From the NCBI GenBank assembly GCA_009599575.1, contig VWND01000007.1:1559501-1623500 (forward strand): 64,000 bases of DNA, in the 5' to 3' direction. Origin of the DNA: Blumeriella jaapii (taxonomy: Eukaryota > Ascomycota > Leotiomycetes > Helotiales > Drepanopezizaceae). The position numbers and the translations under genes were made by a program. Positions 1 to 64,000 of this stretch are shown here, one piece after another; position 1 is the first letter of the stretch, and every line of letters starts with the position of its first letter. The notes beneath the pieces are model-generated. The model was not told the origin of the DNA and did no database searches. It saw nothing but the letters and a program-made list of their open reading frames with translations.

Positions 1-1734
1 GAAAAATCAATTCTGGTTGGTCCCTCTACAATCTTGTGGTGCCCTGTGCAGTCCCCCACTGCAAGTGATGATGCCCCCAGCGAAGCCAAAAAGGCAGCAA
101 AACGAAAGCTGTTTTTAAGATTACACCCTGCTACCTTTCTTGAGGTATGGACCGAGGTTGTCCGGCTGGCAAAGCTCCAACGACCAGCAGTGCATGTCGA
201 AGATCTCAGATTCGAGATCGGCAGCATCGATTTGCATGGACCTTCGTCCACTGAAGCCTTGCTCGCCATATTGCATCCGTACGACGAATCAGAAGAACAT
301 GCCAGTACGTTTCAGTCATTGAGTGGTGTCACAAACCCAGGATCCTTACCTCCCAACTCAATATTGCACTTTTCTATACTTGATCCGCGGCTTCGCTACC
401 CCCCTAGACCTATCAAGCTGCCTAGAAAGGATGAAGAAGCCGATTTCGCACGCCTTCAAATGCTCTCTACTTGGCCAGTTGATGATTCAGCTGGATCTGA
501 AGCACTATTCGATCGAACTGCTCGATTTCACGCAACACGCTTGCCGTCTCAAAAATCTCTGAACCGGAGGAAGTCTCTCGCGCCGCCAGGAGAATATTCG
601 ACATTGAAAGAAACCGACCCCAAGATTCCCGTCACTCTCATTGCTTCCAGACCAACCTCATCTGGCTCTGCCCAAGGCACTTGGACACTGTTGGCTCCTT
701 GGAAATGCATACTACCCATCTGGTACGGTCTGATGCATTGTCCACTGTCTTCCGGAGGAAATCCGCGATTTGGCGGTCAACAAGAGCTTCGTCAGATTCA
801 CTTTGAGCAGGGTGTACCGTACTTCCCACAGGACTTCCCTGGAACAAGTTCGGGGTTTCAATGGGAGAGCGACGAGAGACTGAGGAGGAAGTCCGACTGG
901 GACAAGAGACCGAAAGGCAAAAGGGTCGAATGGGATTCGCTGAGCCTAGGAGCTGGAAGAAAGGGAGAAATTGGAAGAGGCTGGGCTTGTGATTTTGAGC
1001 AGTTACTTGGAGTGGAAAATTTGCCTGTTAGCGACACATCGACGAATACATCTCAGGGCACCGAAAACCCTCTGGATAACCCAATCAAGGTACCCAAGGC
1101 GGATACTCCGGTCCAGCATCTCCCCAGCAAAGCTTTCAGGTCGCTCATTTCCGCTTCGGGGTACGAAATGCCTGCCCCAAACACTGTCGCCACCATCCGC
1201 CTTACCCTTGTCACCCGCGGGATCGCCTCGCCATGTGCTCGGATCTATCGACTTCCCCGAGCCTCCAGTGCCCTTTCCTCTAACCTCCCGGACCCGTCTA
1301 TCTCCGGCAGTCTACCAGCATCCAGCCGTGAGAAATGGCTGGCTCTCCTCCCACAAGTTAGCTCCAAGCTTCCCCGAGACCCCAGAGCGAAAGCTGCTAA
1401 AAGGCCCGGCCGGATTCCACTGAATACACCTCTGCCGCAACGCGTGCTGCTTCTCGCACAATCGTTAGTGCAAGGTCCACCACTTTCGTATCCGGGTGAT
1501 AGGGAAGGGGCAGATGACTACCCGCTTGTGCCTGATGAGGAGGATCTCATTGGGTTTGTAACGACGGGCGAATTCAATCTTGCGGAGGGTAAGGGGGTGG
1601 CCGTAGGTAGTGTGGCTGTGACGAAGGTGCTTGAGGGGTTGGAGAGGGACAGGAAGAGCAGAGAGGGAAGACTGTGTATCGTGAGGAATGCAGGCGAAAA
1701 GATGGGGAGGTTGGCAAGGTGGGAGCCCGTGTAA
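1..1734 (+). CDS. POP1: Ribonuclease P/MRP subunit POP1, 3' part (5' end outside window)
   Basis: Largest protein subunit of RNase P and RNase MRP, which process pre-tRNA 5' ends and pre-rRNA in the nucleus/nucleolus. The frame is open from base 1, so the N-terminal part lies upstream. The first residues (LVGPSTILWCPV) are a typical internal POP1 segment. The POPLD domain is clear at about nt 630-900: WTLLAPWKCILPIWYGLMH, then GNPRFGGQQELRQIHFEQG and a VPYFPQDFPGTS stretch. A conserved C-terminal signature (IGFVTTGEFNLAEGKG) lies near nt 1550-1590, and the frame ends in TAA-less TAG-free sequence until the stop at 1732-1734. No intron is needed in the visible part. It runs tail-to-tail with RPR2, another RNase P-type subunit. 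Family assignment is firm; only the N-terminus is missing. Confidence 0.95.
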   Translation, partial: EKSILVGPSTILWCPVQSPTASDDAPSEAKKAAKRKLFLRLHPATFLEVWTEVVRLAKLQRPAVHVEDLRFEIGSIDLHGPSSTEALLAILHPYDESEEHASTFQSLSGVTNPGSLPPNSILHFSILDPRLRYPPRPIKLPRKDEEADFARLQMLSTWPVDDSAGSEALFDRTARFHATRLPSQKSLNRRKSLAPPGEYSTLKETDPKIPVTLIASRPTSSGSAQGTWTLLAPWKCILPIWYGLMHCPLSSGGNPRFGGQQELRQIHFEQGVPYFPQDFPGTSSGFQWESDERLRRKSDWDKRPKGKRVEWDSLSLGAGRKGEIGRGWACDFEQLLGVENLPVSDTSTNTSQGTENPLDNPIKVPKADTPVQHLPSKAFRSLISASGYEMPAPNTVATIRLTLVTRGIASPCARIYRLPRASSALSSNLPDPSISGSLPASSREKWLALLPQVSSKLPRDPRAKAAKRPGRIPLNTPLPQRVLLLAQSLVQGPPLSYPGDREGADDYPLVPDEEDLIGFVTTGEFNLAEGKGVAVGSVAVTKVLEGLERDRKSREGRLCIVRNAGEKMGRLARWEPV

Positions 1735-2279
1735 GAGGCTGCGGTGGTCGGATTCTCATCTACTTGGTCAGTCAAGAATCAAGTAAATGCTCGATTTATG
1801 CCACGAGACGAGTGTGCAGCGTGAAAATGCAAAATTAAATGAAGGGCGTTCATTGATTTTTGTTCGACGTCCCATCATGATATCTACCTTGAAGTGATCC
1901 CTGATCCACCCTCTTCTTCAGGACAAACAAATTCCCAAACATCTTCAACCTTGCTGTGCAAAGGGCCAAACTTCCCCCAATTTCACCGCCAAGAGGCAAC
2001 TCTATCCATAGAGAGCAACTGCTCCCGCGAGAAGTAGTCAATTGCGCGCTGGCATGAAGCCCTTTCAGGCACGTTTTCTTTTGTCGAATATGGCGCAGTA
2101 TACCCTGCATCGGTGATGAGAATTAGGAGGCATAGTAGATTAAGAGTGGTTCTACTTGCTCTGCATTCCGTAATCTGGCCCTTGCACTCTGGGGCATAAT
2201 CTTACAGTTCTCAGCTCCAAAGTCCGGCCATTGCTTCATGAAACAGGCATTTCAGCAGCTATCCTCTGAATGGCTGACC
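1735..2279. other. Convergent 3' intergenic region, POP1/RPR2
   Basis: About 545 bp between the stop codons of two convergent genes. It should hold both 3' UTRs and poly(A) sites. I see no further gene, repeat or RNA here. Confidence 0.6.
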
Positions 2280-2798
2280 CTACGAGGGCTCGGCCTCCAC
2301 AGGAAGGTTGTGTTGTACTCCACGTTGATGTTTTCTCTTTTGCCTTTTCGCAGCCAAAGGGAACCTCTTCGCTAGTCCACAAACATTGCATTTCCGTACC
2401 AGGACGTCTGCCCAAGGCTTTCTACCTCCCTTGCTCCTATTCTCGACTTCATTTGTGCATGTCTTTCCATCAACCAAGATTGTATCACAGTTCTTGCAGA
2501 TCGAGTGCTTCATTGTAGGCGATATTCGTAACATGACCTTGCGAGATACGCCTCGGAGGTCGGCGACTAGGCGTCTGGATGCAGGTTGAAACAAAGGCGT
2601 CTGAGGCTCTGAAGAGCTGCCCACAGCCGCTGATTCCGGCCCAGAATCGTCCATTGCCTCGATATTCGTCGCCGTCTTAGATTGGTCGGGCTTGCGTTGC
2701 TCTTGCTGGGCGGCCATGTACGCTGCCGCTTGATAGAGGTAGGATACTCTGCTGTAGATCGCCTTATTGGGCACGCTGCCAGGTTTTGCTTTGGCCAT
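2280..2798 (-). CDS. RPR2: RPR2/Rpp21/SNM1-family RNase P (or MRP) zinc-ribbon subunit
   Basis: A 172-aa protein with the Rpr2/Rpp21/Snm1 fold. The N-terminal helix segment (KAIYSRVSYLYQAAAYMA) is followed by a linker and a zinc ribbon. Its ligands are visible as Cys101-x2-Cys104 (CKNC) and Cys137-x2-Cys140 (CNVC), and the tail is basic (AKRQKRK). I start at the second ATG (2798, MAKAKPGSVPNKA), because this is where family proteins begin; an in-frame ATG 15 codons upstream exists. The protein binds RNase P/MRP RNA in the nucleus. RPR2 (RNase P) and SNM1 (MRP) cannot be told apart with certainty here. The gene is convergent with POP1 and divergent from SUB2, with about 400 bp between the start codons. 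Confidence 0.88.
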   Translation of the reverse strand: MAKAKPGSVPNKAIYSRVSYLYQAAAYMAAQQEQRKPDQSKTATNIEAMDDSGPESAAVGSSSEPQTPLFQPASRRLVADLRGVSRKVMLRISPTMKHSICKNCDTILVDGKTCTNEVENRSKGGRKPWADVLVRKCNVCGLAKRFPLAAKRQKRKHQRGVQHNLPVEAEPS

Positions 2799-3201
2799 AG
2801 CTGCTCCCAGGAATTCAATGGCAAATGAGGTGTATCTGAGCACTTTGGTTTGTAGATATGTTGGATGAGAATAACCCGTCGTCGTCGTGGGTCAGATCCC
2901 TCAGCCTCATCACCTGACATATCGCGCTAGGCTTTGGCGCTAGTTTAGCGGCGAAAGCTGGGAACAACTTTAGAGTTGCTCGACGAGATTGCCTCTACCA
3001 ACCACCACCGCCAACCATCCTCTTCCTTCATCCCCCAAAATTTGCATCAACAGCAAATCTATCCCATCTCTCATCCCGAACATACGATCGCATCGCTGTG
3101 ATCTACTTTCGAAAGCTCTTCTCACGATAATTGCGACCTTCAGCGTCGCGTCGGCCTAATAAGCAAACCAACCGCGACTTCAACTTCCTCCAATTCACAA
3201 C
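2799..3201. promoter_or_regulatory. Divergent promoter region, RPR2 / SUB2
   Basis: 403 bp between the start codons of two divergent genes, so it must hold both promoters and 5' UTRs. It is pyrimidine-rich just upstream of SUB2. I recognise no specific factor site. Confidence 0.55.
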
Positions 3202-5150
3202 ATGGCGACTGAGGAAGATCTCATCGATTACTCCGACGAGGAGCTCGGAACCAACGATGCGGCGCCAGCAGCGGCTGCAAATGGAGGAGCAAAGAAGGGC
3301 GAGTTGACGGCTACGGGCGGCACAACCGACAAGAAGGGCAGCTACGTCGGTATCCATGCGACTGGTTTCCGCGAATTCCTCTTGAAGCCGGAGCTTCTGC
3401 GTGCCATTACGGATTGCGGTTTCGAACATCCTTCGGAGGGTCAGTCATAACTTTCATCCCCAAGCTCCATCGTTATCGTTCTACCGCACGTCCGTCCATC
3501 TCGCAAGCCAGAAGAAAACATGGCACATGGCCATCCTGTACCAAATCACGATCGATCCTGGGATGTCTCTCTGGCTCGTTGTGTATTTAGGCATGTGGAG
3601 AGGGATTTGCGCGCAAGCGGAAATCTCTAGGAGGAGTTGAGAACTTGGCCAAGGGAGGACGGAGCACGGAGAAGGGTGATGCCAAGAGACATCCAGGATC
3701 GATTCGATTGACGACTCCATACTTATTGTTCTACCTCCTTCGGTATATGATCTATGCTTTTAAAAGCAGTGGTCTTGTTTGCTTCGGGGTCGTTTCTGTC
3801 GGTGGGACGTGTTCTAAGGGCTTATGCGCGATCTTGGACGGACGTTGCGATCTTGCATCTACCCCACTCAGACCTGGAGAAAACTTTGATCTAACATCGG
3901 CTCGGTTTACTCTACAGTTCAGCAAGTTTGTATCCCTCAGGCAATTCTCGGAACCGACGTCCTCTGCCAGGCCAAATCCGGTCTTGGTAAGACTGCCATC
4001 TTCGTCCTCACCTCTCTTCAACAAATCGAGCCTGTCAATGGCGAGACTTCGGTGTTGATTATGTGCCACACCCGCGAGCTTGCGTACCAGATCAAGAATG
4101 AGTACGCCCGGTTCAGCAAGTACATGCCAGATGTCAAGACCTCTGTATTCTACGGTGGTACTCCAATGGCGAAGGATGCCGAGATCCTAAAGAACAAGGA
4201 TACTCACCCCCATATCATAGTCGCTACCCCCGGTCGTCTAAACGCTCTCGTCCGTGACAAGCACCTACGTCTGGGAAGCTGTAAGATATTCGTCCTCGAT
4301 GAGTGTGACAAGATGCTGGATCAGATTGGTACGAGCACCTCCCCATAACTCACTTGTTATTGGCTAATTTGCCTTAGACATGCGCCGTGATGTCCAAGAA
4401 ATCTTCCGTGCTACCCCAACGCAAAAGCAGGTCATGATGTTCAGCGCCACCCTTTCGCAAGAGGTTCGACCCATCTGCAAAAAGTTCATGCAAAACCCGC
4501 TCGAGATCTACGTCGATGACGAGAAGACACTCACTCTTCACGGTCTCAACCAGTTCTACATCAAGCTTGATGAGAAGGAGAAGAACCGACGACTCAACGA
4601 ACTCTTGGACGACCTTCAGTTCAACCAAGCCATCATCTTCGTCAAGAGTACCGTCAGGGCGACAGAACTAGACAAGCTTTTGACTGAGTGTAACTTCCCT
4701 TCCGTTGCAGTTCACTCTGGTGTTAGCCAGGAGGAAAGGTACGTCAAATCAGCAAAACGTGCAACGTGTTGTGCTGATTGCTATTTAGAATCAACCGCTA
4801 CAAGCGTTTTAAGGAATTCCAAGAGCGGATCTGTGTCGCTACTGATGTTTTCGGACGTGGTATTGATATTGAGCGTATCAATCTCGCAATCAACTACGAT
4901 CTTCCCGCTGATGCCGATTCATACCTACACCGTGTCGGTCGTGCCGGTCGTTTCGGTACCAAGGGTCTCTCAATCTCTTTCGTTAGCAACGAGGCTGATG
5001 AGGAGGTCTTGAAGTCTGTCGAGAAGCGTTTCGAGGCCGATATTCCGTAAGTTAAAATGTGGTCGAGGTTTTTAGTACCTGCATGCTAACAATTTCTTTA
5101 GCGAGTTCCCAGCTGAGGGCATCGACTCCAGCATCTACATGGCCAACTAA
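3202..5150 (+). CDS. SUB2: ATP-dependent RNA helicase SUB2/UAP56 (DECD box)
   Basis: DEAD/DECD-box RNA helicase acting in spliceosome assembly and, through TREX, in mRNA export. Five exons: 3202-3439, 3918-4328, 4378-4738, 4789-5046, 5102-5150. They give 438 aa, the usual family length. Motifs visible: Q-motif region [12 protein letters not shown] with [11 protein letters not shown]; Walker A AKSGLGKT (K104); DECD at 207-210; SAT at 239-241; HRVGRAGR at 384-391. All four introns start with GT, end in AG and keep the frame exactly. The first intron is unusually long (478 bp) next to the other three (49-55 bp). The C-terminus ends in SSIYMAN. Confidence 0.97.
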
Positions 5151-6708
5151 ACAGTCAGTGGGATGCTACTATGTTTGTCTACTTGCGAATCTGGCCCTGA
5201 GAAAGCCCATAAATGTATTCGTTCCGCTCTTCCGGTTTCTGCCATGGGTGGGCGGGTAGGGTAGAATGCTTGTCTTCTGCTTCTAAGTTACTAGGTCTCC
5301 GTGCATGCATCTTCGAAAGAATCAATAAATTTCAGGGTGTCCTGGGAATGGACAGAAAAGACGGCGCAGGCAAAGTTCTCACTCTCCTTTTTTCTGTTCT
5401 TCAGTTCCTGCGAAGCGCGAAATGATACGGGCATCATGAGTTGTCGCTGCTTGTGGGGTCGAAGAGCAGTGCGGTCATGTCAAACAATGAATAGAAAAGT
5501 TTATCGAACGCTTCTGTGTGCCTGTTTTTCCAACTGGCCTTCAGTGGCTGAAATTTCAAATCTTGGTAATCTAGAAGAAATCAGCTCACACTTCATCGCA
5601 TTTTCTCTTACAACCCAAAAACTTACTTATCTGCTACGTCTAGTAGCCCGTACACCTGGGGCCAAAGATTGCCCATGCCTCAAGATTAGCGGAGCATGAT
5701 CTGCTATGCTTCAACGCGATTTTGTATGGCTCGACGCTCATATCAAAATGTTGCCTTGTGCTGGAAAAGGTCTTTGTGGTGCCTTGTACAAAAGAAACAA
5801 TCTCGTTTATGTCACCGTGTTATCGAAAGCCTCACTGTTTCTTCATCATTGATGGCCATACCTCTATTAGTGACGCCTCTGATGCTCTCTTCGCTGTTCT
5901 CAACACATCCGCGTGTAAATATAAACTGGTATGTGGTGTTGAGGTGAGAAAACCAATGTCCACAAGTAGGTCATGTTCAAGACGTGGTAATTTTTTCCGG
6001 CACGGCCCGCTCGGTACACCTCAACGAAAGCAGAGGTCGGTTGGCTAAGGGCAGGAACAGACACTTGTCAGAACAGTGACAGCGGCTCACGCAATTCAGT
6101 TGGCCATTTGCGTGCGGGTCATTCCGTCTTGGGCTATGTGCTCGGCTGTACGCAGTTCGAGCTCAGACCGGATAGCGGAGAAGAGCAAACACTTGACGAT
6201 TACGATAGACTGTCATGTATATCGTCTTCTTTCTTTTACCTCTGGAATTGAACATTCGTAGATCATGACGGAGATCTGGGATATTCACCAATTCAAGTTT
6301 CCTTCCGGAAATTCCCTTCGGCACGTTGCAGGTTGTCAATTTACTGCAAGTTGATGTTGCGGCCTTCTCAGGCGACTGATTCCCTTGCATGTATATAAGT
6401 TCTGCTTCCAAAAAGTCCCACGTGCGCGCAGTATTCCACTGAAGAATTGTAAAAGCCAGGAATGTAGTAAGATCTTAGTACTATGTTCTGTCAGCGTGTT
6501 TCACAAGATGTAGGTTCTCCCTGTTGACATTCGGCTCCCGCCAAGACAGATCAGCCGTTGAACGTTAAGCGAGCCCGCTCTTAGCGCCGATCCCTGGAAT
6601 GCGCTAGTACAGTTTACCCCTCCATATATAAGGAGAAGAAACTACGAATGGAATCTACGAACCCATCGATTCGACTCCCTTATTTAACACTTTTCTGTTC
6701 ACCAAGAT
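5151..6708. other. Intergenic region, no gene recognised
   Basis: About 1.56 kb after SUB2. Short reading frames in several frames show no recognisable domain and no coherent splicing. The right end carries the promoter of the next gene. Confidence 0.5.
6625..6632 (+). promoter_or_regulatory. TATA box of the 2EXR gene
   Basis: TATATAAG, about 77 bp upstream of the ATG at 6709. Spacing and sequence fit a fungal TATA element; assignment is by position only. Confidence 0.5.
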
Positions 6709-7401
6709 ATGGCAACTGGAGAATTCCACCTTTTCCCAAACCTGCCCACTGAGCTCCGCCTCAAGATTTGGACCCAGACCATTTCTCGACGTCCCTCTCT
6801 CCTCCCCCGTACGGCCGACTCCACCAACGACGCCCTGCGGTCCACCTGCCGCGAATCCCGGCTTATCCACCGCGAGACTTTCACTCCTATATTCTTGCCA
6901 TTGGCCCGCACGCTGTTCAAACGACCACTGTCCAGATATGCGAATCTGGCGACCGATGCGACGTTGTACATCGACGACGTCGAGATTTTGAGGAAGGATT
7001 TCAGCGAGTGGATCGCCTCTGGTCCCAAGGGCAAAGGGTCTATTAAGGAACTGGCGATTGATGAGCAGGTGTGGAGGTTGAGAGGACCGACGCGCGGAGA
7101 CGCGATTCTGGAAAGTCGGGGCGATGCCCGGTTCATGATGTTAAACCCGTCGGTTGGGTTGGACGGTTTGGAGGTTTTGACGCTGGTCGTAAAGGGTGCC
7201 TATACGCCACATATGGAGAGCGAGCTAGAAAGAAGAGCTCCGGAGGAATGGCGGCGAGGCGGCATGGATGATCTGGAGCATAAAGAGCTACTTGGGGATG
7301 TGAGACATGTGTTCAAGACACTGAATAATCTGGAGAGAATGGGGCTCTATGCGGGATGGAAGGAACCGGAACTGAAGTATGCCTCTATCCGCACGAGCTA
7401 A
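6709..7401 (+). CDS. 2EXR domain-containing protein
   Basis: A 230-aa single-exon protein. The N-terminus FHLFPNLPTELRLKIWTQTI, followed by a segment ending in STCRESRL, is the 2EXR signature (F..FP.LP.ELRL.IW ... CRESR). This is a large F-box-like family special to filamentous ascomycetes and of mostly unknown function. The rest is charged and helix-prone, with no catalytic motif I can see. A TATATAAG box lies about 77 bp upstream of the ATG. Other members are often recent, fast-evolving paralogues, so a specific role cannot be inferred. Confidence 0.85.
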   Translation: MATGEFHLFPNLPTELRLKIWTQTISRRPSLLPRTADSTNDALRSTCRESRLIHRETFTPIFLPLARTLFKRPLSRYANLATDATLYIDDVEILRKDFSEWIASGPKGKGSIKELAIDEQVWRLRGPTRGDAILESRGDARFMMLNPSVGLDGLEVLTLVVKGAYTPHMESELERRAPEEWRRGGMDDLEHKELLGDVRHVFKTLNNLERMGLYAGWKEPELKYASIRTS

Positions 7402-8243
7402 TAACTTGCCGTACTAGAACGTGGAATACACGAATCTGAGAGTTTGTTGGGCCAGGTGAAGGCTATTGTACCGGCAGAGAGATGTTATAGAGAGAGGAAG
7501 TAGATTGCCTAATTCCGGTCTACAAGAAACCGACAGTCTCTCGTGAATATCCAATCTACATGGGCATCAGAATTGTATTAAAACATTCAAAACACTCTTA
7601 TTCATTTTCGCATGCGCTAACAATCGTCCTCGTGCCTAATCCGCCTCCAGAGTGGAAGCAGAGCCTATGATTACAGCTTCCTAGGTAGGCTGCTTCGATA
7701 GGATTGTAAAGTAAGCTTGCAAGTGGATTTGAAAATGAAACCTCTGGCAAGCTAGAACAATGATGAGGTATCGTATACCTTCTATCAAAAGCTAAGAGGC
7801 AGACGAGTATCAGAGCATAGTGGGTTCCGCATCCTGTGTTTACCGTAGTTGGTAGTAAAGAATGATGGTGATGACAGCGAAGTTTTATGAATGTCTGACT
7901 GAACAACATAAAAACGTTCCCACCATCTAATTGTCGCTTGACTAATGATACTACTCGATGTTACTGTCTCCTAAGAGATTAGAAAGGTATTACAGAGTAT
8001 GGCATCTCTACTTGCTCTACTCTTCTCAGTCAACCCAATTAATTCTCTCCCTGGAAAGCGTGCACATTTCGCTGTCCAGCACAACCGAGCTACACCCGAT
8101 CACCAGCACTTTCTATCACCCCCATAAATACCCCCATCACTCCCAACGACCAACTCCTCCTCCCAAGTCCACTCCGCCTTCCGCTCAATCTCCCTATCCG
8201 GGTCTTCGCACCCCAGCTGTGCACCCAACCCATTTTCCGTGCC
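7402..8243. other. Convergent intergenic region, no gene recognised
   Basis: About 840 bp between two convergent genes; presumably 3' UTRs. No coding or RNA signal recognised. Confidence 0.5.
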
Positions 8244-9119
8244 CTATTTCCCCTCCAGCAACATGCACAGCTTCGCGGACGCATGATTGACAGCATCGGG
8301 GTCATCCAGCAGAACAAGACACAGCTTCCGCATCGTGTGAAACCGATCAATCGCTTCCGCGACGAGCCAGAGCACGTTGTCTGTCTTGCACAAGTTTTCC
8401 GAGTTCTCGCGCGAGCAGATTCGGAACTGGACCGTGAGTGAGCGGAGTCCGGTGAAAGCTCTGATCTGAGTAGCAGGAGCGGTGGACGCGTAGCATTGAA
8501 CGAGGGCCCGAACGTGAAGTCGTTCAGAATGCCGTGGAAGAGGGCGTGCGGGGGTCTTACTGTCAATGGTTGCTCGAGACTAGGAAAGGAGGTCAGCTTT
8601 TGCGGACCTTAACTTGCAGATTGGAAGTTGTGCATACTATTTGAGGTATCAGAGAGGAATTACTTACTCGATTTCCAGCTTCAGGTTCTGAAGAACTGGT
8701 CGATACGCAACTGGGAAGTTTTCCTCGAGCATGTTGACGTTTTCCAGCCGTTGCGCGTTCAGACGTACATTGGCTTGTTTGAAGTAAACATTCAGAGCCT
8801 CTCGGTATAGTTCGGGGTTCGCTCTCCATGCCCCACGGAAGGCTACTACTTCATCGTCCTTCTGATTTTCCTCGTCCGTAAATATTCCTTGGTAAATGAG
8901 TTCCGCAGCTCGGTATGAAATGCCGTGAAGTACCGCATGTAGTGTGTGAGAGCTAGGATTGGTAGTCAACGTAGACTTGTTGTTAGGTATAATAGTGTTG
9001 TAGGCGCCTATGGTTGAGATGCTGTGAAGAGCAGGAAACTGTAGAGAGAGTGGTCATTTATATCTTGAGGGTCCTTGACTACGAACATTAATAGGGCTGG
9101 CTGGTTCGGGACTATCCAT
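8244..9119 (-). CDS. Hypothetical protein, four-exon model
   Basis: Model on the minus strand: exons 9119-9087, 9038-8668, 8579-8561 and 8465-8244 give 214 aa with an exact frame. The first ATG exon (MDSPEPASPIN) ends at a GTTCGT donor; the other donors are GTAAGT and GTAAGA. The main exon reads FPALHSISTIGAYNTI and on to SYRAAELIYQGIF; the last carries IRAFTGLRSLTVQF. The layout resembles small fungal F-box/2EXR-like proteins, where a GLRSLTV strand follows a list of relatives, but I see no diagnostic domain. The 19-nt exon and the first exon are the least certain parts. Function unknown. Confidence 0.55.
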
Positions 9120-9492
9120 GGGTACTAACTTGTAGGGCGAAGTCCGGTCATTTCTTATCCATCAAGCGACACAATGTTGACAATCGAACTGGCTTTCGCC
9201 ACTTGACAGAAGACGTCGGAAGATGAAATTCTCGACTCCAAGATACCAAGGACTAAAATACTCTCTAAGCTCGGTATAAGAGAGAAAGTAGATAGACAAT
9301 CGGCAAGGGAAGACTGTCTGTGCAACGCATTCAAGCGAACGCCTTGTCATAGATGAGATGAGCGCTTAGAGATAAAGGCGAGCACAGAAGATAAACGTAG
9401 CCACACGATACCTACGGATGCGGATCAGATTCTCAGATGTAGGTCGCAATATTTTGATTGAATAGCTCGCCCAAGTAGCTAAAATCAAGAAC
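9120..9492. other. Short intergenic region between two minus-strand genes
   Basis: About 370 bp holding the 3' end of the thioesterase transcript and the promoter of the four-exon gene. Nothing else recognised. Confidence 0.45.
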
Positions 9493-10602
9493 TCATAATT
9501 TCGATGCTGCGGGAGCTTTAGGCTCTTTCAGTCTTACAACACCCTGCAATGCTTGTTAAGAAATCATCTCTAGCATGGTGGAAGTCATTTACCTCTTGAA
9601 AGCAAGTCGCAACTAAAGTCCCATCCACAGAAAACATATGTTGCTGCACCACACCTCTGCCGTCCCCAGACCACGGACTCACCGTCTCGATGAATAGCCA
9701 CTCATCTACCCTGAAGTTCTTCGGCTCGTGGAAATAGATGCTGTGATCCAGACTGACCAACATCCCAATTTCCGGAAGTAATTGCGGGTTTTCGACGCCA
9801 GGTGGATATTTTATTCGAGAATTCTCCTCCAGAACCATTGGGTCGTCTCTTCGGTATAGAGGATGTATCCGGGACACTGTGTTAATAAACTGCGAATCCG
9901 ATATGTACGCCAATGCGCTCAAATGCGCCTGATGGCCGCCTTCATCACTTAGCCTCTCCCTTGCTTTGATCCATCGCCGTGTCCGTTTCTCATGTGGGTG
10001 CTCGCTATCCTTGTTTATGATTTCGATTTTGCTACTAACAAACGGGCCATACCCTTCATCCTCAATCGCCGGGCTGTTGTCCGCTGGCGCCCGGATTCCT
10101 TTCGGCGGAGTCGTAGCATGCTTGAGAGTCTTCTTTCCCCCATTGTTCTCTCGCATAAATGATATTGTGGTGGTGAAGATAGCTTTCCCTCTCTGCCGCG
10201 CCTGAACTGTGCGTGTTGCGAAACTTCTGCCTTCCCGGACGTGCTCAACATAGTACATGACTGGTATTTCAGAGTCACCAGCCAGAACAAAATAGCAGTG
10301 CATACTGTGGACAAGGAAGTTCCCAGGCACTGTCCTTTGAGCGGCTGCGAGGGATTGTGCGATTACGGCTCCGCCGTAAATTCCTCTGGCTCCGGGTGGA
10401 CGCCAGAGAGGCCGAGTGTTCGAGAAGATATCCTACGCAAAAAGCAGTTACTTAGCAGAAACTCTTCCCAGCGTAGGAGCCAGTAGCAGGGATCATGTAC
10501 AGGTGCAATCGCCCCAAGCTCCGTCAGTTCCAACAAATTCTCGATGGCAGCCTTTTGAGGGTTGAGAGGTGGTGGAGGGACGAGGGTTGGGCGGTTGGCC
10601 AT
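9493..10602 (-). CDS. Peroxisomal acyl-CoA thioesterase II (TesB/ACOT8 family)
   Basis: Hydrolyses acyl-CoA to free fatty acid and CoA, here most likely in peroxisomes. Three exons (10602-10501, 10432-9593, 9543-9493) give 330 aa. The tandem hot-dog fold is recognised from NTRPLWRPPGARGIYGGAVIAQ, broken here only by family variation, from VHSMHCYFVLAGD and from SLDHSIYFHEPKNFRVDEWL. In the C-terminal half the Asp of SLDH, the Ser/Thr of ETVSPWS and the Gln of TCFQEG match the Asp-Thr/Ser-Gln catalytic set known for TesB. The last 49-bp intron matters: only after splicing does the protein end in ...APAASKL, a canonical PTS1 peroxisome signal. Without it the reading ends early in an unrelated tail. 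Confidence 0.92.
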
Positions 10603-11293
10603 GGCTAGTGATGTTGCAAAATGCCCTTCTTCGAGGTTTTGGAAAGCTGGAGAGCTGGAGAGATGTACCGATACCGAAGAATCCGAGTCGAAAATCTGGA
10701 AAAAATTGGGGAAAGTGAAGCAAGATAGTGAAGGCGATTCATGTCTTGGTTTTGTGAAGAAGTATAAAATGTTGCTGATCGGACCGAGGTCCAGGATGCC
10801 GGCCGGCGTTAGGTTTCTCCGTTGGCGAAAGGCGAAAGAGGCCGACTCGGGCTACTTTTGCAATCTTGACTCCAAAAATAATTCCGAAGTAATATTTGAT
10901 TGATCTCTTGGATGGAATGTAATCGAACCAAAAGGTACCCTTTCAATCTGGCGAATCATGTTCAATTGTTTGCACCAACAATGCTTTCAACGAAAAAGTG
11001 CTGACTGAAACTGCTGGGTTCCTCGTTCTGAGGGTGTCCGAACCTCAGATCGCCGAGTTGTTTACTTCTACCCAGGGAGGAACTTGTCTCACTGATGCCC
11101 TCTACAGAATAACAGATCACGATGTCTGCCTTTCAATAATCCTCAAATAGCGGAGGATGGCATTTTGTCCCTTGAATGTTACATCGCACCTGCTGTGTTT
11201 GTTCCCACATATAAAGTGAAGTGGTTTCTGATCAATTTCTATATCCATGCTAGCATTTTAAGCTGCAAAACACCCATGATTCATCAACTATCC
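10603..11293. other. Intergenic region, no gene recognised
   Basis: About 690 bp containing the thioesterase promoter and the 3' flank of the next minus-strand gene. No domain or RNA seen. Confidence 0.45.
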
Positions 11294-12052
11294 TTAAGCA
11301 TCAGACAATGCTCCCTCTGAAGCTCCCTTCTCTGCCTCTAAAACCGAACTGCAGCTCCCCTCCATGGCAACGTCCTGCGGATATGCACACGCGTTGGCAC
11401 AGCAGATCCAGACACATTCCCACCGCTTCCGAAAGTACGACAGCATCTCTTTCATCCATCCGGCTGGGACCTCCATCTTCTGCCTCGTCAACTTACCCAA
11501 ATGCTCTCTCAGTTGCCCCGCAAACTCCTTTGTCCATCCCTCGACTCCTGCCAATGCGTCCGCCACACCCTCAGTATCGATCATGCTCTCAGTCACTTCA
11601 GCGACCAAGGCAGCCACCAAGTTGACCCAGTCATCAATTGCTTTCTCGATGTCGACCATCATGTGATCATCGTGGAGGTTGTGTGTGATGTAGGTGACTA
11701 GGATGCTGCTGAGGCGATTCTTGAGGATGTAAGATCTTTCGACTTTGCCGAGAAGCTCGTGAGGTGGCACGCTGAAGAACTTCTTGTTGTGGAAGTACTT
11801 TGTGAAATCGTAGTGGTCGCCTCTGCACATGGCGCACTGGAACCTTCTGCTGGGGTTCTCGAGGGAGAATGCAGCGAGTTCATGCACCGGTGGTGAGGCT
11901 GGAGGACCAGTTGCCTGTCGATTGGTTGGGAGTACTGTATATGCCGACTCCGGGACGGCTCTGGGGAATTGTATTGGGGAGCGATCTCCGAACTGGTAGT
12001 TACCGAATAAACTTCCAATAATTGGCAGAGAGTGATGGTGCTGCGTATCCAT
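11294..12052 (-). CDS. Hypothetical protein with one CxxC motif
   Basis: A 252-aa uninterrupted frame from an ATG (MDTQHHHSLPIIGSLFG). The N-terminal third is proline/serine-rich and probably disordered. The middle has FQCAMCRGDHYDFTKYF, a single CxxC that is too little for a zinc-finger call. The C-terminal half looks alpha-helical and acidic (ADALAGVEGWTKEFAGQLREH). A CATAAATA-type box lies about 75 bp upstream of the ATG. I recognise no family. The gene stands alone with long flanks on both sides; it may be a lineage-specific gene. Confidence 0.55.
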   Translation of the reverse strand: MDTQHHHSLPIIGSLFGNYQFGDRSPIQFPRAVPESAYTVLPTNRQATGPPASPPVHELAAFSLENPSRRFQCAMCRGDHYDFTKYFHNKKFFSVPPHELLGKVERSYILKNRLSSILVTYITHNLHDDHMMVDIEKAIDDWVNLVAALVAEVTESMIDTEGVADALAGVEGWTKEFAGQLREHLGKLTRQKMEVPAGWMKEMLSYFRKRWECVWICCANACAYPQDVAMEGSCSSVLEAEKGASEGALSDA

Positions 12053-14570
12053 TTTTGTTGTGTACGTTCTGGTATCTGCTCCTGGAGAGTTTTTCAGTAA
12101 AGAGAAGAGATCAAATGGAGGTGATATTTATGGATCATGGGACTGAGTGAGAATTCTGGATAAGCAGTGAAGCTCAAATGAACAGACAAAGCATTCTTTA
12201 ACGACTGTGAAATTCACTAGTGACCAAATAAACAAAGAACTTCGAGACTAAGATGTAGGAGAAATCAGCACCTAAGATTCTCATATTATCTTCACTCGCC
12301 TTTTCAAGCTATCAATAATGAAGACCTCATTTTTTGCGCAGTGGGGTAAGAGAGGATTGTTTGACATAGTACTAATATGACCTCCTCTCAAGGAGAATGC
12401 CGCTAATTATGGGAGACAACAAGCGATGACCCAGCTTTGTCTCAAAATAGAGATTCATAAGACTACATTCCTCTGAAAAGCCTAAAGTTCAATCTCAATT
12501 GTTTTTCAGTCTTTGTTCCTGTTCATCAAGCTGTAAGGTGAGATACGTATCATCTCGGCACGAGCTGCTATGATACTAAGATACGAAATTTTGAGCAAGC
12601 AATTCAACACAAGGTGAAAAACTGGTACGAGGGAGTGGATACAGCTAGCAAGAAGGCGTTTTTCATCCAATCTGACAAATTATTTCTTGATGATTGGGGA
12701 TGTGAGCTTTTACTCTACCCCCTAAAGTCACAGTACCATCGAGACAGGAGTTGCTATTGGTTGCATAATCCAGACGAGGGCCATCGCTGTTCACCTTTCC
12801 CCCCGACTGTAATTCTCAATTACTTTCTGAGGTTATACTATAAGGTTTACGGACAAGTGCGCTCAAGATTTGGCAAGCCCAAATGTCTTCACACTAAATG
12901 ACTCCTCTGATCGTGAATAAGCTTGAAAGCTTTGGGAATGAAGCTGTATAGAAGGGGATATGCAGATGACTGAAACGGCAGCAGCTCACGAACGGTCTAA
13001 AGCAAGACCTTACAAACGTACAAGTGTGTTGACGTTTTTGTCTAAAGAGGACAAACAGCTTGCTCTGTTTGTCGCCTGGCAGCGTTTTGTCCCTTTTAAA
13101 ACTCATAAAGAATCCCTCCCTCCTCTCATCCAGCTCTTCCGGGTATTTCCTTTTTCACATACAGCTATCTGGAAGATTCGTACGAGAATGCGCACTCTTG
13201 TGATACCAACTTATGGCAATGCTAGTGGGCTTGTCATTGTGCTCCGCGTAGTTGTCTTCTTCTGAGCTACGGTGTTCCGCGCATCGTGGGGCCGGAGAGA
13301 GAAAGTAGACAATGCTTGCTATAAATACTATGGATACCAGTATCCGAGTTGCAATTCACAATCCTGATGCTGTTCATTGCATTATAGAAAGCCAAGCTCT
13401 GCGCCTAGCCTCAGAGATTCTAGGCCATTATGCTAGACCTTTAGTGTGGAACAGCCACTCGCTGTGACATATGGCTGAAAGCTTGATATCAGACATAGAA
13501 GAATACAAATAATAACAAAGTTTTATGGAGATTTACAAATTGGTTTCATATGCTCGTAATCAACGTTTAGTCTTCGCATGCCACACAGGGCAGATCCAGT
13601 TCTGGAGTAACAGGGCATTTGGGGCTGTCATAGAATTAGTCAGCACCTTCCAATCTAGAACGAAATTGAAGCCGCCCATGTCCTCGCTCCTGTTAACGAC
13701 CAGTGCTGACCATCTCTTATTAGAAAACATTAGACTCTATAGCGATATGCCCCGACTTTACCGTCAACTTCGTGCAATCCACTCCTATCGACCCACTATT
13801 ACAATTCAAGACCTCCATTCCAATCGCAGAATTCCTACACATATGCAGAGCTTCCAGAATGGCCGGACTGAAAAGATACCCTCCCGCTCTCAACGTCATA
13901 GACGCAAACGACCGCATTATTGACAGTCAAATCTAAACAGACGCGAACATCGATACTCTTATAGTCACAGCTCCGTCGTCTAAGTTGGATTGTGATGTCT
14001 GGAAATTCCGTACTAGAGAAATCTGTAGGTTTAAAAAGTCCAAGGTCAAAGATCACGCGAAGGCTCCTCCTATTTACATGAGGCAAGCCGGATAGAGTCG
14101 TGCGAAGAGAGCCAATAACGGGAGAGGAGGATTCTTGGGATCATCTGGATAACTGGAGAAGGGCCTTGCATTGGCTGTGTGTCATTTACTACCTACAGTA
14201 CGAGAGTCCTCAATTTAGTGATCAAGCTTGTGGTCTAGTACATCGTGAAAGGAGCGCTGGGGAAAAGCTTCTGCTTCAGTCAATAAATATCTCATCACAA
14301 AAACAGATGATCAAGCAGGCAGGTCTCTTTGAGTATCAATGGTTTTTGGAGTAAAGGCAGGTTGATCATATGTCAAGTGGTTATGTGTGAAGTGACCATT
14401 TTGCTCTTGTTCTCGTCCAAACAACCCAAGCGAGAGGCCAGGGGATAGCGCCAAGCCATCAAGCACGCGGTGAAGCGCGGCAAAATCATCGAGCTCCAAC
14501 AATTCCCCGACGACGCTTGATACCTGCCCAGCTTCCCAGTGCCCTCTACCACCCTTACACGTCTCCCAAA
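12053..14570. other. Gene-poor stretch, no gene recognised
   Basis: About 2.5 kb of moderately AT-rich DNA. Fragments of open frame occur on both strands (for example 13835-14086 minus and 12614-12901 plus), but none has a recognisable domain, good start or splice partner. The right end carries the WBP11 promoter. Confidence 0.45.
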
Positions 14571-15623
14571 ATGCCCAAAGAGAGATCAGTAAACCCGGCG
14601 CAAGCAGCGCGCAAAGCCGAGAAGGCGAAAGCCATCAAAAAAGGTACTCTACGGCCCCTCCCGTCTTCGATGCCTCACACTACGCTGCCCACCACCCGCT
14701 TGTATCGCTTCCCATGCGGATCTCGCCCAGAAATGGCATGCTAACGAACGATCCGTCTCGCAGGCAAAGCCGAGCAGCAATCGCGCCGCAATGAGAAGCT
14801 CGCCAAACGCAACCCGTACCACCTCGAGAAAGAGCTCGCCGAGCTGAAAGCGCTGGAGAAAGCCGGCACGCTCACCGCGCACGAGAAGACGCTCCTGGAA
14901 GCCACGGAGCGGGATCTCAAGGCCGTCAAGAAAGCGCGCGAGGCGCTGGGCGACGCAGCGCCGAAGTTCGGCCCTGCTGCGCGCGGGGATGGCGACGCGA
15001 GGGGGGGCATGAGAGGGGGGAGGGGAGGGGGCAGAGGCGGTGGTGTGTTGGGCAAGAGGAGGAGAGATGACGGGGATAGTAGTGAGGAGAGCGACGTGCC
15101 GGAGGAGGTGAAGAAGATCCCTATGCCGAGGGATACGCCGCCGCCGATACCGAAGGAGTTTCTGGACCGGTGGTATCAGCGGAGACGGGAGCGGATCGCG
15201 GACCGGTATCCGAATTCTGCTGCTGCTGTTGCTTCGGGAGGGGGCGCAGGGAGGGCGGGTACGAGCGCGAATAATGTGCCGCTTGGGGCTAACGAGAGGA
15301 AATTCGGTGGAGGGGGCAGTGGTGAGGGGCAGGGAGTGCCGCCGAGGGTCGTTGAAGAGGCCAAGACGACGTACGAGGCGAAACCCGTCATCAGGGACCT
15401 ACGGAAGGAGGCGACGAGCTTCGTGCCGGCTGCAGTGAGGATGAAGCTGGAGAAGGTTAAGGGGCTTGGAGGGTTGGTGGAGCCCGAGGAGGCGGATGTG
15501 CTTGAGCGGGCGGGGTATCTGGGCAAGAAGGCTTCGATTGATAGTGGGAAGAGAGGCGAGCACTCTGCAGTTCTAACCTCGAGAGGCGTTCAGATGGAGG
15601 AGGTTCATGACGAGGATGGGTAG
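14571..15623 (+). CDS. WBP11-like splicing factor
   Basis: Nuclear protein of the WW-domain-binding protein 11 family, linked to pre-mRNA splicing. Two exons (14571-14643, 14764-15623; 120-bp intron) give 310 aa. The family hallmark is the very start, MPKERSVNPAQAARKAEKAK, running through the intron into GKAEQQSRRNEKLAKRNP and a coiled-coil KELAELKALEKAGTLTAHEK. After about residue 110 there are Gly/Arg-rich repeats (GGRGGGRGGG), an acidic patch (DSSEESDVPEEV) and the short proline motif MPRDTPPPIPKEF, typical of WW-domain ligands. The tail is disordered. The second exon is markedly GC-rich compared with its flanks. Confidence 0.88.
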
Positions 15624-16507
15624 AAATGTAGCTTTACTGCCCTGAAGAGACTTAATACGATACCCAAGATCAGACACCTACCCACCTACACCACCTTGGA
15701 CCGCGAGCGATAATCGAGCAAAACATGATTGTAGAAATGCCTTGTTACTCGAGATCGCTATTTCTTCCTTGGCGATGCTCTTTTCTCACGGAAGCAAGAC
15801 AGAGAGAGCCACGTGTGAACAATGCCAATTACACCAATCCAGAAGAAGCCCGCTGCCTTTCCGGCTTAGATCTGTGCAGTTTCTCGCTCTCGCTACCCTC
15901 TCACGCTTAGAACGAAGACTGGGAGAGGTGAAAGCCATGGCTACAGGCAGGTGGTAAGTTTTGCGTCTGGTCTTTGGAACATACGCACGGCTTAGAGGGG
16001 GGCGCGCTGTCCGTTCCGAAAACCTCGGCTGGAGGAGATCGATCTGGAAGATTGGAGTCCGACGGCTTGCGCGAGACGTCGATGAGTAGAGACCGTCACG
16101 TACAGTACACGAGAGCCATGCTCGTGTGCTCCGGGAGGAATCGGCGGCGGAGGTCGGAAAGCAAGTCACGTGGTCACATCCAAAGTGCACAATGTAATTT
16201 TTATGATGCGATTTTTCAATGGCGATATCTACCATTTCGGGTTTGCTCCTCTCTCTGCTCCCCGGGCATGACAGTGCAAATCCTCAGGAAGAAACTAGAG
16301 AGCGGCCTATCCTCCACCAAAGAGAACCGAGCAGAAACACCAGCAGGCCACTATGGACATTCCCACGCGATCTGGCAAGACATCTCAGAAGAGCTCTGTC
16401 CTCGAAGAAGCGTGTCCCAACCCAAGAGAGGCGCAACGCTCGGCCAGGAGAAAAGTACACACACCAGCAGACCAGGCACAGCAAAGCGTTCGAGCGACCG
16501 CGGCCAC
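15624..16507. other. Convergent intergenic region, no gene recognised
   Basis: About 880 bp between convergent stop codons; no coding or RNA signal recognised. Confidence 0.45.
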
Positions 16508-17880
16508 CTAGTCAGTGATCATCATGGCAGAGCGGCTCATGAGCTGCTCGCCCAAGTTCTTGCGTCCCAGCGCGCTGGCCTTGTAGACCTTGCGCACGAA
16601 CGGGGAAGTGTCCAGCGTGGCGCCGTACTCCTTCTGCCAGAGCCACTCCTCGGGCTGGTCAGCGGGGCCGACGCTCAGCAGCTTGCCGCGGACCTTGGCC
16701 AGCTGGGCGACTTTCGTCAACAGGTCCTGGCGGATGTCGGCGTTGTCGCGGCTCTGCTCGCCGGTGGCGGGGTCGACGACGGGAGGGAGACGGACGGCGA
16801 GGCGCTCGATGCCGGCCAGGGAGGCAGCGGCGAGCTCCTGGGCGACGTCGATGTGAGACGCGCTGTACATCTCGAGGCTGAAGTCCATGGTGAGGGAGCG
16901 GATGTTGTTCATCAGCTTGATCTTGTGGGAGCGGAGGGAGAGGTTCTTGAAGTCCGCGTCCGGGTCGGGATTGCCCCACTGCATGTAGAGGTTCTCGATG
17001 GACAACAAGAAGGCCTTGAGAGGCTTCTTCTGGAACTCCTTCTCATTCTTCAGGTTGACGCTGTAGTTCTTCTCCTTGTAGAGCTCACGGACTTCCTGGC
17101 CGAGAATCTCGTCGCGGGCGAGTGCGAGAACCAAGGGAGGGGCTTGACCGTCGTGACGGAGGGTGAGATTGCCACACATGGGGTAGATCAAGCGGCGGAC
17201 CTCGGATGGGAAATCACGGAAGGCAATGTGCTTGATCTGCTTGGTTTCGGCGTACTTGGCAGCGAGCGCAACCTCGGGGCGTGGGCCTTCGTCTTGGATC
17301 GCAGAGCTGGAGAAGGGAACATCGTTGTCGGTGAGATCGAAGGTGACGAATGGGACGATTGGGGCGTGGAGGTTGGTATGAGCGGCGACTTGGTGTGCGA
17401 CGGTCTTCTCGGCCAAGGCCAACTTGAGGAGATCCTTCTTGCGGAGAATGTAAGACTCCTGCGAGTTGAGTCAGATTTGTTTACATCCTTCCCGAACGTG
17501 AAAAAAACCAAAGTCACAATTGTGGAGAGAGGGGAATTGACCTTTCCGACGAATGCAACGAAGCCGAGACTCTCTGTAAGCAGAAGGGATTCCTCCGGGT
17601 TCTTGACCTTAAACTCATCAACAGCTCGGGTGGTGATCTCGTTGAGGGCGGCTAAGACGGTAGCATGGTCCACAAGCTCAGCAGCTGTGTAGACACGTTG
17701 AAAGTTCTTCTGATTTGGGAGAATATTGAAGCGAGTCAGAGCCGACAGTTGATTCTCGGCCGCATTGACAATGACATGTTCCTTAGGAGGGGTACATGGC
17801 TCAACGCGGAGGGGAGCACCACTGGGCTGGGGGCGTGGGTTCTCAGTAGAGCTCATGGCTGCAAACTGCAAGGCAGACAT
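16508..17880 (-). CDS. Hypothetical protein, 429 aa, two exons
   Basis: Exons 17880-17542 and 17458-16508 (83-bp intron, GTCAAT donor, CAG acceptor) join SLGFVAFVGK to ESYILRKKDLLKLALAEKT in frame. The first ATG (MSALQFAAMSSTEN) is used; a second lies eight codons on. The middle segment IKHIAFRDFPSEVRRLIYPMCG recalls F-box/2EXR starts (F..P.E.R..IY), but it is internal rather than N-terminal and the match is weak. The rest is helical and charged. It is GC-rich with strong third-position bias, so it is certainly coding; a long frame on the opposite strand is its shadow. Function unknown. Confidence 0.75.
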
Positions 17881-19663
17881 GATGTAACTGAAGGTGGGAT
17901 TGTACGGGCAAGGAGTTCAGGAAGCTGGGATTGCTGCGAGTGAGGTTGGTTGTTGATGCCGAATGGCAGTTGTTGATGTGTGGTGGAGAAAGAAGGAGGA
18001 ACAGGAGGCGCGGGGCGGGGAACCATTATGTAGGTCTGTGAACAGGTTCGATTTTGGGGTAGCTACTAGTTATTCGAAGATGTTTGGCAGTGTTCGAAAT
18101 GCATCTGAGAAACAAGTGGAGAGTTTTCCTCTGGAGCAGTGGCTGCTCGCTAAGCGATCGAGGATATCTTATAGATACGAGTATCAGTTTCAGCCATCCT
18201 CCAACATAATTGACTCACAAAGGCTTCTTGGTGAGTTAGTATAAGTGTCAAATATCAACAGAAGCATTGAAGTCTCGTGTCTTTGATACAATGACCGAGA
18301 AAGCTCGAGTTGTGGCAACGCTGAGCGAAGCGACCTGTTTGGTAAACAACATCAAACAACGGAAAGCGAAGTTTTGTCGCCTAAAAACGGTGATGATATT
18401 GATTATAAGACTGATTATCATAACAATTTAACATCAGAGCCGGCAACAGGCCTGCAATAGCCTGTGCACTAATACATCCCGAAGGGCACACGAGACGTTG
18501 CTAAGGCGAATAAAGTACATGAACGACAACCTGAAGATATTTCTAGCGTTTGCAAGCACATAGCTGTATGAAAGCCTACTTTCCTCAGAGTGCGATGGGC
18601 TTCATAGCAGAAGCAGTGTATGATATCAACAACAGCTACCCAAAAGCAGAGCGTGAGAAGGCTCCAGGAGGCTCGAACAGCATCATCAAAAGTCTCCTCG
18701 ACAAGTCTTGACATCTTGTAGCCTAAAGATTCACATGAGAAAAAAAAGTTTGCAGCAATTAGGAAGCGAATCTCGCGTCGAATCTCCAACTTTGGAAAAA
18801 AAAAAAAGATTCCAATGAAGGAAATCTCCAAAGGCATGCAACAGAATCCGCAGCAAACGCTAAATTCACGTGCACCAAAACAAATAGCGCGAGAGCAGGC
18901 ATTAGAAAAGGAAATTCCTGAAAACTTTCATATTTGTTGCTGAAAATGACTGCCTGCCTGGGGTTGCCATTCAACCCAATAGCATAAAGCCCGGTCTCTA
19001 TACAATTCATCTAGCGCACCAGAGACCACAAGTCGTCACCGTCGTCGCAATCCCCCCACTCAAGTTGTCCCCCTCGCCATCCTCTCAATTGCTGGATACA
19101 CAGCGTCGATGGTCACCTCCCCAGCCAGTGATGCCTGTCTGTTATTTCGTATATTAAAGAGCTCGCCCCATCGGCGAAGGAGGGTTGTCGAACACTCAGA
19201 AAGCCTCGATCGATCATGTTGCGTTCGGAGGCGGAAAGCAAATATTATATGAACATCAAAGACGCCGGTCCTCGATGCAGTATTACCGAAAATAGAAAAC
19301 GAGAATGTGTGCGTGGAGCCGTAGTATTCGTATGTACGTCGTCGCCCCGAGTGGACCGCAGACAATTATGCGTGCCACCCAAGGCCCGATTTCTTAGTCT
19401 CGGTTCCGTCATCATGCCTAGAGGATTGATTGTTCCCACAGATGCTGTGTTGTTTTTCGTCCCCAGCAGCGTCTGTCGAAGCGAAATAAATAAGTTTGTA
19501 TGCAAGCTGAGGACGATGGGGCCGTGATCCGAGAAAGGGACCCTCATTACGGGCAAAATTAGGTGTGAATCGGAGGCTTGATGTCCACAAGCAGCTCCAG
19601 ATGAAAGTTATGCCATCCTCTGAACATAGCCAATATCGAAAAGCCCGTTTTGAACTCCATGTG
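17881..19663. other. Intergenic region, no gene recognised
   Basis: About 1.8 kb with a 12-base A run near 18795 and only short, unconvincing frames. Confidence 0.45.
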
Positions 19664-22111
19664 CTACCTGACGCCCATCGGTGGTTGTGGTCCTAGACTA
19701 CTCTGGCTACTGTGCGCAGAGGGCTCCGAGTCGATGTTTGCACTATCACCACTCCCCGCGCTAGCGCTTGCAGAACCCGTCAGACTTCGAACTTGTACGG
19801 TACCTTTCGGTGGATGAAGGGCGCTCACCCCAGCAAATTGCTCAACCTGTTGCGGCGCCACTGCATTGCCGTGTCCTGGCGGGTGGCGCGGCACTGGCTG
19901 TCTCATGCCCCCTGGGGGAGAAGGTCTTCCGTTCATGTGAGGTCCGGGCCCCAGGTGGCCATTTGGCGGTGATGGCCGACCACCTCGTCCAACCTGCGGG
20001 CTATATGGAACTCCGGGCGACTGACTGGCTCTCCGGGGATAAGGGCCGTTTTGACCGTTGGGCCCCTGCGGACCTCCGTATTGCAACTCGTCCAGTCGGG
20101 CAGCTGTCAGCGAGTTGGTCCTCGATTCCATGCCCATCTGCACTCGATCGACATTGCCGTAACGATTGGAAGAATACCCCATGAGGGGATCATCCATCAA
20201 GTTATCGTGCAGGCCAGGCACCTGGCTCATTATCCGAGCACTGGATCGATTTCTGGGGACATTGGGTCGCATGAACCCGCCGCCGCCTCTGCTTGATCGT
20301 GGCCCGTCATTGACCCCAAACTCGGGATTCTTGCGGATTTGAAGCTGGCTTGGAGTGGCCTTTCTGTTACGTCGAGATGTAACACTCATCATGTCGAAGT
20401 TATCGGGGTCAATCAGAGGGGCGGCGGGCGCGTCTGCAGGGTCAAAACCGTCGTCTTCGTCATCCTCATCGAATCCACCATTCCGGACCGACGGTGTAGC
20501 TGCCCCCCTGCGATAGGGAGGACCTCGACCGCCACCGCCGTTTCTCATTCGCATTTCTTGTTCACGTATCGCAAGCTCGCGTTGACGTAAGATCAGTTCT
20601 CGTTCCCGCAGGGCGATATCGGGATTGTCTCCCCCGTAATTCGATTCGCCTGACTCGGGTATGTCATCGTACAAGACCAAGTGGCTGAATTCTTCGAGGT
20701 CGTTGCCCTCCATGGATCCACGTCGAGACTGGGTTCTCGGCGGGTACCCAGTCCCTTGCATTGGGCGCCCATAACCATTTTGCGGACCTCCGGGACCCCT
20801 ACGCATCATGCCAGGGGGTGGGCCATTCATGGACGGCCCTCTACCTCTACCTCTAGGAGCACCATTTCCGTTCATCGCACCATTCCCCGTAGACCGAGGA
20901 GGGGGCACGGAAGATACCCTAACCGGTGGTTTGGTTGACGCGGGCGATACCATAGGGGCGTCCTTTCTTTGTTGGTTCGTGATGTTGAGATTGTGTAGAA
21001 TGGTGTAAATCGTCTCGATTCTAGGAACTCGAACACCAGCTTCCTGAGCGAGCTTGATTGGCGACCCGAGGTATGTCTCGACTTCCATTGGCCTCTTGGC
21101 CATGAAATCCTGGTACATGATACTGTTTGCCTCGGTAGGACGAGCCATCTCTTCCAAAGTCTTCGTCTTGAACTCTGCCGGGAAAGTGCAATTCTGGGCC
21201 TGAGCGATAGTGAGAAGCTCGTCAAACAACTCGGAAACTAGAGCTTTCACGCCGATTTTCTCGAGAAGAGCGGCATGCGATGGGGTCTCGAATATGACAC
21301 TCAAGGGATGAAACGCAATCGGCCTGAGGAGAAGTTAGGTGGTTCTCCAAGCAAATGAGGTTACTTGGGCAATGCTTACCCGATCATCCGCTCATACTGT
21401 TGTTGTCGGATGTTGGGAGAAACATGGCAATCGACCTGGCCACTGCTCAAAGTCATAGCCAAAGCATCTGCCATGTCCCCTTGTATTCCCTTTGGCATCG
21501 ACGAATTCTTGTTGGCAGGCCCCACCCATACTTCTGTGGATCCTTTGTGCTCAAATTCGCTGGCTCCTAGTTGTAAGATTTCGGCGCCTGAGACGAGTGA
21601 CAGGACCACATTGCTCGGAAATCTTGCTTCCAATTGCGCCTCCACTCCCAACGTGTGCGTGGTGTTGACGAGGATACATGTGTGTTGAGGGGTAACGACT
21701 GATTCGATGACGGACGCTAGGTCGTACACATCTGGGAGAGCTTTGACACAGAGGAGGACATAGTCAAAGGCGCCATCTCTGGTGGTGGCTGCTTCTTCTG
21801 GCGCTCGCACGACTGAGGGGTCACAGGTCAGCATTCATCCACGTCGTTGTGTATTGTTTCGATGTATCATACATACCCTTACGGGGCTTGAATCGTTCGT
21901 TGCCAAAAGATGTCGATCTGCCAACATCAGTCATTTGCCCCTTTGCTTCGAGGTCCCGGGACAGCTAGACGTACTTGAAAGAAATGCCATATTGATGAAC
22001 CGCGTCAAAACCACTCTTCCACACCAGAGTTACGTCGCAAGCATTCGTGGCTTGGAGTCGCCACGAGAGAAAGGCCGATACTGCATTGCCACCCACTATA
22101 CCCACTCTCAT
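19664..22111 (-). CDS. Mug72-like ketopantoate reductase family (ApbA/PanE) protein with disordered tail
   Basis: Four exons on the minus strand (22111-21975, 21917-21877, 21812-21380, 21323-19664) give 756 aa. The start MRVGIVGGNAVSAFLSWRL is a Rossmann NAD(P)-binding turn. It is followed by DYVLLCVKALPDV and CILVNTTHTLGVE, the pattern of the ApbA N-terminal domain. The ApbA C-terminal helical domain appears as ANSIMYQDFMAKRPMEVETY then LGSPIKLAQEAGVRVPRIETIYTIL. From about residue 340 to the end (around 400 residues) the chain is Gly/Pro/Arg/Asn-rich and disordered, ending SSLGPQPPMGVR. The same architecture is known for S. pombe Mug72-type proteins. Whether it still reduces a 2-oxo substrate is unknown. 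Confidence 0.85.
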
Positions 22112-22573
22112 TAGTTCTGATCCTATGTTGAGGGTGCACACATCGGCCGAGACGACAGAAAGAGAGAGCGTAACGCGAAGTTGCTATTGCAGCTACTTCT
22201 CGAGGAGGGAAAGGGGGATTCGACATCCCGATCACCAGAGGGGGGGGGGGGGAGGGCGGGTTAGACCAACCTGACAGGATCCGCAGCCGGGGAGTCGTTG
22301 GAGCCATCTCGACGGAATACTTTTCTTCGAACCGCGTCGGTGTGATGGCGCTATGCCGCGGTGTGAAGAGTCAGTACTGGCCAAGTCGCCTCCAATGCGC
22401 TGCCAGGTAGGGTGTGGTGGAAGAGTTGTTGGGGCTCTTGTGTCGATGGCGTCGGGCGGGAGAAAGCAGCAGGCAGAGATGCTAAGGAGCGACAGAGGCG
22501 CGGGTGGAGGAGGAGCGTCGGTCGTCCTGTGAGGTAAAGAGCGTGTTGGAGGGCTTTTTTCTTTGGGGTTGGG

Positions 22574-22575
<2 letters not shown>

Positions 22576-22606
<31 letters not shown>
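22576..22606 (+). repeat. Poly(G) tract, 31 bases
   Basis: Uninterrupted run of G, preceded by GGGGTTGGGTT. A shorter run of about 12 G lies at 22240-22251. Length may be affected by sequencing slippage. Confidence 0.9.
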
Positions 22607-22799
22607 CTGAGGAAATCTGGCGCACGAGCACAAGGTTGTCGTCGGTCTGCGGAAGGGGAGCAGGGTGGACACCAGGGGACGAGCAAGAGTGAGTGCCTCG
22701 ATGCAAGCAAGTGCTGTACTGTCGTGGTGGACGGCCGGACTCTCGACCTGCAGCATGGGCCGGCAGAAGATGAGTTTTTGGCAGCAGCGGCAGCAGCGT

Positions 22800-24080
22800 G
22801 CGCTGTGCTGTGCTGTGCTGGACTGGACTGGACTGGACTGTAGATAGATACCGTACCGTACCGTACCGTAGGTTAGGTCGACGGAGATGAAGGCGGCGCG
22901 GAGGCTGGTGAGGACGTCCAACAAGCCAAGGCCTCTCTCGAGTCGAGGCGAAGATGTACAACACGGTACTGTCTGTCTGTACTGTACTGGAGGCAAATCG
23001 AAGACCGAGACCGCGACGGAGATCGAGCGAGAGAGAGGGGGAAGAAGAGGGAGAGAGCAGCAAGGGCTGTGGTGTTTTTTTTTGGGGCTCGTCGGGCGTG
23101 GCCTGGAATGCCCCCTTTCCCATGTAATGAAATCTACAGTAGCCCCCGCAGGACGCGCCTTACTCGATGCGGCCACGGCCAAGTCTGTAATTTCAGCATT
23201 CGTGCCTTGACTCTCTCCCTGGAAGGATCTTCTGCCGTCAACAGCTACAGACAACAGACAGTACAGTACAGTACAGACAGTATAGACAGTACAGACAGCA
23301 TTTCCTGTATGGTACAGTACTGCAGTACATGCTTATGGTATTGTAGGCATACCTCCTCTGTACGGTAGGGACTGTGCACGATGTACAGGACAGGACGGGC
23401 GTTGCGATTGCGCTGCTCTCTCTCGAGATCAACCTTGGCTTCACGACCCTCCTATCAGACCGCGGCCGCGCGGCAAGGATGGAAATCTGCGAGTGGGCAC
23501 CGAGGATATCAGCCCCAGACGCTTCGCTCTTGTGCTACTGTACTGTGTACTGTATGTACTGTACTGCACTTTCGTACTTTCGTACACGACTGGAGTACTC
23601 CGTGCAGCACGTTCCGAGTACGATGTACAAGCCTTCTGATCCTGTATGTATGGACTGTACAGTACTTACAGTACAGCACCGTACTGTATCTAGGAACGCT
23701 CGCCGGCCTCGTCTGCCTCTTCCCGGGCCCCGGCGTTCAGGACGTTTCGGAAACAACATTTCCTGCTCCGATGTAGATATATGCAGTACTACTGTATTCT
23801 GTACGGTACATGCTCACCAAGATACGCGAATCCGAAACTCTCGTCTGAACTCACGTACTGATGTGCGTCTTTCGTGGTACAGTACAGTACTGTACAGTAC
23901 TGTACACAGTACAGTAGCTACTTTACTCCATCAACAAACAACAGTGCATCGTAGACTTGGGCCGTAACCTTGGAGCACAGACAAAATCTTGGCTGCGGAT
24001 CTAGATTCGGGGCACGTCCTGCAAATACTACCTTACCGTACTAGATGGACTGTATGTACTATGTCCTGTACTGTACTGTA
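22800..24080. repeat. Cluster of GTAC-type microsatellites
   Basis: (GACTG)4 and (CCGTA)4 tracts at about 22820-22870, then repeated arrays built from ACTGTACTGTAC / GTACAGTAC at about 22975, 23260-23340, 23535-23580, 23655-23690, 23876-23915 and 24045-24085. Because GTAC and its extensions are palindromic, many of these can fold back. Further single clusters occur at 24918, 25962 and 26664. Confidence 0.85.
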
Positions 24081-27000
24081 CATACATGTCGCTATCTCCA
24101 TCTTTCAGATAAGAAGGAAACGTTGGGCCGCGTCACAATTTGGCTTTCAGCCCCTTTTCAATTTGTCCCAGGCTCCACGACAAGGCTTATTTCCCATCAT
24201 TTTTCACACGGAGCTCGACACTTGCCGAACCCCTTTTTGGTTCCGACGCGTGCGGGCCGGTGTGGCCGGAAGGCGAATCACAACACTGGAGGCGGCGTTG
24301 CAGCTTTCAGGTAATGTAACATTCATTTAACATTCTTTCTGTCCGGAGCAAATGGATACTCGTGCTGGTACCTGCTTCAGGGAGCACAACGGCGAAGCGC
24401 GATGAACGTGAGACCGTGGCTCTGCTGCTCCTGGCTGAGCACCGCGTCTGACGCGGAACACATTCTTCTGGGACGGCGTCAGGCGACGCGCAAGCACTCC
24501 AAGCAGATCTCCGACCAACAATGGCCGGCTGGTATGAGCCACCGACCCTGGACGGGCGTGCGACTTTCTGGGTTCGTGTAGATCTCTGCCCCCAGCGCGG
24601 TAAAATGAACATCGGTGACGAATAAATGGCAATTTCCCGGCTAGTACGGCTCCCGACTCTTCGATATATGACTTTCATGCTCGGCTCAGCGACTGGCTGT
24701 GATCTGGCACTTGGTCCCGGCTGCGAGACAATGCTTCTATTAATGTCTAGCACAGGAGCACCAAGTTCCGTGGATATCGACTGGTCATCGACACGTCTTC
24801 CGGAGGTCGAGTCCCCGCCGAGATAAGTATGTCGTGGCCGTGTCAAGCCTCGCCGCCGTACCAAGATGTCAAAAGCTGCAAGCCCCTTCTGGGACGGTGG
24901 ACGATGTACGGTAAGTAGGTACAGTACACTACAGTACGTCCAAGGAAAAACAATGATTTCCCGAGTTCACTATAGGAACCCCTGTGCCCAGTGAAAATTC
25001 TCTGTGCCTCTCATGCATACCTCTCCACACATGCTTCCACTCCGCTGCTCCAGCGTAGCCATCCAGACCACAAGCATCCAATCACCGCGACCCAAGATGC
25101 CCTCGCCCAGCACCACATCACGCCAGAATTATCTTCCCGTGGCTTAGCCGCACGTCACACTCGGATCGGAACCACGTTGCGGGAGCGGTCGGGGAACATG
25201 CAGTCATTGCCAGCCATATTGACGTTGACGTTGAAACGGAATCTCTGCTTACCCTTGGCATCGACTTCCCCGAGCCAGAAGGCTTCGCTTAAATACAATA
25301 CAACACCTACAGTGCCACCCACGCCAGGCCAGGGCACCTCATCATCGACGACTGACCTCGACATCTTGGTGAGCCGGGCGGGAAGAGCTCGAGCTCAAGG
25401 CGGACGAGAAATTTCCGACGGCATGCTTGCTACATACCAAGGGTCACCCAACCACTCGGATTCTGGCGCTCGCAATGGCTTCTCGACCCCCCCTACCGAC
25501 GAACGTCGAACATCAGCCCCCTTTTCTGCCTGGGTCACATTCACCCAATCGACATCTCAGCGCGGGAAGGCGGTTCGCCGTTTCACATCGTGCTTCTTCT
25601 GAGCTAGCTAGCTAGTTTTCTCGAACCCGCTTGCTGGTTGTCTTTCGACTCCACTAGGTGCATGCTATGCAGTTACATAGGTACTCGATACCCGTTAGGG
25701 GATCTAATCTCTGGAAGCGGCAAACCGTTGTCCTTGCTTGGGCTGTCGTGTTGACACTTGACACCTGCCATGGCGAGATCGCGTCGGCTCCAGCGTAGCC
25801 GGATCACATGGCGCTAATCTCCTCCTCTATCTCTTCCACTCGAGTACCTACCTCCCGTATCCTACCAGGCTCGAGATGGGCACCCATTCACATACTCGGT
25901 TCCACGTTCGCCTCCATGCGCAACATCTGCTGTTGAAGATTACCCATGGAAGGTACCTATGTACAGTACAGTACCTACCTCATGTGAGACATCCACGCCA
26001 CGCGAGGTCCCAGCTCCTTGTACATAAGGGTATTTCCGTACATACATAAGCGTTGCAGGAACCATTTCTGGGAGTCGGCTCAAAAAGAACTCTGATAATC
26101 CGTAAAAGTAAAGACCTCCATCTTGACAGAGATGGAGCGGAGTCTGCGTGGTAAAGGCTGCAGACCCTCGCCCCCTCGATCAAGTCATATACCCTTTACT
26201 CTGACCTGGCTGCCCCAGCTGGTGCTGTATGTGCAGTATTCCGAACATCTACCTTTGACACCTACTGTACCTTTTCCCAGCGACAGAGATCCACAGGTAA
26301 GGTAAGCTTGTGTCGGACTACTTGTCTCCCAGCATCTGCACACCCCATTCCAAAATACCAGGAGCAGATTTCCCACCGCTCCAACAAGCTAGCAACCTGC
26401 CCATGCACCGTAACGCTCTGCAATCCCACCGGCCACCACTTGGTTCCTGTTGGTTTTTCTCTGGTTCCTGCTTTCATCGGCTATCTGCTCAGCTGGGGTG
26501 CATGTGAAACCAAGCAGGCACTCACTCACTCACCAACCAACCAACCAACCACTTGTAGCTAATCCCACCTCCTTGCTGAACATCGAAGTACTGTAAAACG
26601 AGACAGGACCAAATAGCAGCACCACGCCTTTCTTTCCATGTGCATCCGCCAGCCAGGCTCCGAGTACAGTACAACGTCCGTTTCCTTCGCGGCTCACGCT
26701 TTTCCCAGAGCCAACTCTCCCTTCTCGACGAGCGAGGAAAGGATGTCGGACGTGAATGGGTAGGCCGGGATCATCTGTTTGTCTACCTACCTAGGTACTC
26801 ATGTATGTAAGTAGCTGGGTTGAGTCTTCGTTCGCGATGTGAGATATCTCGCTCGCCTCGCTCTCTTCCCGTCGTCCCCTTCCTCTCGAGAGGAGAGAGT
26901 CGATCAGTGTGTGTGCTGCGCTCTTGCAGCACCTGCATGCCATCCGCGCCATCGGCCGCCGCCCGCTCCCTAATCCCGAGCTAGCGCGTGAGACTTGCTC

Positions 27001-27519
27001 GTTGGTGGGAGGGAGGATGAGAGTCTGGGGATGGAGAGCGGTGTTTGTTTTCTGTGGGCGTGGGGGCGTGCTGGTTGGGAGGGCGGAATGGAAGAAGAGG
27101 GTGGGATGGCCTGCTTACTACTCTGTGGGGGTAGGGGGAGGGAGGGAGTGTTTGGGTATTGATCTGCGTTCCGATTCTAACGATCAGTGAGGCATTCCAC
27201 CGCGCTGGTTTCAAAGTAGGTGGGTGGTGTGCGTGTTACGGCCTTTCTCTGAGTCTCGATCAATAGGTAATGGAGTCGCAGAGCTGAAGCCGAGCCGAGC
27301 GAGCCGTGGATCGGGCTCGGCTCTGATCAGCTATTCCTATGTACATACAAACAGTACTACGAGGTGGTCGGTATGAGGGACCGATCTATCGATCTAGAGT
27401 CACTCTTGGTTTGGGATTCTTCTCCCGTGAGCCACAACAACTTTCCGCTTCGGAATCAAGGGATGGTACTGTATGTGGATCCCAGCATCTCGACCCCCCC
27501 CCCCCCCCTTCCGTGAGTC

Positions 27520-28640
27520 AAACGTAACAACGTTCCGTGCTAGTATTGGAGGAAAGTACATGTAGCCCATTTTATGGACTTGTTCTTTGGACGGACAAAC
27601 AGTTCAGAGACGTAAAGGATAGCTGCTTAGCCGGCAGTAGGAAGGACCGAAAGCGGACAGTGCTGTGACTCGATCTTTCGTGAAAGCACCACCAATACGA
27701 GCTTTTTTCCAGTCAAGAAACAACTCGAACTGTTTTGCTATTTGGAAAGAATCCGAATGCTCAAATCAAGTCTGTTTGTTGGTTTGATCGGCTTTTTCTC
27801 TTGTTATCAAGGGTTTGACTGTTGCCAATGCGTACAAAGCAAAGCATGCCGAGAGCTGGTTTTGGGGGACTTTCGCTTTCCGGTCTGCTCTTTCTACAAC
27901 TCGTAATATCTTTCTGCGCTAGCATTGAGAATAGGTGTATTAACCCCAGCTTCTCGGACCTCTTTTCGAATGGATAGACAAGTGGAAAAGCGGGTCCGGT
28001 GCGTCGAATGGAAGTCAGCAGCTTGAAGTACTGAAATCGGAGGGTGCTGTGTTTGACATGTTATTCAGGTATATCTTTTCCAGTTCCGAATGTCTCTGTT
28101 TTTAAAAACTATGCATAGTTGGTATGTTCAAGTGTGTTTGCTATCTTAACTGACTTAATCTTTTGCTGTCAAACGTTCAATTGTTATCAATATTTACACT
28201 TATATTTCGATCCATGTAAAAACGGTAAATGCGTGCCGGAACTGCATTCTGCGGGCTTCAAAAAGGATTCTGGGGACTTTGGCTCTTTTGTCCTTTCCAT
28301 TATCTCTTCTGGTAAGCTATAACACCTTTCCGCATTAGCATCCAGAAAGCGTTTTCAATCCCAGCTTTTTGAATTTGTTAAAGCAACCAACGATTCCGAA
28401 TCTGCCCAAGTTTTGAGAACAGGCTGCCAGCAGCAGCAGGAAGCGGAAGGTACAGCGGTTACAGCGTAGATACAAGCTTTTCCTAGAGAAAGAAAAAGAA
28501 AAATGAAATTGCTTAGTTACTTCAACCAGCTTTCTTTTTCATGGTTGAAGGTTTGGTTGTTACAGTATGATTACCTACTTATGCCTGTAATTCGAACTTG
28601 ACTGGAACGATAACCGCATTTTGCTGGCCTTGGGGATTCT
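27520..28640. repeat. Diverged tandem repeat, about 380-400-bp unit, three copies
   Basis: Landmarks recur in the same order with a spacing near 380-400 bp. One is GCTAGTATTG / GCTAGCATTG / CATTAGCATC (27539, 27919, 28335). Another is CGGACAGTGCTGTG / CGGAGGGTGCTGTG / a weaker copy (27655, 28035, 28440). A third is GAGCTTTTTTCC / ATATCTTTTCC / CAAGCTTTTCC (27699, 28073, 28475). Copies are strongly diverged, mainly C/T and A/G changes, and have no open frame. Alignment was by eye; boundaries are approximate. Confidence 0.55.
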
Positions 28641-29784
28641 AGAACCTTTGCTCTCCCATCCACTACTCCTCCCGTTGGCCAGCAGCTTGTGGGTCTTTGG
28701 AGATTGAATATTTTCAGATAAGAACGTGTTACACAGTGCCTGGGAACTTATCTGCCTTGGCACCTTCGGCTTTGCTCAGATTCCCTCCCTTCGTAGATCG
28801 AGTACCAGCCCGGGGTACGCGTGATTGAATCCATCCACTGTCAGGTAAAAATTGCCGCTGCCATACGTCTTATAATGCTCTTGGTACATGGGAAATTGAT
28901 CAAGCTCCTTAACATATAGTATTCGGCCGCGTAAGAAGCCAATTGGCTTGTGATCTGCCTTCCTTCGCCTGATCGTGCCTGTGCTTTCATAATTCACCCG
29001 GAAATTACCATTCCTATGACTCCTTGACGGGATGTGCGGTATTCTAACCGGCCAACGTAAGCAAAGAAGCGTTGGGTAAGGAAGTATAGTGGAAAATGCG
29101 TGGAGGGGCGGTCAAGACGAATTTGGGTGGCTCTACGTCTGAGTTTAAAGGGTTCTTCTATGCTATTGGATATGCATACCTAACCCACCTTGTGAGCATT
29201 CTAGTTTGATCTGCCAACGAAGCATAGCACCTACCTATACTGCTGCAGCAAAGACCACGATGTAGAGCTCCGTCCCAGAGAAATGCGCCTCGATCTGAAC
29301 TTTTGTGTGGCCCCACTTTTTCTGTTGCGGTCCCTTGAACGAGCGGGGCAACGGTCGCATATGGCGAAAAGACTTGAGAATCGAAGATGAAGCCGTGGAA
29401 ACAGCAAAGAAAGACAGGGCTTCTACTTGACTGCTTGGATAGGAATATTAAAGCTTTACTAGTACTCCTCCGTATCCCCTGCCGTGGATTCACTGCGCGC
29501 TCGGTCTGACTCGATCAATCGTCGTGAAAATCCGTTACCCCTCCTATCTGGAAGCGGACTAGCGCCAAACGCGTTCGCTTGACGCCGCCCACACCTTTAT
29601 AAACTTCTTCCACCCCTCCCTCCTCCCAAATTTTCCTCTCCGTCGCACATACCCCGATTCAAGCAATCACTCTGTGCAGTACGTCTTCACGTCTTCCATC
29701 CATCCTCTTCCATCCTCTCCATCCTCTCCAACCTCTCCAACCTTTGAGTGTCAGTCTGCCTGCTGACCGCGAAGCTGATAATAG

Positions 29785-32002
<2,218 letters not shown>

Positions 32003-35000
32003 GCGCTCACTCTTCGAGATTTCTGAGGTGTGACGATATGCAAGGCTTGGGCTGGTGCGATGAAAAATGCGTGATGATCATGGGTAGATAGCTTCGCGTT
32101 TGCGGAGAAATGCAATGGATTAATGAGCATTCTGCCCTCTGATATTACTGCTGTCGTGATGTGGCTTGCTTTCTTCCCTCTTCGAGTTATGCCCTTGATC
32201 TCTGTCCTCTCTGAGTTTGCTGCCGTGGGGACGCCTTCCTGATGTGACCCGCTTCCTTTCCCATCCTCAGTAACGCCCTCGCTCTGCAGGTCGAGTGACG
32301 ATCTCCTTCGTCGGGTTTCAAAAACAAGTTTCACCTCTGTCTACATCCTCGCCCAGCCTCCTCCGCCTCTCCATTCTATTCCCACTCCTCGCCAATCCGA
32401 GATACCAAGTCTCACTTTACTGCCCTCTCTCTGCCCTCTCTCTGCCCTCGTTAGAAACCGTTCCTCGCCCACTCCCTCATTCACTTCCCTCCTTGACGTT
32501 CTAGGATTCTGGAATAAGTCGACAGGTAGCACGAACGAACCAATCTGGCTTTGGATGTCGGTTTCTTTTTTTGATCTATTGTGTGCCTTTGGGTCCGTGG
32601 GTGTTAGTAGGTAAGTAGGTAGTTAGTTCATTTAGAAAGTGAAGAAAGTTGAAGTGGATATGGATAGAAGATGTACTGTATGTGGTTACTGTATGTGGTT
32701 ACTGTATGTGGTTACTGTATGTGGTTACTGTATGTGGTTACTGTATGTGGTTATCATCCATCTAGATACCGGAAGGGTGAGAGGGGAAGCAGAGCGTACG
32801 TGGATGCCAGCTAGCTAGCTTTCTTGGGGGGGGGGGTTGTGTGTATGGAAGGTATGGAGGTAGGTAGGTAAAGCATGTGTGTTTTTTTTCTTACTGTCTG
32901 TTTTCTATTGACTGTTAATATCGAACTTCGTTATCAAAGTTTATAAGTGTTGTTATTAAGCCCGGGAAAGGGATGGGAGATGCATATGGTGTTTTGGCTG
33001 GTGATTCGAGAACGTACGTGTGCATATATATGCATGCATAGGTATGTAAATATTTACGACAAGATGCAAAATTGTTGATTAATATATAATAATTATATAC
33101 AAGTGTATTTATATAAAAAACGGCTCTTTGAATAATTTACCTATATGCCAGAAACATTACTACGTACCCAGAGGACGAGAATTGCCCGAGGAGAACGAAT
33201 TGAAGGAACGAGAACCTTGGGGTTTTTCGATATGTAATTCCTTATGGTCCTGTTGTGCTTATTTATACACAAGCATGTTAAACTCTGCTTGCGTTTGCTA
33301 TTCACCCTTTTCTTCTTTGGGAAGGGGAAGGCGTAAGGGGTTGTGTATTTGCTTAGCCTTTCAACAAGGCAGAGAATTAATACTTAACAAAGCAATCACA
33401 GCCATTCTTGAGTCACGTTATGAGTATCGAGTTAATTAACTGGGCTGAGTATATTTGTCTGGTTCTTTTACCGTGTTTGGAAATCGGCCAGCTTTAGAAA
33501 GTGTCGTTTGTACTAATTTTTATTCGGGTGCAAATTCATTGCTGGTTTTCTTTTTGTTGTCGAGATCACAGTTTACTGTCTTTGGTTTTAAGCTCGGCAA
33601 AGGAGAGATAATTACGGTGTTGTGGTTTTTTTTTCACCCTGTTTTTTTGCTTCTGTATATTGGAATAATTAAGAAGTAAAAATTGAAATGTTAAGAACTA
33701 TTATCTAATATACAACAACTAGCAATTATAGCAATAGCCAAGGTGTAAAGTAAGTTTATACTCTCTTTACTCTTTTATTCTCGATATTCTTGGTTGTTTT
33801 TTTTGTATAAGTTTGCATCCAAACTAGGGTTTAGCTAGCCTTTTGTAACATTTTTATTCACTGCCTAGGTTATTCCTCCCAGTAGTCAATTCACCTTATC
33901 AGACTACGGATTCCCTATTTTTTTATTACTACAATCTTACGACTTTGTTAAGTTGGTTGAGAAACAATATAAAAGAACCAACTCTTCGAGTTGATTTTCA
34001 GGCAATCAGAAAACAGTTGACATTTCAGGTGGGTAACGAGCCAGCATTAGAGAAACAAAATAACAAGGCTTTGGAATTAGTTTAAGATAGTATAATAACA
34101 ATGCTTTGATAAATAAATTTGGACTCGATTTAGTTAGTTTGAAATTGTACACTTTGTTTCTTTTTATTATTTTGTATTTGCTTAAGTTGGCATGAAAGAA
34201 ATATCGATTCCGTTGTCTGCTATCAAGTGCTTAAGCACTGTCAAAGATTGGACTTCTATAATTGATAAAGGATTGGTTTGTAGCATTGAAAATTTGTTAC
34301 ATAAATACAGGTATGTGTATAGCATCCTTAACTGGTAAAAGAAATATGCATTTTCAATTCCTTCTTGAAGATACTACTTACTTCGTCTGTAAGTGCAGAA
34401 GAATACGTATCACGGTGAACAGGTTGTGAACCGGGGAGCAAAGGGGCATTCATTTAGAGACTGAATCTTAAGGATCTATGTGGGTACGAGGGATCCGGCT
34501 GACTACTGTGTATATCCCCAGGAGCCACCTAGGTTGGTTCTGCCTTAAGGCAAGTGGTTCTTGCTTTCGGCAAGTGATCGGTCCCGGCCGACTGACTGAC
34601 TAGTCATGGTCGGGACGTGCCCTTTGACAGTGCCCTTTGACAATACGTTAGACACGATCGTAGCAAAAGATATAAATAATATGCAGGAAAGACCATCTAC
34701 TGAAAAAGGCTAAAGGTGTCTTTCTTTGGCATGGATCTTTGCAAAGCCAGGACAGACAAAAATTTTCTTAAAAAGAGGGGCTTTCTTCCTTGTTCTAATA
34801 TTCTTACCTACAGCATACTTCTGTCCAGAAAATTTTGAATGCCCTGTTATCGGCCGCGGAATGGATATCTAAAACGCTGCTTATTTATTCAGATAAAAAA
34901 CATCTTAAAGATTTCACCTAAAAAAACTTCTTTGTTATTCTTTTAGATACTGTAATAATAATAGCATGACCATCAGTATAGGTGCCTTACTAGTATTATA

Positions 35001-38000
35001 AAAAGGCATAACGTCTATAATAATATTTGAATCAAAAGCAGTGTTTAATAATAATAATCAAAGTTATGACGACAATTGAAACGCAGATAGCAGTCGAAAT
35101 CACAACGACAATCGGACTTATAATTACAGTCGAACTTATCATGATACATAAAATCTGGCAAGGAATACGTAAAATAATTAGTAATCATATACTACAAGAT
35201 CAGATATCAAATCAAAAATTAACAGAATTTTATGCTTTTATTTCCAGTATAAATGCAAAAGAAATCATTGGTATACACCTGCCTTTTCTTGAATTCTCCT
35301 GTCCGAGCGGCTGGTTGTTGAACAATGTAAAATTTGAAAGCCTCCACTTAACATTATATATGTAAATTTTCAAGAAAGAACAAACTGGCCAATTCACCTC
35401 TCTGCTTTACTTACGGCCTTATTTTCTTATTATACTAAGAGTCAAAGACTCGCTAAGCCTTAAGGAAAACAAAAAGACAATTCAACTACAATGTTTACCC
35501 GATTCTTAACAATCGACTTATTTGCTTCGGAGTAATATTTTCTATAAGTTGCTGAAATATAGTAAATGCTTGGTACTAAATAATTGCAAGGCACAATGTG
35601 AAATCAAAGCATGAATCCTGCAGTTCAAGGAAACAAACAATTCTTCTAGACGGAATTATGAATATTAGATCTGCTGAGTGGCTTTTCAAAACTCCAAATG
35701 CATAAGTCATTTGAAAAGAAACTTCTGCATCCTTAACAGTTCTTCAGATTTAATTCTAAATGATTGTTCAGACGTAGCCAATGGTTTTTCTAGCTAGTTG
35801 ATCATATATAAAAGTAATATTTTGATCGACAGCGGCATTGAAATTAGCAATCGAAATCTAGCAAAACATAGAATCTGTTATGCAAGCAGGCTTTTGGTTT
35901 AAGTTTAAAACAAAGGCAAGAACCAGAGAAGATTTTTTTCGCCAGAACAGACAAAGGTAAACCTACTTATGCAGCTGGTTGTTCTCAACTGGCTTGTAAG
36001 CTACTTCTGGCCTTCATCTGCTGATGCTAAGACTTAAAGCTTGGGAGGAGCTTATATTTATATTAAAAAGAAGAGGGAGTTCAAACGCAATCTTTAGTGT
36101 CTTATTCACCTGCTTGGTAATCAAACATCTTGTAAACTAGGTTGTTACGCCCGGTAAAATAGAGGTATGTTAGGTTATACTTGACAGTATGGAGTAAGCT
36201 GCACTTGCTACTGATACAAACAACCACTGCCAAACTCAGAATTTTGTCGAATCTGAAACCTCGGCTAAATGCCAGATTTTGACTCGTAGATCGTGATGCT
36301 GTGTTTTTTTACGGAGGAATATTATAGAACGTGGCGTTTAAGAGAATTGCAGATCGGGTGCTACACAACATAAAGTATGCATTAAGCATCCTTCGCTTTT
36401 CTAGAAAATGCATTCCCATTTTCTGAGAGCTTCTCGACCGATACTACTGGTGACCTACGCAGAGAGGCCAGAGAGGTCTTCTGCAGCGTTTTTCTTCCGA
36501 AGCCAAAGTAGCTAAGCCTAAAGAAAAAAAAAAGTCGACGATCTTACGCTATTATTTCACGGAAGAAACTGCTTACAAAACCCCACCGTCACTAACTACA
36601 AAGAGTGCCCGACCTCGAAGTCAAAGCCTTAAGAAAAAAGAATTGTTATCAGTTAAAAATAGAAACTCGATCATCAGGGACATTCACCGTACAAAAAAGC
36701 AAGTATCAGAAACACTGCCCAGAATAAGCTCTTATAGAACGCAAAGACATTCAGTTGAGAAAGGGTCTATTTACAACCAAAGTTACAAGCCGAAAAATAC
36801 GAGACAGGAAACGAAGCACACCCCGAAGAAATAAAGCATTTCCGCCCCAGAATTCGACAAATTGGAAGTTCTGAAGATCAACTCGGGACTCTTGCATAAG
36901 TTGTGAAGTAAAACATAATTGGACCTCTTCTAAAAAAGAGCGGACAAGGTTTAGAAAACTACCCAGTGGCAAGAGGTCAAGTCTACGCTATCAGAATCAT
37001 CAGAAGAAAAATTATCAGGCCACAACGATAGGCGAAGGCGGCTCTGGGGATTCCAGGCAGTCACTCGAGTCCAGTCATCCTTTGAGAAGTTGCACCTGTC
37101 CATAAACAGACAAGTGATGATGTTAATTTTATTATTTAACGTCTGGAGGGGGCAGTTAAACTGCGCTACCTCAAGCCTCCCGCAGGGCATTGGAGGCGTG
37201 CTAAGCTGGAGATTTTTTACATACAAGAGATTAACAGACAAGTGAGGCGCCCCTTAGAAGAACAGAAATCCCAAGAAAAAACATGCCTGGGCGGATCGAG
37301 TGAGAGAGATCTGTTGCACAAATCTTCAACCATTTAACTTCGAGCATCACGAGTGACCAAGATCTGTAAATTAATACTTTTGTAACTCGAAGCTCGTGAT
37401 CGTTTAATTATAGCGGATTTGTGGTTGCTGGAAGTAACGATCTTGTGATTGTCAATATCTCAGATGCTGTCAATGTTCTTAATACTATCAGCTACCTATG
37501 ACTAGCTAAAAGTGGCTAGCTGTGTGTACAAGCTACAGTTTTGGCAGCAAGATGAAATTTCTTGCAGATTACCGGGATTGTGAAATATAAGGTGCCTCGT
37601 TCGATCACTTCCGAAGACCATTCAAGTAGGGAGCTATGTTCGACATATCTGTAGACGAGTGAAATACAGGCCATGAGCCTCTTTCGCGTGGTAAGGCAAC
37701 ATACTATAAGAACTTAAGTAGCGGATGAGTACCTTATACAATAAATTGCCGTCATTGCGATTTCGATTGTCAAATATCTCGAGCTTAAGCATTGCTTAAA
37801 TGCCCAGATGATGACGCAAACATTTCGAGATATCTAGGATTCCAGGTCGAGTCAACATCTACCTCCGATTCTTGGAACTAGCTCAATGTACTGCTGCACC
37901 AGCATTGACACTTCTCAGAAACGGGTTTGTTGTGTACGACGAGATGCTGATCGAGTGACGGCCTCGTCGATTATATAGGTTTTCGCTCAGCTAGGAATAG

Positions 38001-41000
38001 GATTGAGTCTGACTAGCCGAGCGAAGCATAATACAGGGAGGGGTGTTAGCCGAGAAAAAGACTCATCGCAAGGCTTAGCTATTGGGGAATCGCCATGGGA
38101 TCTCCTGGAAGTTTTCCCTACATAAAGTGGAATTTCTTCTTCGACTGCGGCAGAGCGCAAGTTAGCAATGGACTGCAGTTTAGTTGACCATCTCTATGTC
38201 TTAGTTTTCAAGCAAGCGCTATTTACCTTACTGCTTTTACTATCGTACCCTACTTGTGACTTGTTTTGGGTCCTGTAGAACGTATCGATGACCACTTTGA
38301 TTTCACATGGGCGGCCACATCTGTTGTCATTTGCTCTGCCATTATCAAGCTTTTCATCGGAATCTCTGGGTAGAGATGCAGACCCTCCTTGATTGATTTT
38401 ATAGTTCATAATCAACTTCAGAAGAGCAGTTCTCAGGATCGACTATAGGGAAAATATAACACACGCTCCCCATATGATCGCGCGTTAATAACACTAAAAG
38501 CCTGGCCTGCCAATCATGCCAAATCAACCAGTCGCTACTTTACCTTTGGTTACCCGCGGAGAATCCTTGTGGTGATCATAACATATACATCTGATACACT
38601 GATATCTACTGCTCTTGAAAAGTTCGTTCGCGATCTTGTATTACTTCTGGGTTGGACTCACCAGCCTATCAATCATTCTACATCGTATACTCGAATCAGC
38701 TACCGACAAGCATACTGTATAATCCAGTTTAGTCGAGATGATAAAGCTTGCCGTTATCTCTGATGTCTGTCGCATTGTCGGATACCATTCACATTTTACA
38801 TGTCGCGATGAAGCACAGAATTGGGCCGAGATTCGAGATTCAAGGTTCTCTCCCAAACGGAGCACGCGATTAACTTATTCATACCTGGCGCCAAAAACAC
38901 GAGCGGCCTTTCTAGAACAATTGATTTGTTGATGATAATATAAAGGTCAATGGCAGCGGAAGTTTTCAACATTTTGGCTCGGAGGAAGCTTACGGTTATA
39001 ATTATATATCAGACCCCAAAGATAGCACAAAGTTTGGATCTTTTTCCCGCTAACTTTTACTGATGTGTTTTCAGAAAGCCATATTGATTTCTTTTTGACA
39101 CAGACTTGTATAACAATAAGAGTTCTATTGTTACTTTACTCCTACCTGAAGGAGCGCATCAGAAAAAAGAATAAGCAATTAAGACGAAGTCGGCAAAGAT
39201 TTTACTATCAAGATGCATACGTATAGCCTTGCCAGTTCAAAGTGAATCGTCCCTAAAAACCCCAAGAGTTTAGCTAACGCCAAAGGGTCCTGTCAAATCT
39301 GCAAGTCTTATAAATGCTTTTGGAACTTCTGGTAAAGGTTTGATTCTAGCTTATGTAACAAGAGAATGGAGATGTTTTCATCTTACGATACCGCATTCAC
39401 CACTCAGAGTTGCATATCAGACCGCGGTTTTACCTACGCCGTTTCTTCTACAAAATGCCTTCCGAGCTTTCGGCATCCATGTCAGTGAGCTTATGTATAG
39501 ACCTAGATCCTGACTTGGAGAGCCAACTTCTAAATTTTGTTGCTGCCAGATTCAACTGCTGTTGTCATTATGTGAAAGTTTTCCAAAGCTAGAAAAATAC
39601 GTACCAAAGGATGAACATCATGAAAAAACATGCCAACTATTTTCAATTGTGAAGGCGTAGCAAAAGTAACCAATGCTATTTGAGAGCCCCGAAAAGAGCG
39701 TTCTGACTGACTGCTTCCACTCTTAGCTCCCACTTTCAGTCGTTTCACTAATTCTACAGGACTTTAAACGTTCATGAAGGACGGTGTTTTTGATACTTTC
39801 TTGCTAAATATTCAGGGGTAGTACACATTTACACTGAAGAACTAAAAGTTAGGGTGAATAGTCAGAATTTGGTAATATGATACAGCCATAAGCGATGTCG
39901 ATACCTTAGATACCGGCAAAGCAGGAGAAGTCTGCTTCCGACTTTCCTGTAAAAGAGTCCGAATTACCGCTGAGGACAGGATTTGGAAAGATGCCTGGTC
40001 TGGGGTAGAAGTAATGCTTGTAGTACAGTAGGACGATAACATCGCTATGTCGGTTGGAACTTCGCGGGTTTGGAGAGAAAAGTTGCTCAAATCTCACAAG
40101 ACTGATTGATACCGAAAAATCACATGTCGAAGGCGATCCTAAGGCTTGGATCCTGATAAGTCTCATATCCACTTGATCTAGGGCCTCACCCTGAGACAAA
40201 TCCAATGGCTAGACACTCTTCCAGTCACCGAGCCATTAGCTTATTGCTGGAGAATGGCGGTCGTGGTATTTCAATATAAGAAGCCGCCGGCAAGAAGTTG
40301 CAAAGAGAGCAGTGGAAGAGAATGTTGCTTCTTTTTACCATGTCACTACTAGGTGAAGGAACTTGGAGGGGTGTTTAACGGGTTTTTGGTCTTGAGAGTT
40401 GTCGACGATTGTAAGTTTCCAATTATTCATCGCGTACTATTTAAGCATTAGCGTGTCTGGTGGCTGGGAAGGCTGTGGATATCGTCAAGGAGAATTTTCT
40501 TGCCAAGCAGTTGAGCAGCTCAAGAGCTGAACTCAACGGTTCTTATCAAAAGACATTGCTTTAATCAGAAACATCAGAATCGTGGTTGGTGAAATGTTTG
40601 ATACTTGTCCACCTAGTCGGGTCACGTGTTTATATTCATACACATGAGCTGTGATGCCAAGAATTGTGGATCTGTGATCCACGAGGAGTCCTGCTTTAAG
40701 GTGACCCAATCACATGATGATTCAACAAGATACACTGTACCAGCGTATGTCGTGAAGAATAAACATATAAAGATATTCTTCTCAAGAAACAGGGGGGAGA
40801 TCGCGTGAATACTCTAACTCTAAGTACAGTACAAGTCCGCCGGGCGCTCAAAGCGTCATCGTCGGCTCCATGGGGAGCTAGGCCGAGAACAGTCGAAGCT
40901 GCCCGGATTAATTTTAATCCCAGATTGCTGGATGCGTGGCATCCGACCAAGATTGGAAGCTTCAAATCCAACAACGACAACCACAACAGCATAACCTGGC

Positions 41001-41173
41001 CCCCTGAAGACCGCCGTTTCGAGAACATCATCCCATATCCTGGATCGGATCATGCGAACAAACTCGAAACATCCAAGTCCTTCAACCGTTTCTAATTTGT
41101 AATATCAAGCACTTCCCAACTCTCCATCTCCCGAGGCTGAAGACCCGACCTCGGACTTCGCCGGCCATAACAA
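32003..41173. other. AT-rich gene desert
   Basis: About 9.2 kb without a gene I can support. It becomes strongly AT-rich from about 32900 and stays gene-free to the EFR3 promoter. Short frames (for example 33128-33439 plus, 35027-35365 plus, 36951-37241 minus) show no known domain. A GC-richer island at 34480-34640 contains an imperfect hairpin. The composition suggests decayed mobile DNA, but I could not identify a parent element. Confidence 0.6.
32674..32751 (+). repeat. 13-bp minisatellite, six perfect copies
   Basis: Six exact head-to-tail copies of TACTGTATGTGGT, about 670 bp downstream of the TEF1 stop codon. Confidence 0.95.
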
Positions 41174-44100
41174 ATGCACGCAATCAGGCAAAAATGCCGG
41201 CCGAAGCATCAAGTCCTGGTCCTTAAATGCTACCCGCGGACCACTAAGGGTGCCGTGGATGTGAAGCCAAATTCGAGCGAGCTCAGCTACCTGCTGTACT
41301 ATGCGACGACGCGACGGAGCAAGGTGCAGAAGGTCGGCGCATTCCTGGAGAAGAAGACTGCCAGTGATGTATGGCGGGCACGGATAGGGTATGTGAAATC
41401 TGCGGAAACATGTCGGAGACAGCTGCTCCCGACATCTTGGGCCTTCGCTGATATCAGGCTTTAGAAATGTTCAGGTTACTCTCCAGATTTTGGCTGCGCT
41501 GATCGAGAAGTCTCCACGAGATCTTCCTCTGTATGCCCCGTACGTCCTCAAGATCCTGAATATCATCCTCCGATCACGCGATATAACAATGGTCGAGTCC
41601 TCGATTCCCACCTTTGAAGCATTCTGCGAGCACCATGATGGCGCGTCTCTTTCGGCGGACCAGGGATATTTGCATCAGTACGAGGAGGTTGTGCGCATAT
41701 ACGCTTCTTTTGCGTCGACACAGGCTCCGCCATCCAAAGTACTGGTCAGCGCTCCTGTAGCGATGCGATGGAGAAGTGCTGGGTTACAAGCTCTCAAGAG
41801 CATCGCTTCTTCTGAAGCATTAGCTTCGATCGCTGGACGGCAATTGGATGTGGTGGTGCCGATATGTTTGCAGAATCTTTGGACGGATAACGAGGACTTC
41901 ATCGACTTGGTAGAGCATAAGGCGGGGGTAGAGGAGAAACTGGACTCGGAAAAATTACTGCGAAGGCGGACAAGCAATGCAACTGTGCGGACAGTGGACA
42001 CTGCGGATCCAAATGCCCTGAAACTTTCGGTGACTACAGCTGATGCGGATAAGGCGGCCGAAGAGAATATTGGAGTGATTGCCATTCAGTGCCTCAAGCA
42101 GATATTTGTGGTCAACAACAGGCCGCAGATCTACACGGCAACTCAGGCGACGATGAAGTTCATTGCGGATCGAGTGGCTCAACATGAAAGTGTCATCAGG
42201 CCGGGTGCTCATGGGGGAGAGTGTCGAGGCTGGGCTATCAAGCTATTTGGAATGATTGCGAGATGGACACCCGTGCAGGATCGCTACATTATCCTGGTAA
42301 CTGCCGTGGACTCGTTGATACGAAGCCAAGTTGCAGATAATAACCTACAGCAGCAACTGGTCCTAGCTACAATGATCGACTCGCTCCTCAAATCCGAGGT
42401 CAATTTGATCGGCCTAAGTGTAATGGATGTTCTACTGGGCTTGGTGCAACACGTACTGAGACTGCTTCAACTGGATAGTACAACTACGCGTTCCCAACAG
42501 GACAACAGTTCTGGCATTTCTCAAGATCCTTCCGAGAGATTGTCTCATCCGACTGCGAGAGGAGTCATCACCACGGAATCTGCATCAGTGCCAACACATT
42601 TGAGAAAGGATCTCTTGTTTCGGCTCCAGCAATGTATAGCAGATCTGGCTACACATGTATATTACGCGGACCAGATATCGGACATGGTTTCCGCTATTCT
42701 ACTAAGACTCAAGCCATCGCCTCTCTCAGGTGTTGCAAATGCAGTCTCTGCCATCGAAAACCCAATAGCTGCTTCAGCCGCAATTACCTCCGTCGGCGAT
42801 TTGTCTGAAGACCCTGCCACCGATGGCTTTTTCTCGTTTGCCACCGCTAAGATTAAGGCCCTCGAGGTTATCAAATCAATTCTCGTTGTCGCAAGCAAGC
42901 GCAATAAACTGAGCGGAGTAGGGAATCTGGGGAGAAATCAAGTTCCGATTCGGGTCTGGGAAGGTACACAATGGCTTTTACGAGATGTCGATGGGAGGGT
43001 GCGCAAGGCATATGTAGATACAATCCTCACGTGGCTGGATTGCGAAGTGACCACGGCCGATCTCCGAATTCTCGAGGAAAAGCCTAAGGGTCTCACCAAA
43101 TCGAACCGGAATGAGTCGGCGACCAATTTATCCAAACGGGCCGTGTCGAATGCCTCTCACCGCGAGAAGCCTGCTAAACTTGGACGCATGACCTTCCTCC
43201 AACTGCTGCACCTTGCAGCATATGAGAATGCGGTGCAAAACGTTGACAGCGAAGCCGAGTTTGTCTTGCTACATCTATTGCTGACAAAACTCGCCGAAAA
43301 CCTGGGCGTAAATGCTGTGATGCACGGGCTGCCGATGATTTTCCGCCTTCAGGAAGACATTATGGACGCGGAGACCCCAATGGCCAAGATCCGAATAGGT
43401 AGCTTGTGCCATGGCTATTTTTGGGCCCTCAGCGAGAAGTTCAATTTTGATACTTCCCCAATCGGGTCAATCATCCGCAGTGAAATATCTCGACGCCGAA
43501 GCAAGATGTTCTGGGTCGAGAAAATTCGCCTGCCTCCGATCGGTCTTGACCATATTGGCAACCCTGACGAAACAACATCACAAGCGCTACCTATGGAAAC
43601 GGTTGAAACGGAGTCTTTGCGACCTTTTGACGAACGATTCCAGATGGTCATGCTCATCTCGCTCGCCTATGCCGAATCGGCATCTTCTCCGCCCACCAGC
43701 CCACCTACGTCGCCGGGTAGGAGTTTCACCCACCCAATCTCGAACACTTCTGAGCCCGCTGGACGAGGTGATCGAAGTATGCCTGACAAGATCAAAGATC
43801 AGATGATGTTCGAGTGGAGAAAAGAAGCCGTGATCGCCATGGTCTTGGAAGGCAGCAAAACCGTCTCTCTGAACGGTTCGAAATCAGGTACAAACGTCAC
43901 CGGGCATCGAAGCTTTCTGGTAGTCAATGGTCAAGTCAACTCTGGGGGGTCAAACAGTGGCTCTCAATCTCCTCAGCGTCATACACTTCACAGTCATCGA
44001 AGTAGGCCAAACTCAACCTACGGTCTCGTTGGTGGGCTTGGACCTCTACAGAAAATCAGGAGAGGCAGCGGCCAGTCACCAGCACGTGCCAGCGAGTCGA

Positions 44101-44681
44101 GCCGTAACTCAGTTACCCGAGTCGATCAGTTGAAGAGAGTTCTTTCTGGCCAGCAGAACAACGACCTAGGTACGAGTGGCGCGGCAGCCAGCGACGCAAG
44201 CAGTGATAGTATGGTCAGCTATGATTTTACACCTTCCGAGCTCTCGTTCAATCCTGGGCCGCAGAACACTCGGTCGGGATCCGCACAGCGTAGCACCTCC
44301 CAGTGGGATCCCAACGAAAGAGCCAGATCCAGATCCCGAGACCGCGTCACTATATACGAGGAACTTGAACGTTCTTCGGCGTCTCCCCCCGTCTTATCAA
44401 ACCCGAACTTCAACAACCTGCAAGGTACCACCGAAGACCCAAACGACGTCCCTCCTGTGCCGCCTCTCCCATCCGCGCTCGCCGCCCAAGGCACAGCAGT
44501 GCAAGATCACGCCTATTCCAACTCAGTACGACAGGGCAGAAATAGCAGGGGCGAACAGAGCTACCATGCCTCGCTCTGGGGCGAGGATGCTACTTCTTCC
44601 ATGAACCTAGAGAGCTTGTTGAGGGGAATCGAGGCTGGAGGCGGAGATGAGAAGGGGAAAGTTGTCAAGCCGCCGTACTAG
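41174..44681 (+). CDS. EFR3: EFR3 plasma-membrane scaffold protein
   Basis: Peripheral membrane protein that anchors the Stt4 PI 4-kinase complex to the plasma membrane. Two exons (41174-41388, 41465-44681; 76-bp intron, GTATGT donor, TTTAG acceptor) give 1143 aa. The diagnostic N-terminus is present: RQKCRPKHQVLVLKCYPR, then KPNSSELSYLLYYATTRRSK and VQKVGAFLEKKTASDVWRAR. After the intron comes NVQVTLQILAALIEKSPRDL. An alpha-solenoid of helical repeats fills residues to about 750. The last 350 residues are Ser/Pro/Arg-rich and disordered (SPPTSPPTSPGRS, RARSRSRDR), a likely phosphorylation region. The basic, Cys-containing N-terminus fits membrane binding and palmitoylation in the family. Confidence 0.96.
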
Positions 44682-46311
44682 GCCAGGCTGAGCCGAGCAA
44701 GCATGGTGTATGCATTTTTGCACATAATTAAGCTCGGATGATAGTTCTATTTCGACGATGTATTTCAATACTTCTCTTTCCTCAGCAAGAGCACGAGCGA
44801 AGTGTTTGGACGAGATTATCTATGGAATGGCGAATCTGAATGCAGAAATGGAAAACTAATTTTGCCGTTTCTCACCGCTTCAAGAGTTGTTGCACAGCTA
44901 TTCCATACCGAGACAAGTTCTTACACCAATGCCTGCCTTTTGGGGTGAGATTCAAGTGGCCAACTATGGCCCGCTGCGTATCTCCCACGAACAAAAAGGT
45001 TTCAAGCACGAATCGAAAGAAAAACTTTTCATGCAGCATAGGAATGTGAAAGAAAGGATTATTCAATGCGTCACGAAAGTTGAAAGCCTATCGTAAGTCG
45101 ACATCGGGTTGACTATATGACTTTGAACCGGAACGGAAGTGCTTTCTCCGCCCAATAGCCTGCATAGACCCCCCCTCTCAAACCAGAGTCCTCAATCTTC
45201 CCGCACTGTATCACAGGTCCCCGAGTAGGGAGGGTAAGTAGATCCGCGTATTGACCAATCATTCTTTCTAGAAGGAGGTCGGCGAGGAAAGTTAGAGATA
45301 GAATATCGCGTCTAACTGGGTCTAATGACCGAAGCTGGTCGACCTCCCAGAGGAAGATAAAGAGTTATGAGTGATGCCCTCTCTCTCTCTCTCCGCCTCT
45401 TCGATCCTTGGCCGTCGGTACGAAGCTCACGATGCATTCGATGGAGGTGATTTTATCCGGGACTCTTTGTTTGCTTCGTACCTACCTTCCGTTGTCGACC
45501 GGTACCCCAGTCACCCACAGTAGGTATGGTATGGTCTTCTACGTACCTCGGAAGATCAGGAGTTGAGAATCCAAAGTCCTTCTCCATCACGCAGGAATCA
45601 TCGACAGCCAGATTATCGCGCTGATTGGTTATCAGGGCTAGTTGGCCCCCAAAGAGTCAACGCGCCGCTGCCAGCCTAGCAGTCAGCCCTGCGAGCTGGC
45701 AAGCGCATGGAAACCAGCATACCCAGCTTCATGTGTCTATCTGTCCACCCATAGGCTAAGATATGAGAGCGATAGCCATAATGCTCGGTGAGCTTAGGTG
45801 GTTGTTTCGTATACGTGCCTCTGACCTCAGCTGGACCCCACGTCTGCGCGTGCGACATACCGAAAGTCCTGGAGTCCTGCCTGCACTGAAGCTTGTGGAC
45901 AGGCAGGGCAGAGGACTTGGGTAGAGGGAATTTATATTGCTTGGGTGACAATGCTGTTTGTCTTCTTTCGTTTTCGTTTTATTCTTGAATACTCATTGTT
46001 GATTCGTCCGAGTCGAATTGTTGCTAATCGCGAGCCTTCCATCCACACTACTACGAGCGGTTTTTCACTTCCTTTGCTGAATTGAAGGACTTTAGCATGT
46101 CAAAATTCCTGCGTAAGAGGAGGTCGAGTCAGTGCTCGTTCGCCATTGGAGACGATCGGATTTCGGTTAGGAGGACTGATTAGGTCGAGGTGAATCGCAA
46201 GGCTATGGCGGATAAGGTTCCTTGCGTAACCTCGTCTGAGGCTTCGGATTCGGAGGCTCACGAGTCTTGCGTGTAAACAATCCTCAGTATTCTTAGTGGA
46301 AAACATCTTGC
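44682..46311. other. Intergenic region, no intact gene
   Basis: About 1.6 kb with a short CT microsatellite near 45380. An ATG frame at 46205 (MADKVPCVTSSEASDSEA) could be the first exon of the zinc-finger relic that follows, but no splice join keeps the frame. Confidence 0.4.
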
Positions 46312-46761
46312 TTATTGCCTCAGGATGCGGAGTTTCTCCAAGCACAAGTCCTCAGACCTTCGGTTCCTCGCTTGGGTGGCCAACACGCGAAGTTGAGTAC
46401 ATCACCGAGGAGGAGCGCAAGACTTGTCCATTATTGTGGTGCAGAGCTACCTTCGAAATCAAGAAGCAATGCTTAGACATTTTTATGACTGTCCACACTT
46501 GTCAAAAGGCCTCTATTGGTGCTTTCGCTGCCGAAAGACGGGAAGTGGAAGCCATCGAACCTGCGGCGCCACCAGCGCGTCCAGCACCCGCCTGGTGGCG
46601 GCGGTGGTGGGGAGAACAGGGTGTATGCGTGTCGCTGGAGGGGTTGCAAGAGCCGCTTTACGAGGAGCGATAACTTGAAGTGCCATGCCAGGGAGAAGAG
46701 GCAATTTGAGAGGGCTTGGGAGGAAAGTTTGGACTTTGCCTCTGCCCGGGAAAAGAGGTAA
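46312..46761 (+). pseudogene. Frameshifted C2H2 zinc-finger gene relic
   Basis: Pieces of three C2H2-type fingers follow each other in three different frames. The first half of finger 1 (TCPLLWCRATFEIKKQ) is in one frame. Its second half and the start of finger 2 (AMLRHFYDCPH, then LYWCFRCRK) are in the next, shifting near 46471. The end of finger 2 (KPSNLRRHQRVQH) and finger 3 (YACRWRGCKSRFTRSDNLKC) are in the third frame, shifting near 46540. The gaps are too short for introns. Finger 3 has also lost its last His (CHAREKRQF). The frame ends in TAA at 46759-46761. This reads as a decayed DNA-binding protein gene; two sequencing indels are the alternative. Confidence 0.6.
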
Positions 46762-46871
46762 GAGAGAAAGCAGCCTAGAAAGGTGATCAAGGGAGGGCTG
46801 GCGAAGAGTGGTAAGAGGGGCTGTACATGTCGAAGGGGTTTACCTGTTGGAAGGTCTGTCTGGGGAGGTGT

Positions 46872-46900
<29 letters not shown>
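46872..46900 (+). repeat. Poly(G) tract, 29 bases
   Basis: Uninterrupted G run shortly downstream of the zinc-finger relic. Confidence 0.9.
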
Positions 46901-46902
<2 letters not shown>

Positions 46903-48566
46903 GCTGTTGGAAATGGGAGTTCTATGATACCCTTGCGTGTGTGCGGCTTAGTAAAGAACACCTAGGTACAGAGCAGAGTTACGTTTCATGGCATATGCAG
47001 TTCGCTGGCGCTTTTCTCGCCTCAGATCTTGTACTCGGTGGGTACGTCGCTGACTCTGGACTGTAGGACGGGCACGCGATGGATCGCAGGGTAAGGCAGG
47101 GAATGTAGGCATCGCAACGATACGGCTCGTACCCAGGGACTTCCCGTGAGCCGGCACGTCGCGTGCCTCTTCGCAGGAGTTCGCATCGCCAGAATGTTGT
47201 ACGGCAGACATGTGATACGAGACGTGGGATTTGCAGGCCTGCATAGCGGCATCGAGATTCTGAAGGCATCTACTTCTTCGTCTTCCTCATTGGGATCGAC
47301 GTGTAATTGCTGTTCCTGGTTCGGGTGTTACTATTTCGTGACGAGAGAGGTGTTGGGATGGGGTTTGTTGCGCATCACGTGTGTACAGCCGAGCTTGGCT
47401 TCTTCTTGATTCGGAAGTTCCGTTCTTGAGTATTATGGGTACAAGGCATAAGGGTAATTGTTGATCGGTGAATCGTCTGAGCCATGACGGAGGAATGACC
47501 TAGCCGGTTGAGAAAGAAATGAGCATGGATTCGGGCCCGTGGCGGGTATCTGCCTGTCTGCGAAGATCGCGGTGAAATCTGTACCCACTCACGTTAACAC
47601 ACGCCGGCGTGTGGTAAGCCCTGTCGACTTAGTTCTACCTGGGTCGAACTTCTTTACATCATCACGCTGCGTGAAGGGTCGAAACATAGGTTAGCGCCGA
47701 GTAAACAGAGGCTAGGAAAGGAAAACACGAGGATCCCCAAGGGCGTTTTGGCAATGCTAACTTGCAGGAGAGCGTCCCGCAGGAGGACAAAAATTCTGCG
47801 GTAGCGACGCGGCTATATGACTCGATAAACAGCATCTGAGGGGTAACGAGGTAACGCTGGAGTGGGAAAGTGTAAACAGTTCGGGAAACCGAACTAACTC
47901 TGGGGTCGAGTTAATGGAGTCGACGTGGCTGCCATGAGTCGGTTGCAATTCAGGCTGCTTTCGTTTTCTCCGATATCGGGCTGAGCGAGTGAGACAGTGA
48001 TTTGTGACCTATGTACTTGGACGGGAAGACTGCAGAAAGCCACGAAGCGCGAGGCCGGCTTATCAAATCGGGACATCATTTCGTGTGGTAAGAAGCTTCT
48101 TGTAAGAAAGTAATTCCGTCTGGTCTGTTCAGAAAGAACTAGGTTGAGCGAGAAATGGAGTGTTTGAGACTTGTCCTTTGTCATTAAGATTCATCATCCA
48201 TTTATTTGCGACAGTGTATTAGTATGGATATCTTGAAGTCAGGTACTGTAGAGCGTATTCAAATGTAGCACCGTTTGCGGCTAGCCGCTTCGACTTCAGC
48301 TCACGTGCCTCCACGCCATCTAATTTATAGCTTTTCGACAACACCAGATTGGCCCATAGCTATATGTTGTTTGTTTCTAAAGACACTGGCAAAATCCTAA
48401 TCTACTATACAAATGATGGTGGTTTGGACCCTTGACAAACCTCCGACCCCTGTATCTGCGCATCGTACAAGTTGCTGTACTGCAGCAGAGTTCGGTTAGT
48501 GACCTACCCGGTTCGGAGGGTAAAGGTTCAGCTTGGAGTACCAGTTGCGCGAGGGGGGGGTGGTGA

Positions 48567-48590
48567 GGGGGGGGGGGGGGGGGGGGGGGG
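48567..48590 (+). repeat. Poly(G) tract, about 24 bases
   Basis: G run preceded by a second run of eight G (48553-48560) separated by TGGTGA. Confidence 0.85.
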
Positions 48591-50069
48591 TTTGAATGGC
48601 ACCTAATTTGGCATGTCGCCTCCTCGGGCTCGTTCTCCCAAGCTGGTTCGCAACATGTAGGCAGCCAGTGAAAATGTGGTTCGGGCCCGGGTACATACCT
48701 ATTCGTAGGCATGGAAATTCCATTCACTCGATCGATGAGGGAAACGTTCGTTTTGTGAAGAATCCCGAACGATGTATAAAAGAAGGCTGTTCTCATCTGG
48801 GAATCAATCTTTAGAGCTCGAACCGGCTTGACGCCAGCAGAGGTCCGGACCCCCTTCATCCCCAGATGAAGTTCAACATTGCCGACGTGAACTTCCGATC
48901 CCTATTCGTACCTGTTATTAAGTGGCCACAATATCCCCTCATCGCGATTCCTGGCCCATCTGATCATAGCTACATGAAGAAGACGCCCTCAAGCAGTGAG
49001 TCGGCTTCCTTCTGCGCCCGGTCTACTAGCAAGCAACAGCCCTTCCTCCCGCTCGCCCACTATGGTACCGCAAATCGCTCCTCTCTCGCTCAGGAATCTA
49101 ACTCGGCTCCCAATCGCTCTTTCAAACTTACAGACATATCTTGAGCAGCATCAGGACTTCGAAAGCATGCCAGCTGGTAGCCCTTCGCACAGAGCGGATG
49201 TGAGAAATTGGTTAAAAGCCTGGGACAGGCAATGGGAGGCTGCTGCTGGAGCCTAGACCGCTAGCTACCCTGGATCTCGAAGGAATTGCGACCCCCTAGG
49301 TGTAATCAACGGGCGGGAACGCAATTAGCTTTGGAATAGAAGCATCTGGCGTGCTTTTGGCATGGCCGGTCGAAAGTGCTGTGGTTAGAGACAAAGGATG
49401 AGAAGAACTTGGGAAAGGATTTTGTTGACAGAAGTATACGCAAACATCGGCATGAATCGGGTATGTGCTGATACTGTAACAGGGTTACCAAGAGCCGTGG
49501 AGAACGCTTTTCAGAATAAACGGTCGTTCAGACGGCTGCTTGCTTGTTCTTGCACAGAAGCAGTATTTTGATAAATTTACTTGTCTCTTACCTTCGTGCA
49601 AATCAACAGTTATCCTTATCTATCAAGATTTCTAAACATATTATAAAAAAGATGAACAGCATTTGGTTCATAGCTGCAATAAACAGTTTCTTTCGAGACG
49701 TTCGTGAATTTTGTTAAGCAGCAGAAGCGCCGTTGACTTGCCGATTACAGGTTTCAGTTCAACTTCTATACACTACAATACGCAAGAGCCAGAGAAACAG
49801 TAAACACTAAATTAGAAGAAACGTGTTATTTGTAGTCGAAGATGTTAACAGCAATAAGGCCTGATATTTCACAAGGGGTGAATAAAGCACGGACCAAGAC
49901 AGAAAATACCACCAGGCTTTTTGGGTTCAATTTGACGTCTTGACAGCGGCTACGGCGGCTACGGCGTCTAATTCTTAGCCGCTCATCACGTCAGCCTCAT
50001 AAGCAAATCCAAGCTATCAGCCATCCAGCACCATTGCGAGTCAAAGATAGCTTCAGAAACATCACGAAA

Positions 50070-50692
50070 ATGACATCTCTACGCCATTTTCATGCCATGG
50101 ATGTTTTCCGGTTCAATTCTACCAATCTGGATCCCTTGACCGAAACATACGATCTCAACTTTTACTTCTCCTACCTCGCGCGCTGGCCGCATCTTTTCAA
50201 CGTCGCTGAAGGACAGCACGGCACAATTGATGGCTATAGTAAGCACCTTCTCCCTTGGTGATTGATCTAAAGCTGACCATCGGTACAGTGATGGGGAAGC
50301 TCGAGGCCTCGCCATCATATCTCCAACACAGTGAACATTACTTGCCATTCCACGCACACATAACAGCCTTGACTGTTGCTCCCCATGCCCGGCGACTGGG
50401 TCTTGCCCGGGTACTATCACAATCGATCGAACAAGGCGGCGACGAGTACAATGCGTGGTTCGTGGACTTGTTCGTCAGGAAGAGCAATAAGATTGCGCAA
50501 AATTTGTACAAAGGATTGGGATATTCTGTGTTCCGGCGGGTACTGGACTACTATTACGACGATCCGCTTGACCCTACCAAGGATGGAGAGGACGGTCTTG
50601 ACATGCGAAAGCCCTTGAAGAGGGACAAATCTTTCAGACACATTAGGGAGAATGGTGAGGACTTCACTGTGACCAGGGACGATGTGTTTTGA
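50070..50692 (+). CDS. NAA20: NatB N-terminal acetyltransferase catalytic subunit NAA20/Nat3
   Basis: GNAT acetyltransferase that acetylates nascent proteins starting Met-Asp/Glu/Asn/Gln on the ribosome. Two exons (50070-50238, 50289-50692; 50-bp intron) give 190 aa; the intron splits an ATG codon (GY-M-MGKLEAS). The start MTSLRHFHAMDVFRFNSTNL and NFYFSYLARWPHLF are typical of the family. The acetyl-CoA loop is RRLGLA at 91-96, inside ITALTVAPHARRLGLARVL, followed by NLYKGLGYSVFRRVLDYY. The tail DMRKPLKRDKSFRHIRENG is also conserved. It is a housekeeping gene and marks the left border of the secondary-metabolism-like region. Confidence 0.96.
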
Positions 50693-51193
50693 GGCACTTT
50701 CTACTCTCCCAAGGCCTGGTCAAGCTCTTGTATGTGATGTATGCTCTCACATTCCCCGTCTTGCTCTCCGACTTGGGCAATTTTCGCTGGTCACAAACAG
50801 CGAGGCCGCGAGAGTACTGCTTAGTGTCAACACCACAAACATAATCGCGCTTATTGTGGTATTGGAACATCCCTGGCCTCTTGTTTTTTTTCTCCGCCTT
50901 CACCTTTTCAACTTAGAAGGTACTATCTAGGCATGGATTCTCGCGTATCACAAAACCTAGTGGAATCCACGGGAACCGCACTTTCCTCACGTATGCAATA
51001 ATTCAGTCGAAAAGAAGAATCGGACAGCTCGAACATCTGTCATGTTTGCAGTGTCTCAAATAGCCCCAATTTCAGCAACGAGTGTGTTTCATTTGATATG
51101 TCAAAACTCGTGGACCTTCTATTGACCATGCTCTCGCCAACTTGTCCGGCATCCGAACGGATCCGGAAGCCATTTTGTCGTGATATTGACGGC
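50693..51193. other. Convergent intergenic region, NAA20 / precursor gene
   Basis: About 500 bp between convergent stop codons; no other feature recognised. Confidence 0.5.
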
Positions 51194-51596
51194 TTACTGT
51201 TCCTCCGCCTCTCGTTTCCAATCGGCCCTCTTCTCGACCTCGCCATCCTTGACTAGGAACTTGTTATGGGCTCTGTCTTGCCTCTTCTCGACCTCGGCCT
51301 CTGCGAAGTCCTTGACCAAAAATCTAGATATCCAAAGGTTAGCATACCATTTCGAGAATCGTACATATCAAAAAAGTTGGGCAAACTTGCTTGTTGTGAG
51401 CGCGGTCTTGTCTAGTCTCAATTTCCGCCTCGGCGACGAAAGCAGTGTGAGAACGGTCTTGCTATTATCGATACTGTTAGCAGACTGTATTGCGCTACAA
51501 ATTTGCAAGGTTACGAACACGCTCTTGAAGACTGCCCATTGGTACAGCCATGGCCGAGAGAGCAAAGATCGAAGCAAAACACAAAGAGAGCTTCAT
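51194..51596 (-). CDS. Candidate RiPP precursor: signal peptide plus Kex2-bounded repeats
   Basis: Three exons on the minus strand (51596-51519, 51461-51391, 51323-51194) encode 92 aa. Residues 1-17 (MKLSLCFASIFALSAMA) form a classical signal peptide with an A-x-A site. Then follow three related units that all begin QDR: residues 27-43 (QDRSHTAF...EIETR), 44-64 (QDRAHNKFLVKD...EVEKR) and 65-82 (QDRAHNKFLVKDGEVEKR). The tail is ADWKREAEEQ. Units are closed by ER, TR, KR and KR, fitting Kex2 cleavage. Intron 1 is GT..AG. Intron 2 uses a GC donor (AA^GCAAGT) with a GCTAAC branch site and keeps the repeat frame exactly. This plan matches UstA-type precursors of fungal dikaritin RiPPs, and two UstYa-family genes lie 3-5 kb away. 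There is no Tyr in the protein. A secreted Kep-type or pheromone-like peptide is the alternative. Confidence 0.72.
51324..51390 (-). other. GC-AG intron in the precursor gene
   Basis: 67-bp intron with donor GCAAGT, branch-like TGCTAAC and acceptor TATCTAG. It splits a Lys codon inside the second repeat. The third repeat has the same HNKFLVK peptide without an intron, which independently confirms the join. Confidence 0.75.
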
Positions 51597-52580
51597 TTTT
51601 GAGTGTGTCTGGGAAAAACTTGGAGTAATAGAAACAAAGTTGCTTCGAGTTCAAAATTAGCAATACGTTGCTGGGATAGTGCTTATTTTATAAGATGCTC
51701 GGTATCCGCGAGAGCTAGATGATGCCATTGTCTTGCCGCTTGCGGTTTTTCTTGTTCAAGGATCCGGACCGTGATGTTTTCCCCTTTCAGCTCAAGGCGG
51801 AGAACTCTCGCATTGTCGGTTTCACAACTTGAACAACTCGCCTAGTCATCATTGCTTACGTTGAGTTACTGAAGTTGCAGGACTGAATAGACGTGCAGTA
51901 GCTACAGATATTTCATACAAGCGTCATCAACACTCCCGCTCCAATCAAACGTCACAGCGGTATGCCAACTTTACATATTGGCCTCCGTTTTTTTACCCTT
52001 CAGAAGGCACAATGCTTCCGTTCGACATGCACATAAGCATGGACGATCCATGAAATCCGGAGCTTAGAAGAGAAAAAGTCGACCTATCGTTGGCTGTTCT
52101 GCACTTGAACTACGCGGTTGGTATTGATCACAACATCTTACATGACTTTATCAGCACGGCACATGGGCACACGCCCTTGCTAGCATGTCAATTCCGGTGT
52201 AATCACCGAGTGTAAGCAGAGTTTATTGTAACCTACCCCCGCTGATTGTGAGCCTTAGATTTTATGGCTAGATCACAAGCCATTTTGGTGCATTGTACAG
52301 TGCATGCATGCAAGCTAGTCTTTTCGGCAGAAGTGTACACACATCTGTAGGAAGGCTCGAAATGCCCAGCTTTAAACGATCGCATATTCTGTTTCTTCCT
52401 GCCGCTTGCAGTTCGACGTATCTTCTGAGTGCTTCTGTTTGTCAGCACATACAGCTCGATACCAGCTCGCTTACTACTCAAGGCAAAAGCTAAATCACTC
52501 CTTCCGGCTACAAGTGTTCCGTCTCTTTACTCAACCACACAGCTGCACCTCGCATCACATCAGCCTTCCCCCCGCGAACT
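51597..52580. promoter_or_regulatory. Divergent upstream region, precursor / acyltransferase
   Basis: About 1 kb between two divergent start codons; it should carry both promoters. Beyond the TATA box of the precursor I recognise no specific site. Confidence 0.45.
51686..51692 (-). promoter_or_regulatory. TATA box of the precursor gene
   Basis: TATAAAA on the minus strand, about 90 bp upstream of the precursor ATG, inside the near-palindrome CTTATTTTATAAG. Confidence 0.55.
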
Positions 52581-53905
52581 ATGGTTCACAGTCCCTATCA
52601 AAGCCGGCTCTTGGAACTTACCAGACGCGTGCTCAATGACTTGATGCCAATCTATCTCCACCAAGCAACCTCTGACAGCGCTGGCTCAGAAGTCCTGCCT
52701 CGTGCTTCCTTTCTGGATGGTCTCCGAGGATATGCGTCTCTTGTCGTGTTCGTTTCCCACTTTTTCGACCCTTTCCAACCCGCGAAACGTTTTGGATATG
52801 GCTATGGGCAAGGCAATGACTGGCTACTGCAACTCCCCATTATCCGTGTTCTGTATAGTGGCGTCCCAATGGTGTCGATCTTCTTCGTCATATCTGGCTA
52901 CGCATTGTCTTTGAAGCCTCTTTCTCACATACGGACCGAGTCATGGGATCATCTTGCAGATACGATGGCTTCGTCAACCTTTCGCAGAGGCATCCGGCTG
53001 TTCTTGCCAACTCTGGCGACTACGTTTCTTGTCATGGTCAGCGTTCTCCTTGACCTACATGATGCGTCAGATTACGCATCTCTTCCGGGTGTCATTGAAC
53101 CCCGTCCTCGTCCATTTCCAAGAGTTCACGAACAGCTCTACGACTGGTGTCATTTTGTCACTACCGAATTGACGAATCCCTGGCAGTGGCAAGTTCGCGA
53201 CTACGTATACGACTCCCACTTGTGGACGATCCCAATCGAATTCAGAGCCTCCATGATTCTGTTCATGTTCCTTACATGCATCTCTAGATTCCGCCTGCCA
53301 CTTCGACTGGCGCTCGCAAGCGCATTCTGGGCTTACTGCATGTTTACGCAATGTGGCACGTTGCCTTGTTCATTTGCGGCGCGTGCTTTGCCGACCTGTC
53401 ATTTGAGCGTCGGCCGACAGAGTTGAAGCCTTTCAGACACCTCCTTTGTGCACTGCCTTCACTCGCTCTCGGGCTTTATTTACTCTCCTTCCCAATCAGG
53501 AATGGTCCGGAGACTTCCGGCTACATATCACTATCCATGATCACTGCAAACCACACTATTTGGCACACCTTCGGAGCCATGCTGGTTTTGTTCACGCTTG
53601 GCAATTCTGAGGTGCTACAAGGCATGTTCAGCACGCCATTTGCGGCATATCTGGGGAAGATAAGCTATGCACTTTACCTTGTCCACGGCCCTGCGTTGCA
53701 CACCTTTGGCTACGGCACAGTTTCGAGTATCTGGAGTGTGTTTGGCAAGGATACTTGGATCCAGTATCAGGGCGGCTTGCTTCTGGGATTCCTGCTTGTG
53801 GGACCTGTGGTTTTATGGTGGGCAGATATCTTCGAGAGACTAGTGGATCGACCCAGCGTCGAGTTGGCCAGATGGTTGTATCTTAAAGGCGTTGCCAGAA
53901 ATTGA
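52581..53905 (+). pseudogene. Acyltransferase 3 family membrane protein with one frame break
   Basis: Polytopic membrane acyltransferase of the acyltransferase-3 family (often O-acylation of sugars or metabolites). The N-terminal part (52581 to about 53350) has the family start FLDGLRGYASLVVFVSHF with the conserved His, SIFFVISGYALS, and several membrane helices. It reaches ASAFWAYCMFT and then loses frame. From about 53351 the protein continues one frame over: WHVALFICGACFADL and KISYALYLVHGP, then GLLLGFLLVGPVVLWWADIF, to a stop at 53905. The break is a single missing base near 53350, in no homopolymer and with no usable intron. Both halves are otherwise fully open. It is either recently disabled or a sequence error; it lies between the precursor and UstYa genes. 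Confidence 0.8.
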
Positions 53906-54267
53906 AGTCGATGTAGTGTTTTGGTCAGCAAAGATTCCCTTCAGCGAGCAACTGCCTTAGGTTAGCTTTACCATGGATTATAGCTTTAATCGTGTTCTAA
54001 CTCTTAGGGGCATTCTTATTGCATAAGCTTCCGCACAGTGGCGCTGTCATTCATTATTCAGCATAGAGATATGGGCAATGGGGCTGGTTGAATGAAGTAA
54101 GCGAGCTGAAGACATCCACGAATGCAGCTTATGCCGGTGCATCCTCTCCGACCAGTAGGTGACATGCGAAACTCGAGTTATCACATTTTGCTCACCGCTT
54201 TTACTTGAAATTGTTCGAGGAAAATAGCTTTAGTATTTTGAAACCGATTTTCAATTATGACGTTCGA
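53906..54267. other. Convergent intergenic region
   Basis: About 360 bp of presumed 3' UTRs between the acyltransferase and the first UstYa-type gene. Nothing else seen. Confidence 0.5.
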
Positions 54268-55206
54268 CTATGGGCCCGGATCCTTGTGCTGCTCCGTCCA
54301 TCGCTTGAGAGCATCGAAATCGACACACTGGTGCTCAACGCCCCAGCCGCTTGAGCCTTGCTCTCTAGGCGTAACGCCATCCGCTTCCAAAAATGCCTCC
54401 ATGGTCGCATCTCCAGAACACATCAAGCTCTGGCGGATGTAGTCGAAGCAGTGTGCAACATGGCCCGACAGCTCTTTGTATGCCGGGTGTCCGGGCAGAT
54501 TTACTGGCCCGTCCAGGATGTCAACCCCGTCCTTGAGAACTGCATACCAGGCACCTCGGACGATTCTCCTACGTCGTGCGTTAGTTGCTTTGGTGGGAGT
54601 AGATCAAGGCTTTGAACGTACAGGCAATGCAATTGATGGAAAACCGCAACGGCGTAGACTTGACTTCCTTCAGTCTGTCCGTTTAACGAGGGAGGAAGTC
54701 CATGACTTTTGGGGGCTTCAATCATCACGAATCCTAGCGAACAGGTCTGAGAAACTTTATAAAGTATCCGGAGGGAGCTCAATATCTTACTTGAATGCAT
54801 CTCTGCCCATGCCTCGTCACTCTCTTTGGTCTGGTTCCAAGGGTTAAAGCGTTCATCCGGCATAAACTTTTGGGAAGTTTTCTGTTCGGTGATGCCTGTA
54901 CAACATTCAGAAATCAGCTTTCGGTCTATGTTGAGACTGTCAACACGAAGAGGACTTACTCGGGGGGACTACGTTTCGAGGAGAGAGAATCTGACTCCAT
55001 AACCATATCCCCAGGACGATCGATGTCAAAATCCAAAAAGTTACTGTGAAGCATATCTGCCACGGCCTCTTGGAACAATATCTGTCTTGGCGCCTCTGGC
55101 ATCTTTGGCATGGCTCTGAGGGTATATCATGACCGTCTTTTTCTGGGTCTTCAGGTGTTGCCACGTCCAGACTGACCGTAGAAATCCTATGGTACTGTTG
55201 CTCCAT
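54268..55206 (-). CDS. UstYa family (DUF3328) oxidase-like protein, copy 1
   Basis: Four exons on the minus strand (55206-54960, 54895-54791, 54733-54622, 54568-54268) give 254 aa, a usual length for the family. ATG 55206 starts MEQQYHRISTVSL. One transmembrane helix lies at about 51-70 (ICFTVTFWILTSIVLGIWLW). The luminal part has DERFNPWNQTKESDEAW. Both family metal-binding-type motifs are present: HQLHC at 150-154 and HVAHC at 191-195, the latter in HVAHCFDYIRQSLMCSGDAT. UstYa proteins carry out oxidative cyclisation or other oxidation of RiPP core peptides, and occur in some other metabolite clusters. The gene is divergent from copy 2. Confidence 0.88.
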
Positions 55207-55656
55207 TGCGAATGAGACTGGGGAGCGCAAGGTCCAGATTGAAGCTGGGTTTAGCTATATCTAACGGCGTGCGAGTGTAAGGTTGTAGGAGGTTTTTGAG
55301 CAGTATACAAACGCGCGCCATCACTTCAGATGATAACGTGGTGATTTTATTGCCCTTTTGGGAAAGAGCACCGAATCACTTAGACTCTCCGCATCCGGAA
55401 AGTTGTACGAGTTCTTAGTCGACCTCGTCAGCTTTGTAAACCTCTTGCATTCTGGCCTGTTCAATGAGCCGTCTGCTGGTCCTCGGCTAATCGTCATACC
55501 TATGCAGATGTCAGCACCTCGTCTTGAATAGCTTCATGGAACGCCACCACACAGACGCCGGTAATCACTCCCCGCGGTTTTTCAGTTGAACTTCTCAACT
55601 CCCCATTCGGATTCTTCCTTCAAGTGTAATACTATCCAAGTCTCAAGTATCGCAAG
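55207..55656. promoter_or_regulatory. Bidirectional promoter between the two UstYa-type genes
   Basis: 450 bp between two divergent start codons, so the pair can be co-regulated from here. No binding site recognised with confidence. Confidence 0.55.
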
Positions 55657-56615
55657 ATGTCTGAGCAAGATAGCGAGGAGAACACCTCCTTCCTCGATCA
55701 CGAAAAATGGCATTCGACGCGCGCTGGCAACGAAGAGAAGAGCACTCTGCTGTCACGGATGTTTCGGAAGAATATCACTTGGGCGGTGCTTGGATGTCTC
55801 TTCTCCTCTCTCTTTTTTGCAGTCCTCCAGTTGAGACACGGACACGGATGGCTCGCTTCCACAAGGCCACAACTGATACCAGGCGAGAGTTTCTGGCCGG
55901 ACAGTAAGTGAAGTCTCCTATTCCAGAAGCGCAAGCTGACCGAGTAAAGTTCCAGAATACACAAGGGTTTTTGTAGACGACGAGGACTGGAAAGATACGG
56001 GCGTGGTAGGCGACGTGCTATGGAATGAACTCCTCCCCGGTAATTGGGGTGGCCTCCGTCCTCGATGGGTTTTACTGACATTGTGCAGTTGGCGGAGGCT
56101 ATGTTCCAATTCCGTACCCGCGACGCTACAATCTGCCGGAAAGCGCTCCTTTCGAGCGGAGCCCAGATGAAGCTGAAGTCTATGCGACATCCAGTGTACA
56201 CCAATTACACTGTTTGGTAAGAGATATACCATGGAAGTTCAGAGAACTATGCAAAGACTAAACCATTTGGGAAGGCGACGCTTCGAGAAACGCTGAAGTC
56301 GTACGGCGCAGGCGAGACACCGAGATACGGAGGCAAACACCCTTACCATTGTCTAAACTACTGTACGTGACGCTCTGAGGAAACTGGTCTTCTTTGAATG
56401 ATCCGCGTAATAACGGGATTTTTGTAGTAAGACAGGGCGTTCTATGCGCAGCAGACACGACACTTGAATACGGACACCCGGTGTGGAACGAGGAGAAACA
56501 ATGGATGGAGTATGACTTTAGCGGGATTGGCGCTATACATCAATGTAGAGATTGGAATACGGTCAAGGATTTTATGTTGAAGCATCGTGCTTCGAATGAG
56601 AGTGGTATTGCATAG
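55657..56615 (+). CDS. UstYa family (DUF3328) oxidase-like protein, copy 2
   Basis: Five exons (55657-55903, 55950-56039, 56089-56216, 56275-56362, 56428-56615) give 246 aa with exact phases. MSEQDSEENTSFL is followed by one membrane helix at about 39-59 (NITWAVLGCLFSSLFFAVLQ). The luminal part includes YPRRYNLPESAPFERSPDE and then VYATSSVHQLHCL (HQLHC at 150-154). The second motif is HPYHC at 177-181, in HPYHCLNYLRQGVLCAADTT. The two UstYa proteins share the motif positions but little other sequence, so they are old paralogues, as in ustiloxin-type clusters that need a UstYa/UstYb pair. A conserved TLEYGHPVWNE stretch follows the second motif. Confidence 0.88.
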
Positions 56616-58098
56616 TTCTGTGGTGGTCAGTGAATCGGGCAGAGTAGACAGCTCCCAGTTTTGTGTATATCCAGTGTGCTAGCCGAGAACAATCCTCGTA
56701 ATTTTCATCTCCAGGGACGGACTTCTTCGATTTGAAATCTTGTCCCCGGGCATAAGACCTAAACGATTCTTCGCCAAGACATAGATACAGCAAGTCCAAA
56801 ATCCATCAAGGAAATTTGCTCTTCCAACTGAATCGCAGTTTGCTTCGAAAGGCCTCCCGCAACTGCAGGTTTGGCAAATTTACGACGCGTATCGACCGCC
56901 CTCGAGCATCATTTGAGAAACTTAAACGGTTTTCAAGAACGATTATAAGAATATGTTAATTCATATAGGAACTCGTGGGTGAGGAAAAAGCACTTGACAT
57001 GTGGAATAAGCAGGGTTAGGTCCTACAGTGGTACAGTACTGTACATGCGTCAGATTCTGATGCGTAGGTAGTTGTACATGGGAGTCTTCAAGCTGGCGCA
57101 ACCGAGCGTCACCTCACAAATTCCATGGAGAACCATCTCGCCTGTACTGTGGGAGAAAGATTCAAATAGCAGACAATTTCCACACCTTCTTTTTACAACT
57201 GCTTTCTTGAGGGTCTTTTGTATGTAAAAATCCCCAGCTTAGCACGTCTCCAATGCCCTACGGGAGGCTTGAGGTTGCGCCGTTCCACTGCCCCTCCAGA
57301 CGTTAAACAATATCACCATCATCATTCATGCTGGCGTATCCTACCGGGGCATTTACATGACTGGACCTATTGGCAAAACTGGCAGATATTCATACGTAGA
57401 CATAGACTCGGTCGGAGTTTGTTTAGGAAACGGAAGAGTTGCTTTTAATGCCGCATGAGAAATTGATGATAGACTCGGATATTGAGCCGTTTTTCGTTCT
57501 TGTCTTTTAAAGGGGAAAAACACTTTGTTCAATAGAGCGTTGGCAATTAGGGTGACGAAGGCAACTAAATTGGAAGATGAATTTATACATAGATGAGCAT
57601 ATAACGAGATGTAACTCAAAAATCCATGCCATAGCGCGGATGCAAGAGTTTAACGCCAATGCGGCCAGTATCTAAGGTGCAGCGGCTCCTGCTTGTTATT
57701 GCCCTACACCCGCCTACATTGGACCGATGACAATGATTGCTTCCACACTATGGATCCATGAACTGCAAAGGAAATCGTATGCTGTGGCGATCCTGCATTT
57801 CAATCAATTAAAGCTTGCCTCTTGCCTTGGGCTGAGCTTCGGTATCAAATCCTGTCGCACTTTATTCTCACGCCCCGGCCCGAGCAGAATTTTCACAGGA
57901 AAGGCGGACCTTCCAAGCACAAAGTGTGTTCCTTTTGACAAGTTGAATCGAGAATACCAGAGAGGGTGGGCGTCTGCATTGCTTTTGTGGACCAACGCTC
58001 ATTGAATTGATATCTGTCAATAAGGTAGGCAGTTACTCTTCGTGAGAATGTCAAAGGTCTGGTGCAGTTGAAAAGAAGTTTGTGGGAGATTAGGGCTA
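56616..58098. other. Intergenic region, no gene recognised
   Basis: About 1.5 kb with one GTACAGTACTGTAC cluster near 57032 and no supported gene. Confidence 0.5.
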
Positions 58099-58208
58099 AT
58101 AGTGGGCTGCCTTCCCACATTTATTCTGCGGGCACTCGAATAATGTGGGGGAAAGCAAGTGTCCCACTGCATCCAAGTGTCCCATCTCAGTTCATGATTT
58201 TTTACGAT
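58099..58208 (+). repeat. Left terminal inverted repeat
   Basis: 110 bp, identical to the reverse complement of the right end. Confidence 0.93.
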
Positions 58209-59348
58209 CGCATTTTATATTAAAACACCATCAACGCCAGATATTTAATTACACTAAGTTAAATTATAATAAAAACAAGCAGTTATTTTCAGATTTTGAA
58301 TTAAAAAGTTAAATTTTATTAATAGAAACTAATTTAAATAAGTGATTTGTACGCATTTTCAATTTTTTCTTCGCTTTTTCGCTTTTAGAAAGCCTATTTA
58401 CATTTGTTTGCAATTAAAATATTATATATAATAATTCAGATTAACTTTTTTAATCGGTTATAAGCTATTCGATAATTATAAAAGCTTTATTAAGCTCGCG
58501 TTTTATTATATATCAAGATTTTCGGCCAAAAAAATGCAATTTATTATTTTTAATACGATTTTTTTTGGTTTTACAGCTTTATTGCTTTTACAATTTAAAA
58601 TCCAAGGCTCGTAAGCAGCTTCTTTTACTTATTATACGCTTAAGCAAAAGCTTTTCGCAAAACTAACGGTGTTTTTTTACCTTTTGCCTTTTGTTTTTTA
58701 TTTTTCGAATATAAATATTATACCGATATTTAAAAGCTGAAAAGCATATATAAAGTAGCTAGAAAGCTAAAGAAAATATAAGGTTTATTTAGTTTTAATA
58801 AAAGTATATTGTATTTATACGATTCGTAGCCGTTTAATTAATACAATTTCTGATTGGAAATACGTAAAAAAACGATTTAAATTACTTTCACTTAATCAAA
58901 AATGAATGTTCCGACGTAAAATTTAATATAATTTCTATAAATTCTATTCGAATGCAAGCTAAACTTACTTCTCTTCAGTTTATTATAATAAAATAACTGG
59001 CGTTGGAAGTATTTTAATTTAAAATGCGATTATAAAAAATAACAAGTTAAAACAAAACATTTCGTTTCGTAACTTTTAATTAATAAAAGTAGAACTTTTA
59101 ACTTATAATTTAATAATAGCTTTCTGTTTTTATTATTTATCAATTTATTATAATTAAATATCTGGCGTTGATAATGTTTTTATACAAAATGCGATAATTA
59201 AAAATAGAAACTTCAACGAAAATATATAATTTAACAACTTTTAATTAATAAAAATGAAATTTTTATTTTAAAATCTAAAAATAGCTTCCAGTTTTTATTA
59301 CCTTTCAATTTGGCGTAATTAAATAATAGTGTTTTAATATGAAATGCT

Positions 59349-59458
59349 ATCGTAAAAAATCATGAACTGAGATGGGACACTTGGATGCAGTGGGACACTT
59401 GCTTTCCCCCACATTATTCGAGTGCCCGCAGAATAAATGTGGGAAGGCAGCCCACTAT
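59349..59458 (-). repeat. Right terminal inverted repeat
   Basis: 110 bp, identical in inverted orientation to the left end. Confidence 0.93.
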
Positions 59459-59683
59459 TAAGCGTGAGGGATAATGGAAGTTGTACCCTAATGTGCGACC
59501 CCCATCTTCGATGAATTGTCGAATTGACGTATTCACAGTAACCTCATCGTTTTGCGGGAGCGTTGTATTAAGGGAAAATAGTGAGATTGATCGCTGCCTG
59601 GAAGGGAGGCGGTGGTAGCTTTGTCTCGGAGATCAGGCCGTGAATATTTTTGTCATGGTCATCTAACAAAGTACCACCACTTT

Positions 59684-59837
59684 CTTCGCCTTCGGGCATT
59701 TGGTCGTAAGTTTCATTGCTCCGCTGGTCAAGCGGTACGATACTAACCTTCATCAGAATTTGAAACGATACAGAGAAGATTAGCATGGCCCCTGCACTAA
59801 GGATGACACGCTCAATCAAAGAGAAGCTACCAATTTT
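59684..59837 (+). ncRNA. U6 spliceosomal snRNA with an internal spliceosomal intron
   Basis: Catalytic snRNA of the spliceosome. The unmistakable core ACAGAGAAGATTAGCATGGC then CCCTGCACTAAGGATGACACGC lies at 59770-59811. The 5' hairpin (GCC-TTCG-GGC at 59688-59697) and GCATTTGGTC lie upstream, but separated from AATTTGAAACGATACAGAG by 51 bp (59706-59756). That insert has a perfect mRNA-type intron form: GTAAGT donor, TACTAAC branch site at 59741-59747 and CAG acceptor. Intron-bearing U6 genes are known in S. pombe and some other fungi. The 5' end is estimated from the hairpin. The gene starts about 225 bp after the transposon end. Confidence 0.92.
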
Positions 59838-59840
59838 TTT
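59834..59840 (+). terminator. RNA polymerase III terminator of U6
   Basis: Seven T directly after the U6 3' end (GAAGCTACCAA), the standard Pol III stop signal. Confidence 0.85.
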
Positions 59841-61807
59841 GCACTTTTTTCTATGAAATCGGATTGGATTTTGGGTCCGCCATCTTTTTTGCATTTTTGC
59901 TCTCGGGGCTGAGCGGTGGCGCTAAGCACATTTTGTTTGCCCTGGCGCTTTGTTAAAATAAAGGTTCTCCGGTCGGCTAGGCGACACGCCAAACGCGTCC
60001 CCAACATTACTTTATTTACCTTACATCTACTACAAAATCTATTTATTTACTGGTGCTTTGAATGTCGCGAAACAATTCACGAAGCATCGTTATCTAATGA
60101 TCAGCTAGATAATTTTGCTGGGTGCAAGACGATGATAGCCTCATTCATTACTATAACCCGGGCTTCCAGGAAAGATCAAGTTTGCCATTACACAAAATCC
60201 TATCACCTCCCCACCTATTTGGCTTTAAAATCCCAGATCGTGGCTTCGCAGACTGTTTGTTCCTTTTCCACAGATGGCAGATATTTCTTCTGCGAATCCA
60301 GGCCTCCGGTTGCAATAATTGATACACGCCGCATCTGCGGTCGTAGTTGTTTACTTCGTTACAAAGCGCCAAGCCCTGACCGACGATATGACTTGAGGGA
60401 AACGTATGTCAAAAACCTGGACCCCATGACACGATTCCACCCCACACCATTTAGGTTGGTTAAATCAAAGAACTACCGAAGAATCAAATAGAGAATCTTG
60501 GGACAGCTCTTTCACCGCATATACTATACCTACCTACCTCCCTAACTACATCGACTCCGAAGTCAATCTTACATACATACAGAGGGAGAGTGAGCTGTCG
60601 GAAAGCGACCTTATCGTGTGCGAAAGCAGCAGAGTTACCGACAAACCCATTGGTGTATTAACTCTACAAAGAGGTCGAGGTCCGTCCGCTGCGGAAGTAC
60701 TGGCTTTCGACTGCTGCCTCTCGAGGCCTTCTCACTGTTTCTAGGCTTACCGAAAAAGCTACAGAATCTCGAAGCTAGATATGGAGCATCGCAACAGCTC
60801 AAACTGCCTGAATGCCTTGGGACGCGTTTCTTAATTTAGGAAATTTTAATCAGTTAATAGGAACCGGCCGCCAACTAGCACCAGCGTACGATCCTGCTCG
60901 GTACATTACATGAATTACGGGCTTGTACACATGGGTGAAAAAGTACATGATTTGTTTCGATCCTTTCAGAGACGCAATGCCTGTTATTCAAGGCTGGCGT
61001 AACACATCTTGACCTTCGCCCAGTCGATTGTAATGCTCTATCTACAGTGCTAAAAGCCACAATCTGCACGCTTCCAAGTGATTGCTCTGTCGGGCTGGAA
61101 GAATGCCTAACTTACACTACCTTCCCTGGGGCTTACTGCGAGTTGGCGATAGGACCGTTTCCAGAAAGGAACTTGTTTTCTTATAATAGTTTCTTTTCCT
61201 CGTTTACAGATTTGTTACCGGTCAAAGCTCCTTACGAGAGGCCTACTTCCTTGACTTGAGCTATATTCAAGCCTTTCTGAATCCTATAAAGTATCCATGT
61301 TTTAAGTGCATGCTACAAGTGCATGCCCTCTTCGGCATTTCACTTTCATTTCAAGTGAATGCAAATTCCATGGTTCCGCCCTACTCGAGCATCCTATCCA
61401 TGTTGCAAGTCACGTGTGTTTTGCCTCACACGACCAGCTGCCACAGCTGGTAGAGGTTGCGTGGATTTGACTCAAATTAAGGCAATATGCAGACAGAACT
61501 CCTGGCTGCAAGAGTGTTATGTAATAAGTGATGCAATTTCAACGTGTTCATCTAGGAGTGCATACGTGCAAGGACGCTCTGAGTCGAGACATTCACATGT
61601 TGGCCTTAGAAATGTTGTGCTGAACACAAAATGTCTCATTCATGATTCTGCAAGGACCCGGCCGAGGTTACAGTTGTCTTTCTGATCTGCTGTCATTTAA
61701 TCTTTCGTAATTCGTCGATCAGCTCGTAGGGCAATAACTACCAGTACCGCAGTGTCGAAACAGCATTTTCACAAAATTACTGTTGTTTGCATTTCAACGC
61801 TACCAAT
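59841..61807. other. Intergenic region, no gene recognised
   Basis: About 2 kb with only short frames and no domain or RNA signal I can support. Confidence 0.45.
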
Positions 61808-62805
61808 ATGGCCCTCCAAGTCTCTGGCAAGACGGCACTTGTCACTGGGGGAGGCTCCGGTATTTGCCTTGAATTTACCAAGCTCCTCCTCGCTTGCAAT
61901 TGCAATGTCGTAGTCGCGGATCTCACTCTCCTTCCTGAAGCAGAATCGCTGATCACACAAAGCTCATCATCCCTAGAAGAAAACGGAAGCAGCAAGCATG
62001 CACGAGCTGTATTCCAGAGAACAGACGTAAAAGACTGGCAGCAGCTTAACGCCGCGTTCGCGCGTGCTTCCAGGGAGTTCGGAGGCTTGGATCTTGTGTG
62101 TCCCGGTGCAGGCATCTTTGAACCCGTTCGTTGCCTCCCCTTCCTCTTTTCCTGTATGAGATCTTCCTCGATGTGAATAATGTGAAGTGAGGTGTATCTA
62201 CCTAACAAGCAAGCTCCCAGGACTGGTCGTCTTTTTGGCACCCCTGCGCCAACCAACCCACCACCTCCTCGACATACGCCACCCTCGAAGTAAACATCAC
62301 CCATCCCATCCGTTGCGCCCAGCTTGCCCTCGACATCTTCAAGCGCCAAGGTCACGGCGTCGTCCTGCTTGTCACTTCCATCGCCGCCCAGCTGTCCCTG
62401 CTCCCCGCTCCCCTCTACGCCGCTTCCAAAGCTGCGATCTCCAGCTTCACGAGGAGTCTCGGCCCGCTGGAGCAGCACAGCAATGTCAGGGTTGTGGCCG
62501 TGGCGCCGGCGATTGTCAAGACGCCAATTTGGTCAGCGGATCGCGCAAGTTGGGTCCGTGAGGAGGAGGGGGATGTGTGGATCATGCCCAGGCGAGTTGC
62601 GGAGGTGATGTTGACGGTTGTGCAGGAGAAGGAGTTTGTAGGTGGTACGGTGCTGGAGGTTGGACTTGAGACCATGCGAAAGGTTGAGGGTGTGAATGAT
62701 CCGGGGCCGGACATGAGTGGGAAGTCGAAGGGTTATGGGGTTAGTGGGATTATGGAGGGCTTTGCTAGGACGTTCGCGTTGATTGATGGGAATTTTGGGA
62801 ATTGA
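61808..62805 (+). CDS. Short-chain dehydrogenase/reductase (SDR)
   Basis: Classical NAD(P)-dependent SDR. Two exons (61808-62125, 62221-62805; 95-bp intron, GTTCGT donor, CCCAG acceptor) give 300 aa. The cofactor motif TGGGSGIC is at 14-21, the usual NNAG is altered to PGAG (LVCPGAGIFEP), and the catalytic tetrad is complete: N131, S159, Y172, K176 (SIAAQLSLLPAPLYAASK). The C-terminal half carries VAVAPAIVKTPIW and a substrate-loop region. It resembles the 15-hydroxyprostaglandin dehydrogenase-like fungal SDRs, but the substrate cannot be read from sequence. It lies about 5 kb from the UstYa pair and may or may not belong with it. Confidence 0.92.
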
Positions 62806-63771
62806 AGAGAAAAATGAGGTACAGCAGCCCTGTGGAGATATCATGTACTACGATCTTTCGAGTCACTGTCACGGTTTGATCAGTAATCGATGGGGAGTGC
62901 GAAGCGACGCTATTGTTAGTGAATCGTTATTTATAAAAGTGAGTCGCAAGTTTGTTATCTTGAAACTAAACCTCGCATCAAATACAGTGGCATAAGCAAG
63001 ACTACTTAAGAGCAGTAGATGCTCTGAAGCTGCTCACATTTCGAGGGTATCTACAGGAGTTGAAGTCCTTGCAGTCTGAGCCATCACGGTCATCGAGATG
63101 AATCATTGGAAGTCCATATTAACAATGTGTTAGGTGGAAGAGGTGTCGATTGAGAAATGAAAGAAAAGCTCAGCTAAATGCACCTTCCTACGCTAGTGCT
63201 TTTCAACAATTGTCGCTCCATTCGTCAATGTTAAATACAGTACGAAAGGGGTTCGTTCGCCGGTCTCGCTTAATTAAGCATGTAAATACGAGCCGAAACT
63301 CTTCGGATTCAACGGTTCATGATTTTCTTTCCGTAACAATTTCTCTCTAGACTGCAGCTCATTTACTCTGGAATCTTTTACGTTTCGACTGTGCTCGCAT
63401 CTGCTGATTGGTTTTGTCCTCTAGACTACCACGTGATCCAGATTTGTTCTTATCATTTTGCGGGGTTCATCCCCCGCATTAACCGTCACGACTATTGAAC
63501 AGGTAAAATAGCAGCCGGCTCACCTCCCCATCATTCTCGCAAGCAAAAAAAGGAGGTGAACTGGCAATTATAGATAATCATTTACAAAGTCACTGTCGGT
63601 GTTGACTGTGCTACGCACCTCAACCTCTCTCTCCCTCACATTCCAAACGAATCCCGCATACAGTACCAACTATCAACAAGGACGAATTTGCAACCTCAGC
63701 TCTAACGATATATCGCGTTACTTGTACTTCACGGGCTTACAGCGTAGCACGGCAAAGAGAAAGGCATCAAG
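62806..63771. other. Intergenic region upstream of the dioxygenase
   Basis: About 970 bp; promoter and 5' UTR of the next gene are expected at its right end. No other feature recognised. Confidence 0.45.
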
Positions 63772-64000
63772 ATGGCTTCTGAAGAGATCACAGTTCCTCC
63801 CATGAAGGACCTGAATATCGACAACATCACCGAGAACACGATTACAATCAACTCGCAGTCCTCTGACCAGCGGCTCACCTACTTAATGGAGAGGCTGGTC
63901 ACGCATCTCCATGACTTTGCGCGCGAGACGCGACTGAGCACGAACGAATGGATGGCCGCGCTGAACTTCCTAGTAAGAGTAGGGCAGATCAGCAGTGACG
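63772..64000 (+). CDS. Intradiol ring-cleavage dioxygenase, 5' end (runs off window)
   Basis: The first 76 residues are visible, starting MASEEITVPPMKDLN. The segment RLTYLMERLVTHLHDFARET and RLSTNEWMAALNFLVRVGQI match the N-terminal helical dimerisation domain of catechol/hydroxyquinol 1,2-dioxygenases, non-heme Fe(III) enzymes that open aromatic diols to muconate-type acids. The iron ligands (Tyr, Tyr, His, His) lie beyond the window. Other ATGs upstream are out of frame; this one starts exactly where family proteins begin. It follows the SDR in the same orientation. Confidence 0.85.
   Translation, partial: MASEEITVPPMKDLNIDNITENTITINSQSSDQRLTYLMERLVTHLHDFARETRLSTNEWMAALNFLVRVGQISSD

Follow-up and report, generated by a model that had tools for sequence, protein, structure and literature searches.

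A compact locus in Blumeriella jaapii as a probable dikaritin-type RiPP cluster with a tyrosine-free repeat precursor

A compact locus of Blumeriella jaapii, in which a repeat precursor gene lies close to two UstYa-family genes, probably constitutes a dikaritin-type RiPP cluster, with a cross-linked peptide as its predicted product. The locus is part of a 64,000-nucleotide stretch (the window; C7:1559501-1623500) of a 47.4-Mb genome comprising 91 contigs, and the 5.4-kb span that a first-pass annotation of this DNA had assigned to it (51194-56615) stands as given. Its features, in window coordinates, are listed below.

51194-51596, minus strand: precursor gene, 92 aa, three exons assigned by inspection (51519-51596, 51391-51461 and 51194-51323, the last including the stop)
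51462-51518, minus strand: precursor intron 1, GT-AG, 57 nt
51324-51390, minus strand: precursor intron 2, GC-AG, donor GCAAGT, 67 nt, splitting unit 2
52581-53905, plus strand: acyltransferase-3 gene, PF01757, in two frames
54268-55206, minus strand: UstYa1, 254 aa, HQLHC and HVAHC, four exons with introns assigned by inspection (54960-55206, 54791-54895, 54622-54733 and 54268-54568)
55207-55656: intergenic region of the divergent UstYa1 and UstYa2, 450 bp, genes head to head, from the gene models
55657-56615, plus strand: UstYa2, 244 aa, HQLHC and HPYHC, five exons with introns assigned by inspection (55657-55903, 55956-56039, 56089-56216, 56275-56362 and 56428-56615)

The spliced precursor runs from a hydrophobic N-terminus through QDRSHTAFVAEAEIETR, QDRAHNKFLVKDFAEAEVEKR and QDRAHNKFLVKDGEVEKR to the tail ADWKREAEEQ. 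Hydropathy peaks at 2.4 across residues 5-13, and AMA stands ahead of the likely cut, pointing to a predicted signal peptide. The three QDRxHxxF units that the first-pass annotation had described in a predicted secreted precursor are all present in this 92-aa protein, starting at residues 27, 44 and 65, and when residues 21-92 were shuffled 200,000 times, no shuffle contained two or more copies of the motif. The units, with acidic spacers between them, measure 17, 21 and 18 residues, lengths consistent with an imperfect tandem repeat of at least 10 residues. Upstream, TATAAAATA forms a TATA box 96 bp from the precursor ATG, and in both introns a branch-like CTAAC starts 19 nt before the end. 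In one search, the precursor exons matched their own genome at this locus alone.

Comparison of units 2 and 3 revealed nine base differences in their first twelve codons, all of them silent, leaving the common peptide QDRAHNKFLVKD; the EVEKR tails of the units are identical in DNA (15/15 bases). Simulated placements of nine changes left the peptide unchanged in 0 of 300,000 cases. Because these units diverge only silently, the twelve-residue QDRAHNKFLVKD appears to be held by selection on the peptide, as judged from one unit pair in one genome. The same divergence supports the GC-AG splice of intron 2, which was picked by inspection so that units 2 and 3 stay in register, because the frame in which the silent changes fall crosses that intron.

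These observations bear directly on whether the precursor might be a chance open frame and not a gene. The single GC-AG splice would fit such an origin, as would the empty homologue search: among 5.8 billion proteins, a search by exact five-residue words returned no relative of the precursor at E<=1. However, the silent-only divergence of the units, the TATA box, the paired CTAAC sites and the hydrophobic N-terminus make a chance frame exceedingly improbable and mark the precursor as a genuine gene. The first-pass label "undescribed" thus holds for the precursor within the scope of that search, but not for the combination of a repeat precursor with UstYa genes, which is already catalogued.

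The dibasic-type unit boundaries previously proposed were borne out in part. KR occurs at residues 63, 81 and 86, where it closes unit 2, closes unit 3 and appears once in the tail, but the leader/unit 1 boundary is ER and the unit 1/unit 2 boundary TR, leaving two of the four boundaries without KR. Both ER and TR are poorer Kex2 sites than KR. We infer that the precursor enters the secretory path and that a Kex2-type protease would cut at the three KR sites; because of the poorer sites before and after it, unit 1 may remain joined either to the leader or to its neighbour, unit 2. A kexin-type P_proprotein domain was found at one place in the genome, covering 57/86 profile positions. An alpha-pheromone precursor, whose repeat motif in ascomycetes is CxxxGQxCW, was considered and rejected, as the units contain no Cys; the motif matches four other places in the genome, none of them an evident repeat precursor.

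The two divergent UstYa-family genes, each with both HxxHC motifs, were confirmed as first described, with PF11807 matches above cut-off (E-values 3.2e-33 for UstYa1 and 5.7e-22 for UstYa2). HQLHC is unchanged in 12/12 aligned sequences, comprising the window's two proteins and ten relatives, three of which are without the N-terminus and one of which stops at HQLHC. In the search of 5.8 billion proteins, whose dependence on exact five-residue words may let more distant relatives escape, UstYa2 yielded seven matches, five at 51-65% identity (Torrubiella, Cordyceps, Akanthomyces, Rutstroemia and Clarireedia) and two at 34-36% (Athelia and Vararia). UstYa1 yielded 44, three at 50-77% identity (a metagenome protein, Rutstroemia and Akanthomyces) and 41 at 26-43%. 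Among named organisms, the nearest relatives of both proteins come from ascomycetes, a group that includes Torrubiella, Cordyceps and Clarireedia. In Akanthomyces muscarius, relatives of the pair carry the consecutive locus tags LMH87_004966 and LMH87_004967, the former annotated only as far as the first motif, and the consecutive tags indicate that the pair also lies side by side in Akanthomyces (Hypocreales). Rutstroemia (Helotiales) holds relatives of both UstYa1 and UstYa2, in two different strains. In P0001, a modelled UstYa relative, a 41-residue helix lies close to the N-terminus, and we take it, on the basis of the model, for a membrane anchor; a comparison of the model with solved folds gave no match.

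Between the precursor and the UstYa genes lies the acyltransferase-3 gene, head to head with the precursor gene across 984 bp. The first-pass assignment is upheld by PF01757, but the frame is broken at 53342-53345: the profile is covered in two stretches (positions 3-166 and 181-321), of which the first ends at 53345 and the second begins at 53342 in a different frame. As the two stretches abut, no intron fits between them. Single GT-AG introns of 40-120 nt could open the frame in six ways, but each of the six lies within one PF01757 stretch. From the sequence, the interruption would be either a pseudogene or an assembly error, so that the gene, as sequenced, does not qualify as a functional enzyme of the cluster. 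Across the genome, PF01757 gives 14 matches, four of which span the greater part of the profile within a single open frame.

The interrupted acyltransferase may be a sign of a decaying locus, that is, a former RiPP cluster left without a working product after loss of the acyltransferase and possibly of expression. The abutting PF01757 stretches in different frames are what such decay would leave behind. However, the precursor units diverge only silently, both UstYa genes retain open spliced frames with intact motifs, and the interruption may itself be an assembly error or concern a dispensable enzyme, so that decay of the whole locus is quite unlikely.

A GNAT acetyltransferase (~50.07-50.69 kb, PF00583) and EFR3 flank the locus on the left; on its right, an SDR oxidoreductase is followed by an intradiol (catechol-type) dioxygenase, the two extending from window position 61730 to ~64592 and possibly forming a small aromatic-catabolism pair. 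An AT-rich stretch right of the cluster (window 58001-60000, GC 0.28-0.37) is without the RIP dinucleotide signature, and a long poly-G run lies left of the cluster (window 48555-48590). The absence of a Zn2Cys6 regulator from the window, as first reported, is corroborated: of 63 Zn_clus matches found genome-wide, not one lies inside the window or in the 20 kb to its right, and the nearest on the contig lies ~100 kb away. Tyrosinase gave eight matches in the genome and none on contig C7, so the tyrosinase of the older five-gene dikaritin definition is without a counterpart on this contig. The UstYa pair could in principle tailor a non-ribosomal or other small molecule, since the hydroxylations and chlorinations of the cyclochlorotine cluster have been attributed to DUF3328 proteins (PMC12048977, available part). 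No synthetase, however, is among the identified neighbours (the GNAT acetyltransferase, EFR3, the SDR and the intradiol dioxygenase), and we regard this possibility as very remote.

A further alternative is that the precursor releases linear, unmodified Kex2 peptides, acting as signals or as other secreted products, while the UstYa pair is a neighbour with another substrate. Tyr and Trp are absent from all units (the sole Trp of the precursor is in the tail), which agrees with this alternative, and the EAEVEKR spacers of the precursor, which resemble those of mating-factor precursors, speak in the same direction. In the part of Umemura's survey available to us, moreover, 6120 of the 7878 catalogued repeat precursors (KEPs) are without a UstYa neighbour (PMC7329392). 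The position of the genes argues otherwise. The genome holds four UstYa-family places, this locus included; from this number and the 5.39 KEPs per genome given in the available text of the survey (PMC7329392), only about 0.0046 KEPs are expected by chance within 5 kb of a UstYa place. When genes are counted from the precursor, UstYa1 comes second; the survey reports a mean of 3.09, with the maximum at the adjacent gene. The linear-peptide reading is thus unlikely. Around the other three UstYa places (C8:1148321, C3:928196-928946 and C30:302369), ~10 kb on either side was inspected visually in a rough six-frame scan, which a split precursor could evade, and no secreted KR-repeat protein was seen.

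A dikaritin-type cluster remains the reading we favour. A repeat precursor and two UstYa genes within 5.4 kb agree with the description of a dikaritin as a KEP precursor cyclised by a UstYa homologue (PMC10512285 and PMC9632046, as far as their available text goes), save that only two of the four boundaries are good kexin sites. The dikaritin-like interpretation first offered for this locus therefore stands in its architecture, with the qualifications that the two remaining boundaries are poor and the acyltransferase is interrupted. Counting against it are the small number of units (only three), none with Tyr, the poor Kex2 boundaries ER and TR, the lack of tyrosinase matches on the contig and of Zn2Cys6 matches nearby, and the failure of the modelled UstYa relative to match a solved fold. 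With no relative of the precursor found, a single genome attests its link to the two UstYa genes.

If the locus is indeed of this type, the two UstYa-family oxidases would cross-link the freed units. The ring taking part is likely that of the Phe in QDRxHxxF, tied to a neighbouring Val or Leu, with His as the second candidate. Phe is preferred by analogy, because the units have neither Tyr nor Trp, only His and Phe are kept as aromatic side chains in 3/3 units, and victorin has a Phe-Leu ring. Whether or not the acyltransferase once capped the peptide, its frame is interrupted in this sequence. More tentatively, and with low confidence, the locus might represent a Tyr/Trp-free branch of UstYa RiPPs, in which a dedicated enzyme pair is kept together across Sordariomycetes and Leotiomycetes while the precursor drifts beyond recognition, and in which a His-x-x-Phe-centred cross-link (Phe-Val/Leu or His-Phe) would be one unseen in described dikaritins.

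The architecture of a precursor beside UstYa genes is known already, and this locus adds to that class without founding a new one; what is distinctive is the combination of a Tyr-free unit with a UstYa pair common to other fungi. Umemura's survey, in its available part, counts 1758 KEPs with UstYa neighbours and 2560 without a homologue among its 7878 (PMC7329392), so that, as a type, a stand-alone precursor next to UstYa genes is to be expected. Against these 1758 predicted UstYa-linked precursors stand five reported dikaritins (PMC10512285, 2022, available part). Being small, and combining two UstYa genes with a Tyr-free unit that appears to be under selection, the locus is tractable for asking which non-Tyr residues UstYa enzymes join, and the UstYa pair offers a handle on sister loci whose precursors escape sequence searches.

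Compared with known systems, in the portions of the cited papers available to us, the locus shares with the dikaritins ustiloxin, phomopsin and asperipin-2a a predicted secreted multi-unit precursor near UstYa genes with two HxxHC motifs, and it has the same architecture as the KEP types with UstYa neighbours (PMC7329392). Ustiloxin, phomopsin and asperipin-2a are all cross-linked at the ring of Tyr, a residue present in 65.6% of the repeats of UstYa-linked KEPs, and the first two need a tyrosinase gene (PMC7329392), although the older five-gene definition that includes tyrosinase was later relaxed (PMC12048977). In contrast, the units described here are without Tyr, the contig is without a tyrosinase match, and two of the four boundaries are not KR. 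Victorin, counted as a dikaritin (PMC10512285), is cyclised between a Phe side chain and Leu (PMC9233826), and the proposed Phe ring residue would be common to both systems; Phe is internal in the unit here but C-terminal in victorin. KEP type G-6 includes Rutstroemia, Cordyceps and Torrubiella (PMC7329392), genera that also hold close UstYa2 relatives; G-6 contains Tyr whereas the present precursor units contain none, which sets the two apart as far as the available description of G-6 goes. In lichen clan R2 (PMC12048977), as in the locus here, a UstYa homologue is accompanied by a nearby acyl- or acetyltransferase and few other enzymes. The transferases of R2 are GNAT acetyltransferases and, in the available account, the clan has no conserved repeat, whereas the Blumeriella locus pairs an acyltransferase-3 gene with a repeat precursor.
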